Source: Thiothrix subterranea
Lineage (GTDB): Bacteria > Pseudomonadota > Gammaproteobacteria > Thiotrichales > Thiotrichaceae
DNA: 64,000 nucleotides
Assembly: GCF_030930995.1 (NCBI RefSeq)
Contig: NZ_CP133217.1
Location: forward strand, 1,178,001 to 1,242,000
Reading direction: 5' to 3'
In this document: positions 1-64,000 of the stretch, one piece after another
Numbering within the stretch: the stretch's first letter is position 1
How the letters are laid out: every line of letters begins with the position of its first letter
Notes under the pieces: model-generated
What the model was told of the DNA's origin: nothing
The model's database searches: none
Seen by the model: only the letters and a program-made list of their open reading frames with translations
Made by a program: the position numbers and the translations under genes

Positions 1-549
1 AACCAAGCTGAAATCACACAAACCCAAACCAATTCTGCTAGTTCTCAGGGTTCGCGGGTTGGTATGGTTGAGGGTGCGTATGTTGGTTCCAGTGCAGAAG
101 TCACAGCTAACCAAGCTAAAGTTACTCAAACCCAAATTAATACGAATGGCAGTGATCAATACACTGGAGTCGGTGTAGTTGAAGATTTATCTAATGATGC
201 GAATGTAAAAGTGATCGCCAACCATGCCACTGTGACGCAAAGGCAAAATAATGCAGACGCTAGTTTGCAAAATACTCAAGTTGGGGCGGCCTCTTATATT
301 GAGGGAGCGGACATTGATATTACAGCAAATCATGTTGGTGTTACCCAACGGCAAAGGGGATTGACGGGTGGTGATCAGCTTGCACAGGTGGGGGCAGTAG
401 TCGGTGAATTGGGTAATCCAATCACGGTGGATGCGGATATTACGGTAGCGAATGCCGAAAACATCACGCAGTTTCAAGATGCCAGCAATAATGCTAAGCA
501 AACCAAGCGGGTAGGTGTGGTTACTAACGGTACTTACTACCGTTTCTAA
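1..549 (+). CDS. secreted ITQTQ-repeat protein, curlin-like (5' end outside window)
   Basis: The frame is open from base 1, so the start and any signal peptide lie upstream; 182 residues are visible. The protein is built from repeats of about 36-41 residues, each with an [IV]TQ[TRF]Q motif, a later Q-x3-VG turn and an AN(H/A) step before the next VTQ. The end (SNNA-QT--VGV-TNG-YY) is nearly the same as that of the protein encoded at 620-1369, so the two are tandem paralogs. Regular Gln/Asn-rich repeats with Gly turns are typical of beta-solenoid or amyloid subunits such as CsgA curlins, but the exact CsgA spacing is not reproduced. A secreted fibre subunit is inferred from the paralog's signal peptide and the CsgG-like gene downstream. 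Confidence 0.7.
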   Translation, partial: NQAEITQTQTNSASSQGSRVGMVEGAYVGSSAEVTANQAKVTQTQINTNGSDQYTGVGVVEDLSNDANVKVIANHATVTQRQNNADASLQNTQVGAASYIEGADIDITANHVGVTQRQRGLTGGDQLAQVGAVVGELGNPITVDADITVANAENITQFQDASNNAKQTKRVGVVTNGTYYRF

Positions 550-619
550 CAGGTAGACCGCAACAGTTCCGGGTGGCAAAGCTGCCCGGAATCTCGCCTA
601 GATTCGTCAGGAATACCTC

Positions 620-1369
620 ATGAAACACGCTTTGTTTGTTGCCGCCACCCTCGTGGTGTTGGCATATAGTCCCGTTTTTGCTGCTGATGGCATTAAAATC
701 ACTGTTGGGGATACCGCCCCTTCCGCTCAAACCCAAACGCAATCGGATGGAGCCACCCAAGAAGCCACCACCGGGCGGGCGCATGAAGTCGCCGCCGGTG
801 CAACGGTGGACATTACCGCTAATCACACCCAAATAAACCAGACACAAAACAGATCAGCCGATGCCACCCAGTTTGCCGATGTAGGCATTGCTGAAGGGTT
901 GACGGGCAGCTCCACCGCCAATATCACCGTCAATAACGCCAGCATTACCCAAAGCCAAACGGCGTCAGAAGCAGGCTTCCAACAAGCCAATGTCGGTTGG
1001 GTGTCTGCACTGGCAAACCATGCCCAAGTCGATGTGGCGGCTAATCGCGTCAATATTACCCAGACACAAACCAATGCCGATTTGAGCGTTCAAAGTGCCG
1101 AAGTCGGGCGGGTTCACGATGTCGACGGTGCAACCATTGATATTCAGGTCAGCGACATTGACATTACCCAACAGCAGGACGGTGTGAGCGGTGCTGAACA
1201 ATTGGTACAAATTGGTGCTGTCATTGGTGAACCGGGCAATCCTATTCATACCAACGCTTCCATTAACGTGATGAATGCCGGGGCAGTGGTGCAAGAGCAA
1301 ACTGCCAGCAATAACGCGCAACAAACGGTGCGTATCGGCGTATTGACCAATGGGGCTTACTACCCATAA
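620..1369 (+). CDS. secreted ITQTQ-repeat protein, curlin-like
   Basis: The 249-residue protein starts at an ATG with AGGAA just upstream. Residues 1-21 form a Sec signal peptide (hydrophobic ALFVAATLVVLAY, then Ala-x-Ala cleavage before ADG). After a Gln/Thr-rich linker come about five repeats of 36-41 residues carrying ITQTQ, ITQSQ or ITQQQ, each followed by Q-x2-VG. The last 20 residues match the end of the preceding protein. There is no cysteine. Composition is rich in Asn, Gln, Thr, Ala and Val and poor in charge, which suits a beta-solenoid fibre subunit. It could instead be a solenoid adhesin or matrix protein; the amyloid role is inference. Confidence 0.75.
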   Translation: MKHALFVAATLVVLAYSPVFAADGIKITVGDTAPSAQTQTQSDGATQEATTGRAHEVAAGATVDITANHTQINQTQNRSADATQFADVGIAEGLTGSSTANITVNNASITQSQTASEAGFQQANVGWVSALANHAQVDVAANRVNITQTQTNADLSVQSAEVGRVHDVDGATIDIQVSDIDITQQQDGVSGAEQLVQIGAVIGEPGNPIHTNASINVMNAGAVVQEQTASNNAQQTVRIGVLTNGAYYP

Positions 1370-1509
1370 GCCATACACCACTCAGGCGGCATCCATACCC
1401 GTTAATGACATTAATCTGTAGCGAGTATCCGCCTGTCAACTTTACACTAACTAATCACCACTAATCACTTTACGATTAACTTATGTGATTGATCAGTGAG
1501 GAAAACCAG

Positions 1510-1824
1510 ATGTCGATAAAACTCATTTTAGTAGCGTGCTTATTGGCTTGTAGCAGCCATGTGGCATTTGCGGAAGATGCCGGTAGTGAAGATAAACTCA
1601 TGAATGACATGAATTCCAAAATGGCACAAATGAAAGCGCGGATGCGTGCTTACGAAGCCGAATTGGATCACGAAAGTGAAGATTATTACGCCGTATCGCA
1701 GTTTGATACCGCCGGTTGTGACATTAATATCGGTAATGTGGTGGTCGATGATGGCGCAAATTCACCGGATGAAATCGTGGTATTAATCGACGGTGATGTG
1801 ATTCAGTCCAATAACTGCCGTTAA
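1510..1824 (+). CDS. small secreted protein of the fibre locus, unknown function
   Basis: 104 residues. An in-frame TTG at 1489 lies upstream, but the ATG at 1510 is preferred because GTGAGGAAA lies at proper spacing and it begins a clean signal peptide (residues 1-20, ending HVAFA before EDAG). The mature part has a short acidic/Met-rich helical stretch (MNDMNSKMAQMKARM) and a C-terminal beta-type segment with two cysteines, at GCDINIG and NNCR, which could form a disulfide. No family was recognised. Its position between repeat proteins and the CsgG-like lipoprotein suggests an accessory role comparable to CsgE/CsgF or a minor subunit, but no sequence similarity to those was seen. Confidence 0.65.
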   Translation: MSIKLILVACLLACSSHVAFAEDAGSEDKLMNDMNSKMAQMKARMRAYEAELDHESEDYYAVSQFDTAGCDINIGNVVVDDGANSPDEIVVLIDGDVIQSNNCR

Positions 1825-1862
1825 AACCTTTTACCTGTCATTAAAAACGCGAGACAACAATC

Positions 1863-2888
1863 ATGAAAAAGTCCGTCATTATGTTAGCAGTAGCTTTTAC
1901 CCTTTTCATATTGGGTGGCTGTGCCAGTTTAGATAATAAACTGGCGCGGGAATTTGAAAAAATCCGTAAGGGGCCTACGGGTTCACCTTATAAATCTGTT
2001 ACGAATTTTTCTGATGCCTTAAGCTGTGTTGATGATTTAATGCTGGCAAAAGGCGTGAAAAGCATTCCGGTGATGGTGGAAGACCTCGACGATAAAACCG
2101 AAGAGGTTAAAACCGGCACTCGTGATATGTTAATTTCGGCTATTTCACGTATGACCACCAAAAGCAAGGCGATTAAGCTGATTGCTTACGGTAAAGATTC
2201 CGGCAATCTGGTGTCATTTATGAAAGCCGCGAATTATTCCGATGCCTACAAAGAAATGCCCGCGTTTGATATTCAAGGCTCAATCACCCAATTCGACAAA
2301 GGTGTTGCTAGGGGAGATGCCAGTACCGGGGTGTTTTACCGTAAAAAAGGCGGTGGCGGTGCAGCTCACAGTACTTCATTGAACGTGGTCGCCTTGGATT
2401 TGAATGTGTTACGTGCTTCAGACATGAGCGTGATTCCTGGTATTACCTCCAGCAATTCGGTCGCGATTTTCCAGCGCGGTGATTCACTGGATATGGATGC
2501 CAGCATTAATAAGTTTGGTGTATATTTCGACCTAAGCCTCAACGCCAGCGAAGGCAAAGCGCAGGCAGTACGCAATCTGGTTGACCTTGCCGCAGTGGAA
2601 TTGGTGGGCAAATTGGTCGGTGTGCCTTACAGCAAGTGTCTGGGGGTCAAAGAACCAGCGGCAGGCACGGCGGGTACAACCGGGCAAAGCGGCGCAAAAG
2701 GTGCTAATAGCCAGCCACAAACAGAACCTGTTAAAGTGATTAACATGAAACTCCCCAAACTGACCCCCAAACAGGATACGATAGCACCCACTGCCCCGGC
2801 AGTGATGCACGCGCTCAAAGTCGGTGATACTGTTGATGCGCAGGGAATTGTACGGGTAAAACGAATTATCACGCCTAGCAAGCCTTAA
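1863..2888 (+). CDS. CsgG/HfaB-like outer-membrane lipoprotein
   Basis: The 341-residue protein has a lipoprotein signal (LFILGGC, lipidated Cys20) and no Asp at +2, consistent with the outer membrane. Residues about 40-257 have the CsgG order: an N-terminal alpha/beta part, then FDIQGSITQFD, which resembles the CsgG strand IVEGSIIGYD, then a Gly-rich GVFYRKKGGGG loop and LNVVALDLNVLRASD, which resembles the CsgG strand ending in VVNVSTGE. CsgG forms the curli secretion pore; HfaB is its holdfast counterpart in Caulobacter. Residues 260-341 are a Gly/Thr/Pro-rich linker and short tail not found in CsgG. It lies 38 bp after the small secreted protein. The assignment is from motif resemblance and order, not alignment. 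Confidence 0.6.
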   Translation: MKKSVIMLAVAFTLFILGGCASLDNKLAREFEKIRKGPTGSPYKSVTNFSDALSCVDDLMLAKGVKSIPVMVEDLDDKTEEVKTGTRDMLISAISRMTTKSKAIKLIAYGKDSGNLVSFMKAANYSDAYKEMPAFDIQGSITQFDKGVARGDASTGVFYRKKGGGGAAHSTSLNVVALDLNVLRASDMSVIPGITSSNSVAIFQRGDSLDMDASINKFGVYFDLSLNASEGKAQAVRNLVDLAAVELVGKLVGVPYSKCLGVKEPAAGTAGTTGQSGAKGANSQPQTEPVKVINMKLPKLTPKQDTIAPTAPAVMHALKVGDTVDAQGIVRVKRIITPSKP

Positions 2889-2918
2889 TCTTGGGCGCTT
2901 ATAGCAAAGGAAGTCGCC

Positions 2919-3599
2919 ATGCAACATGTGCTCATTGTGGAAGATGTCCCTGAAACCGCTGAATGGTTGGGTGTCGTCCTGCAACAAGCTTTCGGGGAGG
3001 TGCACCTCAATGTGGCGACTACCTGCCAACAAGCGCGGCAACTGTTAGGCAAAGTCAGCGTAAATGTAGCGTTGCTGGATATTAATCTGCCGGACGGTAG
3101 CGGTATCGACTTGGTGGCGAGTGTGCGTCAGGATTACCCTAATGCTTACATTGTAATCACTACCATTTTTGATGATGAAGAACACATCCTCCACGCTGTG
3201 CAAGCAGGGGCGCATGGCTACCTGCTGAAAGATTCGTCTGAGTTGGTGTTTATTCAGAAATTACGCGGTATTCTCAGTGGCGATCCACCGCTGTCACCGA
3301 GTGTCTCGCGGCGCATATTGCAATATTTTTCGTCCGCCGGAAACGTTCATGGCACACCGGATAATCAGCATTCTGGCGTTAATCGCAGCGACGTGGCGAG
3401 TCTAAGCCCCCGCGAACGCGAAGTGTTGATATTAGTTGCTAAGGGGCTTAGCCGGGGTGATGTGGCGGAATTATTGGGGCTGTCGACCAATACCGTAGCG
3501 CGGTATATCCGGGATGTGTACCAGAAGCTCAATATATCCAGCCGCGCTGAGGCAGCCGTGGAGGCTTGCCGCATGGGGCTGGTCAGAACGGATTTCTAA
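2919..3599 (+). CDS. NarL/FixJ-family response regulator
   Basis: 226 residues, with AAGGAAG 9 bases before the ATG. Residues 1-120 are a receiver domain: acidic pocket E8/D9, phospho-acceptor D54 in ALLDINLPDGSG, T81/T82 and K104 in GYLLKD. Residues about 155-220 are a LuxR/GerE helix-turn-helix (LSPREREVLILVAKG, then the recognition segment NTVARYIRDVYQKL). It follows the CsgG-like gene by 30 bp and precedes its likely kinase by 10 bp. CsgD, the curli master regulator, is also a LuxR-type protein, so control of the fibre genes is a reasonable inference, though CsgD lacks a canonical phosphorylation site and this protein has one. Confidence 0.9.
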   Translation: MQHVLIVEDVPETAEWLGVVLQQAFGEVHLNVATTCQQARQLLGKVSVNVALLDINLPDGSGIDLVASVRQDYPNAYIVITTIFDDEEHILHAVQAGAHGYLLKDSSELVFIQKLRGILSGDPPLSPSVSRRILQYFSSAGNVHGTPDNQHSGVNRSDVASLSPREREVLILVAKGLSRGDVAELLGLSTNTVARYIRDVYQKLNISSRAEAAVEACRMGLVRTDF

Positions 3600-3609
3600 G
3601 GTTGCCCGT

Positions 3610-5784
3610 TTGAACTGGTCATTCCCCAAACCCGTTATTGCCCCCGCCAATATTTTGCTGGCGGTATTGCTGTTCATTGCCGTCACCCAGATTATTTCCG
3701 CTTACCTATTGACCCAGCAACAGTGGACGGGTATTCGGGTAACTGCCACGGCTGCGGATACGCTGCTGATCAAATCCATCAGTGCCAATTCCCCGGCCTC
3801 TGGAAAACTCGCCGCCGGTGAAACTTTGCTTGGCCTGCAAGTCGATGGGAAGCTGCTAACCATCAAGCCATTGCTGAACGGTTATGCGCCACTTTCCCCC
3901 GCGACGTTCGCACAACGGGCGGAGTTTTATCAGCAACAGCAAACCCTACATCAAGCCTTTACCCAACATGCTCAAGTAACTTTTGTGACCACGACGGGCA
4001 AGACCGTTGCGCTGACACCCGCCGCACATACCCCCGTTGCGGCTATCCCCGCTGTGTTTTGGTTGCTGGGTCTTGCAAACATGATCTCGCCATTGGTGGG
4101 CGCATTGGTCTGGACATACCGCCCTTATCAAAAAGCATCCCTGTTTTTACTGCTGCACAGCTTGCTGTACTACGTTTTTGCGGTCAGCGGCGCTGGGGTT
4201 ATTGCCACGGAATTTTATATGGAACCCGGCGCATTGCGGCAGAATCTGCTGCTGCAAGCCACAGGTATCAACTTCGCCGCTACCCTGATTCTGGTCATTC
4301 TGTGTGATTTGCCCAAACCGTTGGTGCGCGGGTTGTGGTTGTTTTGGCTGGTTATGGGGTTTACGGCACTTTCCACCGCTAATTATCACTACGGTTGGAT
4401 TGAAACGCCGGGGCATATTTTTTACATACAATACCCCTTTTTGTACGTGATCGTGTTGGGCATTATTGCCCTGCAATTGCGCCAGACGCGCCGTCAGCCG
4501 GTGGAACGGGCGAGCCTGCATGTTCTCGCAGCGGCGTTTATGTTGCCAAATGCCATTATTATTGCATTGCATGTTTTCCCTATTCTGCTGGGTAAGCCGC
4601 CGATTGTTGGCAATATTTCGGCGCTATTGCTGTTTAACCTGATGGCGATAGGGCTTGGGGTAGGGATTCTGCGCTATCGGCTGTTTGCGATTGAATTCTG
4701 GTGGCTAAAGTCCATGCTGTGGGTTGTGGGGGGCTTGCTGGTCGCGGGTATTGATGTGGGGTTAATGACATTGCTGCAATTGCGGGGTGATTATGTGCTG
4801 GCAATGTCGGTCATTATTGCAGGCTTTTTGTATTTTCCGCTGCGCCAATGGCTATTGGATAAAATTATTCCAATGGAACGCCAGAATCTCAGTGATTTTC
4901 TGCCTGCTTTGAGCACCAATCTTGGGGATGCGCTCTCCAAAGAAACCTTTGAACAACGTTGGCAGGAATCCTTGCTGCAACGCTTCCTGCCGTTGCATAT
5001 CGAAAAATTGTCTGCCCAAGTGACCACTACCCACTTGTCAGACAACGGTTTGCACCTTGATGTGCCTAGCCTTGGCAATCAACATGCGTGGCGCTTGACC
5101 GGCAAACAACGGGCGGCACGGCTGTTTAATAAAACCGACGTCAAACATACCGAGTCGCTGTTAACGGTGGCACGGATGGCCAGTAATGCCAGCGAAACCC
5201 GCCAGCAGGCTATTCTGGAAGAGCGGCGGCGCATAATGCACGACTTGCATGACAGTGTTGGTGCAAAACTGCTAACCCTGAGCCATAAGCTACCGGATGC
5301 AACCCACCGTGAGGATGTGCGGCAGGCGCTAATGACGTTACGGGAAACGGTACGGTTATCGCAGCAAGCAAGCCCGACCAAACTGGTCGATAATATTGCG
5401 GATTGGCGGGCAGAAATTGCCGGGCGAGCCGAAGCCGCAGAAGTCAGGTTACGTTGGCGGCAGGATGAGCGGCTGGATGCTTGCCAATTATGCCCGCGCC
5501 GAATACTGCAAGTGTCGCAGATACTCCGTGAAGCAGTCAGCAATGCGCTGCGGCACGCCGAGCCAGAAACGTTGGAGGTGGGTTTTGCTTTATCCAACAA
5601 TAAATTGCACCTAATCGTTACGAATGACGGAAAAATATCCCCGCCTGAGCGTTGGCAAGCGGGGACTGGAGTAAACGGTATCCGGCATCGGGTCGCGGCA
5701 TTAGGCGGGGAGGTGGGTTTTTATTGCAGTGATCCTCCCCAATCCAAAATCACGGTGCATATTGCTGTTCCCCTGCAAGTCTAA
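3610..5784 (+). CDS. membrane sensor histidine kinase, NarL partner type
   Basis: No ATG lies near the front. A TTG at 3610 is preferred because TAAGG sits 8 bases upstream; a GTG at 3514 would overlap the regulator by 86 bp. This gives 724 residues. A first membrane segment (about residues 12-30) precedes a periplasmic PDZ-like stretch (LLIKSISANSPASGKLAAGE), then several membrane helices (about residues 140-420). The C-terminal part is a HisKA_3 kinase: RRRIMHDLHDSVGAKLL with the likely phospho-acceptor H547 in LHDSVG, N-box REAVSNALRHA (N645), NDG and GTGVNGIRHRV. It should phosphorylate the adjacent regulator. A PDZ-like sensor could detect misfolded or unsecreted subunits, but that is speculation. 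Confidence 0.87.
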   Translation: MNWSFPKPVIAPANILLAVLLFIAVTQIISAYLLTQQQWTGIRVTATAADTLLIKSISANSPASGKLAAGETLLGLQVDGKLLTIKPLLNGYAPLSPATFAQRAEFYQQQQTLHQAFTQHAQVTFVTTTGKTVALTPAAHTPVAAIPAVFWLLGLANMISPLVGALVWTYRPYQKASLFLLLHSLLYYVFAVSGAGVIATEFYMEPGALRQNLLLQATGINFAATLILVILCDLPKPLVRGLWLFWLVMGFTALSTANYHYGWIETPGHIFYIQYPFLYVIVLGIIALQLRQTRRQPVERASLHVLAAAFMLPNAIIIALHVFPILLGKPPIVGNISALLLFNLMAIGLGVGILRYRLFAIEFWWLKSMLWVVGGLLVAGIDVGLMTLLQLRGDYVLAMSVIIAGFLYFPLRQWLLDKIIPMERQNLSDFLPALSTNLGDALSKETFEQRWQESLLQRFLPLHIEKLSAQVTTTHLSDNGLHLDVPSLGNQHAWRLTGKQRAARLFNKTDVKHTESLLTVARMASNASETRQQAILEERRRIMHDLHDSVGAKLLTLSHKLPDATHREDVRQALMTLRETVRLSQQASPTKLVDNIADWRAEIAGRAEAAEVRLRWRQDERLDACQLCPRRILQVSQILREAVSNALRHAEPETLEVGFALSNNKLHLIVTNDGKISPPERWQAGTGVNGIRHRVAALGGEVGFYCSDPPQSKITVHIAVPLQV

Positions 5785-5800
5785 AGCGTTAGGAATAAAA

Positions 5801-5826
5801 ACCGGCTTCAACACGTCAAAGCCGGT
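5801..5826. terminator. possible hairpin after the kinase gene
   Basis: ACCGGCTT (5801-5808) and AAGCCGGT (5819-5826) form an 8-bp stem with a 10-base loop, 16 bases after the kinase stop. The T-rich side faces the minus strand (AATAAAA before the stem), so termination of plus-strand transcription is not assured. It separates the fibre/two-component block from the sulfur globule gene. Confidence 0.35.
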
Positions 5827-6008
5827 GAATAATGTGCCAGTTAATGCAGTCAGTTGAGGGGTTCAACCAGCACACCTAAACTTTACCGCTATTCCGTTAC
5901 TGGCGGCATCATCCGTTTGGATACACTTGAGTGGGGTAAAAGTAGTTGTATTAGCAAATGCTTATAAATGGGTATAAACTGGTGAAACCACTAGAAGGAG
6001 ACACCATC

Positions 6009-6515
6009 ATGAGCACACGTATCATTATTTTCACCGCTTTGACCCTGTTGGCTGGCAACGCATCGGCTGATTTTTTCGACGGTTTCGATATGGGCAATTT
6101 CTTCGGTAATAACCGCCAAGAACAAGCGCAACAAGCTAACGCTTTCGGGCAAACCCAAGGCAATGGTAACGGCACTGCCAATGGGCAATCACGCGGGCGT
6201 GGTGAAGCCGACATTAATATGGATTTCGACCTGAATTTCCGCGCCAAAGCGAACAGCATGTTCAATGCTGATAGCCGCGCACAAGGCCAAGGCGACGTGG
6301 CGCAATACCAAGATCAGCAATTCAATGCTTACGGCTCGGCTTATAACACGGCGTATAATGGCCTTAACACGGGCGCATACAGCTACCCGTATGCTTACCC
6401 TTACAGCTATTACACGGCTTACCCACAACAAATGTACGCGCCAACGTACTCGACTTATTACCCACAGGCGTATTATCCGCAAACACAAGGCTACTACCTG
6501 CCACCAGCTCAATAG
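6009..6515 (+). CDS. putative sulfur globule protein
   Basis: 168 residues. The ATG at 6009 has a near-perfect AAGGAG 8 bases upstream; an earlier in-frame start at 5958 lacks one. Residues 1-20 are a Sec signal peptide ending GNASA. The mature protein begins DFFDGFDMGNFFGN, has a Gln/Asn/Gly-rich stretch, a DINMDFDLNFRAKA segment, and a C-terminal 60 residues dominated by Tyr, Pro, Ala and Ser (YSYPYAYPYSYYTAYP). This order (short acidic/Phe start, DMNMNF-like segment, Tyr/Pro/Gly-rich tail) recalls the SgpA/B proteins of Allochromatium vinosum that coat periplasmic sulfur globules. Low-complexity proteins converge easily, so a structural envelope protein of another kind remains possible. 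Confidence 0.6.
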   Translation: MSTRIIIFTALTLLAGNASADFFDGFDMGNFFGNNRQEQAQQANAFGQTQGNGNGTANGQSRGRGEADINMDFDLNFRAKANSMFNADSRAQGQGDVAQYQDQQFNAYGSAYNTAYNGLNTGAYSYPYAYPYSYYTAYPQQMYAPTYSTYYPQAYYPQTQGYYLPPAQ

Positions 6516-6564
6516 GCTATAGTGGGGGCAATATAATATAAGGCTACAGAAAAGGACTACGCTC

Positions 6565-8442
6565 ATGCCACTATTGCGCCTACTCGCTTGGCTACTTGCC
6601 TTATTGCTGCTGATCGTGGCAGCCATTGCTGTATTCGCGCTGACATTTGATGCCAACCGTTATAAACCAGAAATTACCGCATTATTAAAAGAAAAAACCG
6701 GGCGCACTCTCACGATTGACGGTGACATTAGCCTGTCTTTTTACCCCGATATTGCCCTGCAACTGGGGCAAGTCGCGGTTGGCAATGCCAAAGGCTTTAA
6801 CGATGAAGCCTTTGCCGAAGCCGATAATGCCCGCGTCACGGTGCAATTTCTGCCCCTGCTGGAGCAGCAGCTCAAAATCAACGAAGTGCACTTGCAAGGC
6901 TTAAAGCTTAATTTACACCGCAATAAAAGCGGCAAAACCAACTGGCAAGATTTGCTGCCGGAAAACTCCTCTAAAGCCAATGCCAGCGCGGGCGAAGCCA
7001 TGACCAGTTTGCTGGGCGGCATGGTGATTACCGGCGTGAGTGTGCAAGATTCGCAATTACACTGGCAAGATGATCAGCAAGGCAAAACCGTGACGCTGGC
7101 ACCGCTTAATTTGCAAACCGGCACGTTCCAGCCCGGCAAGCCGGTTGATCTTCGCCTTGATGCTGCGCTTACCCAAAATGAGCCGCCGCTGACAATGCAG
7201 CTAAGCCTTACCACCGTCGCACAATTGGCAGAAAATCAAGAAGACTTTTCTCTCACCGACCTACGCTTGCAAGTCAAGCAACCGGAACGCTTGGATACGA
7301 ATCTGCGCGGCAACCTGCAAGGCAATTTGAAAAAAGAACGTGCCAGCATCCCTGATTTACAAGCCGACGTCATTTTGGATGGGCTGGGTAAAGTCACGCT
7401 GAGCAGCAAGCTGGACGTCAACCTTGCCAAACAGCAATTGAACATGACCGATCTGAGCATGAACGCTGACGTGAAATCCACCGAGATTCCCGGCGGGCAA
7501 TTGCAGCAGCAATCCAGCGGCAAATTGAGCCTGAATTTGGAAAGTGGCAAAGGCTTACTCGATTTGCCCCAAACCGAGATCAAGGCAGCCGAGCAGCAGT
7601 TGACGGGCAGCTTGCAAGTGCGTGACCCCTTGCTACCCAGCCGTGTGGTTGATGGCAAATTCAGCGCTGCACAACTCAGTTACCCGCCGTTTACCTTGCA
7701 GCAGGCCACGCTTGGCGTGCAGTTTACAGAGGGGCAAGTCAAACTCACTCCCACGGGTACTTTATTCAAAGGCGCTTATCAAGGTGAAATTAACCTCGAT
7801 ACCCTGCAAACCCCAGCGATTTTTAGCGGCGAACACACGGTTAAAAAATTGCGCACGGAAGAATTGCTGTTCGCTCTCACCGATGATCGTTTGGTTACAG
7901 GGGCGCTGGATATGACCGCTAAATTCGATTCTGTGGTCGGCGATGAGCAAGCTTTTAAGCAAAATCTCAATGGCACGATCGACCTCACGTTGAATGAAGG
8001 CACGATTCGCGATGCCAATTTCGCGCAGAAAACCCGTGAAGTGATTCAGTTGTTTGAAAAAGAGCGCGTCAATGAGGTGGGCGAAACCGAAGTCACTTTC
8101 ACCCAATTGAAAGGGCAGTGGCAAGTCAAACAAGGCGTGTTCCACACCGATGAAAACGTGATGCTCGCGCCGCATTTTCAGGTAAAAGGCAATGGCGATG
8201 TGAATATCGTCGCCGAATCGCTGGATTTTAAATTACGCATTAGCGAAAAACCTAAACCGGACAACGCAGATGGCTTGTTTGCACCTTTGCATATTCATGG
8301 CGCATGGGATAAGCCTAGCTACGAGCTGGAACTCGATGTATTGCTTAAAGAACGCGCCGAACAAAAAGTGCAGAGCGAAGTGGATAAGCTCGAACAACGC
8401 TTGAAAGATGAGCTGAAAAAGAAGCTCAATGGCTTGTTTTAA
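6565..8442 (+). CDS. asmA: AsmA family protein
   Basis: 625 residues, with AAAAGGA upstream of the ATG and TATAAT at 6532-6537 as a possible -10. One N-terminal membrane anchor (LLRLLAWLLALLLLIVAAIAV) is followed by the AsmA start (FDANRYKPEITALLKEKTGRTLTIDGDI). A long beta-rich periplasmic domain ends with the conserved AsmA C-terminal part (LNEGTIRDANFAQKTREVIQLF) and a charged helix. Family members bridge the envelope and are linked to phospholipid transport and outer-membrane assembly. Its 3' end overlaps the convergent aminotransferase gene by 17 bp. Confidence 0.9.
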   Translation: MPLLRLLAWLLALLLLIVAAIAVFALTFDANRYKPEITALLKEKTGRTLTIDGDISLSFYPDIALQLGQVAVGNAKGFNDEAFAEADNARVTVQFLPLLEQQLKINEVHLQGLKLNLHRNKSGKTNWQDLLPENSSKANASAGEAMTSLLGGMVITGVSVQDSQLHWQDDQQGKTVTLAPLNLQTGTFQPGKPVDLRLDAALTQNEPPLTMQLSLTTVAQLAENQEDFSLTDLRLQVKQPERLDTNLRGNLQGNLKKERASIPDLQADVILDGLGKVTLSSKLDVNLAKQQLNMTDLSMNADVKSTEIPGGQLQQQSSGKLSLNLESGKGLLDLPQTEIKAAEQQLTGSLQVRDPLLPSRVVDGKFSAAQLSYPPFTLQQATLGVQFTEGQVKLTPTGTLFKGAYQGEINLDTLQTPAIFSGEHTVKKLRTEELLFALTDDRLVTGALDMTAKFDSVVGDEQAFKQNLNGTIDLTLNEGTIRDANFAQKTREVIQLFEKERVNEVGETEVTFTQLKGQWQVKQGVFHTDENVMLAPHFQVKGNGDVNIVAESLDFKLRISEKPKPDNADGLFAPLHIHGAWDKPSYELELDVLLKERAEQKVQSEVDKLEQRLKDELKKKLNGLF

Positions 8443-9559
8443 GCACGTCTAGCACCTGTTGTAATTGCGCGAACGGCGTGTAGAAATGCGGCGAAAGTCG
8501 AATGCCACCGCCGCGTATGGCACAGAAAATCCCCTGTGTTTGCAATCGCTTGAACAGTGCTTCGTTGGCCGCGCGGCGGGAGCGGAACGTCACAATGCCG
8601 GAACGCCGTTGTATGCGCGTATCGTTGAGTATTTCCATATCTGGCAACGCCTGCAACCCATCCAGCAAATATTGTACCCGCGCACTAAGCTGTTCCCACA
8701 CCGCATCCATGCCGATTTCCAGCAATACCCCAAGGCTGGCGTGCAGTGCATGAATCCCCAACATATTTGGGCTGCCACATTCAAACCGCCGTGCATCCAA
8801 CGCGGGTTGGTAGTCTTCCATCGTGTAATCGGTCAAACCTTCTGCCATGTGCCAGCCGTATTGGGTTAAGCGCAAAGACTCCAACACCTCACGGCGCACG
8901 TAAAACAGTGCCAAGCCTTCCGGCCCTAGCATCCATTTGTGTCCATCTGCCACTACAAAGTCAGCTTGCACTTGCTGCACATCAAACGGGATTGCACCGA
9001 TTTGTTGAATCGCATCCACGCAAAGTAGAATGCCCTTGGCGCGGCAAAACGCGCCGATTTTTGCCAAATCCATGCGCAAACCGTTGGTGTATTGCACCGC
9101 ACTAATGCTGAGCAAACGGGTACGGGAGTCGCATAACGCCAGCAACGCCGTTTCGGGGTCATCAGGGTATTCGCGCAAATCCAATTGGCGGAATTCCACG
9201 CCTTGGCTTGCCAGCGATTGCCAGACATAGCGGTTGGAAGGAAATTCCTGACGAATCCCCACCACGTTATCACCCGCTTTCCAGTCCAGCCCGTAGGCGA
9301 CGAATGACAAGCCTTCCGAGGTGTTTTTCACTAGCGCAATATCGCCCGCTGCGGGCGCATTCAGCAATTCCCGCGCTTGTTCGCGCAAGGCTTGTTCCAC
9401 CGTCAGCCAGTGCGGGTAATTGAGCGTGCCTTGGCGTGCGTTTTCGGCGGCAAACGCTTGCACAGCATCTGCGGTGACTTGCGGCCACGGGGCTACCGCC
9501 GCGTGATTCAAATACAGGCAGTTTTGCAGGGCAGGGAAGCGGCTTTCAGGTGTTGGCAT
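8426..9559 (-). CDS. class V aminotransferase-fold PLP enzyme, EgtE-like
   Basis: The frame is open further upstream, but the ATG at 9559 lies 7 bp after the egtD stop and begins the family start (ESRFPALQNCLYLNHAA), giving 377 residues. The fold-type I class V pattern is clear: GDIALVKNTSEGLSFVAYGL, the PLP-ring Asp in CVDAIQQIG, and the Schiff-base lysine in VADGHKWMLGPEG. As the third gene after egtB and egtD it is the natural candidate for EgtE, the C-S lyase that converts hercynylcysteine sulfoxide to ergothioneine. Cysteine desulfurases share the fold, but the active-site Cys loop of IscS/SufS was not seen. Confidence 0.8.
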   Translation of the reverse strand: MPTPESRFPALQNCLYLNHAAVAPWPQVTADAVQAFAAENARQGTLNYPHWLTVEQALREQARELLNAPAAGDIALVKNTSEGLSFVAYGLDWKAGDNVVGIRQEFPSNRYVWQSLASQGVEFRQLDLREYPDDPETALLALCDSRTRLLSISAVQYTNGLRMDLAKIGAFCRAKGILLCVDAIQQIGAIPFDVQQVQADFVVADGHKWMLGPEGLALFYVRREVLESLRLTQYGWHMAEGLTDYTMEDYQPALDARRFECGSPNMLGIHALHASLGVLLEIGMDAVWEQLSARVQYLLDGLQALPDMEILNDTRIQRRSGIVTFRSRRAANEALFKRLQTQGIFCAIRGGGIRLSPHFYTPFAQLQQVLDVLKTSH

Positions 9560-9566
9560 GATCGGC

Positions 9567-10538
9567 TCACACAGTGCAGTAATAGATGCCGAAGAGGTTA
9601 GCAGCATCCGTCCAATGTTGCTCACATTTGAAGCCTGCCGCTGTCGCCAGCGTGATGAATTCCTCAGGGTGGTATTTGTAGGAATTTTCGGTATGGATAC
9701 GTTCCCCTTGTGCAAAGTGGAAAGTTCTACCCGCCACTTGCACGCTTTGGTCTTGCAGGCTAGTGAGGTGCATCTCAATCCGCCCCATCGTCGCGTTGTA
9801 ACACGCATAATGCGCAAACTGCTCAAGATCGAACGTGCCTTCCAACTCGTTATTGATACGCACCAGCAAATTCAAGTTGAAAGCAGCGGTCACACCTGCT
9901 GCATCGTTATAGGCTGTTTCCAGCACCGCTTTGTCTTTCTTGCGATCCACACCGATCAGCAAGCCGCCGCCTTTGCCGACCAATTGTGCAATATTGAACA
10001 GGAAATGCTGCGCTTCCGGCAAATCAAAATTGCCCAAGCTAGAGCCGGGGATGAATACCACGCGCCGCCCGGCGGGTACATTTTGCGGCAAGTGCAACTC
10101 GCGGGTGAAATCCAAACACGCCGCATGAACGTGCAACCACGGAAACGCCGCCCCCAAGGTTGCTGCCGATTGGCGCAGAAAATCGCCGGAAATATCCATC
10201 GGCACATACGCCGCCGGGCGCAACGCATCCAGCAACAATTGCACCTTCTCACAACTGCCGCTACCGGGTTCGATCAGCACCGTATCCTTGCCGATTAACG
10301 CTGCCATGTCCGCCGCATAGTCACGGTAAAGCTGCTTTTCGACGTGCGGCACGTAATATTCGGGCTGTTCCAAAATCGCTTCAAACAACTGCGAACCGCG
10401 TTCATCGTAGAAAAATTTCGGCGGAATCTGTTTGTGTTCGTGTGCCAACCCGTTCAGCACGGTTTGCCGGAAATTGTCCAACTCCGGCTGGTAATCGTGG
10501 AAGCTGACCTTGGTGGCTTTGGGGCAAATAGCGTTCAT
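9567..10538 (-). CDS. egtD: L-histidine N-alpha-methyltransferase
   Basis: 323 residues from the ATG at 10538, which overlaps the egtB stop in an ATGA arrangement and implies translational coupling. The upstream open frame is antisense-free but non-homologous and not used. Family marks: PPKFFYDERGSQLFEAI, PEYYVPHVEK, SAM-binding loop VLIEPGSGSCEKVQLLL, YVPMDISGDFLR, and FIPGSSLGNFD. EgtD trimethylates histidine to hercynine with SAM, the first step of ergothioneine synthesis. Confidence 0.93.
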   Translation of the reverse strand: MNAICPKATKVSFHDYQPELDNFRQTVLNGLAHEHKQIPPKFFYDERGSQLFEAILEQPEYYVPHVEKQLYRDYAADMAALIGKDTVLIEPGSGSCEKVQLLLDALRPAAYVPMDISGDFLRQSAATLGAAFPWLHVHAACLDFTRELHLPQNVPAGRRVVFIPGSSLGNFDLPEAQHFLFNIAQLVGKGGGLLIGVDRKKDKAVLETAYNDAAGVTAAFNLNLLVRINNELEGTFDLEQFAHYACYNATMGRIEMHLTSLQDQSVQVAGRTFHFAQGERIHTENSYKYHPEEFITLATAAGFKCEQHWTDAANLFGIYYCTV

Positions 10539-11761
10539 ACGTCCTCCGCGAGACGGATACCGCTGAACTGCCAGCGGTCGTGGGGGTAAAAAAAGTTTCG
10601 GTATGTCGGGCGAATATGGTCGGGTGGTGTTATACACGCCCCGCCGCGCAATACCCACTGGTTGCACATGAATTTGCCGTTATATTCGCCCATGCTGCCT
10701 TCCAGCGGTTGAAAGCGCGGGTAGGCGGTGTAGGGCGAAGCTGTCCATTCCCACAGCGAGCCGTAGTGTTGCCCCGTGCCTGCTTGCGGGTGGAAGGTGT
10801 TGCTGTCGGTGAAATGCCCAGTGATAGGCAATTCGCGCAATTTGTGTTCGAGTTCGGCTTCTAGCGGCAAGCGTTTGCCTGACCAGCGGGCGAAGGCATC
10901 GGCTTCGTAATAACTGGTGTGGGTAACGGGTGCGGCGAGGTTGAGCGGCTCGAAACCGTGCAGGGTGAATTCGTACCACTGCCCGTCACATTGTTCCCAA
11001 TACAAGGGCGCTTGCCAGCCGTGTTGCTTGCGGTGATACCAGCCATCCGCCAGCCACAGTTCGGCGCGTTGATAGCCGCCGTCTTCGATGAAGGCGAGGT
11101 ATTCGGCATTGGTGGTTAAACGTGAGGCGAGCCGGTGCGGTTCGAGCCAGATTTTGTGTTGCGGGCGTTCGTTGTCGTAGGCGAAATTGTCGCCGTCGAA
11201 ACCGCTTTCCAGCAAACCACCTTCGCGGGTTTCCCATGTTAGCGGGGTAGCTTCGCGAACGGGTAAGGTTTTGGGTAGGTAAATCGGGCGCAGCGAGTTG
11301 CGCCAGAAGTTGTGTTTAATGTCCATGTACAGCAGTTCTTGGTGTTGCTGTTCGTGGTGCAAGCCGAGCGTGACCCGTGCGGCGATGGCTTGCGCTTGGC
11401 TGGGGTCAGCGTCGCTTAGCAATGCCATCATGCGCTCATCAATCGCAGCACGGTAGGCGTAGACGTCTTCCACCGTTGGGCGTGACATTAAGCCGCGTTC
11501 GGCGCGGGGTTGCATCGAGCCAACGGTTTGGTAATACGAGTTGAACAGGTAGTTGTATTCGGCGCGAAACGGTTGGTAATTTTTCACAAACGCTTGCAAC
11601 AGGAATGTTTCAAAAAACCAGGTCACATGCCCCAAATGCCATTTCGGGGGACTGGTTTCGACAATGCTTTGCAGTTGGTAATCGTCACGGGCAAGCGGGG
11701 CGCAAATCGCCGCGCTGGTGTGGCGGATGCGTTGGTATTCTGAAGCTAGGGCAGCAGTCAT
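10535..11761 (-). CDS. egtB: ergothioneine sulfoxide synthase EgtB
   Basis: 408 residues from the ATG at 11761, with AAGGAATG upstream. The N-terminal DinB-like domain has the iron ligands of the family: KWHLGHVTWFFE (near His42/His45) and LHHEQQHQE (His136-x3-His140). The C-terminal half is an FGE-sulfatase domain (NAEYLAFIEDGGY, ARWSGKRLPLEAELEH, SLWEWTASPY, QWVLRGGAC, RPTYRNFF). The enzyme joins hercynine with cysteine or gamma-glutamylcysteine using oxygen. No egtA or egtC is nearby, so the thiol donor cannot be told from context. It is first in the operon and divergent from the toxin-antitoxin genes. Confidence 0.92.
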   Translation of the reverse strand: MTAALASEYQRIRHTSAAICAPLARDDYQLQSIVETSPPKWHLGHVTWFFETFLLQAFVKNYQPFRAEYNYLFNSYYQTVGSMQPRAERGLMSRPTVEDVYAYRAAIDERMMALLSDADPSQAQAIAARVTLGLHHEQQHQELLYMDIKHNFWRNSLRPIYLPKTLPVREATPLTWETREGGLLESGFDGDNFAYDNERPQHKIWLEPHRLASRLTTNAEYLAFIEDGGYQRAELWLADGWYHRKQHGWQAPLYWEQCDGQWYEFTLHGFEPLNLAAPVTHTSYYEADAFARWSGKRLPLEAELEHKLRELPITGHFTDSNTFHPQAGTGQHYGSLWEWTASPYTAYPRFQPLEGSMGEYNGKFMCNQWVLRGGACITPPDHIRPTYRNFFYPHDRWQFSGIRLAEDV

Positions 11762-11850
11762 CTGACATTCCTTGATTGTTTGGTGCTTTGTAATACGTTT
11801 TCGCGCCAAAGGCAGGTGTACGCCATGATTGTGGGGTTTTTGTTTTCTGG

Positions 11851-11865
11851 CTATAACTGCTATAG
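11851..11865. promoter_or_regulatory. inverted repeat between egtB and the antitoxin gene
   Basis: CTATA (11851-11855) and TATAG (11861-11865) form a short palindrome 35 bases before the Phd-type antitoxin start, and TATAGT could serve as a -10. Phd/YefM antitoxins normally bind palindromes at their own promoter. The repeat is short, so this is a candidate operator only. Confidence 0.3.
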
Positions 11866-11900
11866 TTGTGGCTATATTGTTGTTGCAATGAGGTGTTGCC

Positions 11901-12188
11901 ATGTCAGAAGCGGCGATTTCTACGCTTAAAAATCATTTGCCCGAATGGGTGCATTTAGCTGAAAGTGGGCAAGATATTCAAATTACGCGCCACGGCAAAC
12001 CCGTTGCGGTGATGATTTCTCTCGCCAAATACCAACGTGCTTTCGTTGGTGGCACAAGTATTGTCAGTGCTTTCAGTCGTTGGCGTGAACAATACCCTGA
12101 TGCGCAAGGCTTTACGGCTGATGAGCAGGAACAAATGTATAGCCGTACCCGTGAGCCATACCCTGATACTGCTTCGGTTTGGGATTGA
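11901..12188 (+). CDS. Phd/YefM family antitoxin
   Basis: 95 residues. The first 50 show the Phd/YefM DNA-binding fold: a short helix (STLKNHLPEWVHLAESGQ), the DIQITRHGKPVAVMIS hairpin and the start of the next helix (KYQR). The C-terminal 45 residues, rich in Asp/Glu/Tyr, would wrap the toxin. It is followed after 8 bp by a PIN-domain toxin gene. GAGGTG precedes the ATG. Confidence 0.88.
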   Translation: MSEAAISTLKNHLPEWVHLAESGQDIQITRHGKPVAVMISLAKYQRAFVGGTSIVSAFSRWREQYPDAQGFTADEQEQMYSRTREPYPDTASVWD

Positions 12189-12196
12189 GATTTGCC

Positions 12197-12610
12197 ATGC
12201 GCTATTTATTGGACACCAACATTATTTCCGAACAAACCAAGCCACGACCGAATGCGGGCGTTATCCGCCGTTGGGAATTGGATAGCATTTTCTCGTGTAC
12301 GTCCGCGACTGTTTGGCATGAACTCTGGCATGGCGTACATTTGTTGGAAGAGGGTAAGCGTAAGCAAGGTTTAGTCGGGGCATTGAATATTTTAAAAGCG
12401 AGTGGTTTGCCCATCCTACCGTTCTGTGAGCAAGCGGCGGAATGGTTGGCGTTGGAACGTGTCCGACTCAAGCGTCTAGGCTTAACACCACCGAAATACG
12501 ATAGCGAAATTGCTGCTGTCGCGGTGGTGAATAATTTGATTCTGGTGACGCGCAATGTGGATGACTTTTATTTTTATGCAGGTTTGCAGGTCGAAAACTG
12601 GTTTGATTGA
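12197..12610 (+). CDS. PIN-domain toxin, VapC family
   Basis: 137 residues from the ATG at 12197 (an in-frame start at 12179 would overlap the antitoxin). Acidic residues of the PIN active site are visible: D6 in LLDTNIIS, E42 in TVWHELWHG, D102/E104 in YDSEIAAVA, and D122/D123 in NVDDF. VapC toxins cut tRNA or rRNA using Mg2+. Pairing a VapC-type toxin with a Phd-type antitoxin is common. The next gene starts 11 bp downstream. Confidence 0.9.
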   Translation: MRYLLDTNIISEQTKPRPNAGVIRRWELDSIFSCTSATVWHELWHGVHLLEEGKRKQGLVGALNILKASGLPILPFCEQAAEWLALERVRLKRLGLTPPKYDSEIAAVAVVNNLILVTRNVDDFYFYAGLQVENWFD

Positions 12611-12621
12611 GCGGTGGTCAA

Positions 12622-14397
12622 ATGATTAAATTTCCCTACGGTATCAGCGATTTTCAGCGTATCCGCACGGATGACTACCTGTATGTTGATCGCACGGCAT
12701 ACATCCCGACGTTGGAGGATGCGGACAGGCAATTGATTTTTCTGCGCCCGCGTCGGTTTGGTAAATCGTTGCTATTGTCGATGCTGGCAAATTATTACGA
12801 TGTGCAGACGGCGGGGGAGTTCGCGACCTTGTTTGGGGATTTGGCGATTGGGCAACAACCTACAGCGGAACATAACCAGTACCTGATCCTGCGTTGGGAT
12901 TTTTCCAAGGTATCGGCGCAAGGTGATAGTGAACAGATCAAACGTAATTTGTTTGCGCACGTCAATGTTGCCATCCAAGGGTTTCAGGTGCGCTACCAGC
13001 AATACCTGACGACGACATCACAGATTTACGCCGATAACGCGATTGCTTCATTTGAATCTTTGTGTAACGCCGTGCAGAACAGCGGTCACAGCCTCTACCT
13101 GCTGATCGACGAATACGACAATTTCGCCAATGAGGTGCTGATGCAGGATGTGTCCGACGCGCAGCGTTACCGCGAGTTACTGGAAGGTGAAGGCATCCTT
13201 AAAACCCTGTTCAAGATCATCAAGGCCAGCGCCTCCGAGGGGAAAATTTCCCGTGTGTTCATTACCGGTGTATCTCCGGTGGTGTTGAGTGACATGACCA
13301 GCGGCTATAACGTTGCTACCAGTATTTACCTTGAGCCGCGTTTCAATGAATTGTGCGGTCTGACGCAGGAAGAGCTGACGCCCCTAGTCGGGCAAGTGCT
13401 GAACGAATGCGGGCAGAATATTGCCGAGCAAGCCAGCGTGCTGGAAACCCTGCGGCAGTTTTATAACGGCTACCGTTTTTGCCACCGTGCTGAACGCCCA
13501 CTGGTGTATAACCCGACCCTGTGTTTCTATTTCCTGCGCCATTATCAGCGGGAGTGTGAAGCACCACGCAAGATTCTGGATGGCAATCTGGCAATGGATG
13601 CAGGGCGGATTCGCTATATCGCTGCCTTGCCTAACGGACATGGCATTATTGACCAGATTGTGGATGACGAACGTCCGGTGATGTTACAGGAGCTAGAAAG
13701 CCAGTTTGGGGTGGAGAAACTGCGCGAAGTGCAGCAGGACAGCCGCTATATGCTCTCCCTGCTGTACTTTTTCGGTGTATTAACGATTCGTGATATTGGC
13801 GAGTTGGGCAAACTGGTGCTGGGTGTGCCGAATCTCGTCATTCGTGGTTTGTATGTGGAACGCCTGAAACGCCATGCTTTGCCACGTCCTCAGGATGATC
13901 AATTGGCTGAAAGTCTGGCGGAAAAGTTTTACCAGACGGCTGATTTACAGCCGTTGGTCGACTTCATGGAAAGCAAGTATTTTGCCGTGTTCAGCAACCG
14001 TGATTATTGCTGGAGCAATGAGCTGACGGTGAAAACGGCTTTTCTTACCCTGCTGTTTAATGATACTTGGTACATTATGGATTCGGAAACGGCATTGCAG
14101 CGGCGTTATTCCGATCTGGTGATGATTATCCGCCCCAGTATGCGCCATTACGCCACCCTGAAAGATTTCATCTTTGAATTCAAATACCTCAAGTTGGATG
14201 ATTTGAAACTGACGGGTGAGCAATTGCGCGAGAAAAGCGTGGTGGAACTGGAGGCTATGCCGCAGGTACAAAAAGCCTTGCAGGATGCGTTGGCGCAATT
14301 GCAGCAGTATCGTCCGGTGCTGGCGGGGAAATACCAGCAGCCGGAGAGGTTGCGTTGCCTTGCGGTTGTCGCGCTTGGGTTTGAGCGCGTGGTTTGA
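12622..14397 (+). CDS. AAA-ATPase-like protein with C-terminal PD-(D/E)XK nuclease domain
   Basis: 591 residues from the ATG at 12622; a TTG at 12607 is also in frame. N-terminal domain of the AAA-ATPase_like family: FPYGISDFQRIRTDDYLYVDRT, Walker A RPRRFGKS (42-49), Walker B YLLIDEYDNF, and RVFITGVSPV. The C-terminal part matches the associated DUF1703 nuclease: KTAFLTLLFN, RYSDLVMII and FIFEFKYLKL, where the Asp and E-F-K give the PD-(D/E)XK signature. These proteins occur in many copies in some genomes and their role is unproven; defence or mobile-element functions are suspected. It lies 11 bp after the toxin gene and may be co-transcribed. Confidence 0.85.
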   Translation: MIKFPYGISDFQRIRTDDYLYVDRTAYIPTLEDADRQLIFLRPRRFGKSLLLSMLANYYDVQTAGEFATLFGDLAIGQQPTAEHNQYLILRWDFSKVSAQGDSEQIKRNLFAHVNVAIQGFQVRYQQYLTTTSQIYADNAIASFESLCNAVQNSGHSLYLLIDEYDNFANEVLMQDVSDAQRYRELLEGEGILKTLFKIIKASASEGKISRVFITGVSPVVLSDMTSGYNVATSIYLEPRFNELCGLTQEELTPLVGQVLNECGQNIAEQASVLETLRQFYNGYRFCHRAERPLVYNPTLCFYFLRHYQRECEAPRKILDGNLAMDAGRIRYIAALPNGHGIIDQIVDDERPVMLQELESQFGVEKLREVQQDSRYMLSLLYFFGVLTIRDIGELGKLVLGVPNLVIRGLYVERLKRHALPRPQDDQLAESLAEKFYQTADLQPLVDFMESKYFAVFSNRDYCWSNELTVKTAFLTLLFNDTWYIMDSETALQRRYSDLVMIIRPSMRHYATLKDFIFEFKYLKLDDLKLTGEQLREKSVVELEAMPQVQKALQDALAQLQQYRPVLAGKYQQPERLRCLAVVALGFERVV

Positions 14398-14406
14398 GCG
14401 CGTGGT
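14381..14406 (+). repeat. 13-bp tandem duplication over a stop codon
   Basis: TTGAGCGCGTGGT occurs twice in direct succession (14381-14393, 14394-14406). The TGA stop of the ATPase/nuclease gene falls in the second copy. A 13-bp slip would have altered the last codons of the protein. Confidence 0.7.
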
Positions 14407-14434
14407 TTGGCGCGAGCTATAATTTTTATTAATT

Positions 14435-14466
14435 AAATGAGTGGATTTTATAAAAGCCACTCATTT
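14435..14466. terminator. bidirectional hairpin terminator between convergent genes
   Basis: AAATGAGTGG (14435-14444) and CCACTCATTT (14457-14466) form a perfect 10-bp stem with a 12-base AT-rich loop. A/T-rich sequence flanks it on the left (AATTTTTATTAATT). It lies between the plus-strand ATPase/nuclease gene and the minus-strand HNH gene. Confidence 0.5.
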
Positions 14467-14537
14467 GAAATTCACAGCCACCATGAATGTTAATTTGATT
14501 CCATTAATGAATAATGGTTGGCATAAATTAAGATCAT

Positions 14538-15170
14538 TTATTCCTGATCGCGTATCCAGCACTCAAAATCAAATGAGTTGTAAAATATTTCATAAAGAAA
14601 TATAACCCTATTTTCTACCGCAGTTTGCCAGTTAACTCTTCTCTCTTCGTTCCAATTTCGTGGACTACCTCCTGCTTTGATCCACAGTGCTTTATCTTCA
14701 ATATTTATTGCTGAAGCTTGCATGAAATCATTAGCAGATTTTAAATCTAACTCTTGACTAAGGCTGTCTGATTCTATTTTTGTTAGTCGTAACTTTTTTG
14801 TATGGCAATCATTTTGATCAGAACGATTAGCCCATGAAGGCCAAACTCTGAAATTTCCTATTGAATTAACATACCACCCTCTGTAAGCAAAAAACCTGCG
14901 CACCATCGCTTCATTATCAGAGTAAACTCGTGGACTCCCACCCTGAGCAATCAAATGAGAGTACGGTAAAATATGATCATAATCATAAGGTGTATCAGAA
15001 GAATCATTTGACATTGGATTATAACCTTGAAACCACTTATGGTGGTGGTTTCTTTGAAACCAAAGTAAAAGAATTTTTTTCTGCCAAAATCTATTTCTAA
15101 AATCACGGAATTTAAAATTATCTGTATCCTTTTCTACTAGGTTATCCCAGTTTCTCAAGAAGCCATCCAC
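14538..15170 (-). CDS. HNH (DUF1524-like) nuclease, probable C-terminal half of a GmrSD-type enzyme
   Basis: 210 residues from a GTG; the frame is open a few codons further up to the A-tract near 15186. It holds a His-Me finger signature: DYDHILP (His and Pro of the DHxxP motif at 65-69), then SIGNFRVWPSWANR with the usual Asn positions, and a run of charged residues. DUF1524 is normally fused behind DUF262 in GmrSD-like type IV restriction enzymes. Here the DUF262 frame ends 14 bases upstream in another frame. The piece is AT-rich compared with neighbouring genes, a sign of transfer. It may be a separate subunit or the product of a frameshift. Confidence 0.65.
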   Translation of the reverse strand: MDGFLRNWDNLVEKDTDNFKFRDFRNRFWQKKILLLWFQRNHHHKWFQGYNPMSNDSSDTPYDYDHILPYSHLIAQGGSPRVYSDNEAMVRRFFAYRGWYVNSIGNFRVWPSWANRSDQNDCHTKKLRLTKIESDSLSQELDLKSANDFMQASAINIEDKALWIKAGGSPRNWNEERRVNWQTAVENRVIFLYEIFYNSFDFECWIRDQE

Positions 15171-15184
15171 AGAACCATTGGTGA

Positions 15185-16750
15185 TTATTTTTTAAAATCT
15201 GAAATAGAAGGGAAAATAATGGCAAGTTGTTCTTTTACACATTGCTGATAAATAATTCTGTCAGGGAAATCATCTCCATGGTTATTGTTTCTTATAATGT
15301 GATTTGCTTTTCTTGAAACTTTATCCGCATCATCAAAACCAATCAACGAGAACATCAAGTAACGTAAAATAGATAGTCTATTGTTTTTTATTTTTAAGTG
15401 GTTGTTTCTATTTAAATATATCCAAATTATGACTGGGTGATAATATTTGCTATTAATCGAGAGCAGTAGTTTTTTTGGAATGCCAATGTCATCGACGGTA
15501 TTTTCATTAAAAACAATAAGATTGCAAAATTCTTCTATTGTTGAGTGATAAATTGACTTGTTTGATTCTGGATTTGTTTCAAGTAAATGTTTCATTTCAT
15601 CTAAGAAGGACTTTCCCTCACTCTGTTTTTTATCTCCAATCCATTTTCTGAATTTAGTAACATTTGGTGAAGAATCATCATGTTCATTAATGTTATAGCG
15701 TGCCAATCTTGCCGCCGACAATACAATTCCTGTTGATGAAAAAAGATAACCGATTTTGTCATCACTTATGATATTATAAACCATGTCATAGGCTCTATCC
15801 CATGTTGCTTTTAACAAGGAGTATTGCATTTCCTCTCCATTGAGAATAGTTCCTTTAGAATTGATTCTTCTAAATAGAACTTCTATTGCATCTTGTGCAT
15901 TCTCGTTTTTTTTATAAAAATCTCCATTGTGAATTAATAAAGCAACACTTCGTTGATATTCATTTTCACTAGAGCTATCCAGAATTCTTTTTAAAGCCAT
16001 TATTATTTCTGAAAAATGTTCTGTTTCATTGATCCACCCATCTTGTCTAAGATCATTTGGAATGAGAGGTATAACCTCATTCCATTGAGGCTCTCGAAAA
16101 AAACCAGTATAACCACCACATAACTTAACTAAATCATCAAAGGGGATAGGTATGTTTGCCTCTATTGGCCAAGAAACAGGCTCTCCATGATGTGCAGGAA
16201 TATTAATTTTTACTTGGTAGTCATAGCGAAGTGATTTTTGATATAGTTTTCCCCTCGCCTTATGCTTCTTTTCTTCAGAAATCTTATCTTCAGGCTTACT
16301 ACACTTCATACCCCAAGGTTGGTGTGTTGTAGTGACTCTAAATAAGAAATGCCTGTCGTTATGTTCAATATTATCAAAAGATAATGTTGGTTTTAGATCA
16401 ATCCATAATCGAGCATTTTCGCTATGATTGAATCCAAGTAAAATGGCTCTAGTTCTTTGTTGTCCATCCAAGAGGAAAAACCCAGTATTTTTAGAAATAA
16501 CTTGCTCTTTTTCCGTAACTCCCCTAGATACTGATCCTTTTTCTCTATTAGATAATAAAAAACTCCCAATTGGAAAACCTCTCATTATTGAATCCCATAG
16601 TCTTTCAATTTGTTCTACGTGCCAGACAGCATTTCTTTGAATTGGAGGCAATTGAATGAGATTATAATCTTCATTGCTTTTATTTATAAATAAACTGACA
16701 TATTTAATTAAAGAAATGCTGCCGATGTCCGAGTTGTTGAAAATATTCAT
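15185..16750 (-). CDS. DUF262 domain protein, GmrS-like half of a type IV restriction system
   Basis: 521 residues; AGAGGG lies 5 bases before the ATG. The DUF262 (ParB-like) motifs are clear: LPPIQRNAVW (IQR at 37-39), ERLWDSIMRGFPIGSFLL, and FFLLDGQQRTRAILL (DGQQR at 95-99), which bind and hydrolyse nucleotide. The middle is helical, with FRRINSKGTILNGEEMQYSLLKA, a conserved GmrSD segment. It ends ISDFKK at an AAA AAA TAA. GmrSD enzymes cut DNA carrying modified bases such as glucosylated hydroxymethylcytosine. Strong AT bias suggests recent acquisition. Confidence 0.8.
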   Translation of the reverse strand: MNIFNNSDIGSISLIKYVSLFINKSNEDYNLIQLPPIQRNAVWHVEQIERLWDSIMRGFPIGSFLLSNREKGSVSRGVTEKEQVISKNTGFFLLDGQQRTRAILLGFNHSENARLWIDLKPTLSFDNIEHNDRHFLFRVTTTHQPWGMKCSKPEDKISEEKKHKARGKLYQKSLRYDYQVKINIPAHHGEPVSWPIEANIPIPFDDLVKLCGGYTGFFREPQWNEVIPLIPNDLRQDGWINETEHFSEIIMALKRILDSSSENEYQRSVALLIHNGDFYKKNENAQDAIEVLFRRINSKGTILNGEEMQYSLLKATWDRAYDMVYNIISDDKIGYLFSSTGIVLSAARLARYNINEHDDSSPNVTKFRKWIGDKKQSEGKSFLDEMKHLLETNPESNKSIYHSTIEEFCNLIVFNENTVDDIGIPKKLLLSINSKYYHPVIIWIYLNRNNHLKIKNNRLSILRYLMFSLIGFDDADKVSRKANHIIRNNNHGDDFPDRIIYQQCVKEQLAIIFPSISDFKK

Positions 16751-17063
16751 TTAAGCCCTCTGCTAATCCAATAATTGAGTTAAATGTCACTTTAAAAATG
16801 TAAAAACACTGATGTGATTAATTTATCAGCATATAAATCAATAAGCAAGCTCTATAAGTATTTGCTGCGGTCTGGTGAATGCTGTTTTCGTGTAGTGTTC
16901 CGCGCAGGAATGCAACCCCTCCAGCACATGATGAAAATCCTACTTCAATTTGGTTACAACGCTCAGCTTGATTTCAATTGCCGAAGAATTACTGTGTAAC
17001 CTATTGAAATTCATCCAACTAGCGTAAGATAAATTACTGTAACAATTATTACGGTAATTCCAG
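16751..17063. other. 313-bp intergenic region, no gene supported
   Basis: AT-rich spacer between divergent genes. A 61-codon frame at 16814-16999 has no ribosome binding site or recognisable composition and was not accepted. The right end holds AATTACTGT twice (16988-16996 and 17032-17040) and the inverted repeat listed at 17032-17059. Promoters for both flanking genes should lie here. Confidence 0.6.
17032..17059. promoter_or_regulatory. 11-bp inverted repeat just before an ATPase gene
   Basis: AATTACTGTAA (17032-17042) and TTACGGTAATT (17049-17059) are inverted copies with one mismatch and a 6-base spacer. The ATG of the ATPase gene follows 4 bases later, where a ribosome binding site would be expected and none is seen. 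AATTACTGT also occurs at 16988. It may be an operator or an mRNA hairpin that blocks initiation. Confidence 0.45.
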
Positions 17064-18374
17064 ATGAAGTTCTACAACCGCGACAACGAACAACAACAAC
17101 TGCGCCTGTGGTCACAGCAAGCCGCAGAAGGCAAATCCAGCCTGACTCTGATGGTCGGACGGCGGCGCGTCGGCAAAACCGGCTTATTGGCACACACCTA
17201 CCAAGGTTCAGCGCTCTACCTGTTCATTTCCCGCAAAGCCGAGCCGCTATTGTGCGAAGAATTCACCGAGCAAATCCGCACCCAATTGAACCTGCCGATT
17301 TTCGGGCAACCCCGTAGCTTGCGCGAAGTGCTTGAAATCCTGTTCCAATACGCACAAACCCAGCCACTAACCCTGATTCTGGATGAATTTCAAGACATTG
17401 CACGAGTAAACCCAGCAGTGTTTTCTGAACTGCAAAACCTGTGGGATCAGTACCGCCCACGTTGCAAGCTACACCTGATTTGCTGTGGTTCGCTGTATTC
17501 GCTGATGACCAAATTGTTTCAAGACAGCAAAGAACCGCTGTTCGGGCGTGCCGATCACCGCATTAACCTGCAACCACTCAAACCCGCCTACCTTGCCGAA
17601 TTGCTGCACGACAGCGGGCGTTACAGTGCGGAAAACCTGCTGAGCTGGTACACCTTGAGCGGTGGGGTGCCAAAATACCTCGAATGGTTGGCACAAACCG
17701 ACCCGCAACGCGACTTGTGGGAAAGCCTGATCAACGAATTCAGCCTAGTGATTGAAGAAGGTCGCTATCGACTCGCAGAAGAATTCGGCGCAGAACAAAG
17801 CACCTACTTTTCCATTCTCGCCACTTTAGCCAGTGGCAAAACCAGCCGCAGCGAAATTGAATCAGTGCTGGAAATCTCCATTGGCCCTTATTTGAAACGG
17901 CTGGAGGAAGACTTCGACATTATCCAGCGCGTCATGCCCGTATTCGCTACCCCCAACAGCCGTCAGGTCAAATACCGTATCCAAGATGCATTCCTGAGCT
18001 TCTGGTTTCGTTTTATTTACCGCTATCGCAGCGCGGTGGAAATCGAAAACTTTGCTTTCATCCGCCAAGCGATTACGCGGGATTTTGCCACTTACAGCGG
18101 CGCGTGGCTGGAGCAACTGTTCCGGGCGCAACTGGCTACCAGCGGCGATTACAACCTGATCGGCAATTACTGGGAAGCGGGTAACAAAAACGAAATCGAC
18201 ATTGTGGCAGTGAACGACTTCAGCAAAACCGCGCTGATTGCCGAAGTGAAACGTAACCCCGCCAACTTACGCTTGAGCCATCTCAAAGCCAAAGCACAGC
18301 GGCTGGAACAGCGATTAGCGGGTTATGAGATTACGTATCGTGGTTTGTCACTGACGGATTTGGAAAGCATCTAA
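17064..18374 (+). CDS. ATPase_2 (archaeal-type) protein with DUF234 nuclease-like domain
   Basis: 436 residues beginning with the family start (MKFYNRDNEQQQL). Walker A GRRRVGKT (32-39), Walker B LTLILDEFQDI, and sensor-like CCGSLYSLM fit the STAND-like ATPase_2 family. A winged-helix region follows (LASGKTSRSEIESVLEI, LKRLEEDFDIIQR). The C-terminal DUF234 domain has FWFRFIYRYR and NEIDIVAV-x7-LIAEVK, the E/D/EVK pattern of a PD-(D/E)XK fold. Function is unknown; many family members sit in accessory islands. No ribosome binding site is visible. The 3' end overlaps the convergent gene by 44 bp. Confidence 0.85.
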   Translation: MKFYNRDNEQQQLRLWSQQAAEGKSSLTLMVGRRRVGKTGLLAHTYQGSALYLFISRKAEPLLCEEFTEQIRTQLNLPIFGQPRSLREVLEILFQYAQTQPLTLILDEFQDIARVNPAVFSELQNLWDQYRPRCKLHLICCGSLYSLMTKLFQDSKEPLFGRADHRINLQPLKPAYLAELLHDSGRYSAENLLSWYTLSGGVPKYLEWLAQTDPQRDLWESLINEFSLVIEEGRYRLAEEFGAEQSTYFSILATLASGKTSRSEIESVLEISIGPYLKRLEEDFDIIQRVMPVFATPNSRQVKYRIQDAFLSFWFRFIYRYRSAVEIENFAFIRQAITRDFATYSGAWLEQLFRAQLATSGDYNLIGNYWEAGNKNEIDIVAVNDFSKTALIAEVKRNPANLRLSHLKAKAQRLEQRLAGYEITYRGLSLTDLESI

Positions 18375-19221
18375 TGATTCCTCGCAAGCGCATGGCGACC
18401 TGTTGTGCCGCATCGAGCGTATCCGCATACAAAATAGCAATCCGATCCCGCGTTGCCGTATCCGGCACAACCTTCACCCCATGCACCGCAGCAATATCGG
18501 TATAATCAGCAGGCAACTCACCCTCGCCAAACAGCGAATAAACATAGCCTTCGCGCACCGATTCCAGCCCATGCCATACGCGCTTATCCACCAATTCCAC
18601 CCAAGCGGGTACAAAATGTGCGCCGTAAAAATCGAAGAAGCCGTTGGAGCCGCGCAAGTGCATTTCGATGACTTTGCCACCGATCATTTCTACATTGCAC
18701 AGTCCGGTGTAACCAGGAAGTTGGGCTTGGATCAAATCGCGAAGCAGCGGCTCTAACGCAGGCAAACGCACCCCAATATGCCAGTAAATCGGACGTTGCT
18801 TGTCTTTTTCGGCTGCGCCTTGCGTGTGGGCAAACCACAGCACTTTACCCGCCAGTATCAAACAATCGGTACTGGTGTGGTCGCCGACCAAGTATTCACC
18901 CCAAAAACAGCCGGGGGCGCATTGAGTACGCCCACTTGCCAAATCACCAGCGGTGGTGGCTTGTGCATCCAGCGACATGCCTAGCAAATTGGTAATCGGC
19001 TTAACAAATAGCGGGGTTGCTGCGTCAATACCAAGACTCAGCGGGTCAACGTCACACGGTGCGGCTTGCAACCCCTGCGCCAGCGCCAGTTGCAGTTTGT
19101 CATACACATGGCGATGCTCAGGGTTTAACCGCCATGCATGAGTATCGTTGACACCAATATCGTGCAGCGGCTCCGGTTGAAACAAATGTTGGCGGTGGGG
19201 TAAAACTCCATGAAACGGCAT
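18331..19221 (-). CDS. ATP-grasp-like protein of unknown function
   Basis: 296 residues from the ATG at 19221 (AGGAA upstream; a TTG at 19227 is also possible). ATP-grasp features: LFVKPITNLLGMS (nucleotide-binding Lys), CFWGEYLVGDHTSTDCLILAGKVLWF, which resembles the WVEE...G.E.SVD....G.V block, and YTGLCNVEMIGGKVIEMHLRGSN, in place of the usual EFN...VIEINPR. The final metal-binding Asn is replaced by His or shifted, so activity could differ. It follows a molybdopterin oxidoreductase gene by 14 bp and is probably co-expressed with it. An amide-ligase-type reaction is inferred from the fold only. Confidence 0.6.
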   Translation of the reverse strand: MPFHGVLPHRQHLFQPEPLHDIGVNDTHAWRLNPEHRHVYDKLQLALAQGLQAAPCDVDPLSLGIDAATPLFVKPITNLLGMSLDAQATTAGDLASGRTQCAPGCFWGEYLVGDHTSTDCLILAGKVLWFAHTQGAAEKDKQRPIYWHIGVRLPALEPLLRDLIQAQLPGYTGLCNVEMIGGKVIEMHLRGSNGFFDFYGAHFVPAWVELVDKRVWHGLESVREGYVYSLFGEGELPADYTDIAAVHGVKVVPDTATRDRIAILYADTLDAAQQVAMRLRGIIRCFPNPSVTNHDT

Positions 19222-19235
19222 CGGCAAATTTCCTA

Positions 19236-21338
19236 TTAAAGGCGTGATACTTCACACAACAACGATTTAAACGGCGGAAACCCACTGATCGGGTCAAGCT
19301 GGGTATCGTCGGTCAACTCATTGATATTCGCTTCATTCCAACCGTGGAAACAATGCACCACGCCCGGTTTCATTATGTCCGTCACTGCTGCCCGAAACGT
19401 CACTGCGCCGCGTCGTGAACGGATTTCGACTGAATCTCCCTCAACAATCCCCCGCGCTGCCGCATCATCGGGGTGAATTTGCACCCGTGGATACGGGTCA
19501 TACGCCAGCATCGCGGGAATATTATGCTGCTGCGAATGCGTGAAAAACTTTTGCCGCCCGCCCGACGTTAGCACCAACGGATAATCCGCCAGCAATTCCG
19601 GTGTAGACAGTGGGCTTTCCATCGGTTCGCGATAAGTCGGCAAGCCGTCGTAGCCGTGCGCTTGCAATTCCACCGAATCGAATTCGATTTTGCCAGTGGC
19701 GGTGCGGAAGCCGTTGATACGCCATTGCCGATCTGCATCCAAAAAACCCAGTTCCACCAATTCTTCGATCACGGGGCTGTAAACGGTCACGCCCGCCGGA
19801 TTTTCCCATGCCTCTTTGCGCACATCGGGTGGCAAACCTTCGCCCATTTCTTCCCACGAGGCCGCAAGGTTGCCGTGCCAGAATTGCGCTGCCATGCCGA
19901 GTTTGACACCGAGTTCGAGGAAGATTTGCCCGTCGGGTTTGGCTTCGCCGCGTGGGGACAGGGCTTGGTGGCGATATTTCACTTCGCCCTGATACGCGCA
20001 GCCGGGGTAGGCGATCAGCGCGGTGCGTTCCAAACTGGTCGCCGCTGGCAATACGATGTCGGCTTGCAAGGTGGCGGGGTTGTGGAAAAAATCGGAGACG
20101 GCAAAAAATTCCAGTTCGCCCAAGGCGCGTTCCATGCGTTTGGAATTTGCCCACATCGCGGTATTAATGCCCATCGCCAGCAGTGCTTTGAGCGGTTGCG
20201 GCTTGCCTTCGAGGATGCAGTCCGGCATTAACATGCTTTGTGCGGCAGGCCAGTATTTTGTCCAAATCGGGAAGACTTCATCGCCAATGCGCGGCGGCAA
20301 TTCGTTTTTGCACACGTCAAATAGCTCAATCGGCTTGGGCAATACTTTGTCGTTGAAGAAGCGGTTGCCGCCTTCGCGGTCGATATTGCCGGTCACGGCG
20401 GAGAGCAAAATCATCGCACGGTGATTCTGGAAACCATTGCTGTGTTGCACGGTGGAGGTGGGCGACATCGCAATTTGTGCGGGGCTGGTGGTGGCAAATA
20501 GCTCCACTGCTGCGCGTAAATCGGCTTCGCTAATGCCGCAAATCGCTGCAACCCGTTGCGGTGGGAATTCTTGGATGTAGTCGCGGAAAGCGTCCAGCCC
20601 GTTTGCCCATTCATCCAGAAACGCTTGATCTTGCCAGCCATTCGCAAAAATTAGGTGGTGGAAACCGAGGGCGAGTGCGCCATCCGTACCTGGGCGGATT
20701 TGCAGGTGAATGTCGGCCAGTTCCGCCGTTTCGGTGCGACGCGGGTCAACCACGATCATCTTGCGGCCTTTTTTGCGGTTGGCAAGGTGGTGGTTTTCAA
20801 ACGGTGGAATTGAGCCGGAGGCGTTGGTTGACCATACCAAGACGCATTGAGTTTTTGGTGATTCGACGGTGGAGGTGGTTTTGAGCTTGTAACCGTAGGT
20901 GAGTTTTTCCGCGACCATCGTTGCCGAGAAGCAGCAGCCGGATTCGGTGAGGTAGTTGGGGCTACCGAAGGCGTGCGCGAGGCGTTGCAATTGCGGGCGG
21001 GCTTCTTTGGTGTATCCGGCGAAAAACCCCACGGCGGGTGCACCGTATTGTGCCTTGGTTTTTTGCAAGGCAGCGGTGATGGTATCGAGGGCTTCTTCCC
21101 AACTGATGCGCTCGAATTCGCCAGAGCCTTTGGCACCGACGCGCTTGAGCGGGTAGAGCAGGCGGTCGGGGTGATATTGGCGCTCTAACTGCAATTGTCC
21201 GCGTGGGCAATTCGGCAAGCCTTCGACTTTAATGGCGCGACCGCTGGCGTCAATGGTGACATCAAACAGGCAATTGGCATCGCATTCGTAACAGGTGGTG
21301 CTTTTGACCACGGTGTCGGTATGGGCTGGGGCTGTCAT
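19236..21338 (-). CDS. molybdopterin oxidoreductase catalytic subunit, DMSO reductase family
   Basis: 700 residues. The N-terminus carries a [4Fe-4S] site, C16-x2-C19-x3-C23-x20-C44 followed by PRG. Molybdopterin motifs follow: ESGCCFSATM (C135 or C136 the likely Mo ligand), VLVWSTNASGS, MIVVDPRRTETAELADIHLQIRPGTDGALALG, and a C-terminal dinucleotide-binding domain (LVLTSGGRQKFFTHSQQHN, HPDDAAARGIVEGDSVEI). No Tat signal is present, so the enzyme should be cytoplasmic. No iron-sulfur or membrane subunit is adjacent; the only partner is an ATP-grasp-like protein. Substrate is not identifiable from sequence. Polysulfide/thiosulfate reductases and hydratase-type members share this layout. Confidence 0.85.
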   Translation of the reverse strand: MTAPAHTDTVVKSTTCYECDANCLFDVTIDASGRAIKVEGLPNCPRGQLQLERQYHPDRLLYPLKRVGAKGSGEFERISWEEALDTITAALQKTKAQYGAPAVGFFAGYTKEARPQLQRLAHAFGSPNYLTESGCCFSATMVAEKLTYGYKLKTTSTVESPKTQCVLVWSTNASGSIPPFENHHLANRKKGRKMIVVDPRRTETAELADIHLQIRPGTDGALALGFHHLIFANGWQDQAFLDEWANGLDAFRDYIQEFPPQRVAAICGISEADLRAAVELFATTSPAQIAMSPTSTVQHSNGFQNHRAMILLSAVTGNIDREGGNRFFNDKVLPKPIELFDVCKNELPPRIGDEVFPIWTKYWPAAQSMLMPDCILEGKPQPLKALLAMGINTAMWANSKRMERALGELEFFAVSDFFHNPATLQADIVLPAATSLERTALIAYPGCAYQGEVKYRHQALSPRGEAKPDGQIFLELGVKLGMAAQFWHGNLAASWEEMGEGLPPDVRKEAWENPAGVTVYSPVIEELVELGFLDADRQWRINGFRTATGKIEFDSVELQAHGYDGLPTYREPMESPLSTPELLADYPLVLTSGGRQKFFTHSQQHNIPAMLAYDPYPRVQIHPDDAAARGIVEGDSVEIRSRRGAVTFRAAVTDIMKPGVVHCFHGWNEANINELTDDTQLDPISGFPPFKSLLCEVSRL

Positions 21339-21483
21339 GCGGGTGAATCTCGTCAGACTAAGAATGCCGCGAGTTTAGCGTATATTGTGCAGTGCGTTTG
21401 AATGCCCTATACGCGCAGTAGGGTATTTGTCTGCAAGCGCATCCTGACACTACTATCCATTTTCACCGAGGAGGAGAGAGATT

Positions 21484-21930
21484 ATGTTGAACTGGAAAAC
21501 CGTATTGGCATTCGCAGACAACGGCAACCCCGCCCCTGAGCACACTGTCACCAAAACCGATGCCGAATGGCGCGAACAATTGAATGCTGAGCAATACCAC
21601 GTCACCCGCAAGCATGGCACGGAACGCCCGTTTAGTTCCGAGATGTGCCATTTGTTCGAGCCGGGGCAATACGCTTGCGTGTGTTGCGATACTTTGCTGT
21701 TTGATGCGGCTGAAAAGTTTGATTCCGGCACAGGTTGGCCGTCATTTGCCCAGCCGGTGGCGGATAATGCGATTGCCTACCAAGTAGACCGTTCGCACGG
21801 CATGACGCGGGTAGAAACCACCTGCAATACCTGTGGCGCACACTTGGGGCATGTGTTCCCCGATGGCCCCGCACCGAGTGGCTTACGTTATTGCATGAAT
21901 GCGGTGGCATTGCGCAAGGTCAAAGCGTAA
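21484..21930 (+). CDS. msrB: peptide-methionine (R)-S-oxide reductase
   Basis: 148 residues with GGAGGAGAG upstream. Zinc site C65-x2-C68 (YACVCCDTLLF) and C114-x2-C117 (TTCNTCGAHLGHVF), substrate motif DSGTGWPSF, and catalytic C137 in LRYCMN. It repairs oxidised methionine with thioredoxin. No signal peptide, so it is cytoplasmic. rluB starts 10 bp downstream. Confidence 0.96.
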   Translation: MLNWKTVLAFADNGNPAPEHTVTKTDAEWREQLNAEQYHVTRKHGTERPFSSEMCHLFEPGQYACVCCDTLLFDAAEKFDSGTGWPSFAQPVADNAIAYQVDRSHGMTRVETTCNTCGAHLGHVFPDGPAPSGLRYCMNAVALRKVKA

Positions 21931-21940
21931 TATTCCCCGC

Positions 21941-22921
21941 ATGAAAGAACGCATCCAAAAACTCCTCTCTCGCGCTGGTTACGGCTCACGCCGTGAAATC
22001 GAGCGCATGGTCAACGCTGGCGAAATTCTGGTGAACGGTCAACGTGCCGCTTCCGGTCAAGCCATCGACGAAAACGATCAAGTGACCTTGCGCGGGCAAC
22101 GCCTGCACTTGAGTTCCCGCGTCAATGCCACCCACAAAGTGCTGATGTATCACAAGCCTGCGGGCGAAGTGTGTACCTTGAGTGACCCGGAAGGTCGCCC
22201 GACGGTCTTTGACAGCCTGCCGAAAATCCGAGCTGGGCGTTGGATTATGGTCGGTCGTCTCGACATCAATACTGACGGCTTATTACTGTTCACTACTGAT
22301 GGTGAGTTAGCCAACAAACTCATGCACCCATCTTCCGAGATCGAGCGCGAATACGCTTGTCGCGTATTGGGCGAAGTTAACAATGAAATGCTGATCCGTT
22401 TGCAGGAAGGCGTGGAATTGGAAGACGGCAAAGCCAACTTCATGCGCATCAAAGACGCTGGCGGCGAAGGGGTTAACCACTGGTATCACGTCGTGCTTGC
22501 CGAAGGTCGCAACCGCGAAGTGCGCCGCTTGTGGGAATCGCAAGGTGTGAAAATCAGCCGTTTGATTCGGGTACGTTATGGCAATATTATGCTGCCGCGT
22601 TACTTGCGCAGTGGGCATCACAAAGAGCTGGAAGTGCGCGAATTACGCAAACTCTACGGCTTGGTGAACATGGCGTTTGAAGACGGTTCCGACTTTACCG
22701 CTGAACGCCCGGAACGCCGTTCCGGGGCAAGGCCGGGGATGAAATCGGTGGACAGTGGGCGCACCGCGATTGGCGGAAGTCATCCGTCAGCACGGCGGTC
22801 GAGTTTGGCGCGTCCGAGCAGTTCGGAGCGTTCTAGCAGTCCCGCCCGTCCCACTGTTAGCCGTCGCCCTAGCAACGGCAGCGGTGCAGGCAAACGTCCG
22901 CAACCGCGTGGGCGTGGCTAA
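21941..22921 (+). CDS. rluB: 23S rRNA pseudouridine(2605) synthase RluB
   Basis: 326 residues from the ATG at 21941; an upstream in-frame start would overlap msrB. Residues 1-60 are an S4 RNA-binding domain (RIQKLLSRAGYGSRREIERMV). The synthase domain has the catalytic Asp108 in VGRLDINTDG and the RluB-type RNREVRRLWES. The last 80 residues are Arg/Ser/Pro-rich and disordered, as often seen in RluB. It modifies helix 93 of 23S rRNA. Confidence 0.93.
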   Translation: MKERIQKLLSRAGYGSRREIERMVNAGEILVNGQRAASGQAIDENDQVTLRGQRLHLSSRVNATHKVLMYHKPAGEVCTLSDPEGRPTVFDSLPKIRAGRWIMVGRLDINTDGLLLFTTDGELANKLMHPSSEIEREYACRVLGEVNNEMLIRLQEGVELEDGKANFMRIKDAGGEGVNHWYHVVLAEGRNREVRRLWESQGVKISRLIRVRYGNIMLPRYLRSGHHKELEVRELRKLYGLVNMAFEDGSDFTAERPERRSGARPGMKSVDSGRTAIGGSHPSARRSSLARPSSSERSSSPARPTVSRRPSNGSGAGKRPQPRGRG

Positions 22922-22932
22922 TATGCCGCGCG

Positions 22933-23775
22933 TTAGGTCGGTGTTGCGGTTCGCCACACCGTTACCTTAAATAAATTTCCAGCCCGGTCATCTTCAAAAT
23001 CAATGTCTGGGAAAGCCTTCAACGCTCGCCGAATGCCTGACCCCAAACCGTGATAGGGCAACACCCCTTTAGCCGCATACGACACCAAAATCGGGTTGCG
23101 GCAGTTCGCATTGCCGCTACGGATTTTCGCCACGGTTAGATTGTTGGGTAAATGACCAGGGCTGATAATCTCGATACGGTTGTCGTAGACGAAAATTCGT
23201 ATGGGAGCATCAATCAAGTAATCCCTGTGTATCAGTGCGTTCACCAGCAATTCCTCGAAAACCACTGAGGGGATTTCAGGCGTACCGGGCGAATTTACCC
23301 CGCGCCCTGCTTGTACTTTATGCAAGTTTCGCATAATAAAGCCTAGCGTATCGTCGTAAATCTTACGCAATGCGCCGGAAAAATCTTCGGTATCCAAATA
23401 CGTATCGGCGTGAATGTCGTTGCCGGGATAGCGGATGGCTTTGACCACAAATTGCGGTTTTATCCACTCTGGGCGTTTGGCAAACAGTAAAACACCTGCC
23501 AAATTTAACTGCCCCTCATCAGTCGCAAGACTCATGTTTTGCAAGAGGTTAATCAATGCTTCGGGTGATTCGGGATAATCTAAAGCATAGGCATCTTGCA
23601 AGAAATCTTGGAAACGTAGCTTATCCAGCTTGTCGATACCCGCTTTCGTCGGGAGTTCATCCGCATGAAATTGATCGAAATAAGGCTTATCTAGCCCTTG
23701 AGGAACATTTAAGCGAATCACCAATTGCCCATTTTCCAGCAAAATATTTTCGGTTTTTACAGTCGATGCATTCAC
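22933..23775 (-). CDS. AlbA_2/HATPase_c_4 (RecG-like) regulator, apparently N-terminally truncated
   Basis: 280 residues. Recognisable are the segment after the AlbA domain (NLAGVLLFAKRPE, VVKAIRYPGND), FEELLVNALIHRDYL, and an ATPase-like C-terminal domain (IRIFVYDNRIEIISPGHLPN, NPILVSYAAKGVLPYHGLGSGIRRAL), the pattern of proteins often labelled ATP-dependent DNA helicase RecG-related. The full family normally begins with an AlbA_2 (Schlafen-like) domain of about 120 residues. Here the protein starts in the linker (GQLVIRLNVPQGLDKPYF), with the next gene only 47 bp upstream. It is either a short variant or a decayed copy. Confidence 0.7.
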   Translation of the reverse strand: MNASTVKTENILLENGQLVIRLNVPQGLDKPYFDQFHADELPTKAGIDKLDKLRFQDFLQDAYALDYPESPEALINLLQNMSLATDEGQLNLAGVLLFAKRPEWIKPQFVVKAIRYPGNDIHADTYLDTEDFSGALRKIYDDTLGFIMRNLHKVQAGRGVNSPGTPEIPSVVFEELLVNALIHRDYLIDAPIRIFVYDNRIEIISPGHLPNNLTVAKIRSGNANCRNPILVSYAAKGVLPYHGLGSGIRRALKAFPDIDFEDDRAGNLFKVTVWRTATPT

Positions 23776-23822
23776 TATTTTGCTCCAGCTATTGCAACAC
23801 TTAGCCTATTCTAACCCAAGTT

Positions 23823-24719
23823 TCAGTTTGCCTCACATTTCTCGTTGCGGCACACGCCGTTTGCGAAAGAAACGCTCGACTGACAAACAGCGTTAAACCC
23901 CTGTGCGTTATAATTTGCCGCCACACTTTGAGCGTACTGCCCGACCTTTGCGGCAATCTCCTTTGGATCGGTCGCAAAGGTAGAATACGCAAAAGTCGTG
24001 TCTTTACCACAAAGCGACGGAGATTCGCCTGTCAAAGAATATCCTACTTGCCATACCCCACATTGCTCAGAACTGCTACACACAGGATAGTCAATCATGG
24101 CATTGATTTGCTCCCTTATAATTCCAGCATCGCTCCCCTCAACAAAAATTGGCGAATCAATGCCTTTGCACTGGTTATTGATACAGGATGCGCTTGGAAG
24201 TGGACCTGACGGCATTACCGCTGGGCAAGCATAAACTTGATCGAAACAGTCTATTCGCCGTTGTTGGTCTTGCGGTATCACTAGACACAAGTCTCTTAAG
24301 ATGGCAGCCTTCCTGCTTGCCAACTGTTCCTTTTGCTGAGATACAGCCGACAAATGTTCTTGCAAGTTTTCTTGTTTTGTCGAATATACAGCATAATAAT
24401 CGTAACGATTCGTACATCCATTGGGGCTAAAACCAAGGAACCGGCAATCGAGTGAGCTGGCACATTGTGCTTGCCCAAGCATTGTTTTGAATTCAGTATC
24501 CAGCGTTGCTAGCTCAGTGTCTACCGTTGCCAGTTCTGCTTCCAACTTTGCCAGTTGTTCTTCCTTGGTGGGTTCAGGCATCACAGGAGGTGGCGTTATT
24601 ACGATAGGTTCGGGTACGACGGCTGGCGTGTTACCCGTGTTGCCGCCACCGTTGCAACTTGCCAGCAATGATGCTGTTAAGCCCAAAATGATTACTGTGA
24701 TGTATTTTCTGTGATTCAT
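23823..24719 (-). CDS. Cys-rich lipoprotein, tandem paralog A
   Basis: 298 residues with a lipoprotein signal (LTASLLASCNGG, Cys22) and a Pro-rich spacer (PEPIVITPPPVMPEP). A short coiled stretch (KLEAELATVDTELATLDTEF) follows. Two copies of a small Cys module are visible: QCASSLDC...GCTNRYDYYAVYST and VCSSSEQCGVWQVGYS...CGKDTTFAYST. A third cluster (SCINNQCKG, GVCRNEKCEAN) ends the protein. Similar C-x5-C...CG...YS modules occur in small exported proteins of unknown role. The neighbour at 24814-25656 is a duplicate with almost identical ends. Confidence 0.8.
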   Translation of the reverse strand: MNHRKYITVIILGLTASLLASCNGGGNTGNTPAVVPEPIVITPPPVMPEPTKEEQLAKLEAELATVDTELATLDTEFKTMLGQAQCASSLDCRFLGFSPNGCTNRYDYYAVYSTKQENLQEHLSAVSQQKEQLASRKAAILRDLCLVIPQDQQRRIDCFDQVYACPAVMPSGPLPSASCINNQCKGIDSPIFVEGSDAGIIREQINAMIDYPVCSSSEQCGVWQVGYSLTGESPSLCGKDTTFAYSTFATDPKEIAAKVGQYAQSVAANYNAQGFNAVCQSSVSFANGVCRNEKCEAN

Positions 24720-24813
24720 AAATTCAGCCCTATTAACAGAATGATGTTATCCCGCCTAGCATTGATGTAGCACATCTGATTGCTCGCAATACTCCACATA
24801 TTGGGGGGTAGAT

Positions 24814-25656
24814 TCAGTTTGCCCCACATCTTTCGTTGCGGCACACGCCGTTTGTGAAAGAAACATTCGACTGACAAACAGCGTTAAACCCCTGAGCGTT
24901 ATAATTTGCCGCCACACTTTGGGCATATTGCCCGACCTTCTCGGCAATCTCCTTTGGATCGGTCGCAAAAGTAGAATACGCAAAGGTCGTTGTCTCGCCA
25001 CACTCTGCGGAAGAATATCCCACGTTCCATACTCCGCATTGCTCAGAACTACTACAGACAGGATCACCGATCAATGCATTGATTGTCTCGCTGCGGACAG
25101 GGTTCGGGATAAGGAGGACAAGGTCAAGGTAAGGGTCTTCTGGGATAGTGGCGACTCCTTCTTCAATGCATTGATTTTTAAAACAACTTGCTATTGAGTA
25201 GTGGGATGACATTCCTTCTGGAGTAGTGCAAAAGGTTGAAGGTATTTGTTGAGCCGGATACTTTGCGGAGAGAAGCTGATTCATTATCAAATCCCGCTGG
25301 TTAATTTTGTCGGTAAGTTGACCATTGTCTGTTTCTAGTACCGAATAAGGTTGAATAACTTTTCTTAATACGAGTGTCCCAGTATCAGTAGGTGGAGCTT
25401 CACGCATACATTCTAACAACCGGCAGTCGAGTGAGCTGGCACATTGTGCTTGCCTGATCATTGCTTTGATCTCAGCTTCAACAGTTGCCAGTTGTTCTTC
25501 CTTGGTGGGTTCAGGCACCACGGGCGGTGGCGCTACTACGATAGGTTCGGGTACAACGGCTGGCGTGTCACTTGTGTTGCCGCCATTGTTGCAGCTTGTG
25601 AGCAATGATGCTGTTAAGCCCAAAATGATTGCCGTGATGTATTTTCTGTGATTCAT
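24814..25656 (-). CDS. Cys-rich lipoprotein, tandem paralog B
   Basis: 280 residues. The signal and Pro-rich spacer (residues 1-55) and the last 80 residues are nearly the same as in the paralog at 23823-24719, while the middle differs (EAPPTDTGTLVLRKVIQPYS, and no long coiled stretch). It keeps QCASSLDCR and VCSSSEQCGVWNVGYS with a following CG..TTFAYST. The pattern of identical ends and a divergent centre points to duplication followed by diversification, or gene conversion at the ends. Function unknown. Confidence 0.8.
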   Translation of the reverse strand: MNHRKYITAIILGLTASLLTSCNNGGNTSDTPAVVPEPIVVAPPPVVPEPTKEEQLATVEAEIKAMIRQAQCASSLDCRLLECMREAPPTDTGTLVLRKVIQPYSVLETDNGQLTDKINQRDLIMNQLLSAKYPAQQIPSTFCTTPEGMSSHYSIASCFKNQCIEEGVATIPEDPYLDLVLLIPNPVRSETINALIGDPVCSSSEQCGVWNVGYSSAECGETTTFAYSTFATDPKEIAEKVGQYAQSVAANYNAQGFNAVCQSNVSFTNGVCRNERCGAN

Positions 25657-25716
25657 AAATTCAGCTCTTCATTAATGTAATGCTAAGGCTACATTAGAGC
25701 GATAAAGTTCACATTG

Positions 25717-25739
25717 ATCACTGTCACACATCCAGTGAT
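25717..25739. promoter_or_regulatory. inverted repeat between divergent genes
   Basis: ATCACTG (25717-25723) and CAGTGAT (25733-25739) are perfect inverted 7-mers with a 9-base spacer, in the gap between the lipoprotein gene and the receptor-like gene. It could be an operator for either; no regulator is adjacent. Confidence 0.3.
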
Positions 25740-25831
25740 TATCCTTGTAAGAAATTGTATGGGATTCGTGACGGTGTGTTAGCGGATGCTTATAATCGCG
25801 TTCCGCAATAACCTCCAGTGGCGATATTTTT

Positions 25832-26944
25832 ATGCAACAACGATTACACTACGCTTATTTACTGCTGTTTGCGCTCCTTTGCTGGCTACCGTCTGCCAGT
25901 GCGGATGACACGCTAAAGGTAGGCGTTAAGCTGTCTGAGCCATGGGTTATGTATGATCCTGAGGTGGCGGCTGAGGAGCGCCAGCCGACTGGATTTAGCA
26001 TTGATTTGTGGAAAGCGTTAGCCGATAAACTCGGTGTGCAAACCGAGTGGGTGTATTTTGATACGACCAAAGATTTGGTCACGGCGGCGGCTGATAGCAA
26101 GGTGGATGCGGCAATTTCTGCCATTACGGTGACAGCACAGCGCGAAGCCTCGGTGGATTTTTCCAATTCCATGTATGAGTTGGGGCTGCAAATTATGGTC
26201 GCGCCCGAATTTCAGCAATCGAACCCGTTTGGCATTATGTTACGTGAATTGGGGCGCTTGTTTTCTTGGCAATCGGCGTTGTTTTTCCTGTTGATTTTGT
26301 TTATTACGGCGAACTTGCGCTTGTGGGCGGATCGTTCTAAAACGGCTGAGCTTGCTTTTCCGCGTGGTTATGTTCCCGGTATTCGTGAAGCATTGTGGTG
26401 GGGGATAACCATGTTGTTGACCTGGGAAACGCCGCATAGCCGTGGCTTGGCGCGGGTCATTGATTTGACTTGGCACTTGATGGGGTTGATTTTGTTGAGC
26501 ATTCTCACCGCTGTTGTTACCAGTGCATTAACGGCTCAAGCCGTGAGTGGCGCAATCCGTTCAGACAAAGATTTACCCGGCAAACGGGTAGTGGCGGTGG
26601 CAACGGATGCACCGCGCACTTGGTTGGAACAAAATGGCATCGCCGTTACGCCCGTGGATAGTATTGAGGCAGGCATTGAGCGGGTACGTAAGGGTGAGGC
26701 AGATGCGTTGGTACACGATGGGCCGCGTTTAAAATACCTTGCAAACCAACTGAATCAAGCGGAAGGCCGTAAAGTGTTGGCGGTTGTCCCCACGTTGTTT
26801 AACCCGCAAAACTATGGCATTGCGTTTGCGGATGGTAGCCCGTTACGTGAGCAAGTGAATCGTGCGTTATTGCAGTTGCGCGAATCCCAAGATGGCAAAG
26901 CCAGCATTCATAAGGATTTGCAGGATAAATGGATTAAGGACTAA
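25832..26944 (+). CDS. ionotropic glutamate receptor-like (GluR0-type) membrane protein
   Basis: 370 residues. A signal peptide (1-24) is followed by lobe 1 of a periplasmic solute-binding domain (TLKVGVKLSEPW, GFSIDLWKALADKLG, VDAAISAITVTAQREASVDFS). A membrane helix (about 145-165), a re-entrant-like segment (185-206, LWWGITMLLTWETPHSRG), a second helix (212-238, ending TAVVTSALTAQAVSG) and lobe 2 (250-370) follow. This insertion of a pore module into a binding protein is the GluR0 layout. The potassium filter TVGYG is absent, and the third helix of animal receptors is missing. A ligand-gated pore of changed selectivity, or a non-conducting sensor, are both possible. Confidence 0.8.
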   Translation: MQQRLHYAYLLLFALLCWLPSASADDTLKVGVKLSEPWVMYDPEVAAEERQPTGFSIDLWKALADKLGVQTEWVYFDTTKDLVTAAADSKVDAAISAITVTAQREASVDFSNSMYELGLQIMVAPEFQQSNPFGIMLRELGRLFSWQSALFFLLILFITANLRLWADRSKTAELAFPRGYVPGIREALWWGITMLLTWETPHSRGLARVIDLTWHLMGLILLSILTAVVTSALTAQAVSGAIRSDKDLPGKRVVAVATDAPRTWLEQNGIAVTPVDSIEAGIERVRKGEADALVHDGPRLKYLANQLNQAEGRKVLAVVPTLFNPQNYGIAFADGSPLREQVNRALLQLRESQDGKASIHKDLQDKWIKD

Positions 26945-27057
26945 CGGATGCTGATCCTCATGGCCTGAAAAATTGTTACAAATAGTGACAAAACTTTCCT
27001 TAAGACCATCAGTTTCCGTTATTATCCGCATTGAGACACATTGTAGTAACTCTTGTT

Positions 27058-27080
27058 GGGGCAGCTCTTGCCCCTTTTTT
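27058..27080 (+). terminator. Rho-independent terminator
   Basis: GGGGCA (27058-27063) and TGCCCC (27069-27074) form a 6-bp GC stem with a 5-base loop followed by six T. It lies 113 bases after the receptor-like gene. Confidence 0.75.
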
Positions 27081-27116
27081 AAACGTGGGCTAGTGGGCTA
27101 AGGAAATCGTTTATCA

Positions 27117-27263
27117 ATGGCAATCACAAATGTTTGTACGTGTTCGAAATGTTTGTCGGCGGCACGGCGTGTCCGTGTTGGTTGGTGGCGGCGCTTGTTT
27201 GCAGGGGGTAAAACGTATTACCGCTGCTACAATTGTGAAAATCGGTTTTGGACACGGGGTTAG
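27117..27263 (+). CDS. 48-residue zinc-ribbon protein
   Basis: A short frame of 48 codons: ATG at 27117, AAGGA 12 bases upstream, TAG at 27261-27263. Two cysteine pairs are spaced as in a zinc ribbon, VCTCSKC near the start and RCYNCENRFW near the end, separated by a basic stretch (ARRVRVGWWRRLF) and YY. Small gammaproteobacterial proteins with C-x2-C...YRCxxCxxRFW have this layout. Function is unknown; nucleic-acid binding is a guess from the basic residues. Confidence 0.6.
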   Translation: MAITNVCTCSKCLSAARRVRVGWWRRLFAGGKTYYRCYNCENRFWTRG

Positions 27264-27288
27264 CGAGACTCCCGTGTTGGTTCAGCCG

Positions 27289-27795
27289 CTACGCTGCTGC
27301 TGATCCCACGCCTTTCAAATACTCCGGGGGGCGTATCGCCACCACACACACCACTTTGGTACACAGCCGCCCTTGGCTGTCGTACAAACCGTACTCAAAA
27401 CTTGGCGTGCTGCGTCCGCGTCGCGCCAGTTCCTCACGAATTTCCACTTCTTTTTCCGGCGGAAAATCAAAGCGTAATTCCATGTCGCTAATACCGGGAC
27501 GTACAAAATCCATGCTCAAATGCCGTGTCCATACATGGAATTCGGGAAACACTTTCGAGCAAGCCAATGGCGCAATCGGGTCAGCCAGTGACGCTTGAAA
27601 CCCACCAAACATGCTGCCGCCCATATTGCGTGAAGCCCACGTCAACGGCAGGCGAATGCGAATATGCCGCCACTCATTTTCCAGTGCCAGCACTTTGATA
27701 CGCATCATCCACCAAGGTGGATAAAGTTCCAGCCGTCGTCCTTCCGGTAAGAATGCCAGCCAGCGCCGCGCAAATTTAACCGCGTTAAATGCCAT
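27289..27795 (-). CDS. DUF4442 hotdog-fold thioesterase-like protein
   Basis: 168 residues from the ATG at 27795, whose A is the last base of the gmk stop (TAATG). The sequence has the hotdog pattern of the DUF4442/PaaI group: a first helix (FARRWLAFLP), RIRLPLTWASRNMGGSMFGGFQASLADPIAPL as the central helix region, then strands (MELRFDFPPEKEVEI, FEYGLYDSQGRLCTKVVCVVAI). A role on acyl-CoA thioesters is inferred from the fold. Translational coupling with guanylate kinase is probably positional. Confidence 0.75.
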   Translation of the reverse strand: MAFNAVKFARRWLAFLPEGRRLELYPPWWMMRIKVLALENEWRHIRIRLPLTWASRNMGGSMFGGFQASLADPIAPLACSKVFPEFHVWTRHLSMDFVRPGISDMELRFDFPPEKEVEIREELARRGRSTPSFEYGLYDSQGRLCTKVVCVVAIRPPEYLKGVGSAAA

Positions 27796-28415
27796 TAGCC
27801 GACCAAGGCATTCAATAATGCCTGATGTTGTTGGCATTGCTGCGCTTGTTTGAGGCGTTCGCTGCGGAAAATGTAGGCTAGGTCATCCAATGCGGTCGCA
27901 AAATCGTCGTTAATAATCAGGTAATCGTATTCGGGGTAATGCGACATTTCGTTTTTGGCATCGCGCATCCGGCGTTGGATGGTTTCTGCGCTGTCTTGCC
28001 CACGTCCGTGCAAACGGGCGCTCAAGGCTTCAATGCTGGGCGGCAGTATGAAAATGCTGATCACGGATTCCGCTCGTTCGCGGACTTGCTGTGCGCCTTG
28101 CCAATCAATTTCGAGGATCACGTCTTTGCCAGTTTCGCGTAAGGCATCCACCGATAAGCGTGATGTGCCGTAGTAATTGTCGAAGACTTGCGCGTATTCC
28201 AGAAAATTACCGTCGGCCACTTGCTGGCGAAATACCTCAACCGGCGTGAAGTGGTAATGCACGCCGTCTTGTTCGCCGGGGCGGGGTGGGCGCGTGGTGT
28301 GCGAAACCGAAATCACCAGCTTATCCACGCGCTCGCGCAAGGCATTCAATAAACTGGATTTGCCCGCGCCAGACGGGGCTGACACGATGTAAAGCTGACC
28401 TGTGCGTGTATTCAT
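27795..28415 (-). CDS. gmk: guanylate kinase
   Basis: 206 residues, the usual length. P-loop SAPSGAGKSSLL near residues 12-23, GMP-binding SHTTRPPRPGEQDGVHYHF, LEYAQVFDNYYGTS, and VILEIDWQGAQQVR. It phosphorylates GMP to GDP. The usual neighbour rpoZ is not downstream; the next gene is a hotdog protein. Confidence 0.97.
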   Translation of the reverse strand: MNTRTGQLYIVSAPSGAGKSSLLNALRERVDKLVISVSHTTRPPRPGEQDGVHYHFTPVEVFRQQVADGNFLEYAQVFDNYYGTSRLSVDALRETGKDVILEIDWQGAQQVRERAESVISIFILPPSIEALSARLHGRGQDSAETIQRRMRDAKNEMSHYPEYDYLIINDDFATALDDLAYIFRSERLKQAQQCQQHQALLNALVG

Positions 28416-28508
28416 CTGAAAATTCGCCCCACTTGCTGATAAAAATACGATTATAGGGCAGTATGCACTATAGTCGAATAGCAGGAATCACGAGTAAGGT
28501 GTCGCATC

Positions 28509-29288
28509 ATGATCCAAGTAACCCCAGTACCCGCTTTTACTGACAATTATATCTGGTTGATCGGTAACACAGACAATCCATGTGTCGCGATTGTTGATCC
28601 CGGTGATGCCACGCCGGTGTTGGATGCATTAACGCGGCTGGCAAAGCAACCGGTGGCTATTTTGATTACGCACCACCACCGTGATCACGTGGGGGGCATT
28701 GATCAGTTGTTGCAAGCCTATCCCGATTTGCCGGTGTACGGGCCTGCCAATGAAAAGATTCCGCACCTCAATCATCCGCTGACGGAAGGCGCAGACGTTC
28801 ATTTGGAAGCTCTCGGCTTGAATTTCCACGTGATGGAATTGCCGGGGTATACGGCTGGGCATATTGTGTATTACGGTGAAGGCAGTTTGTTCTGTGGTGA
28901 TACCCTATTCGCTAACGGCTGCGGGCGGGTATTCGATGGCACTTTGCATGACTTGTATGCTTCACTGCAACGCATTGCGCAATTACCTGCCGATACGCAA
29001 GTGTATTGCACCCACGAATACACCGTGGATAACATCGGTTTCGCCAAATGGGTCGAGCCGGATAATCCCGCGCTGGATGCGCGTTTGGAAGAATCCTGGG
29101 CGCTACTCGATGCAGGCCATCCCACCGTGCCGTTTGAATTGGGGCGCGAGTTTGACACCAACCCGTTTTTACGCACTCACATCCCCGAAGTGATTGCCAA
29201 AGCCGAAGAAATCGCCGGGCGCGAAACCCACACCCCCGCTGACGTATTCGCGGTGCTGCGCATCTGGAAAGACACCGAATACGATTAG
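28509..29288 (+). CDS. gloB: hydroxyacylglutathione hydrolase (glyoxalase II)
   Basis: 259 residues. The metallo-beta-lactamase motif T54-H-H-H-R-D-H60 binds two metals; further ligands sit in PGYTAGHIVYY, LFCGDTLFANGCGRVFDGT and YCTHEYTVDN. The C-terminal HAGH domain ends with NPFLRTHIPEV and a typical FAVLRIWKD. It releases lactate and glutathione from S-lactoylglutathione. Confidence 0.96.
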   Translation: MIQVTPVPAFTDNYIWLIGNTDNPCVAIVDPGDATPVLDALTRLAKQPVAILITHHHRDHVGGIDQLLQAYPDLPVYGPANEKIPHLNHPLTEGADVHLEALGLNFHVMELPGYTAGHIVYYGEGSLFCGDTLFANGCGRVFDGTLHDLYASLQRIAQLPADTQVYCTHEYTVDNIGFAKWVEPDNPALDARLEESWALLDAGHPTVPFELGREFDTNPFLRTHIPEVIAKAEEIAGRETHTPADVFAVLRIWKDTEYD

Positions 29289-29295
29289 TGTGTGC

Positions 29296-29814
29296 TTAGC
29301 GCAGTGATTCGTGCGCGGTAATTTCCCGCAATAGCTTGAACAATTCACGGCTGCTTTTCGGCGGTTTATTGGTTTCGGCTTCTTTTTGCGCGTTGCGAAT
29401 CAGGCTACGCATCCGCTGCACGTCGGTGTCGGGGTATTCTTTCAGCCACTCACCCAGCATCGTTTCGCTGCTAATCAGGCGGTCACGCCAGCGTTCCAAA
29501 CGGTGTAAACGTGCGGTTTCGGCTTTGCCACCGCGATCCCATTCCGCGAGTTTTGCTTCAATCGGTTCGAGAATTTCGGTGCGCATCAGCTTGCCGATGA
29601 ATTGGCGTTGGCGGCGAATTGCGCCGTTCGCGGTCAAGCGTTGTGCCAGCAAAATCGAGTCGTAAAGCTTTTCGGATAAATCCAACTGGTCGAGTTGCTC
29701 TTTGCGCAGGGTAATCAGGCGTTCGCCCAAGGCTTGCATCGCTTCGGCTTCGCGCTTGAAGTGGCTGCGGCTGATGTAATCGTCTTCTTCATCGTCATTG
29801 GCGTAATCAATCAT
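29296..29814 (-). CDS. darP: ribosome biogenesis factor DarP (YjgA, DUF615)
   Basis: 172 residues, highly charged and helical. Family features: SRSHFKREAEAMQALGERL, LDLSEKLYDSILLAQRLTANGAIRRQRQFIGKLMR, and LHRLERWRDRLI. DarP acts on late 50S subunit assembly. It follows the SDR gene on the minus strand by 4 bp. Confidence 0.93.
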   Translation of the reverse strand: MIDYANDDEEDDYISRSHFKREAEAMQALGERLITLRKEQLDQLDLSEKLYDSILLAQRLTANGAIRRQRQFIGKLMRTEILEPIEAKLAEWDRGGKAETARLHRLERWRDRLISSETMLGEWLKEYPDTDVQRMRSLIRNAQKEAETNKPPKSSRELFKLLREITAHESLR

Positions 29815-29818
29815 AGGG

Positions 29819-30694
29819 CTATCCTTTCAACATGCCTAGACCAGCGGTCAGGGACGGGTACTGTAACCGGATGTTTAATTCAGTCAATAGTTTATCGTTA
29901 CGAATCCGCCGTGATTCTTGCAAATACGACAACATGCCTGCGCTCATCGCGGCTTGGGCCTCGCTCATGCTGATTTGCGGCGGACGCGGCAATCCGGCGT
30001 AATCCGCGACTTGATTGAAATAATCGGTCATGCTGGAGGGGTGTCCGTCGGTGGCGTTGTAAATCGCGCCAGCGGGGGCGGCTTCCATGGCGCGTTTGCA
30101 GACCATCGCTAAATCGTCGGCGTGAATGCGGTTTGTCCAGGGCGCTTCGGCTTCGGTCAGCACGGGTTCGCCGCGTTTTAGGCGTTCCAATGGCAAGCGG
30201 TCGGGGGCGTAAATGCCGGGGACGCGCAAAATCACAATCTCTCCACCAAAACGCGCCGCCCATTCTTGCACCGTATTTTCGGCATCGGTACGGCGTTTGG
30301 CGCGGGCGGCAACGGGTTTGAGTGGCTCGGTTTCGTCAATCCAACGCCCGTCGCAATCGCCGTAAACGCCGGTGGTGCTGATTAACACCACCCGTTGTGG
30401 TGCAGCATCGACCCCTTTGAGGAAGCGGCGTATCCGGTCATCGGTGTCGCCCGTCGGTTGCGGGGGCATAAACCAATACACCAGTGCTTCATCCAACGCG
30501 AAAATCGAGAAATAACTGCCGCGATCCACGTCGCCCTTGCGCATGGCAATGCCTTGTTCTAAACCTTTGTGCAAGGATTCCTCGCTGCGTACCCAGCCTA
30601 TAGCCTTCGTACCCTCGTTTTGGTATAACCGTGCGACGCGGCGACCAATGTCGCCACAGCCCATAATCCACACTTTTTGGTTAACTATACTCAT
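29819..30694 (-). CDS. SDR-family NAD(P)-dependent epimerase/reductase, YeeZ-like
   Basis: 291 residues from the ATG at 30694. A Rossmann start (KVWIMGCGDIGRRVARLY, GxGxxG form), LISTTGVYGDCDGRWIDETEPLKP, ILRVPGIYAPDRLPL, NRIHADDLAMVC and IYNATDGHPSSMTDYF match the atypical extended SDR group containing YeeZ. The usual YxxxK tyrosine is not evident. Substrate unknown. The start codon overlaps that of the divergent Rieske gene in a CATG. Confidence 0.8.
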   Translation of the reverse strand: MSIVNQKVWIMGCGDIGRRVARLYQNEGTKAIGWVRSEESLHKGLEQGIAMRKGDVDRGSYFSIFALDEALVYWFMPPQPTGDTDDRIRRFLKGVDAAPQRVVLISTTGVYGDCDGRWIDETEPLKPVAARAKRRTDAENTVQEWAARFGGEIVILRVPGIYAPDRLPLERLKRGEPVLTEAEAPWTNRIHADDLAMVCKRAMEAAPAGAIYNATDGHPSSMTDYFNQVADYAGLPRPPQISMSEAQAAMSAGMLSYLQESRRIRNDKLLTELNIRLQYPSLTAGLGMLKG

Positions 30695-31007
30695 GAATAA
30701 TTCCCGACTCGATGCTGGCAGTATAAACGAAATCAAGCCCGGAAAGATGAAGCGTGTTGACGCAGGCAATGGCAAACGCATTCTCGTGTGTCACGTCGAC
30801 GGCGAATTTTACGCGGTGGATGATATGTGTACGCACGAAGATGCGTCGCTCTACCTCGGCTGTTTGCACGGGGAGCGGGTGCAATGTTCCTTGCATGGTG
30901 CAGAATTCAGCGTCAAAACGGGTGCGCCGATGGCAGAACCTGCCGAAATTCCACTGAAAACCTATGCGGTCAGCGTCGAAGACGGGCGCATTTTTGTGAC
31001 GGTATAA
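30693..31007 (+). CDS. Rieske [2Fe-2S] ferredoxin, non-haem dioxygenase type
   Basis: 104 residues. Cluster ligands C46-T-H48 and C65-S-L-H68 in the motifs CTHEDA and CSLHGAEF. The start at 30693 keeps the usual N-terminal strands (INEIKPGKMKRVDA, KRILVCHVDGEFYAVDD). It is a soluble electron carrier; no oxygenase gene is adjacent. The DUF1287 gene begins 4 bp downstream. The ATG overlaps the divergent SDR start. Confidence 0.92.
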   Translation: MNNSRLDAGSINEIKPGKMKRVDAGNGKRILVCHVDGEFYAVDDMCTHEDASLYLGCLHGERVQCSLHGAEFSVKTGAPMAEPAEIPLKTYAVSVEDGRIFVTV

Positions 31008-31011
31008 CCCC

Positions 31012-31716
31012 ATGCGGCGTTTTATGCGGTATTTCGTGTGGCTGTTTTTGCTACTGCTGATTTTGTACATGGGGTGGGAGGCTTATCAGCGTTTTATTAA
31101 GCCACCTGTGCCGGTGATACCGCCGCCCGTTACGATTATTCCACCGCCGGTGATTAAGCCGCCACCGCTGTTAGAACCAAAACCGCCCACTCATGTGCGT
31201 TCTTTACTGGATTCGGTTTATAAACAGGTGGAAGTGACCCGTGCCTATGACCCCGCCTATGTGAATCTGAAATACCCCGGCGGTGATGTGCCAGAATCCA
31301 CCGGCGTTTGCGCGGATGTAGTGGTGCGGGCATTCCGTGCGCAAGGCGTTGATTTACAACGTGAGTTACACGAAGATATGCGTAAGGCATTCCATGAATA
31401 CCCACGCAAATGGGGCATGAAGCGCCCCGACACCAACATTGACCACCGCCGCGTTTACAACCTCATGCGTTTTTTCGAGCGCAAGGGTGCATCGCTGCCC
31501 ATTACCCAAAACCCCGCCGATTACCAACCGGGTGATGTGGTAGCGTGGGATTTGGGTAAAGGGCAAGCGCACATTGGCATTGTGAGCCATTACGTCACCG
31601 AGGATGGGCGGCCGTTAATGGGGCATAATGTGGCGTATGGCACGAATATCGAAGATGCCCTGTTTTTTTGGCCGATCATCGGGCATTACCGCTATTTCAA
31701 CCAATCCAAGCCTTAA
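31012..31716 (+). CDS. DUF1287 membrane-anchored protein
   Basis: 234 residues. An N-terminal anchor (YFVWLFLLLLILYMGWEAY) is followed by a Pro-rich stalk (VPVIPPPVTIIPPPVIKPPP) that should span the periplasmic space near the membrane. The DUF1287 domain holds GVCADVVVRAFRAQGVDLQ, TNIDHRRVYNLMRFFERKG, YQPGDVVAWDLGKGQAHIGIVS and a final HNVAYG. The Cys, His and second His suggest an NlpC/P60-like amidase fold, with C in GVCADVV as nucleophile. Substrate unknown; peptidoglycan is plausible. Confidence 0.8.
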   Translation: MRRFMRYFVWLFLLLLILYMGWEAYQRFIKPPVPVIPPPVTIIPPPVIKPPPLLEPKPPTHVRSLLDSVYKQVEVTRAYDPAYVNLKYPGGDVPESTGVCADVVVRAFRAQGVDLQRELHEDMRKAFHEYPRKWGMKRPDTNIDHRRVYNLMRFFERKGASLPITQNPADYQPGDVVAWDLGKGQAHIGIVSHYVTEDGRPLMGHNVAYGTNIEDALFFWPIIGHYRYFNQSKP

Positions 31717-32408
31717 TGCACTGGCAAGCGTGCCCGCAATTCGTCACGGTCATACCACCATTGGTTTTCCACAATCGCATCAATGACTTGTCCCAAACGT
31801 GGTAGAAACACTTTGGGGTCGAGCAAATCTAAGCGATTGAGCCACAGATTCATGGCTTCCTGAGAATTGACGTTGCTGTGGCGTTCAGCAACCTTGCCGA
31901 GCATGGCGCTGGTTAGGAACATCATGCTGTCGCGTTTTTCACCTTCTAGGCGTAAATCGGCAATGTAGTGCGCCACGGTCGCGGCGACGGCTGCGCCATC
32001 CGCTTTGGGTGGGGTGGCATCAATCAAGTGATTGAGCATAATAATCGTGACTTCCGGGCTGATCGGGTAAGTGACCGCCAGCCACAAACCGTTACCCAAC
32101 GCGGGGACAGACGCGGGTAAATCACAGCGGAATAACACATCGCAACATCGCACCGCATCTTCCCAGTATTCGCGGTCACGGTAAATCTCGAAGGACTCGC
32201 GAGTCATGCCCCATGCGGCTTCGCGCATTCCCGGCTCTTCCAGTTCCAGCATGATTTCCGCGATTTCGTATTGCACATTGGCGCGTTCCAGCGGGTCATT
32301 GGCGGGGGTCAGTTGCATCAATTGTGCCTGACGTTGCGCGAGTTCTTGTTTCAGCAATTGGCGGGAATCATCGCTGGCGGTGAATTCAACTGGGGTACTA
32401 TCGCTCAT
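31713..32408 (-). CDS. conserved helical protein of unknown function
   Basis: 231 residues, predicted mostly helical (ERANVQYEIAEIMLELEEPGMREAAWG, YWEDAVRCCDVLFRCD), without signal peptide or membrane segment. No family was recognised. Conserved-looking Trp and Tyr residues (WGMTRESFEIYRDREYWED, NQWWYDRDELR) hint at a TPR-like or scaffold protein. The 3' end overlaps the DUF1287 gene by 4 bp. Confidence 0.7.
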   Translation of the reverse strand: MSDSTPVEFTASDDSRQLLKQELAQRQAQLMQLTPANDPLERANVQYEIAEIMLELEEPGMREAAWGMTRESFEIYRDREYWEDAVRCCDVLFRCDLPASVPALGNGLWLAVTYPISPEVTIIMLNHLIDATPPKADGAAVAATVAHYIADLRLEGEKRDSMMFLTSAMLGKVAERHSNVNSQEAMNLWLNRLDLLDPKVFLPRLGQVIDAIVENQWWYDRDELRARLPVH

Positions 32409-32577
32409 GGGGAATGCCTATTTATTCAAAATGGTGCAAGCATAATAGCCTAATGGCAGTCATACAATAATTCATTGAAACATTAAGGTAAGGTTAAACG
32501 ACACTTGGTTAGGCTATTAATTATCCAATAATTGATGAGCATTTACTTGGCAGGGATCAGCTAAAGGTATTAATACA

Positions 32578-32787
32578 ATGATTTACGAATTCAACAAAAT
32601 AATGCGAGCAGTGGTCGCTAATTTAATTAATGCATCAGCCGTTATATTGCTGGTTTTATTTTATGCGCTAAGCGTATTGCAGTTGCCTGTGCCGGAAGTG
32701 GCTAATATACTGGGTGTATTAATTGTGTTTGCCTTTGGTATTAATATCATTTTATCGTTTGATAAAACCACGGCTTTGCCGCATTAA
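32578..32787 (+). CDS. small membrane protein, two helices
   Basis: 69 residues; AAAGG lies 10 bases before the ATG. Two hydrophobic segments (VANLINASAVILLVLFYALSVL and VANILGVLIVFAFGINIILSF) are separated by a short loop with two Pro. No motif recognised. It is flanked by minus-strand genes and by a 169-bp spacer upstream, so it probably has its own promoter. Confidence 0.55.
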   Translation: MIYEFNKIMRAVVANLINASAVILLVLFYALSVLQLPVPEVANILGVLIVFAFGINIILSFDKTTALPH

Positions 32788-32798
32788 TGGTTTCAATT

Positions 32799-33302
32799 TT
32801 AAGGTTGAACCATTAATAATATTTGCCCCGTCTCCTGTTGATTGCTTTGTAAGGTAAACTCGAACTTGTACGGTTCCTGAACCGGTGTAGCGGTGTTTAT
32901 TTCCATAAACAATTCTTCGCTGCCAACGCCTTGGGTTAATAGCCCGCCTGAAATTCCATCCGCTGAATTGCCCTGCGCATCGTATAACCACAATTGGTAA
33001 AACTGACCCGCTTTGGGTTTGGGTAAATCCCGAATGCGTAATACCCCTTGTTGTTGTGTGCTATTCCAAACCAAATCCCCTTGAACATCTTTGACAATCG
33101 GGTTCAGCGTGCGCAGCCAGTTACCGCTAATACTGGTGGGGTTTGCTAATAATTCTTCACGTAATGTTGCTAAACCATCGGTGGCAGTATCCGCGTGTAC
33201 ATCCCGAAAATGGGGCAGCGCTAATAGTATCCCTGCCAATAATACCGTGAGTAGCAGGGACACTATGAGCCAATTTTTACGAGCAGTGCCACTCCGTGAC
33301 AT
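32799..33302 (-). CDS. RskA-like anti-sigma-K domain protein
   Basis: The ATG at 33302 is preferred since AAGGAAG lies 6 bases upstream; another ATG at 33353 (GGGGA upstream) would add 17 residues. The 167-residue form has one membrane segment (WLIVSLLLTVLLAGILLAL) and a periplasmic domain with the RskA C-terminal pattern: VKDVQGDLVWNSTQQQGVLRIRDLPK, AGQFYQLWLYDAQGN, EPYKFEFTLQ. The N-terminal zinc-finger that grips sigma factors is missing, and no sigma factor gene is nearby, so anti-sigma activity is doubtful. Confidence 0.7.
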   Translation of the reverse strand: MSRSGTARKNWLIVSLLLTVLLAGILLALPHFRDVHADTATDGLATLREELLANPTSISGNWLRTLNPIVKDVQGDLVWNSTQQQGVLRIRDLPKPKAGQFYQLWLYDAQGNSADGISGGLLTQGVGSEELFMEINTATPVQEPYKFEFTLQSNQQETGQILLMVQP

Positions 33303-33456
33303 ATCCACTTCCTTTGCGTCTATTTTTATATCGGGACTACAACACATAGCCATAACAATATCCCCTGATTATAACGAATAAAAAGACGCCTGTTGGTGCA
33401 GTGCGCTAAAATGGTTCATCTATGATTTGACGCCTGACCACCAACTGAGTTCCACC

Positions 33457-35184
33457 ATGCCAACACAAACCTTTATTCCGGGCAAAGATGCCGCACTGGA
33501 AGCGTCGATTGCGGTAATGCAAGACAAGCTACAGCGCCTTGGTTTCCACATCGAGGAAGCTTCATGGCTGAACCCGATTGCCAATGTGTGGTCAGTCCAC
33601 ATCCGCGATCGTGATTGCCCGATGTTGTTCACCAATGGCAAAGGCGCATCGCAGAAAGCCGCGCTTGCCAGTGCTTTGGGTGAATATTTCGAGCGCCTCA
33701 GCACCAACTATTTCTGGGCGGATTTCTATCTGGGCAAGACCATTGCCGATAGCAATTTTGTGCATCACCCGGCGGAAAAATGGTTCGCCTTGGATGGTTC
33801 CGGCAATTTACCCGCCGGTTTGTTGGATGAAGATACCTTGAGTTTTTACGATCCAGAAACCAGTTTAGATGCGGTCAAATTAGTCGATATTAATTCCGGC
33901 AACGAAGAGCGTGGCATTTGTGCCTTGCCCTACGTGCGCCAGCGTGACGGGGAAACGGTATGGTTTCCGGTCAATGTCATCGGTAATTTGTACGTCAGCA
34001 ATGGCATGTCGGCGGGCAATACACGCACAGAGGCGCGTACTCAAGCTTTATCCGAAATTTTTGAGCGCCACATCAAGTTCCGCATTATTGCGGAAGGAAT
34101 CTGTCTGCCGGATGTACCGGAGGCGGTTATTGCACGTTATCCGCACATTCAGGCCGGTATTGCTGAATTACGCGCCGCCGGTTTTGGAATTTTGGTGAAA
34201 GATGCGTCATTGGGCGGGCAATACCCGGTGATGTGCGTGACCTTGCTGAACCCGGACGATCAGGGCGTGTATGCCAGTTTTGGCGCGCATCCGCGTTTTG
34301 AAGTGGCGTTGGAACGTTCCCTCACTGAACTCTTGCAGGGCAGGGCGTTGGATCGCTTGGCGGGTTTTTCTGAGCCGAGTTTTGAGCTGGACGATGTGGC
34401 TTCCCCGCAAAATTTGGAAACGCATTTCATTGATTCCAGCGGCCCGCTGCACTGGGATTTCTTGTGGAATGAACCCGATTATGAGTTCGTCGACTGGAAT
34501 TTCAGTGGCACGACCGAGGAAGAGTGCCAGCATTTGATGGAACGCATCCATGCGGATGATTTCGACATTTACATCATGGATTTTGAGCATTTGGGCGTGT
34601 ATGCCTGCCGCATTATTGTGCCGGAAATGTCGGAAATTTATCAGGCTGAAGATCTGGAGTGGGACAATAACAGCACCGGTAATGCGGTGCGCGAGGCGAT
34701 TCTGCATTTGCCGGATTTGGAAGATGAGGAATGCACCGAGCTGTTCGATACCATTGAAGAGTTGGGTTTGGATGATCACCAGCCGGTGGCAGCGCTGATT
34801 GGCTTAGCACCGGATGCGGGTTCGCTGTGGGCGGATTTGCGGGTCGGCGAGTTGAAAACCTTGCTGGCATTGGCGATGGATGATGAGGACGCGATTCGGG
34901 AAGGTTGCCAGTGGATTCGCCATTTCGAGCAAATCAATGACGAGCGCCGCCGCGTGTACCGTTGCATCGAAGCCTTGTTGGACATGGATGATGTGGCGGG
35001 TTACATGCCAAACGTGGGTTTATTGTACGGTGAAACCGCGCTGCAACAGGCGCAAGCCTTGTTGGATGGCAGTGTGCGTTTCTGGGGCATTACCGCGCCC
35101 ACGTTGGAATTGCACGGCTGCGAGACGCACCAGCGTTTGCTGACGGCATACCGCAAGGTTTATCCGACGTTAGCAGCGCCGTAA
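33457..35184 (+). CDS. ycaO: YcaO-type protein (30S ribosomal S12 methylthiolation cofactor)
   Basis: 575 residues from the ATG at 33457; a TTG at 33427 also lies in frame. Close similarity to E. coli YcaO is evident: TQTFIPGKDAALE, IEEASWLNP, FTNGKGA, ALGEYFERLSTNYF, IGNLYVSNGMSAGNTR, ASFGAHP, ETHFIDSSG, FVDWNFSGTTEEE and YEHLGVYACRIIVP-like segments. The ATP-binding Glu residues lie in ALGEYFERL and ALSEIFERH. The C-terminal TPR-like extension, with Asp/Glu-rich linker, is present. E. coli YcaO assists RimO in modifying S12 Asp88. Confidence 0.95.
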   Translation: MPTQTFIPGKDAALEASIAVMQDKLQRLGFHIEEASWLNPIANVWSVHIRDRDCPMLFTNGKGASQKAALASALGEYFERLSTNYFWADFYLGKTIADSNFVHHPAEKWFALDGSGNLPAGLLDEDTLSFYDPETSLDAVKLVDINSGNEERGICALPYVRQRDGETVWFPVNVIGNLYVSNGMSAGNTRTEARTQALSEIFERHIKFRIIAEGICLPDVPEAVIARYPHIQAGIAELRAAGFGILVKDASLGGQYPVMCVTLLNPDDQGVYASFGAHPRFEVALERSLTELLQGRALDRLAGFSEPSFELDDVASPQNLETHFIDSSGPLHWDFLWNEPDYEFVDWNFSGTTEEECQHLMERIHADDFDIYIMDFEHLGVYACRIIVPEMSEIYQAEDLEWDNNSTGNAVREAILHLPDLEDEECTELFDTIEELGLDDHQPVAALIGLAPDAGSLWADLRVGELKTLLALAMDDEDAIREGCQWIRHFEQINDERRRVYRCIEALLDMDDVAGYMPNVGLLYGETALQQAQALLDGSVRFWGITAPTLELHGCETHQRLLTAYRKVYPTLAAP

Positions 35185-35187
35185 GAA

Positions 35188-35206
35188 CCAGCAGGGCGCT
35201 GGGTTT
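35188..35206 (+). terminator. weak hairpin terminator after ycaO
   Basis: CCAGC (35188-35192) and GCTGG (35198-35202) form a short GC stem followed by GTTTT. It ends at the last base of the convergent CBS gene. Confidence 0.4.
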
Positions 35207-35634
35207 TACCCGTGAATGTAGTTTTCCAGTTGTGCAATAATGAACTGCTGCTCCGAGATGATTTCCTTGACCAAATCGCCAATGGAAACCAGCCCGACCA
35301 ATTCGCCATTGTGCATCACCGGCAAATGGCGGATACGGCGCTCGGTCATGATTGCCATCACTTCCTGAACCGGCTGGTCGGGTCGAGTGACCACGACCTG
35401 CCGCGTCATAATGTCTTGCACTAACATGTGTTCGGCATTGAGGCAGGTCAGAATCACTTTGCGGGTGTAATCCTGCTCTGACACAATGCCTTTGAGTTTG
35501 CCTGCTTCCAATACCAGCAATGCGCCGACTTTTTGCTGCGCCATTGCTTTCACGGCATCAATCACGGTGACAGTAGGGCTGATACTGAGTATTTCAGTGC
35601 CTTTTTTGGCGAGAATATCGCTGACGGTTTTCAT
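35206..35634 (-). CDS. CBS-domain pair protein
   Basis: 142 residues; GGAGGAG lies just before the ATG. Two CBS domains occupy nearly the whole chain: TVTVIDAVKAMAQQKVGALLVLEAGKLKGIVSEQDYTRKV and VVTRPDQPVQEVMAIMTERRIRHLPVMHNGELVGLVSIGDLVKE in pattern. CBS pairs bind adenine nucleotides and act as regulatory modules; nothing here shows which partner it serves. Confidence 0.9.
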   Translation of the reverse strand: MKTVSDILAKKGTEILSISPTVTVIDAVKAMAQQKVGALLVLEAGKLKGIVSEQDYTRKVILTCLNAEHMLVQDIMTRQVVVTRPDQPVQEVMAIMTERRIRHLPVMHNGELVGLVSIGDLVKEIISEQQFIIAQLENYIHG

Positions 35635-35727
35635 CGTTCTCCTCCTCGGTTGGGGTGTTTATCGTTGTTAGTATTTGCCCATTACTCTGCAAGCTTTTGA
35701 TACAACAGTAAAGAAGACACGATTAGT

Positions 35728-36465
35728 ATGCTAGAAATCCTCTACCGCGATGAACATTTGGTGGCAATCAACAAACCCTCCGGCTTGTTGGTGCATCGCA
35801 GCCTGATTGACCGCCACGAAACCCGTTTTGCGATTCAGCTTACCCGTGATCAGATTGGGCAGAAAGTTTACCCCGTGCATCGACTCGACAAACCGACTTC
35901 CGGTGTCTTGCTGTTTGCACTGGATAGTGACACGGCACGGTGCTTGAATGCGCAATTCACCACAGGGCAAGTGCAAAAAACTTACCTTGCAATCGTGCGC
36001 GGGCGTACCCCCGAACAAGGTGTGATTGATCACCCGCTCACCGAAGAACTCGATAAGTTGACGGATGCACAAGCCGACCAACACAAGCCCGCCCAGCCAG
36101 CCGTCAGCCATTACCGGCGTTTAATGAGTTTTGAATTGCCGTATGCGGTGGATCGTTACCCCACCAGCCGCTATTCCTTGATGGAGCTATGCCCCAAAAC
36201 AGGGCGCAAGCATCAATTGCGCCGTCACCTGAAACACATTTCCCATCACCTGATCGGGGACACTACACACGGAAACGGCAAGCATAACCGTTTTTTTCGC
36301 GAACAATTTGCCTGCCAGCGGCTGCTGTTACACGCGGCAAGCTTAGAATGTGTACACCCTCATTCTCATGCAGCCCTGAAATTAGCGGCGTCGCCACCGG
36401 AAGATTTCAGTCAGGTGGTACGCTTATTGCTACCTTTCCAAGAACCACCAATAACTAGTGTATGA
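35728..36465 (+). CDS. truC: tRNA pseudouridine(65) synthase TruC-like
   Basis: 245 residues. RluA-family catalytic motif HRLDKPTSG with Asp54, LVAINKPSGLLVHRS at the front, KTYLAIVRG, and the TruC-type C-terminal motif TGRKHQLRRHLKHISHHLIGDTTHGNG. No S4 domain, as expected for TruC, which modifies U65 of tRNA. The reading frame of the next protein begins 16 bp after the stop. Confidence 0.88.
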   Translation: MLEILYRDEHLVAINKPSGLLVHRSLIDRHETRFAIQLTRDQIGQKVYPVHRLDKPTSGVLLFALDSDTARCLNAQFTTGQVQKTYLAIVRGRTPEQGVIDHPLTEELDKLTDAQADQHKPAQPAVSHYRRLMSFELPYAVDRYPTSRYSLMELCPKTGRKHQLRRHLKHISHHLIGDTTHGNGKHNRFFREQFACQRLLLHAASLECVHPHSHAALKLAASPPEDFSQVVRLLLPFQEPPITSV

Positions 36466-36481
36466 CTACCCAGAGGCTTCT

Positions 36482-36910
36482 ATGGAAAAGCATTCTCCTC
36501 TCTCCTTGGCGCAGATTCTGAGCCATTTGGCTAGTGTGCTTGGCTATAAGCAGACCGGCACCTTTTACATTGCCACCGATAACAATACCTCCTGCCGCTT
36601 CGCGATCAATGCGGGCAAACTGACCCATTGCACGCACCGCCGTGATCAGGGGCAAGCGGCGCTGTTGAGTTTGCTGGAAACTACCGGCGGCTCCTGCTCT
36701 TTTTCAGAAAATCAGTCACTTCCATTCCGCGACAGCGCCGCACTTGATCACCAAGCCAGCTTAACCTTGCTTGGCATTCAGCCCATTTACCCACCTCGGC
36801 AAGAGGCAATGCCCCAAGTGAGTGCATCTCTGGAACAGCGGGTAGCGAAAGAGCCGCCGCCATCCAAACCCGCCGTCAATAACCGTTTCTACCGAGGCGG
36901 TGGTGGTTAG
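36482..36910 (+). CDS. PATAN/DUF4388-like small protein
   Basis: 142 residues from the ATG at 36482. The N-terminal 75 residues have the PATAN/DUF4388 pattern: helix (LAQILSHLASVLGYKQTG), GTFYIATDNNTSCRFAINAGKLTHC and GQAALLSLLETTGGSCSFSE in order, as found in gliding and response-regulator partner proteins. The C-terminal part is Pro/Ser-rich, ending YRGGGG. The 3' end overlaps the ROK kinase gene by 35 bp. A role in signalling or motility is inferred from the domain only. Confidence 0.6.
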   Translation: MEKHSPLSLAQILSHLASVLGYKQTGTFYIATDNNTSCRFAINAGKLTHCTHRRDQGQAALLSLLETTGGSCSFSENQSLPFRDSAALDHQASLTLLGIQPIYPPRQEAMPQVSASLEQRVAKEPPPSKPAVNNRFYRGGGG

Positions 36911-37799
36911 CGCCTAGCCACGCTGCACCACGAACGCCACTCGAATCCCCAAAATGAGGCGCAACCAATCGGGTGTTAACTTGATCAGAAAATACGTAGT
37001 TGCCCCAGCGTTGCGGCACGTTGGTGTAAAGCCGTTGGATATTCGACATCCCCCCGCCCAATACAATCACATCGGGGTCGAGGATATTGATGACGTGCGC
37101 AAGGCTTTTCGCCATGCGTTCTTCGTAAGCTTGCAAACATTGTTCCGCAATAATGTCGCCTGCTGTCGCTAACTGCACAATCTCGGCGGCGGCAAGCGTC
37201 GTGCCGGTGGCTAATTGGTATTCAGCCTGAAACCCCGTGCCAGAAAGCCACGTTTCAATACAGCCGTGTTTGCCGCAATAACAAGCTTTGCCCGGTAATT
37301 CTGCGGGTTCAGGCCAAGGCAGCGGGTTATGCCCCCATTCGCCTGCAATCGCATTCGCACCGGTTAAGACCTTGCCATGCACCACAATGCCCGCGCCTGT
37401 CCCCGTGCCGACGATTACGCCGAACACCACGGCAGCACCCGCAGCCGCGCCGTCCGTTGCTTCGGACAGTGCCAAGCAATTGGCGTCATTTTCCAACCGC
37501 ACTGGGCGTTGTAACAAGCTTTCCAATGCATTGTGTAGCGGTTTGCCATTCAAGACTACCGAGTTAGAATTTTTCATCAAACCTGTAGCGGGGGAAATTG
37601 CACCGGGTGTGCCAATACCCACGCTGCATGGTTGCCCCGCGTGTTGTTCTGCCTCATCCACCAATTGTTGGATGGTCTGCAAAATCGCCGCGTATTGCCC
37701 CTGCGGGGTTGGCAGGCGTTTGCGAAAAATTTCCTGCCCGTGGGTATTCAATAACAGCACTTCGGTTTTGGTGCCGCCTAGATCAATGCCGATATGCAC
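36876..37799 (-). CDS. mak: ROK-family sugar kinase, Mak-type fructokinase
   Basis: 307 residues. ATP-binding GIDLGGTKTEVL at the front, substrate loop RLENDANCLALSEA with the catalytic Asp, GTGTGAGIVVHGKVLTGANAIAGEWGHNPL, and zinc motif CYCGKHGCIETWLSGTG. This last segment strongly resembles E. coli Mak (fructokinase YajF). N-acetylglucosamine and glucose kinases share the fold, so substrate is not certain. Confidence 0.88.
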   Translation of the reverse strand: MHIGIDLGGTKTEVLLLNTHGQEIFRKRLPTPQGQYAAILQTIQQLVDEAEQHAGQPCSVGIGTPGAISPATGLMKNSNSVVLNGKPLHNALESLLQRPVRLENDANCLALSEATDGAAAGAAVVFGVIVGTGTGAGIVVHGKVLTGANAIAGEWGHNPLPWPEPAELPGKACYCGKHGCIETWLSGTGFQAEYQLATGTTLAAAEIVQLATAGDIIAEQCLQAYEERMAKSLAHVINILDPDVIVLGGGMSNIQRLYTNVPQRWGNYVFSDQVNTRLVAPHFGDSSGVRGAAWLGANHHRLGRNGY

Positions 37800-37910
37800 A
37801 CATTCCTCCGTTAATTTAAAAAAGCTGCGCTAAGTCATGACAATCATTCGTAAAATAATGCTAGATTATGCCAAACCCGTTGAACATAGACGAAAATGGC
37901 AGGCGTTACC

Positions 37911-38855
37911 ATGCAGTTTGATGACATTCTCACCCGTTCCCCCCTGATGGAAGCCGTATTGCGTTCCGCGCATTTGATCGCGCAAACCGATGCGAGCGTG
38001 CTGATTACCGGCGAATCCGGCACGGGTAAGGAGCTAGTGGCGCACGCCATGCACGCGATGAGTCCGCGCCGCCAACAAGCATTTATCACGGTTAACTGTG
38101 CCGCATTGCCGGAAACGTTGGCGGAATCGCTATTATTTGGGCATCGTAAGGGCGCATTCACCGGGGCGGATCACCATCACGTCGGTTTAATCAGTGCGGC
38201 TGACGGTGGCACGCTGTTTTTGGATGAAATCGGTGAATTGCCCCTGAATCTGCAAGCCAAACTGCTGCGTTTCCTCGAATCCGGCGAAATCCAACCCTTG
38301 GGTGAAGCGCACGCCAAGCGGGTGAATGTGCGGGTATTAGCCGCCACGCACCGCGATTTGTATGCAATGGCGCAAAGCGGCGTTTTCCGCCAAGATCTGT
38401 TTTACCGCCTCAATATTGTGCCAGTGGAGTTGCCTGCGTTGCGGGAGCGTAAGGAAGACATTGCGCTACTCAGCCAGCATTTCTTACAACAGTTTGCGGC
38501 GCAACACAAACTGCCGATAGCAACCTTCGCTAAGGAAGCACGCTTGCAATTGCAGCATCACGCTTGGCAGGGCAATGTGCGTGAATTGCGCAATCTGTGT
38601 GAACGCTTGAGTATTTTGCTGGCAGGTCGTGAGATTGCCGTGAGTAATTTACCGTTGGAAATTCGTGCGCCAGTCGTTGCGGCGAGCCAGCCTTTCAGCC
38701 TGCCGGAAACAGGCGTCAATTTGGAAGCACTAGAGCGCGACTTGTTGACTCAAGCCTTGGAACGCACTCAAAACAACAAGACCCATGCCGCTCGGTTATT
38801 GGGAATTAGCCGTGATGCGCTAAATTATCGCTTGAAAAAACAAGTGCTTGCCTAA
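37911..38855 (+). CDS. sigma-54-dependent activator without receiver domain, PspF-like layout
   Basis: 314 residues from the ATG at 37911 (AGGCG upstream); an ATG at 37896 is also in frame. It begins directly with the AAA+ domain: Walker A GESGTGKE (34-41), the sigma-54 contact motif GAFTGA (81-86), Walker B TLFLDEIGELP, and the arginine fingers in FRQDLFYRLN. The C-terminal Fis-type helix-turn-helix is THAARLLGISRDALNYRLKK. No sensing domain is fused, as in PspF, which is controlled by a partner protein. No psp genes are adjacent, so its target is unknown. Confidence 0.9.
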   Translation: MQFDDILTRSPLMEAVLRSAHLIAQTDASVLITGESGTGKELVAHAMHAMSPRRQQAFITVNCAALPETLAESLLFGHRKGAFTGADHHHVGLISAADGGTLFLDEIGELPLNLQAKLLRFLESGEIQPLGEAHAKRVNVRVLAATHRDLYAMAQSGVFRQDLFYRLNIVPVELPALRERKEDIALLSQHFLQQFAAQHKLPIATFAKEARLQLQHHAWQGNVRELRNLCERLSILLAGREIAVSNLPLEIRAPVVAASQPFSLPETGVNLEALERDLLTQALERTQNNKTHAARLLGISRDALNYRLKKQVLA

Positions 38856-38976
38856 CAATAACGTGATCAAGTGCAGGCTGGCGCTTATTTTCAGCCTTTA
38901 ATCAGTCCAGCACGGCACAATCGCCCACTCTCTGCCAAAACCTATGGTGAGTCTATCAGGTGTGGCGAGGTTGTGT

Positions 38977-39603
38977 ATGTTGAGTCATCAGGTGTCAGCG
39001 TTAAAATATTCCGTGTTGGGTTCAGCCATGTTAACAATGGCGGGGTGTAGCCTGAATCCGCGTGTGGCAGACATTACCCCGCTACACAGTATCCAGCCCG
39101 ACAAATCCCCTCAACCTCCAGTGAGTCAGGCGGCATCTACTGCGCATATAACGCCCATTCCCCAGCAACCGCGTGTCGCTGCTGCAAAAGCGATTACCCC
39201 ACTCGACAAAGTAGCCTTGTGTGCCCTTAAGCAATGCGGTAAGGGGTATTGTTGGGGCGGCAATACCCCGATGAAAGGCTTCGATTGCAGCGGTTTAACC
39301 CAATATTCTTTCGGGAAAGGCGCAAACGTTAACATTCCGCGTACCGCTGCCGGGCAATACAAAGTGGCGCTGAAAATTCCGCATAAAGACGCTAATCGGG
39401 GAGATTTGGTATTTTTCAGAACACGCGGTCAGAAAGTCAGTCACGTGGGGATTTACTTGGGCAGCAATAAATTTGTCCATGCCCCGCGCACCGGCAAAGC
39501 GATTACCACCACCAAATTAGAAGGTTATTGGAAACGCAAGTTGGTTGGGTTTGGGCGGATTCCGGGAGCAGCGCAGCCGCTACTCCCGAAAAGTGTGGTG
39601 TGA
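38977..39603 (+). CDS. NlpC/P60 family lipoprotein endopeptidase
   Basis: The ATG at 38977 has GAGG 7 bases upstream and gives a signal of proper length; an ATG at 38944 lacks a binding site. The 208-residue protein has a lipobox-like MAGC (Cys24), a Pro/Gln-rich linker and an NlpC/P60 domain with C104 in FDCSGLTQYSF, H156 in SHVGIYLG and H168 in FVHAPRTGK. YCWGGNTP precedes the catalytic Cys as usual. It should cut peptide stems of peptidoglycan from the outer membrane side. Confidence 0.9.
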   Translation: MLSHQVSALKYSVLGSAMLTMAGCSLNPRVADITPLHSIQPDKSPQPPVSQAASTAHITPIPQQPRVAAAKAITPLDKVALCALKQCGKGYCWGGNTPMKGFDCSGLTQYSFGKGANVNIPRTAAGQYKVALKIPHKDANRGDLVFFRTRGQKVSHVGIYLGSNKFVHAPRTGKAITTTKLEGYWKRKLVGFGRIPGAAQPLLPKSVV

Positions 39604-39615
39604 ATTCGCGCAGTT

Positions 39616-40107
39616 TTAGTGTTTCGCGGGCATGACTTCCTGAATTGGTGCATTCACGGTGGTGGTGCTGCCGTCTTCAAACGTCAGGGTGATCGCAGCC
39701 GTTTCGCCCACTTTCAACTCTTGCTGCAAACCAATCAGCATGACATGCAAGCCACCCGGCTTTAATTCGGTACGGCCTTTAGCCGGTACGTCAATTTGTG
39801 GAACTTGGCGCATTTCCATCACACCGTTGTTGTTGGTGTGGGTGTGTAATTCCACCGTGGCGGCAACGGGGCTGGCTGCCGATTTCACGCTGTGGTCACT
39901 GTCGGACGTGTTCACCAAGGTCATGAAGGACGCACTATTTGGCTGACCGGGAGGTATTGCCCGTACAAATGGCGCTTCTACAGTTACGCTGTCGGCTGCT
40001 GTGTTGGTCGCAGGTACGGCGGCGGCTGATTTATCCGCATCGGCTTGGCAGGCGACGGTCATCGACAGCAAAATGCCCAAGGCGGCGGTGTGTAATAAAC
40101 GTTTCAT
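39616..40107 (-). CDS. periplasmic copper chaperone PCuAC
   Basis: 163 residues from the ATG at 40107 (AGGAAA upstream). A lipoprotein-like signal (LLSMTVACQAD) leads to the PCuAC domain: VRAIPPGQPNSASFMTLVN, the copper-binding ELHTHTNNNGVMEMRQV, and GGLHVMLIGLQQ with the distal H-x-M. The H-M-x10-M-x21-H-x-M pattern is essentially kept. PCuAC delivers Cu(I) to cytochrome oxidase. It follows the TonB copper receptor by 20 bp, forming a copper uptake unit. Confidence 0.9.
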   Translation of the reverse strand: MKRLLHTAALGILLSMTVACQADADKSAAAVPATNTAADSVTVEAPFVRAIPPGQPNSASFMTLVNTSDSDHSVKSAASPVAATVELHTHTNNNGVMEMRQVPQIDVPAKGRTELKPGGLHVMLIGLQQELKVGETAAITLTFEDGSTTTVNAPIQEVMPAKH

Positions 40108-40127
40108 CGTGTGTTTCCTGTACAAGA

Positions 40128-42164
40128 TCAAAATTCAGTTTCGAGTTTCAGCCATGCGCTGCGCCCGGCTTCATTCACTCGTTCAACCGTGCCACCCAAG
40201 TCTAAGTTGCGGCGGCTGACGTGTTCGGAATAAGTTTTATCGAGGACATTATCTACCCCAAAGCGTACTTTCGTCGATTTATTGAGGTTGTAACGCCCGT
40301 AAGTGTCGAGGGTGGTATAGCCTGCGCTTTCCCCAACTTCGGTAGCGCCGATCATGGCGGTGTCGATGCGGTCTTGTCCGGCGGCAAAGCGTACCCGCGT
40401 GCCAGCGCTCCATTTGCCTGCATTGTAGTCCAATTGCACTTTACCGTTGACGGGCGGGGTTTGCGCAATCGGGCGATCATCGGTGGTGTCGGTGCGTTTG
40501 ACGTAAGCCACATCAGCGGCAAGGCGGAGTTTGTCGGTCAATTTGGTTTCTGCGCCGAGTTCTGCGCCGAGGATTTCAGCATCGACATTGCGGTAGATTT
40601 GTGCGCCTGTTTGTGCACCCGTGGTTACTTTGTCGCGCAGAATGTAATCGTCTACTTGGTCGGCAAATACTGTGCCTGTCCAACGTACTTTGCCGCGTTG
40701 CTGGCTGATGCCGAGGTCGAGTTGGTTGTGTTTTTCGGGGTTAATGTTGGGGTTGCCGACCCAACGATCCGGTGCGGTCATGCCCCATTTGCTGATGTAA
40801 CGTTCGGTTTCGTCGGCGGTGCGCACCGTGCGGCTGACGCCCGCAAACGCGGTGGTGGTGTCATTGAGGGCTTTGTCGTAGCGCAGCAAGCCGCTGACAT
40901 TGGTTTCTGTTTTGTCGGTTGCACCGTAGCCATAAACGGCGGTGTAGTTTTGGTTGGCGGTGCGCCCGCCTGCGACTACGCCTGCTTTGGCGGCGGCAGC
41001 GTCCACTTGGTCAACGCGCACCCCGTACTTCAATTTATCGCCGGTAGCGAATTTGCGGGTGGCTTCGGCGAAGACGCCGGTTTGGTCGGTGCTGGCTTCT
41101 GGCCACATTAAACCTGTGACGGTGCCACCGGCGCTGATGTTTTTATTTTCAGCATTGCGTTCACGGTTTTGCACGTTCAGCCCGTAAGTGACGTCGGTAT
41201 CGCCAATGCTGGAGGTGAGTGCCAGTTTGCCGCCCACGGTATCCGAGGTGGTAGGAACCGCCATTTTTGTGCCGGTCTGGGGGCGCAGGCTGTAGTTGTC
41301 CATCAAATGGTCAATATTGCTGCTGTAAACGTCGGCTTCAATGGTATTGATTTTGCCGTCCAGCTTGTCTTGGTATTTGAGGCGTTGGATCGAGCCGGAT
41401 TCTTCGGGGCTATCCATGCTCGCACCGGGGTAAAGTGCATCAGAAAAATCGTTGTTTTCGTAGCTGTATTCAAGCAAACGGTCTTCCGTTGGGGTAAGAC
41501 CCAGCACCACACCGGCTTGCTTGTGCGTGTAGGAGGCGCGTACTTCCTTGCCATCGCCATCTTCGTAATTGTCAGCTTCTCTGTCCTGTGTGAAAACACG
41601 CGCATAGCCTTGTTGGAAAGCTTTGGTGACATCGGCGGAAACGTCGTGTTTCACGCCATTGCTCATGGTGGTGGCGGAGGCTTTGCCACTCCAGCCGTCT
41701 TCGGGGTCAAGAATGCTGCGGGTATCGCGCTCGAATAGCACCGCGCCGCCGCTGCCGCCGGAGCCGTGTTGCAGGGTTTGCACGCCTTTTTCCACTTTGA
41801 CGCTTTCATAGGTTTCTAAGGCTGCCCAACTCGCGGGCGGATCCATGCGATTGGGGCAACCGCCATGCACGTAAGCGCCGTCCAGCAACACATTCAACTG
41901 GGTTTGCGATTGCCCGCGAATGATCGGTTCGATACCACGCCCGCCAAAGCGACTGCCGGATACGCCGTTCAATTGCTTGAGGAAATCGCCACCATCAGCG
42001 GGCAACACGGCGCTGCGTTCGGCGGCTAGTGGTTGTACTTCGTTGGGGGAGGGGGCTTTTTTGGTGGATTTAATGTCGACGACCAAGGTGTCTTCGGCAC
42101 AGACAGCAGCGCTGAGGATCAGCAGGGAACTGAGCAGGGTTAGGCGGGTGAGCGTGGGTTGCAT
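40128..42164 (-). CDS. TonB-dependent copper receptor, OprC/NosA type
   Basis: 678 residues from the ATG at 42164 with AAAGG upstream. Signal peptide (LSSLLILSAAVCA), plug domain with GGRGIEPIIRGQSQTQLNVLLDGAYVHGGCPNRMDPP, the last being typical of OprC/NosA, and VKVEKGVQTLQHGSGGSGG. The beta-barrel ends with a terminal aromatic residue (LKLETEF). These receptors bring copper across the outer membrane. It is transcribed with the PCuAC gene. Confidence 0.92.
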   Translation of the reverse strand: MQPTLTRLTLLSSLLILSAAVCAEDTLVVDIKSTKKAPSPNEVQPLAAERSAVLPADGGDFLKQLNGVSGSRFGGRGIEPIIRGQSQTQLNVLLDGAYVHGGCPNRMDPPASWAALETYESVKVEKGVQTLQHGSGGSGGAVLFERDTRSILDPEDGWSGKASATTMSNGVKHDVSADVTKAFQQGYARVFTQDREADNYEDGDGKEVRASYTHKQAGVVLGLTPTEDRLLEYSYENNDFSDALYPGASMDSPEESGSIQRLKYQDKLDGKINTIEADVYSSNIDHLMDNYSLRPQTGTKMAVPTTSDTVGGKLALTSSIGDTDVTYGLNVQNRERNAENKNISAGGTVTGLMWPEASTDQTGVFAEATRKFATGDKLKYGVRVDQVDAAAAKAGVVAGGRTANQNYTAVYGYGATDKTETNVSGLLRYDKALNDTTTAFAGVSRTVRTADETERYISKWGMTAPDRWVGNPNINPEKHNQLDLGISQQRGKVRWTGTVFADQVDDYILRDKVTTGAQTGAQIYRNVDAEILGAELGAETKLTDKLRLAADVAYVKRTDTTDDRPIAQTPPVNGKVQLDYNAGKWSAGTRVRFAAGQDRIDTAMIGATEVGESAGYTTLDTYGRYNLNKSTKVRFGVDNVLDKTYSEHVSRRNLDLGGTVERVNEAGRSAWLKLETEF

Positions 42165-42349
42165 GAGGAAACCTTTCAAAATCTGTTACTTATTGGGTGG
42201 GTATAGCAATTAGCGTACCAATATTTAACTATTTGATTTTATTTGTTATTGTTGGGATGCATGTGGGTGGGGCTGTGTGAAATGACTCACCTGATGTGTT
42301 ATTTCGCGCTATTATTCGCACACAATGTGTAACCGGATACAGATGCCTC

Positions 42350-44128
42350 ATGCCGCCCAACCGTACTGAACGCCCCGATAAAAACCGCCGTGACTGGCAC
42401 AATCTCAAATCCGTGTTGCCGTTTTTATGGGAATACCGGGGGCGAGCCTTGTTTGCGTTGGCGTGCTTGATTGCCTCGAAAGTGGCGAATGTGGGTGTGC
42501 CACTGTTTCTCAAGGATATTGTGGACGGTTTGCAGGGCAAACCGGAACAGGTTTTGGTATTGCCGGTGATATTACTGCTGGGGTATGGGGCGTTGCGGCT
42601 GGCGAGTGCGCTGTTCAATGAATTGCGCGATACGGTGTTTGCGCGGGTGCGTTACCACGCGATGCGCAAAATGTCGGTGCGGGTGTTGGAACATTTGCAC
42701 AATTTGTCGTTGCGCTTTCATCTGGAACGCAAAACTGGCGCGATCAGCCGCGATTTGGAACGTGGCACGGCTTCGGTCAGTACCTTAATGAATTTCATGG
42801 TGTTCAGCATTATTCCAATTGCGGTGGAATTTACCTTGGTGGCGGTGATTCTGCTGGGGAATTACGCGCCTGCCTTTGCCTTGGTGACGTTTGCAACCGT
42901 GGCGGTGTACGTGATTTTTACCGTCAAAATTACCGAGTGGCGCATGGATCATCGCCATGAAATGAACCGTTTGGATTCGCAATCCAGTAATCAGGCGGTG
43001 GACAGTTTGATCAATTACGAAACCGTGAAGTATTTTAATAACGAAAAATTGGAAATGAGCCGCTACGACCACACGCTGGCGCAATGGGAAGATGTGGCGG
43101 TGAAAAGCCAAACCTCGATGTCATTGTTGAATTTCGGGCAGTCTTCGATTATTGCGATTGGTGTCACGATTATTATGTTTTTGGCGGCGAATAGCGTGGT
43201 CAACGGCACGATGAGCATTGGCGATTTGGTCATGGTGAATGCGTTTATGCTGCAATTGTTTTTGCCATTGGGGTCGCTGGGTATTGTGTATCGACAGGTG
43301 AAATACACGCTGGCGGATATGGATATGGTATTTCGTTTGCTGGAAACCCCGCAGGAAGTGCGCGATGCACCAAACGCGACTGAATTACAAGTAACGCAGG
43401 GTGAAATCCGTTTTGAGCACGTCGATTTCGGTTATCAGGCGGAACGCCAAATTTTGCGCGGGGTGAGTTTTAGCGTGCCTGCGGGAACAAAACTCGCGGT
43501 GGTGGGGCATAGTGGCGCGGGGAAGTCGACGTTATCGCGTTTGATTTACCGTTTTTACGACGTGACGGGTGGGCGCGTGTTGATTGACGGGCAGGATATT
43601 GCGCACGTGTCGCAAGCCAGTTTGCGCAAAGCGATTGGGATTGTGCCGCAAGATACCGTGCTGTTTAACGATACGATTCGTTACAACCTGCAATACGGCA
43701 ATGCGCAAGCCACACAAGCGGAGATTGAACGCGCCGCTGATATGGCGCAAATCCGCAGATTCATCGAGAGTTTGCCGGATGGTTGGGAAACCGTGGTCGG
43801 TGAACGTGGCTTGAAATTATCCGGCGGGGAAAAGCAGCGTGTGGCGATTGCGCGGGCGATTCTGAAACAGCCACCGATTCTGATTTTCGATGAAGCAACG
43901 TCTTCGCTGGACAGCGCAACGGAGCAGGCAATTCAGCAAACTTTGCACGAAGTGGCGGGGCGGCATACCACGCTGATGATTGCGCACCGCTTATCGACGA
44001 TTGTGGATGCGGATCGGATTTTGGTGTTGGATAAAGGGCAGGTGGTGGAGCAGGGGACTCATGCGGAGTTGCTGGCACTGCACGGGCAGTATTTTGCGAT
44101 GTGGGAATTGCAACTGCATGAATCGTAA
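42350..44128 (+). CDS. ABC exporter of the Atm1/heavy-metal family (permease-ATPase fusion)
   Basis: 592 residues from the ATG at 42350; an earlier in-frame ATG at 42296 adds 18 residues with no family similarity. Six membrane helices span about 35-310, with NYETVKYFNNEKLEMSRYD, the hallmark of Atm1-type exporters. The nucleotide-binding domain has VVGHSGAGKSTLSRL, signature LSGGEKQRVAIARAI, and Walker B ILIFDEATSSLDSATE. Bacterial Atm1 exports glutathione-derived compounds and aids metal tolerance. It lies divergently from the copper receptor. Confidence 0.92.
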   Translation: MPPNRTERPDKNRRDWHNLKSVLPFLWEYRGRALFALACLIASKVANVGVPLFLKDIVDGLQGKPEQVLVLPVILLLGYGALRLASALFNELRDTVFARVRYHAMRKMSVRVLEHLHNLSLRFHLERKTGAISRDLERGTASVSTLMNFMVFSIIPIAVEFTLVAVILLGNYAPAFALVTFATVAVYVIFTVKITEWRMDHRHEMNRLDSQSSNQAVDSLINYETVKYFNNEKLEMSRYDHTLAQWEDVAVKSQTSMSLLNFGQSSIIAIGVTIIMFLAANSVVNGTMSIGDLVMVNAFMLQLFLPLGSLGIVYRQVKYTLADMDMVFRLLETPQEVRDAPNATELQVTQGEIRFEHVDFGYQAERQILRGVSFSVPAGTKLAVVGHSGAGKSTLSRLIYRFYDVTGGRVLIDGQDIAHVSQASLRKAIGIVPQDTVLFNDTIRYNLQYGNAQATQAEIERAADMAQIRRFIESLPDGWETVVGERGLKLSGGEKQRVAIARAILKQPPILIFDEATSSLDSATEQAIQQTLHEVAGRHTTLMIAHRLSTIVDADRILVLDKGQVVEQGTHAELLALHGQYFAMWELQLHES

Positions 44129-44148
44129 ACGGTGATTGACCACCCATT

Positions 44149-44176
44149 GTAGAGACGCAAAATCTTGCGTCTCTAC
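44149..44176. repeat. perfect 12-bp palindrome (REP/MITE-like element)
   Basis: GTAGAGACGCAA (44149-44160) and TTGCGTCTCTAC (44165-44176) are exact inverted copies around a 4-base loop. The element lies between two convergent genes. The GTAGAGACGC...GCGTCTCTAC type is known to me as a recurrent palindrome in several bacterial genomes. It may end transcription on both strands, though no T run follows. Confidence 0.7.
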
Positions 44177-44205
44177 CCACACAATCCAAATACTTGCTTA
44201 CAAAA

Positions 44206-45471
44206 TTAGCGATATGCCCGCAGCGCCAGTAAATTGTGTGGCGTTGGCTCGTCTTCTACGATTTTAATGGGTTTCAGATTGCCGATTTCTGCGAGGTTGC
44301 TGACTTCGTTATCGTCAAGTGGGCTTGCTTCATCCGTTACTTCGCTGTTCATGTCATCGGTATTCGATGCGTCTGCGGGTGTTGTGACCAATTTGAGCGG
44401 GGTGGGTTCGTCGCTGTGTTCTGGTGCAGGGGCAGGTGCAACATGGTGGGGGCTGGACGATTTGCTGTCTAAACTGGCAGTGACGTGTTGCACGGCTACT
44501 TCGAGCGAGAACAGCAGGTCGCGGGCGTTTTCCATGCCTTTGTGCAAATCGGTGGACATTTGTTCGGTCAAATCCAAGGTTTTGGCGATGCGCTCGACGC
44601 GGATGTGATCGATTTGCTCGAATTGCTGGTGAATGCGGCGGCTGAGGTCGTTGCTTTGCTCTTCGCGGCGGCGCATGGTTTCGACGTGTTTGCGGCTTTC
44701 TTCCAATCCAGAGCTGAGTTCGTGACGCGCCAAATCGGTGGTTTGGAACAGGGTGCTGAAACGTTCGCTGGCTTGGGTTTCCAAACCGTCCATTTCGGTA
44801 TTGAATTTCAGGAATACATTGTCAGCATCCTGTTGGTAGCGTTGCATTTGTTCCAGCAAGTGGCTAGATTCTTTGAGCATGGCTTCCAAACGGTTGTGAA
44901 CTTCAGCGGAAAGCCGTGCATTTTCTTGCTGGTTATTGGCCTGCTCGTGGTGATGTTCGATCAGACGGCGGGTAAAGCCTTGTGCCATTTTTTCTTGTTC
45001 GCGCAACCGTACCAAGCTGTCATCGACTTGGGTGAGACCTTCGTGCAATTTGCTGCGGATGCGTTTGACGCTTTCCACCGAATCGCCCAGTTGTTCATCC
45101 CAGTAACTTTGCAGGTGTTGCAAACGGTCGCCGAGCTGACTGGAAATATCGCGGATTTCTTGTTCAGCCGTGGTGACACGTTCAATAATGCGTTCGGCTT
45201 GTTCGGCACGGGCTTGGCTGGCTTCGTAGGTGCGCGTGGTTTGCTCAACTTGCGATTTGAGTTTGCTCAGTAGCTGTTCGGCATCTTGTACGCCATTTTG
45301 GGTCACTTCGAGCACATCGGCGACTTTTTTGCGGTCGGCTTCGGCTTGCAGGCGGATAACCCGCAGCTCTTGGGTTTCCTTGCTGTTTGTTTGCGGCAAT
45401 AGCAACAATACAGCCCCGATAGCGGCGAGTAGCGCAACCAGAATAATAATCCAGTCAATATAACCCAACAT
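44206..45471 (-). CDS. membrane-anchored coiled-coil protein, unknown function
   Basis: 421 residues. One N-terminal membrane segment (YIDWIIILVALLAAIGAVLLLLP cut short here) precedes about 300 residues of heptad-like, Gln/Glu/Arg-rich coiled coil (LQAEADRKKVADVLEVTQ, ERVTTAEQEIRDISSQL). An acidic Pro/Ser-rich tail ends in a conserved-looking basic/hydrophobic tip (PTPHNLLALRAYR). No family was recognised; the layout recalls RmuC, methyl-accepting or cell-division scaffold proteins without their motifs. Confidence 0.75.
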   Translation of the reverse strand: MLGYIDWIIILVALLAAIGAVLLLLPQTNSKETQELRVIRLQAEADRKKVADVLEVTQNGVQDAEQLLSKLKSQVEQTTRTYEASQARAEQAERIIERVTTAEQEIRDISSQLGDRLQHLQSYWDEQLGDSVESVKRIRSKLHEGLTQVDDSLVRLREQEKMAQGFTRRLIEHHHEQANNQQENARLSAEVHNRLEAMLKESSHLLEQMQRYQQDADNVFLKFNTEMDGLETQASERFSTLFQTTDLARHELSSGLEESRKHVETMRRREEQSNDLSRRIHQQFEQIDHIRVERIAKTLDLTEQMSTDLHKGMENARDLLFSLEVAVQHVTASLDSKSSSPHHVAPAPAPEHSDEPTPLKLVTTPADASNTDDMNSEVTDEASPLDDNEVSNLAEIGNLKPIKIVEDEPTPHNLLALRAYR

Positions 45472-45711
45472 AAATGAAAACCCTGTGTCTAAATCAATAA
45501 TTTATTCTGCTTAGTATAGCCTTGGATGTCAAAATTGCCTGTACAGTTCAACCTGCGAAAAAATTAATGCTGATCGGGATAACGCCCCCGTCATCCGATC
45601 TACCGTCAGTTACGAGCAATAAAGATCACTCATGGTGCACGATTTTTCCGTTATTGTCACGCAAAGCCAGCAGAGCCAACACGATAGAGCGCCACAGGAT
45701 TTTAGCAGTGT

Positions 45712-46845
45712 TTAGCCAGATTTGCGCACCAGTAAGAAGGCGCGATGCATCCCTGATATGGCATACGCGGCAGATTCTGCGCTATTGCCAACCCCGGTGT
45801 ATAAGTCGAAACGCCCTTTGCCTTGAATCGCCCGACCATGGTCTTGCGCAAATAGGAGCCGCCATTCTGTGCCGTCTACTTTTTTCCCCTGACTGTTCAC
45901 GCGCGGCAATTCCGCGAGTAAGACGGAGCCGTGCGGGATATAGCGGCTGTCTACCGCGACAGTATGACCGGGTATGACCGATGTCCCCGATGCCGTTTGG
46001 GGCAAACCTTGGGTTTCATGAAAAAAGATATAACGCGGGTTGCTCAACAGGGCTTCACGCATAATGTCTGGGTGTTCACGCAACCAACGCCCAACGTTTT
46101 CGTGTGTCATGCTGCCGATATTGTAGCCTTTGGCTTGCAGATAAGTGGATACGGGGCGGAAGTCTTTGCCGTTATTGCCCGCGTAATCGAGGGTACTGGC
46201 GGTGCCGTCGCTGAAGCGAATTTGCGCGGAACCTTGTACCTGCGCCATATAAAGCATGTAGGGGTCTTCTACCCACGCCACCTCTAAATTTTTGTTGGCT
46301 AAAGCACCATTAGCAATTTCGGCATGGCTTAAACGGCTGAGATTGCCTTGCGGCTCACGGTATATTGGCACTCTGAATTGCGGGGTGCGGGTGCGGCTGC
46401 CCGTTAAAATGGGGGTGTAGTAACCGGTAAAATGCCCCATTTTTGCTTGTTGGGCAGTGAGCGGAATCAGCTCAAATTGTTGGCGGAGTGTTGCCGGAAA
46501 CCAATCACCGCGCCAATAGAGCAATTGCTGAATGGTTTCCATCAGGGTTTTGTTGACGATATTGCTGCCCAAGGGGGCTTGGCGTTCCCACAATGCCTTG
46601 CCTTCCAGTGAGCGGGCGAGATCGCGTAACCCGGTTTCGACGGGGCTGATCGCAATGCTCGGTTGGGAATACGTTGCTAATTGCAGCCGTGGTTGTAAAA
46701 CGCCCGCGCGACTGGGTGCGAATTCACCGCGCTGCGGTTGCATCTGTGACCAAGATTCCCAAATGGGCGGGTTGGCATACGTTGGTGTCGCTGCACTGGT
46801 GAGCGTGCTCATGAGAATGGTCGTCGCTAAACTGCGTGAAAGCAT
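45712..46845 (-). CDS. mltA: membrane-bound lytic murein transglycosylase A
   Basis: 377 residues with a signal peptide (ending TPTYA). The MltA domain shows GHFTGYYTPILTGSRTRTP, QVQGSAQIRFSDG, and ENVGRWLREHPDIMREALLSN. The C-terminal 3D barrel has VAVDSRYIPHGSVLLAE, LLFAQDHGRAIQGKGRFDLYTG with the three Asp. It cleaves the MurNAc-GlcNAc bond with anhydro-ring formation. No lipobox Cys is evident, unlike E. coli MltA, so it may be soluble in the periplasm. Confidence 0.9.
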   Translation of the reverse strand: MLSRSLATTILMSTLTSAATPTYANPPIWESWSQMQPQRGEFAPSRAGVLQPRLQLATYSQPSIAISPVETGLRDLARSLEGKALWERQAPLGSNIVNKTLMETIQQLLYWRGDWFPATLRQQFELIPLTAQQAKMGHFTGYYTPILTGSRTRTPQFRVPIYREPQGNLSRLSHAEIANGALANKNLEVAWVEDPYMLYMAQVQGSAQIRFSDGTASTLDYAGNNGKDFRPVSTYLQAKGYNIGSMTHENVGRWLREHPDIMREALLSNPRYIFFHETQGLPQTASGTSVIPGHTVAVDSRYIPHGSVLLAELPRVNSQGKKVDGTEWRLLFAQDHGRAIQGKGRFDLYTGVGNSAESAAYAISGMHRAFLLVRKSG

Positions 46846-47053
46846 GTCAAAACCCTTGGTTTTATTGTAGTTATGGGGGGGATGGGGTCGTCAGCATTAT
46901 GGGGCTAGTCACGTGAAGGGTGAAGGCGTGAACGGTACATTCGGATAAGTGGAATGACTTATAGAATTAGTTTGGTTTATTGGTTATGATTAAATGCATA
47001 AGCTACGTATCAAAAAAAGCTTAATGAACAATAAAGATAAGAGCGCTGGGGCT

Positions 47054-50000
47054 ATGAATACGATGAAATACAATCGACTAACGTCATTGGGTATCCTGTT
47101 GATGCTTTTTTATGGCACATTGACACAGGCAGCCCCTGCCTATAATCCTAATGCCACTCCCACCGACATGACGAGTTTGCTAGATGGCCCCGGCTTATCG
47201 GTAAATAACCTTTCTATTCCACGGGGTGTACTCCAACAATACGGCGTTTTCAGCAATGGCGGTGACGTTTGGGGCGTGAAAAGTGGGGTTTTTCTGAATA
47301 CCGGGAATCTGGGTAGTATTCAAGCACCGAATAATGGCGCGGCGTATTCGCACAATACCAAGGTGCAATACCTTGACCTTGATCTTGGCAAAATTAGCGC
47401 GAATGCCAAATACGACCCCGCGATCATTGAGTTTGACATTACCCCGCAAGGGGATAGGCTTAATTTTGTGTTTGCATTTGGTTCAGAGGAATACCCTGAA
47501 TACGTGTGTAGCAGTTTTAACGATGCCTTCGGTTTGTTTGTCTCTGGCCCCGGATTGACGGGAACAAAGAATGCGGCATTTTTACCGGATACCGGCGAAG
47601 CAATAGCCGTCAATAATGTCAATGCAGGCAAGCCCGGTGCTAATCAGAACGGGGCGGCTTGTAATCTGAATAATGTTACTTACTTTGTAGACAATGGTAA
47701 TGGCAGCGGTAGCACCTCGACGCAATTGGATGGTTATACGCGCCCGATTACCGCGTCTTTGGACGGTTTGACACCGGGGCAATCTTACCATGTCAAGCTG
47801 GCGTTGGCGGATGCGGGCGACCCGGCTTATGATTCTGGCGCATTTTTTAAGTGGCTAACGAGTACCAAATCCACGCCAGTCGACTTGTCCTTGCAGGCCG
47901 CAGTGAATACCCCGAATCCGGCATGGAACAGCGAGGTGGAGCTGAGTTATACGCTCAAAAATGCCATGGCCATTGCGACCAGTTTGGTGCAGGTGGAGTT
48001 GGAATGGCCGGTTGGTTTCACGTGGGTCAGCGATGATTCTGGCGGGCGTTACAACCCCAATACTGGCGTGTGGGATGCGGATGTGATTCCGGCGAGTGGT
48101 TCCAAAATCCTGAAAATTCGGGCACGGGTGGGAACGGCGAGCAATTATCGCGTTGACGGGGAAATTACTTTTGCGTTCAATGAAGATCCCGACTCGACGC
48201 CTTTTAACCGCACCAGTAAGTCGGGTGAAGACGATACCGCTAGTATTACGGTGTATCCGGTGGATAAGCCCGCGAATCAGCCGCCTGTTATTAGCAGTGA
48301 TGGTGGGAATGCGAGTGCCGTGCTGTCTGTTTCTGAGGGGCAAACAGCGGTCACAACCGTCAAAGCGACTGACCCGGACGGGAGTGCGCTTAGCTACAGC
48401 CTCAGTGGTGTGGATGCGGTGCGCTTTGCACTGAATACGGTGACGGGTGCGCTGTCTTTTATCGCACCGCCCGATTATGAATACCCCATTGATGCGGATA
48501 AAAACAACAAGTACGACCTGGTAGTGACGGTTAGTGATGGCAGTTTAACCGATACCCAAGCGTTAACGGTGCAAGTGCTGGATGCAAGCGAAAATGCTGC
48601 GCCACAAATTACCAGCAATGGCGGCGGTACGAGCGCGACGCTGAGCTTGGATGAAAATGTAACAGCGGTAACTAAAGTAACCGCGACTGATTCAGATGGC
48701 GATTATGTAACCTTTGACATCACCGGTGGCGCGGATGCGGCACTGTTCAAAATTACCACGAGTACCGGCAGATTAAGTTTTATTAGCGCCCCGGATTACG
48801 AAAAGCCGCAAGATGCTAACCGTGACAATATTTATGAAGTAGACGTCAGGGGCAGTGACGGTGTATTAAATGATACACAACTTATCCGCGTGCAAATTCT
48901 CAATGTGCAAGAGGGCAAGCCGCCGGTCATTACCAGCAACGGTGGTAATGCCACTGCAAACATCAACGTACCTGAAAATCAGCAAGCGGTAACAACCGTG
49001 ACCGCCACGGATGCCGATGGCGACACCGTTACCTACCGTTTGTCGACGGGCGCGGATGATGGGCTGTTTCAAATTAATACCAATAGTGGCAAATTAGCCT
49101 TCATCAAAGCGCCGGACTATGAAAATCCTAAAGATGCTAATCAGGATAATATTTACATATTAACGGTGATTGCGACGGATGGTGTGTTTGAGACCACGCA
49201 ATTACTCTTCGTCACCGTAACGAAAGTGGTGGAAAATGCTGCCCCTCAGATTACCAGTAATGGTGGGGGCAATACCGCCAGCGTCAGTTTAGAAGAAAAC
49301 CTCACGGCTGTTACCACCGTCACTGCGACTGATCCCAATGGCGACCCGCTAACGCTGAGCATTAAAGCCGGTGCAGATGCCAATTTATTTAAAATCACCG
49401 CGAGTACGGGCAAATTAAGTTTCCTGAATGCACCCGATTACGAAAAGCCGCAAGACATTAATCATGATAATTACTATGAAGTGGAGGTCACGGTGAGTGA
49501 CGGTGTATTAAAGGATACACAACTTATCCGCGTGCAAATTCTCAATGTGCAAGAGGGCAAGCCGCCGGTCATTACCAGCAACGGTGGTAATGCCACTGCA
49601 AACATCAACGTACCTGAAAATCAGCAAGCGGTAACAACCGTGACCGCCACGGATGCCGATGGCGACACCGTTACCTACCGTTTGTCGACGGGCGCGGATG
49701 ATGGGCTGTTTCAAATTAATACCAATAGTGGTCAATTAGCTTTCATCAAAGCCCCGGACTATGAAACGCCTAAAGATGCCAATCAGGATAATATTTACAT
49801 ATTAACGGTGATTGCAACGGATGGCGTGTTTGAAACCACACAATTGTTATTCGTCACCGTAACAGATGGCGTGGAAAACGCTGCACCCAAAATTATTAGT
49901 GATGGTGGTGGCGTGAGTGCTACCTTGAGTATGGAGGAAAATCAAAAAATAGCGACGATTGTGACGGCTACCGATGCAGACGGTGATGCGATTACCTACA

Positions 50001-51349
50001 GCATTAGCGGTGGCGCAGATGCGGCGCTATTCCAGATCAGCAGTGGTGGCACGCTCAGTTTTGCGGTCGCGCCCGATTATGAGAAACCGCAAGACAGCAA
50101 TAAAGATAATATCTACGTGGTCACAGTGATCGCCAGTGATGGCACACAGCAGGTGACGCAAACCCTTAATTTAGTGGTGACGGATGTTTTGGAAAATTTG
50201 CCGCCGGTGATGACCAGTTATAAAGGAGCTGCCACTGTTACCTTAGACGTCGAAGAAAATAAAACCTTGGTCATGGTGGCGACAGCAAACGACCCTAATG
50301 GCGAAGCCTTGACGTATAGCATCAGCGGCGGTGCGGATGCGGCGTTATTTAAGATCAATGCGGCGACTGGGCTGTTGGAATTTATTGCTGCCCCCGATTA
50401 TGAACTTCCCAAGGATGCAGACAAAAATAATACGTATGCGGTGGTGGTCAGTGCGACAGATGCAGGTGGTTTGAGTGCGACGCAAAGCATAACCGCTAAA
50501 GTGACCAATATTGATGACGTACCTTTCGTCAATGTGAGTTTGCGGGCGTGGTTGCAAGGGGCTTACAAATCCACTGATAAAATGATGCGCGGGGATTTGC
50601 ACCGTTTGGGGTTAATGCCGCAATTACAACCTTATGGGGAGTTGAAGACGGCGTTTGGCTATGCAACTTCTTCCGATATGGTGTCACCCTTTGATTACAA
50701 GGGTACGGAAACCGCATCGGCGGCAGTGTTGGCGGCAACGGGTGGCGATGCGCCGGTGGATTGGGTATTGGTGGAATTGCGCAATGTTTTCGACCCCGGT
50801 AAGCGGGTAGCGGTAGCGGCGGGCTTGCTGCAACGTGATGGCGATATTGTGGATGCCGCCACTGGCTCCAAAGTGTTGCCAATTACCAATGCAGACGACG
50901 GCCTGTATTACATCGCCATACGTCACCGTAATCATTTGGCGGTAATGACCAAAGAGCCTGTCAGTGTTAGCCGTGGGATACCGGCGGCGGTAGATTTTAC
51001 GGCACTTACTACCAAAGTGTATGACAGTGTTGGGGCACGTTTGGAAAGTTCGGGCGTCGCACTGATGTGGGCGGGAGATGCCAATAATAGCAATACGATT
51101 ATTGCGAATGGGCCGGGTAGCGATAACAGTGTGCTATTGGGCGCTATTTTGGTCGCGCCGGAAAATACCAATGTGAATGCGGCGTTTCGATTGCCGGGTT
51201 ATTATTCCACCGATTTTAACTTGGATGGCACTACACTTTATACCGGCCCGAATAATGACATCAATTTGATGTTGGGCAATATTTTGATGCATCCCGGCAA
51301 TGCCAGCTTTAGCGGCAATTACATTATTCGCGGCGAAGCACCGCTCTGA
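47054..51349 (+). CDS. giant surface protein: choice-of-anchor L domain plus cadherin-like repeats
   Basis: About 1431 residues; several in-frame ATGs exist (46994, 47024, 47054, 47063) and 47054 is chosen for GGGG upstream and a compact signal peptide ending LTQAA. Domains in order: choice-of-anchor L (GVFLNTGNLGSIQAPNN, FVFAFGSEEYPEYVC), a DUF11-like beta domain, then seven cadherin-like repeats of about 107 residues, each with PPVI/APQI, TVTATD-DGD, GADA-LF-I and APDYE-P-D-N. The end has the LRAWLQG segment and two dockerin-like loops (GDANNSNT, TDFNLDGT) that should bind calcium. It is a likely adhesin or matrix protein. Confidence 0.85.
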   Translation: MNTMKYNRLTSLGILLMLFYGTLTQAAPAYNPNATPTDMTSLLDGPGLSVNNLSIPRGVLQQYGVFSNGGDVWGVKSGVFLNTGNLGSIQAPNNGAAYSHNTKVQYLDLDLGKISANAKYDPAIIEFDITPQGDRLNFVFAFGSEEYPEYVCSSFNDAFGLFVSGPGLTGTKNAAFLPDTGEAIAVNNVNAGKPGANQNGAACNLNNVTYFVDNGNGSGSTSTQLDGYTRPITASLDGLTPGQSYHVKLALADAGDPAYDSGAFFKWLTSTKSTPVDLSLQAAVNTPNPAWNSEVELSYTLKNAMAIATSLVQVELEWPVGFTWVSDDSGGRYNPNTGVWDADVIPASGSKILKIRARVGTASNYRVDGEITFAFNEDPDSTPFNRTSKSGEDDTASITVYPVDKPANQPPVISSDGGNASAVLSVSEGQTAVTTVKATDPDGSALSYSLSGVDAVRFALNTVTGALSFIAPPDYEYPIDADKNNKYDLVVTVSDGSLTDTQALTVQVLDASENAAPQITSNGGGTSATLSLDENVTAVTKVTATDSDGDYVTFDITGGADAALFKITTSTGRLSFISAPDYEKPQDANRDNIYEVDVRGSDGVLNDTQLIRVQILNVQEGKPPVITSNGGNATANINVPENQQAVTTVTATDADGDTVTYRLSTGADDGLFQINTNSGKLAFIKAPDYENPKDANQDNIYILTVIATDGVFETTQLLFVTVTKVVENAAPQITSNGGGNTASVSLEENLTAVTTVTATDPNGDPLTLSIKAGADANLFKITASTGKLSFLNAPDYEKPQDINHDNYYEVEVTVSDGVLKDTQLIRVQILNVQEGKPPVITSNGGNATANINVPENQQAVTTVTATDADGDTVTYRLSTGADDGLFQINTNSGQLAFIKAPDYETPKDANQDNIYILTVIATDGVFETTQLLFVTVTDGVENAAPKIISDGGGVSATLSMEENQKIATIVTATDADGDAITYSISGGADAALFQISSGGTLSFAVAPDYEKPQDSNKDNIYVVTVIASDGTQQVTQTLNLVVTDVLENLPPVMTSYKGAATVTLDVEENKTLVMVATANDPNGEALTYSISGGADAALFKINAATGLLEFIAAPDYELPKDADKNNTYAVVVSATDAGGLSATQSITAKVTNIDDVPFVNVSLRAWLQGAYKSTDKMMRGDLHRLGLMPQLQPYGELKTAFGYATSSDMVSPFDYKGTETASAAVLAATGGDAPVDWVLVELRNVFDPGKRVAVAAGLLQRDGDIVDAATGSKVLPITNADDGLYYIAIRHRNHLAVMTKEPVSVSRGIPAAVDFTALTTKVYDSVGARLESSGVALMWAGDANNSNTIIANGPGSDNSVLLGAILVAPENTNVNAAFRLPGYYSTDFNLDGTTLYTGPNNDINLMLGNILMHPGNASFSGNYIIRGEAPL
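48872..49089 (+). repeat. internal direct repeat, first copy
   Basis: About 218 bp in the cadherin-repeat gene that read as identical to 49514-49731, exactly 642 bp (214 codons, two repeat units) apart. Sequence flanking the copies differs by scattered bases. Confidence 0.8.
49514..49731 (+). repeat. internal direct repeat, second copy
   Basis: Second copy of the block at 48872-49089. Identity at synonymous sites points to a recent duplication or gene conversion of a two-domain unit in the adhesin. Confidence 0.8.
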
Positions 51350-51433
51350 CCGGTGTTGCACAGGTTGCCAGCAACAAGCGGCTTACACTATAGTAAGTCG
51401 TTAATAGATTACCCCGGCAATAACGGAGAAACC

Positions 51434-52912
51434 ATGTCGCAGGCTGATTCCATCCATACCCTGTCCTTGAAGGGCATTCACGACGGGGTGCATACGGGCA
51501 AATTTTCTGTCATGGAAGCCACCGATGCGTATCTTGATCGCATCGAACGCTTCAACCCTGAATTAAACGCCTACATTACTGTCACCCGCGAGTCTGCCCA
51601 AGCGCAAGCCGTGGACATCGACAACCGTATCCGCAAGGGCGAGTTGACGGGGGCAATGGCGGGTGTGCCGTATTCCCTCAAAGATTTGTTCTGTTCGGAA
51701 GGCGTGCGGACTACGTGCGCCTCCAATATGCTGTCGAATTTCATCTCACCGTATGACGCGCATGTGGCGGCAAAGCTCAAAGCGGCAGGCGGCGTATTGC
51801 TCGGCAAGAACAATATGGATGAGTTTGCGATGGGGTCTTCCAACGAAACCTCGGCGTTTGGCAATGTGCGTAATCCGTGGGATACCACCAAAGTACCGGG
51901 TGGCAGTTCGGGCGGCGGCGCGGCAACGATTGCGGCACGGCTGGCCCCGATGACGTTGGGGACGGATACCGGTGGCTCGATTCGCCAACCCGCGTCATTC
52001 TGCAATATCACCGGGATTAAACCGACTTACGGGCGGATTTCGCGCTACGGCATGATTGCGTTTGCCTCCAGCCTTGACCAATGTGGGCCAATGGCTCCGT
52101 CGGCGGAAGATTGCGCGATTACGATGAATATTATTGCGGGCTTGGATAGCCGTGATTCCACCAGCGTCGATTTGCCGGTGCCAGATTACACCGCCAACCT
52201 CAATGGCTCGCTGGAAGGTTTGCGCATTGGTTTGCCGAAAGAGTTTTTCGCCGAAGGGCTGGATGCGCAAGTCGGTGCAGTGATTGACCGTGCCATTAAA
52301 GAATTCCAAGCCAAGGGCGCGATTATCAAGGAAGTAACCTTGCCGAACAGCCACCTTGCCGTACCCGTGTATTACGTGGTTGCTCCGGCGGAATGTTCCT
52401 CGAATCTGTCGCGTTTTGATGGGGTACGTTTCGGACACCGTTGCGAGAATCCCAAAGACTTGATGGATTTGTACGAGCGCAGCCGCTGGGAAGGTTTCGG
52501 CGATGAGGTTAAACGCCGCATTATGATCGGCACTTACGCACTTTCCGCAGGGTATTATGATGCCTATTATCTGAAAGCTCAGCAGGTTCGTCGGTTGATC
52601 AAACAGGATTTTGAAGCCGCATTCAAGGATGTGGATGTGATCATGGGGCCGTCTTGCCCGACCACCGCCTTCGGTATCGGCGCGAAAAAAGATGACCCGA
52701 TTGCGATGTACCTTGAAGATCTGTACACCATTCCAGTCAGTTTGGCAGGGTTGCCGGGGATGACTTTCCCCATCGGCTTTGCGGCGGACGGTTTGCCGGT
52801 CGGGATGCAATTAGTCGGCAATTATTTTGAGGAAGCGCGGATGTTGAACATTGCGCATCAGTACCAACAATGGACGGACTGGCACACCCAAGTGCCAGCT
52901 CAGTTCGCGTAA
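51434..52912 (+). CDS. gatA: Asp-tRNA(Asn)/Glu-tRNA(Gln) amidotransferase subunit A
   Basis: 492 residues from the ATG at 51434 with CGGAGAAA upstream. Amidase triad: Lys83 in PYSLKDLF, cis-Ser158/159 in PGGSSGGGA, nucleophile Ser182 in [11 protein letters not shown]. Glutaminase subunit that feeds ammonia to GatB. gatB follows by 12 bp. Confidence 0.97.
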
Positions 52913-52924
52913 GGAGGACAGCGC

Positions 52925-54355
52925 ATGGAATGGGAAACCGTTATTGGTCTGGAAATTCACGCCCAGCTTGCCACCAATTCAAAGATATTTTCGGGTTCAT
53001 CGACCGCTTACGGCGCAGAACCGAACACGCAGGCCAATCTGGTCGATTTGGGGATGCCGGGTGTATTGCCCGTGCTCAACAAAAAAGCGGTGGAATTGGC
53101 GATCCGCTTAGGCTTGGCGATTGATGCCGAGATTGCGCCGCGTTCGATTTTTGCGCGTAAAAACTATTTCTACCCTGACTCGCCCAAAGGCTATCAGATT
53201 AGCCAGTATGAGCTGCCTATCGTTGGCTTAGGTCACATGGACATCCAACTGGAAAACGGCGACACCAAGCGCATTGGCATTACCCGCGCCCATCTGGAAG
53301 AAGATGCGGGCAAATCTTTGCACGAAGATTTCCAAGGGCAAACCGGGATCGACTTGAACCGTGCCGGTACGCCGTTGCTGGAGATCGTTTCTGAGCCGGA
53401 TATGCGCAACGCCAAAGAAGCCGTGGCTTACATGAAAAAGCTGCACGCGCTGGTACGTTACCTCGGCGTGGGCGATGGCAATATGCAGGAAGGTTCGTTC
53501 CGTTGCGATGCCAACGTGTCGGTACGTCGCCCCGGTGCAGAATTCGGTACACGCGCCGAAATCAAGAACTTGAACTCGTTTAAGTTCATTGAACGCGCCA
53601 TTAACCACGAAGTAGAACGTCAGATCGACATTATCGAATCCGGCGGCAAGGTCGTGCAGGAAACGCGCTTGTACGACCCGGACAAGGACGAAACCCGTTC
53701 GATGCGCAGCAAGGAAGACGCTAACGACTACCGTTACTTCCCCGATCCCGATTTGCTGCCCGTGGAAATCACGCCTGCGGATATTGAAGCGGTACGCGCT
53801 ACCATGCCGGAATTGCCGGATGCCAAGAAGCAGCGTTTCATGGCGGAATACGCGCTGACGGCTTACGATGCCAGCTTGCTAACACTCAGCCGTGAAGTGG
53901 CGGATTATTTTGAGGTTGTGGCACAAGGTTGCGGGGATGCGAAGCTTGCGGCGAACTGGGTGAATGGCGAAGTCAGCAAGACATTGGCAGACAATGAGAT
54001 GGAGATTGCTGCTGTTCCAGTGAGCAGTGCGGCGTTGATCGAATTGCTCAAGCGCATTCAGGACAATACCGTTTCCAACAAGATTGCCCGCGATGTGTTT
54101 GCAGCCATGTGGAACGGCGAAGGTTCAGCCGATGCGATCATCGACAAGAAAGGCTTGAAGCAGATCACCGATACCAGTGCGATTGAAGCGGTGATTGACG
54201 AAATCATTGCGAATAATCCTGGGCAGGTAGCGGAATACCGCAGTGGTAAGGATAAGCTGTTCGGTTTCTTTGTGGGGCAAGCGATGAAGGCTTCCAAAGG
54301 CAAAGCCAACCCCAATACCTTGAACGATATTCTGAAGCAGAAGCTGGAGGGCTGA
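52925..54355 (+). CDS. gatB: Asp-tRNA(Asn)/Glu-tRNA(Gln) amidotransferase subunit B
   Basis: 476 residues; AAGGAGGA before the ATG. Family start [64 protein letters not shown], and [15 protein letters not shown]. The C-terminal tail domain (YqeY-like) binds tRNA. It transamidates misacylated tRNA. Confidence 0.97.
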
Positions 54356-54357
54356 GC

Positions 54358-54645
54358 ATGGCAATTTCGGAAGCTGAAGTGAAAAAAGTGGCGCGTCTGG
54401 CGCGTCTGGCAGTGCCAGATGACCGGTTGGAAGCGTATACGCAAAACTTGTCCAACATCCTGAGTTTGGTGGATCAATTGAGCGCGGTGGATACCACGGG
54501 TGTCGAGCCAATGGCGCATCCGCTGGATATGATGCAGCGCTTGCGTGATGACGTGGTGACGGAAACCGATCATCGGGAAAAGTATCAGGCGATTGCGCCG
54601 GAAGTGGAAAATGGGCTGTACCTCGTACCAAAGGTTATCGAATGA
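54358..54645 (+). CDS. gatC: Asp-tRNA(Asn)/Glu-tRNA(Gln) amidotransferase subunit C
   Basis: 95 residues, starting 2 bp after the gatB stop. Typical Gat[39 protein letters not shown] and LRDDVV in series. It stabilises the GatA-GatB pair. Its stop overlaps the next start (ATGA). The A-B-C order is less usual than C-A-B. Confidence 0.95.
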
Positions 54646-55445
54646 GCGATTACAACCCCTACGAGCCACCTAAGGCGGATTTAAAGCCCTCTCCTGAGCC
54701 AGTTAGTCAGTTAGTACTATTGCCTGAGCCGCGTTCCTTGCCGCTGAGTGCAGGTATTGCGTTTTGGTCAGCAAGCTGGAGTATGGTCAAAAGTAACTTG
54801 GGGATGTGGATACTTATCACGGTGTTGTTATTCGCGCTGCAAGTAGTTTTAGGCTTTGCTATTTCACAAACCCTGTTGTGGGGTGGTTATCTGCTGGTTT
54901 TGATGCTTGCTTCGGTTATTTCAACCGTATTGACTGGTGGTATCCTGATCGGAGCGCGAGCAGTGGCAGACGGGCAGCCTTTGCAAATTGAGCATTTGTT
55001 TGCAGGTTTTGAGCGTAGCCTGAAGCCATTGGCTCTCTTGGGTGTGGTGAGTTTCGGGCTTTCTCAATTGGTTGAATACCTGGTGAAGGCGGTGATCGGC
55101 ATTGATATGGATGGTCTTGCGAATGGCACTGTCTTGCCGACGGAAATACTCAGTGGGATAGCACCAGAACAGATTGCCTTGGTGGTGATCTTGTACTTAT
55201 TGGTGATAATGCTGTCGTGGTTCACAGCACCGTTAGTGGTTCTGAATGATGTGCCGGTACTACAGGCGTTTGTGTTGAGCTTTAAAGGTTGCTTGCGTAA
55301 CCCGTTAGCCTTAATTGTGTATGCATTGGTGCTGATGCTCTTGATTGTGCTTGGTGCAATTCCCTTGATGTTGGGGCTATTGGTCGTGATTCCTTGGTGG
55401 TTCACGAGTATGTATGTGTCTTACCGGCAGATTTTCCTGACGTAA
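54642..55445 (+). CDS. BPSS1780-like multi-pass membrane protein
   Basis: 267 residues. The N-terminal [11 protein letters not shown] segment followed by [21 protein letters not shown] is typical of the BPSS1780 family; six hydrophobic segments follow. Function unknown. It overlaps gatC by 4 bp, so translation is coupled. A strong terminator lies 36 bases after its stop. Confidence 0.75.
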
Positions 55446-55481
55446 TTACGCTAGGTTAGTGTACTTGACGTGATAAAAAAT

Positions 55482-55502
55482 CCCGCATTTAGCGGGTTTT
55501 TT
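55482..55502 (+). terminator. Rho-independent terminator of the gat operon
   Basis: CCCGC (55482-55486), loop ATTTA, GCGGG (55492-55496), then six T. AAAAAA before the stem allows pairing to extend. Confidence 0.85.
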
Positions 55503-55612
55503 GTTCTTTAGTTAATCAATTAATTTTATTAAGGATGGGTAAAGTTGTTCTGGCTTATTAATAGGCGGCAATTATTCAAATTAAAATGCTGCTTACACGA
55601 GGGGCTTAGGAC

Positions 55613-56596
55613 ATGCGCATTCGAGCGTGGGGAACACTTTTTGCACTGGCGGTTGCTATTGGCACGTCAGGGTGCAGCCAAACTATCCATACGGCTAAAG
55701 AGGATGACAGCGATGATTTGCTGTTTGGTTACAATAAGCCGACGGTTGCCAAAAAGAAAACAGCGACTACACAAGCCCAGCATTCATCCGGTGGCAGCAG
55801 ACAAGTGGCGATGCAAGGCCAGGCTTATCGACCCGCCGTTGGCGCTGGGGTATCGGGGATGCCGACTTTATCCGGTCAAGAATTATTGCTGATTGCGGAT
55901 CATATCTTCAAAAATGAAAGCGGTGGCGACCCTGACAAGTTAGTGCATTGGAATGATGGCGAAAACTTTGCGTCCATGGGCTTAGGGCATTTCACGTGGT
56001 ATCCCGCCGGGCGTGCGGCACGTTTCGGCAATACCTTCCCGGATTTGCTGGGGCATTTGCAATCCAACGGGGTGCAATTGCCTGCTTGGGTGCAGCAAGC
56101 GCGTTACCAAGGTGCACCGTGGCGGACTAAAGCCGAGTTGATGCGTGCCAAGCAAACCGGGCAAGTGCGTGAGTTGCAAGATTTGTTGTACCAAACCCGT
56201 TTGTTACAAGCGGCGTATATTGTGGATCGTACCCGGCGTGCCATGCCGAAATTGGTGAATGCTGCCCCCGCGCATTCACGTAATCGCGTGGCACAAAATC
56301 TGAACGCGATTGCGAATACCCCCGGTGGTTGGTATGTATTGGTGGATTACGTCAATTTCAAAGGCGAAGGCTTGAACACTTCCGGTGGTTACAATGGTCA
56401 GAACTGGGGCTTATTGCAGGTGCTGGAAGACATGCAACCGAGTCAGCCGGGGCAACAATCATTGCATTTGTTTGCGGATGCCGCCAGCCGTGTTTTAGAG
56501 CGTCGAGTACGCAATTCGCCACCCGCCCGTAACGAAGCCCGTTGGTTGGCAGGTTGGTCAAAACGGATCAATACCTACCGTTATTCTAACGTTTAA
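55613..56596 (+). CDS. lipoprotein with lysozyme-like domain, paralog 1
   Basis: 327 residues with lipobox GTSGC (Cys21). After a linker, the domain from about residue 83 reads MPTLSGQELLLIADHIFKNE, then GGDPDKLVHWNDGENFASMG, GHFTWYPAGR and, near the end, GGYNGQNWGLLQVL. An early Glu followed by a G-I/L-GHF-W block recalls lysozyme-like folds, but this is tentative. The protein at 56691 shares about two thirds of these residues. Peptidoglycan cleavage is possible. Confidence 0.65.
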   Translation: MRIRAWGTLFALAVAIGTSGCSQTIHTAKEDDSDDLLFGYNKPTVAKKKTATTQAQHSSGGSRQVAMQGQAYRPAVGAGVSGMPTLSGQELLLIADHIFKNESGGDPDKLVHWNDGENFASMGLGHFTWYPAGRAARFGNTFPDLLGHLQSNGVQLPAWVQQARYQGAPWRTKAELMRAKQTGQVRELQDLLYQTRLLQAAYIVDRTRRAMPKLVNAAPAHSRNRVAQNLNAIANTPGGWYVLVDYVNFKGEGLNTSGGYNGQNWGLLQVLEDMQPSQPGQQSLHLFADAASRVLERRVRNSPPARNEARWLAGWSKRINTYRYSNV

Positions 56597-56690
56597 GTAC
56601 CGTTAATAGCGCTCGTCGGGTAATGTAACACGACGAGCGAATTTGCATTATAGTCCCACCAAAATACATAAAAATAAGAGGGATTGATTA

Positions 56691-57644
56691 ATGAAAGCAA
56701 AAGCCGTTATGGCCTTGGCTGCCATTGCCAGTGTGGGTCTGTCAGCGTGTAGCCCCAGTTCTCAAGCCATCCGTAGCAATGCCGGTGCTGTACCACACAC
56801 CAGTGCAACAGAATCGCCACGCAATACCTTTGCGATGAATAATCCGGCTGCACAAAACGCCTCACATTATTCATCGCAAAATATTTCCCGCCCTTTGCCG
56901 TCTGCTGGCGGTGGGATGCCGGAATTATCCCAAGTGGAATTGCAGGTGATTGGCGATCAGATCTTCAAAAATGAAGGCGGTGGCAATGTCAGCAATTTAG
57001 TGCATTGGAATGATGGTGAAGATTTTGCGTCGATGGGCATCGGGCATTTCACTTGGTATCCGGCAGGGCGTCATGCGCGGTTTGGCAGTACTTTCCCGGA
57101 GCTGCTAAGTTATATGCAAGCACGCGGCGTGCAAGTGCCTGCATGGTTGCCGCGTGAGGGTGCGCCTTGGAATAGCAAAGGCGAATTGATGCAGGCTAAA
57201 CACACGCCGCAAGTGCAAGAGCTGCAAAATTTCCTGTACCAAACCCGCTTGTTACAAGTGCAGTTTATTGTGGATCGCACGCGCCGCGCCATGCCTAAGT
57301 TGGTTAAAAACTCCCCTGATCAATTGCGCCCACACGTGGTGGGTAATTTGAATGCGGTGGCAAATACGCCGGGTGGCTGGTATGCATTAATTGACTACAC
57401 CAACTTCAAAGGCGAAGGTTTGAGCCGTAGCGGTGGTTATAACGGTCAAAACTGGGGCTTGTTACAGGTGTTGGAAGAAATGCGTCCGTCACGCCCCGGT
57501 GAGCAAGCCTTGCACGAATTTGCCGATGCTGCGATGCGCGTCTTGGAACGCCGGGTGCGCAATTCACCGCCCGCCAATAACGAGCGGCGTTGGTTGGCAG
57601 GCTGGTCGAGTCGGGTGAATACGTACCGCCGTTTGTTGGTCTAG
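56691..57644 (+). CDS. lipoprotein with lysozyme-like domain, paralog 2
   Basis: 317 residues; lipobox GLSAC (Cys20), AGAGGGATTG before the ATG. The domain (MPELSQVELQVIGDQIFKNE, GNVSNLVHWNDGEDFASMG, IGHFTWYPAGR, NTPGGWYALIDYTNFKGEGL) parallels paralog 1 throughout, while N-terminal linkers differ. The two arose by tandem duplication and each has its own upstream region (94-bp gap). The 3' end overlaps the convergent esterase gene by 4 bp. Confidence 0.65.
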   Translation: MKAKAVMALAAIASVGLSACSPSSQAIRSNAGAVPHTSATESPRNTFAMNNPAAQNASHYSSQNISRPLPSAGGGMPELSQVELQVIGDQIFKNEGGGNVSNLVHWNDGEDFASMGIGHFTWYPAGRHARFGSTFPELLSYMQARGVQVPAWLPREGAPWNSKGELMQAKHTPQVQELQNFLYQTRLLQVQFIVDRTRRAMPKLVKNSPDQLRPHVVGNLNAVANTPGGWYALIDYTNFKGEGLSRSGGYNGQNWGLLQVLEEMRPSRPGEQALHEFADAAMRVLERRVRNSPPANNERRWLAGWSSRVNTYRRLLV

Positions 57645-58408
57645 TCCAGAAACGCATTCACCACGGCGCTGAATTCGGCGGGCGTTTGCACGTGTGGCAG
57701 ATGCCCCGCTGCGTCAATGGTCGTTAAGGTTGCTTGCGGAAATACTTGCCAAATGCCATCAATGTCGGTGTCTTGCACGTAATCCGACTGCCCACCGCGC
57801 ACAAACAGTGTCGGCTGGGTAAACACACTTTCCGGCGCGTGAAATCCTGATATTTTCAAATACTGTTTGGCAATCTCCGGCAAGTTGCATTGCCAGAAGA
57901 ATGTGCCATCGGTATGCCGCCCCAAATTTTTCAGCAGGAAGCCGCGCTCGAACGGGTGTTTGACGGTGCTGCTCAACCATTCATCGGCTTGTTTGCGGCT
58001 GGTAAGCGTGGCGAGGGGCAGGCTCGACATCGCTTGTAGCAGGGCTTGATGGCGAGGTGGGTAGGCTTTGGGCGCAATATCGACCACCAGCAAACGCTGT
58101 ACCCGTTCTGGCTGTTGCAGCGCCAGTGTCATCGCAACTTTGCCGCCCATCGAATGCCCCATTAAATCGCAGTGTGGAATCGCCAAGGCATCCAGCACTT
58201 CCACCACATCCGCACCCATTTGCCGGTAGGACATGCCTTCAACGTGCGGTGAATCGCCATGATTACGCAAATCCAGCGCCAACACCGCGCGTTTCGCGGT
58301 TTGCCCGCGTGCAAAGGTTTGCCAGTTATCCAGCGACCCTAATAAGCCGTGCAGCACCACCAGTGGCGGGTTGCCGTCTAACGTTCCGAGTAGGCGGTAA
58401 TTCAGCAC
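57641..58408 (-). CDS. alpha/beta-hydrolase esterase, YbfF-like
   Basis: 255 residues. Oxyanion region LVVLHGLLGSLDNW, LALDLRNHGDSPH, nucleophile Ser in GHSMGGK, acid in the LFVRGGQSDYV loop, and His in DAAGHLPHVQ. This set matches E. coli YbfF, a thioesterase/esterase. Its start overlaps the upstream flavoprotein gene by 7 bp. Confidence 0.88.
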   Translation of the reverse strand: MLNYRLLGTLDGNPPLVVLHGLLGSLDNWQTFARGQTAKRAVLALDLRNHGDSPHVEGMSYRQMGADVVEVLDALAIPHCDLMGHSMGGKVAMTLALQQPERVQRLLVVDIAPKAYPPRHQALLQAMSSLPLATLTSRKQADEWLSSTVKHPFERGFLLKNLGRHTDGTFFWQCNLPEIAKQYLKISGFHAPESVFTQPTLFVRGGQSDYVQDTDIDGIWQVFPQATLTTIDAAGHLPHVQTPAEFSAVVNAFLD

Positions 58409-58986
58409 GCGAATTCACGCCCCATGGTGGCAATGTTTTCCAAAATATCTGCGCGTGCCTCAGCACTGAGTGCGGGGACATTGTAGTAAATGCGATGACG
58501 CACGTCCTTAATGCCGCAGAAAGCCAATGTGCCATCCGTGACCGGGCGGTAGATCAAGTGTTCGGCGTCGGTTTGGCGGAAAAAGTCTTCGGTGCCGCCC
58601 GCCGTGATTAAGACCAGTGCCCGCTGGTGTTGCAGCAAGCCTTTCACGCCTTCCTGTGAATATTCAAACGCGGTGCCATTGGTCAATACGTGGTCAAACC
58701 AGCCTTTGAGGATGGCAGGGCGGTCAAACCACCACAGCGGGTAAATAAATACCAAGCCGTCTGCCCACAACAAATCTTGTTGCTCACGGCTGATTTTGTC
58801 GGGAATCACGCCGGTTTGCAGGACTGCTAAGTCGCTGGCGCGTAATACCGGGTCGAAATCTTCCGCATACAGGTTTTTGACCCGTACTTCGTGTCCCCCT
58901 TCCTGCAAACCTTGTTGGCAATAATCCAGCATGGCATGGTTGAAGCTGCTGGGGTTGGGGTGAGCGTAAACGATCAGAACGCGCAT
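58402..58986 (-). CDS. NAD(P)H quinone oxidoreductase, flavodoxin-like fold (KefF/MdaB group)
   Basis: 194 residues. FMN/FAD-binding start VLIVYAHPNPSSFNHAML, then ADGLVFIYPLWWFDRPAILKGWFDHVL and ALVLITAGGTEDFF are the family signatures. Likely reduces quinones or quinone-like electrophiles. Co-transcribed with the esterase gene (7-bp overlap). Confidence 0.88.
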   Translation of the reverse strand: MRVLIVYAHPNPSSFNHAMLDYCQQGLQEGGHEVRVKNLYAEDFDPVLRASDLAVLQTGVIPDKISREQQDLLWADGLVFIYPLWWFDRPAILKGWFDHVLTNGTAFEYSQEGVKGLLQHQRALVLITAGGTEDFFRQTDAEHLIYRPVTDGTLAFCGIKDVRHRIYYNVPALSAEARADILENIATMGREFAC

Positions 58987-59016
58987 GAGTGTTCCCTAGG
59001 TAAAGTGAGGATTCGG

Positions 59017-59880
59017 TTAGTGAAGGGTATCATTCGTTGGCATGGTTGGTTTGAATAATAGCCCGGTATCAATGGCGTCAAGTGTATAGTTTGCATTGCA
59101 AAATTCGCAAATGATCTCAATTTTTCCCTGCTCTTCAAGCATGGCGTCGGCTTCAGCCTGACCGAGTGAGCGCAACATGGTTTCGACCCGTTCACGGCTA
59201 CAGGTGCAGTGAAAGCGAATGTCTTTGGGGTCAAATAAGCGCACCTCTTCTTCGTGGAACAGGCGGTAGAGCAAGGCTTCCGGTGCAAGCTGTGCCAGTT
59301 CGTCACGAGTCAGGGTATCCAGCAAGGCAGAGGCACGTTGCCAATCGTCGGCATCGTGCTCGGTTTGCGGCAGGCGTTGCAGCAAAATACCGGCGGCGGC
59401 GGTGTCATTCGACATTAACCACAGGCGTGTTGGTAATTGTTCGGAACGCTCAAAATACGCTTCGAGTGCGACACTTAAGGAATCACCTTCCAATGGGATT
59501 AGGCTTTGGTAACGCTCGTTGCTTTGGTGCGATTCGAGGGTGATTGCTAGTTGGGCTTCACCAAACAAGTCGAGTAAACGGCTGCCGGTGGCTTCACCGT
59601 TCCATTGCGCTAGGCCGCGTACCGTGCCTTGCGCAGTGGCTTGAATGACCAGCAAATGGATCGGGCCATCGCCGCGAATTTGCAAGGTCAACGCGCCGTC
59701 ATGTTTGATGGTGGCGGCTAATAACACGGCGGCGGTCACGGCTTCGCCCAAAATGGTTTTCACAAAAGCCGGGTAATCGGCACGCGCTAAAATTTCCTGC
59801 CAAGTTTGGTCAAGGTGTAACCATTCACCGCGCACATGCGCTTGTTCGAGCATAAAGCGTCGTAATGTATCGGCTGACAT
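59017..59880 (-). CDS. hslO: redox-regulated chaperone Hsp33
   Basis: 287 residues. Core domain with FVKTILGEAVTAAVLLAATIKHDGALTLQIRGDGPIHLLV pattern, and the C-terminal zinc-binding switch with FHCTCSRERVE and IICEFCNANY (C-x-C and C-x2-C). Oxidation of these Cys activates the holdase. Confidence 0.96.
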   Translation of the reverse strand: MSADTLRRFMLEQAHVRGEWLHLDQTWQEILARADYPAFVKTILGEAVTAAVLLAATIKHDGALTLQIRGDGPIHLLVIQATAQGTVRGLAQWNGEATGSRLLDLFGEAQLAITLESHQSNERYQSLIPLEGDSLSVALEAYFERSEQLPTRLWLMSNDTAAAGILLQRLPQTEHDADDWQRASALLDTLTRDELAQLAPEALLYRLFHEEEVRLFDPKDIRFHCTCSRERVETMLRSLGQAEADAMLEEQGKIEIICEFCNANYTLDAIDTGLLFKPTMPTNDTLH

Positions 59881-60124
59881 ATTTTCTGAACCTCATGGAG
59901 CGAGAATTGCTTTCTAAATGCGGCTTAATCTGCTAAAAAGCACCCATTTTAGCCGGAACGTGAACTTATCACACAAGTCGGCTTGCCCAAAGTAGCGGCG
60001 GTTGTTACATTTAGCGAATTATTTTTGGGGGCTGCCCAAAGGTTAGCCTGTTCGCGGAAAAACGACAGTCACACAGGACGTGTTCAAGTACTCCCTTTAT
60101 TTAGCTTTAAGCCGGATTGATTAG

Positions 60125-61174
<1,050 letters not shown>

Positions 61175-61211
61175 TCAGCAAGCGGAATGACAAGCAGCAG
61201 CGGAGGCGACC

Positions 61212-62063
61212 ATTAACGACACCAATTATCATGCCACGCCGGGATTTTCGTTTCGGTTCATGTTGTTGATTTTATGTGCATTAGTGCTCATGGCGGTGGA
61301 TAATCGCAATCCAGCGTCATTGTCCGCTGTGCGCACCGTGGCAACTATGATGGTTTATCCATTGCTGTACAGCGTTGATTTTCCGCAACAGGCTTATCAA
61401 CGTTCCAGCGGGTTTTTAACCAATCAACAACAATTAGCGGATGAAAATCTTATCCTGCGGCAGCAAGTCGGTGTGTTTTCAGCACAGCAACAGGATTTGG
61501 ATAAGGTCATGGCTGAAAATCAGCGCTTGCGAACCATGCTCAATGCCGCCCCGCGTGAAACCTACACGTTTACCATGGCTGAAATTCTGGAAATTGCGCA
61601 AGACCCGGTGCGTGGCTTGGTGACGCTCAATAAAGGCAGCAATGATGCCGTTCAGGAAAGCCAAGTGGTATTGCATGGCAATAAAATCTACGGACAAGTC
61701 GTTAGTGTTACTCCGCTTACCTCCAATGTGATGCAGTTAATTGACATAGGTCACTCGATTCCCGTGGAAAGCAAACGTACCGGCGAACGCGGGCTTGCGA
61801 ATGGCGACGGACGTGGACGACCGATAAAGATTGAAAATTTGCCAGCCAGCAGTACCGTTAAACCGGGTGATGTATTTGTCTCATCGGGGCTGGGCGGCTT
61901 GTTTGCGGCTGGCTACGAAGTCGCTACCGTATTACCCGGTGGCGTCGATGTGAAACAGGGCGACCCATTTGCCACGGTGTTAGCCATGCCTGCGGTGGAC
62001 TACGAAGCCGTGCGCGAGGTGCTATTGGTGTGGAAAAATACGGGTGATGCTGATGCCCGTTAA
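61212..62063 (+). CDS. mreC: rod-shape determining protein MreC, apparent ATT start
   Basis: The first ATG in the frame is 61260, but it falls at the start of the membrane helix and has no ribosome binding site. GGAGG (61202-61206) is placed 5 bases before an in-frame ATT at 61212, and no ATG, GTG or TTG occurs between the upstream stop (61188) and 61260. Starting at ATT gives 283 residues with a short cytoplasmic leader (NDTNYHATPGFSFRF) before FMLLILCALVLMAVDNRNP, the normal MreC layout. A coiled coil (LADENLILRQQ, LDKVMAENQRLRTML) and beta domain (VTLNKGSNDAV, GDVFVSSGLGGLFAAGYEV) follow. The last 17 bases overlap mreD. Confidence 0.88.
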   Translation: MNDTNYHATPGFSFRFMLLILCALVLMAVDNRNPASLSAVRTVATMMVYPLLYSVDFPQQAYQRSSGFLTNQQQLADENLILRQQVGVFSAQQQDLDKVMAENQRLRTMLNAAPRETYTFTMAEILEIAQDPVRGLVTLNKGSNDAVQESQVVLHGNKIYGQVVSVTPLTSNVMQLIDIGHSIPVESKRTGERGLANGDGRGRPIKIENLPASSTVKPGDVFVSSGLGGLFAAGYEVATVLPGGVDVKQGDPFATVLAMPAVDYEAVREVLLVWKNTGDADAR

Positions 62064-62547
62064 AGACCCGCGTTTCCCCGGCGCTGTATTGGTAACGTTG
62101 ATTCTGGCGATGGTGTTGTCGCTTATCCCCTTGGGCGATGTATTGAGTTTGTGGCGTCCCGAATGGATCGCGCTGACGTTAGTGCATTGGGCGTTAATTA
62201 TCCGTGATCGCGTCAGTTTGGTGGTGGTATTCGCGATTGGCCTGATCGTAGACACAACCTTACCCGGATCATTATTAGGGCAACATGCCTTGGGTTATGT
62301 GCTGGTCACGTATCTTGCGGTGCGCTTGAGTTTGCGCATGACCCCCGAAGCGTTTATGCAGCAATTGGCACTGCTGTTTGTGATTTTGGGGGCATACATG
62401 CTGGCTAATCTGTGGATATTGCGGGTGGTAGGCGCTGGTAGCACGGGCGGTTGGTTGTATTGGGCACCATTACTCAGCAGCATTGCGATTTGGCCGGTTT
62501 TCCACTCCCTGCTGGGGTATTTCCATGTACAGCGAAAAGCCCTTTAA
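62047..62547 (+). CDS. mreD: rod-shape determining protein MreD
   Basis: 166 residues from ATG 62047 (GTG at 62044 and ATG at 62053 are alternatives). Five hydrophobic helices with the MreD features: SLWRPEWIALTLVHWAL and GLIVDTTLPGSLLGQHALGYVL, the latter the substrate-binding-like S component motif. It overlaps mreC by 17 bp. MreD completes the MreBCD elongation complex. Confidence 0.93.
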   Translation: MLMPVKDPRFPGAVLVTLILAMVLSLIPLGDVLSLWRPEWIALTLVHWALIIRDRVSLVVVFAIGLIVDTTLPGSLLGQHALGYVLVTYLAVRLSLRMTPEAFMQQLALLFVILGAYMLANLWILRVVGAGSTGGWLYWAPLLSSIAIWPVFHSLLGYFHVQRKAL

Positions 62548-62637
62548 TCAACGCCTGCTCTAGGTAAATTGTCATAGCGCCGCGCATTTTGCTACTGTGG
62601 TAGCCATAGAGCTAAGCCTTGACTAAGAGGAATTCAC

Positions 62638-63627
62638 ATGATGTCTACAAATGCCTGCCAGGAATTGCCCTGTGCGGTTGCCGCTATGCCGGATGTTGCC
62701 AAGCAACCCCTCGCAGGTGCTAAAGGAACGCTCAACTGGGTGGGGATGAGCCAAATTGAGTTGCCAGTTTTTTTGCGCAGCCCCAACGGTGAGCGCGTGC
62801 AAACACTGGCACGGGTTCAGGCTTACGTTAATTTGATCGACCCTAACAGCAAGGGCATTCACATGTCGCGCTTATACGTGGCGCTAGACACACTCCTCGG
62901 CATGAATGATCTGACGCCTGAAGTTTTGCGTGCCACCATTGCGCAATTCGTTGATACCCATGGTGGTTTGAGCGATGCCGCTTATTTGGAATGCCGTTTT
63001 GACTATTTCGAGCGCCGCAATTCCTTGCTGAGCGCTAACAGTGGTTGGAAAAACTACCCCGTAAAAGTCGCTGCTACTTTGCGTAACGGGCAAATTGACA
63101 CCGAAGTCAGCGTGGAAGTGCCTTATTCTTCCACTTGCCCCTGTTCGGCAGCATTAGCGCGGCAATTGATTCAAGAAGGTTTCCGCGAAACGTTTGGCGA
63201 CGCTTCCGTCGTGGATGCGAACACCGTTTTCGACTGGTTAGGAACAAGCAACGGGATTCGGGCGACCCCGCACAGCCAGCGCAGCATTGCGCAAGTACGG
63301 GTAAAATTGGCAGAAAAAGTACGCATACTGCCCATTACCAGCCTGATTGACCGGGTGGAAGCGGCGCTGAAAACCCCGGTACAAGCCACGGTGAAACGCG
63401 AAGATGAGCAAGAGTTTGCGCGTTTGAATGCGGCGAATCTGATGTTCTGCGAAGACGCGGCACGTCGCCTGAAAAATGCTTTGAACGACGATATTTCGGT
63501 GCGCGATTTCTGGTTGCGTGTCAATCACATGGAAAGCTTGCACGCTCACGATGCGGTCGCCGTTGTCGTTAAAGGCGTGGAAGGGGGCTACCGTGACGAT
63601 CCGCGTGAATACGTCCACCCCACCTGA
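62638..63627 (+). CDS. folE2: GTP cyclohydrolase FolE2 (type IB)
   Basis: 329 residues; AGAGGA upstream of the ATG. Conserved WVGMSQIELPV, NLIDPNSKGIHMSRLY, SSTCPCSAALARQLI with the metal-binding Cys, TPHSQRSIAQVRVKL, and FCEDAARRLKNAL. It makes dihydroneopterin triphosphate for folate and queuosine. In other bacteria FolE2 replaces zinc-dependent FolE under zinc limitation; no clear Zur site is seen upstream. Confidence 0.95.
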   Translation: MMSTNACQELPCAVAAMPDVAKQPLAGAKGTLNWVGMSQIELPVFLRSPNGERVQTLARVQAYVNLIDPNSKGIHMSRLYVALDTLLGMNDLTPEVLRATIAQFVDTHGGLSDAAYLECRFDYFERRNSLLSANSGWKNYPVKVAATLRNGQIDTEVSVEVPYSSTCPCSAALARQLIQEGFRETFGDASVVDANTVFDWLGTSNGIRATPHSQRSIAQVRVKLAEKVRILPITSLIDRVEAALKTPVQATVKREDEQEFARLNAANLMFCEDAARRLKNALNDDISVRDFWLRVNHMESLHAHDAVAVVVKGVEGGYRDDPREYVHPT

Positions 63628-63634
63628 TAGCTGG

Positions 63635-64000
63635 ATGGAACACGTGGTGTTGGTCGATCAGCATAATGCGGTGCTGGGGACTCTGCCGAAAAGCCAAGTG
63701 CATACGCTGGAAACCCCGTTACATCGGGGGTTTTCGGTGTTTATCTTTAATCAGGCGGGGGAGCTGTTATTGCAACAACGCAGTTTCAGCAAACTGACTT
63801 GGCCCGGTTTTTGGTCTAATTCGTGCTGTGGGCATCCGGCATTGGGTGAATCGGTTGCTGAAGCCATCCAGCGGCGGGTGGAGTTGGAGTTGGGGATGCA
63901 GGTGTATGATTTGTATGAAGCCTTACCCAACTTCCAGTACCGTTGTGAATACGGCGGTGTGGTTGAAAACGAAATTTGCCCGGTGTGGTTAGCGCGTACT
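63635..64000 (+). CDS. idi: isopentenyl-diphosphate delta-isomerase type I (3' end outside window)
   Basis: 122 codons are visible and the frame is open at the window end. Starting at ATG 63635 gives MEHVVLVDQHNAV, matching E. coli Idi (TEHVILLNAQG); a GTG at 63605 inside folE2 is an alternative. Nudix-type Idi motifs: TWPGFWSNSCCGHPALGES with the catalytic Cys, RRVELELGM, and VENEICPVWLAR with the catalytic Glu. It interconverts IPP and DMAPP. Starts 7 bp after folE2. Confidence 0.92.
   Translation, partial: MEHVVLVDQHNAVLGTLPKSQVHTLETPLHRGFSVFIFNQAGELLLQQRSFSKLTWPGFWSNSCCGHPALGESVAEAIQRRVELELGMQVYDLYEALPNFQYRCEYGGVVENEICPVWLART

Follow-up and report, generated by a model that had tools for sequence, protein, structure and literature searches.

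A probable CsgG-dependent fibre-subunit export cassette in Thiothrix subterranea with relatives across the Pseudomonadota

We describe a locus of Thiothrix subterranea that, we infer, quite likely encodes a CsgG-dependent system for the export of fibre subunits, of the same kind as curli and the HfaABD proteins. We found no description of this family in the open-access literature, and its newness presumes that none exists elsewhere. The locus opens the window, the whole stretch of 64,000 nucleotides that was analysed (G000:C2:1178001-1242000). Reading of the open reading frames gave six genes on the forward strand, encoding repeat protein A, repeat protein B, a small di-Cys protein, a lipoprotein, a response regulator and a histidine kinase, exactly the order and strand given in the preliminary description (Table 1). 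That description had also proposed looking at the DNA 5' of the first base, and this completed the gene for subunit A, which starts 642 bases before the window and encodes 396 aa (L001:9359-10546). Signal peptides and the lipobox were assigned by direct reading of the sequence; for the di-Cys gene, ATG 1510 suits the signal peptide better than TTG 1489. Domain scans with Pfam and NCBIfam confirmed the identities of the regulator and kinase, and gave no family match for the repeat proteins or the di-Cys protein. Comparison with PHROGs gave no match, and a promoter scan gave matches no commoner than in shuffled DNA. The stem-loop between the genes for subunits A and B could possibly be an mRNA-stabilising or stoichiometry element.

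Table 1. Features of the fibre-export locus and adjoining two-component genes, in window coordinates
Feature	Position	Strand	Remarks
Subunit A, 3' part	1..546	+	signal peptide on whole gene; 10 repeats of 36-37 aa
Stem-loop, 12-bp, without T-run, between subunits A and B	547..619	+	z -2.9; 3/200 shuffles fold equally well
Subunit B, 249 aa	620..1366	+	signal peptide, 6 repeats, predicted beta-solenoid
Di-Cys secreted accessory protein, 104 aa	1510..1821	+	C-terminal C-x-INIGNV...GDVIQSNNC domain
CsgG-fold outer-membrane lipoprotein, 341 aa, putative export pore	1863..2885	+	lipobox LGGC
NarL/LuxR-type response regulator	2919..3596	+	domain scan
Membrane histidine kinase, HisKA_3/HATPase_c	3610..5781	+	domain scan; TTG start 3610 likely

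Subunits A and B are built from the same repeat. Subunit A has 10 copies of the pattern Q-x-Q-x(6-8)-Q-x(3-5)-G and B has 6, in a register common to both (starts 37, 74, 111, 148, 184), with a period of 36-37 residues and a last unit of about 41. In most copies the unit reads N-x-h-x-h-x-Q and then Q-x(6-8)-Q-x(3-5)-G, and the label 'ITQTQ' given to these repeats in the preliminary description fits most units. For the element N-x-h-x-h-x-Q, A has 6 occurrences where 0.6 would be expected, a count reached by none of 5000 shuffles, whereas B has 3 where 0.37 would be expected, reached by 35 of 5000. Together with the regular register, this indicates that the repeats are not due to chance. Structure prediction, which the preliminary description had proposed for the repeat proteins, returned a beta-solenoid for subunit B (AlphaFold; pLDDT 78, pTM 0.81; model built on 4 sequences). 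Foldseek found no close relative of this model in the PDB, and VIA found a generic likeness to beta-helices only (Z up to 11.4).

The repeats of the Thiothrix-type loci and of the beta/gamma lineage are related to each other by profile comparison (score 17.5; the best of 100 column shuffles reached 12.9). Direct homology to curlin is unsupported: the scores of the two lineages against E. coli curlin were equalled by 10 and 9 of 100 column shuffles, and the Pfam curlin repeat (PF07012) had no match in the subunits or in 16 genomes of the genus. An NCBIfam match to CsgA in the subunit of G006 (E 2e-5) was dropped because the mature sequence alone matches nothing, so that the match must have come from the signal peptide.

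The lipoprotein has the CsgG fold, as the preliminary description had supposed, and profile, Foldseek and VIA searches all found it. By Pfam the window lipoprotein scores 14.4 against the CsgG family, under the curated cut-off of 20.8. A profile of 20 relatives compared with the PDB gave CsgG as its sole match (E 1.2e-5); a narrower profile of 17 relatives gave no significant CsgG match there, so the distant members were needed for significance. The predicted model has a mean pLDDT of 58, with most of the core at 70-90 and low values in the membrane-hairpin regions, and in Foldseek its ranks 1-24 were all CsgG (best E 9e-8). VIA aligned it with CsgG at Z 12.3-14.1 over 154-194 residues. Families missing from the fold-search results were given no weight. 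The constriction loop of CsgG bears Tyr66, Asn70 and Phe71 in precursor numbering (PMC7304575). In an alignment with E. coli CsgG this loop, about a dozen residues, is absent from the window lipoprotein and the close relatives shown, which implies that the gating has to be supplied by some other part or partner. The Pro/Thr/Lys tail of the lipoprotein (residues 262-341) is unstructured.

Relatives of the lipoprotein were found on GTDB contigs of Thiotrichaceae, Chromatiales, Pseudomonadales, Burkholderiales, Rhodocyclaceae, Nitrosomonadales and one Geobacteraceae MAG, and 20 of 398 sampled Pseudomonadota genomes, the window genome included, carry the family (~5%). The window genome has two copies; at least one lipoprotein is present in 8 of the 16 genomes of the genus and the other 8 have none. 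The di-Cys gene lies directly 5' of the lipoprotein gene in 38 of 51 loci, and repeat subunits are encoded 5' of this pair in most core loci, while some distant lipoprotein loci have neither di-Cys nor repeat genes. Subunit, di-Cys protein and lipoprotein thus form a conserved cassette. In most of the 38 loci the di-Cys protein carries the motif C-x(1-3)-h-x-(I/V)-G-N...G-D-(V/I)-(I/L)-(Q/N)...C. Its portion IGNV...GDVIQ suggested that the domain might be a single fibre repeat in permuted form, serving as a capping rung. This candidate was set aside as weakly supported: single-sequence scores ranked in roughly the top 0.3-12% of shuffles, and the profile alignment spanned only 6 columns and was equalled by 1 of 100 shuffles.

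The composition of the cassette varies between lineages. Many loci of the genus encode a single two-repeat subunit of ~95 aa, and C-terminal Cys pairs (GCDC) recur in many two-repeat subunits. Loci of the beta/gamma lineage often encode two further proteins, a 'CWQ' protein of ~95-150 aa and a member of the OmpA family, and a DUF4384 domain forms the end of some lipoproteins there. One distant CsgG-like lipoprotein gene has as its neighbour a gene for an HSP20-like small secreted protein, a possible periplasmic chaperone (L043:7765-8151; Pfam E 0.0024, under the cut-off).

Subunit genes are exchangeable while the di-Cys-lipoprotein pair stays, as seen in three near-identical genomes (G000, G001 and G006) whose lipoproteins and kinases are 96-99% identical. 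Between an S4-domain gene (L001:8740-9129 on the window side) and the di-Cys gene these genomes differ, and the slot holds either A and B, or a 140-aa protein with three repeats next to a gene for a haem peroxidase (PF03098), or a 98-aa protein with two repeats. The short replacements of A and B (L028:9799-10221 and L030:10021-10314) have a CxxC or CxC near their end (CATC, CNC).

Like curli, the cassette encodes a CsgG-fold outer-membrane lipoprotein next to secreted solenoid repeat proteins rich in Gln and Asn, and it has two subunits that are paralogues and a gene for a small secreted accessory protein. Its repeats differ in length, at 36-37 residues in the window and ~34-36 in other lineages against ~23 for the curlin unit (PMC10192328). 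The cassette also differs in having a di-Cys protein and in lacking the constriction loop. The preliminary description had called CsgF unrecognisable and the repeat sequence different from that of curli, and this was borne out: like the curlin repeat, CsgF (PF10614) was undetected in all 16 genomes of the genus, with a positive E. coli control. The CsgE model had no match among the cassette proteins scanned. In its fold, its set of parts and its gene neighbourhood the system resembles curli; its repeats and the lack of CsgF and of the constriction loop place it outside curli. The Pseudomonas Fap system has solenoid repeats of comparable length, but FapC compared with the subunit B model was at noise level, and the pore of that system is FapF and not a CsgG lipoprotein. 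FapD is the C39 peptidase of fap, and a C39 peptidase adjoins the cassette in one relative only (L032:7333-7989). The surrounding region of that relative, G013, also encodes a pair of small secreted proteins whose leader-like motif reads 'SEM(x)xTEG' (L032:5753-7989 with the peptidase), an arrangement reminiscent of double-glycine processing.

On the reading we prefer, Sec would export subunits A and B, which would then cross the outer membrane in an unfolded state through a ring formed by the lipoprotein. Once at the cell surface they would take up their beta-solenoid fold and may join end to end to build an adhesive or matrix fibre, in the manner of CsgA/CsgB or HfaA. A plug, gate or nucleator/anchor at the pore would be the most likely role of the di-Cys protein, in place of CsgE/CsgF. 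We propose more tentatively that these loci represent a separate, widespread CsgG-type fibre-export family in Pseudomonadota, with an unconstricted, di-Cys-gated pore and exchangeable solenoid subunits, whose evolution was separate from that of curli and holdfast anchors. If our reading is right, these loci would constitute a second branch of CsgG-dependent fibre export lacking the pore constriction and CsgF of E. coli curli, and thus a natural test of the purpose of both. They would also provide candidates for the matrix fibres of bacteria in which searches for curli come up empty, among them filamentous sulphur bacteria and others from the environment.

The preliminary description had given the system its own two-component regulator, and had expected the gene order to be kept in relatives. 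None of the three outcomes that it had named as refuting its reading occurred: the lipoprotein has the CsgG fold, a solenoid is predicted for the repeat protein, and the order of subunit, di-Cys and lipoprotein genes is kept. The regulator and kinase proved separable. A rival reading, in which the adjoining NarL-type pair would be the dedicated switch of a curli-type fibre system, agrees with our preferred one in all but the regulator. The tight adjacency of pair and cassette in three genomes speaks for it, as does a second lineage (L118-L121) in which an unrelated NarL/HisKA_3 pair adjoins the lipoprotein (domains checked for L119), suggesting that regulation by such pairs may occur. However, the pair is 94% conserved, by kinase identity, in G012 and G004, which share the upstream flank and lack the whole cassette. 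Their regulator is preceded by a remnant that aligns with the 3' portion of the lipoprotein gene (L001 12849 onwards), which points to loss there and not to insertion elsewhere. Further homologues of the pair occur in the cassette-less G002 and G010, and in G013 away from the cassette; G013 and every second-type locus have a cassette without an adjoining pair. We consider dedication unlikely, and the regulator is probably not dedicated to the cassette. The G004 kinase orthologue (L106:8081-10460) is split into two reading frames.

Two other explanations concern what the cassette builds. Its solenoid proteins could be a small surface anchor tethering a polysaccharide adhesin, and not long fibres, as in the HfaABD holdfast anchor. 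The part lists are alike, each with secreted amyloid-like repeat proteins and a CsgG-like lipoprotein, and in Caulobacter HfaA and HfaD reach the surface only with HfaB (PMC6707917). HfaB is also the best, weak NCBIfam match of the lipoprotein (E 0.0045), and the ~95-aa subunits of many genus loci suit an anchor more than a fibre. Against this, the lipoprotein scores 16.2 bits where the HfaB equivalog cut-off is 300, and no HfaD-like protein is recognised beside the cassette. We know of no di-Cys partner described for the Hfa system. With the lipoprotein missing from half of the genus, a holdfast role for the cassette is unsupported, and we regard the anchor as improbable. Less probable still is a set of surface proteins accompanied by a non-pore outer-membrane lipoprotein forming a PelC- or TraT-like ring, without fibre assembly. 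Lipoproteins with no part in fibre export (PelC, TraT) can also have a CsgG-like fold, so the fold alone is no proof of a pore; PelC, TraT and TolB gave Z 9-10 with the model, whose pore hairpins have low confidence. CsgG is nevertheless clearly higher, PelC being the next family at Z 10.4 with ~125 residues aligned; both hairpin segments align with CsgG TM1/TM2, and many loci encode repeat solenoids alongside.

Downstream of the kinase, window positions 5958-6512 encode a secreted Gln/Tyr/Pro-rich protein of 185 aa, whose composition we take to be like that of sulphur-globule envelope proteins. It is kept downstream in relatives, and its G013 counterpart (46%) follows directly after the lipoprotein gene.
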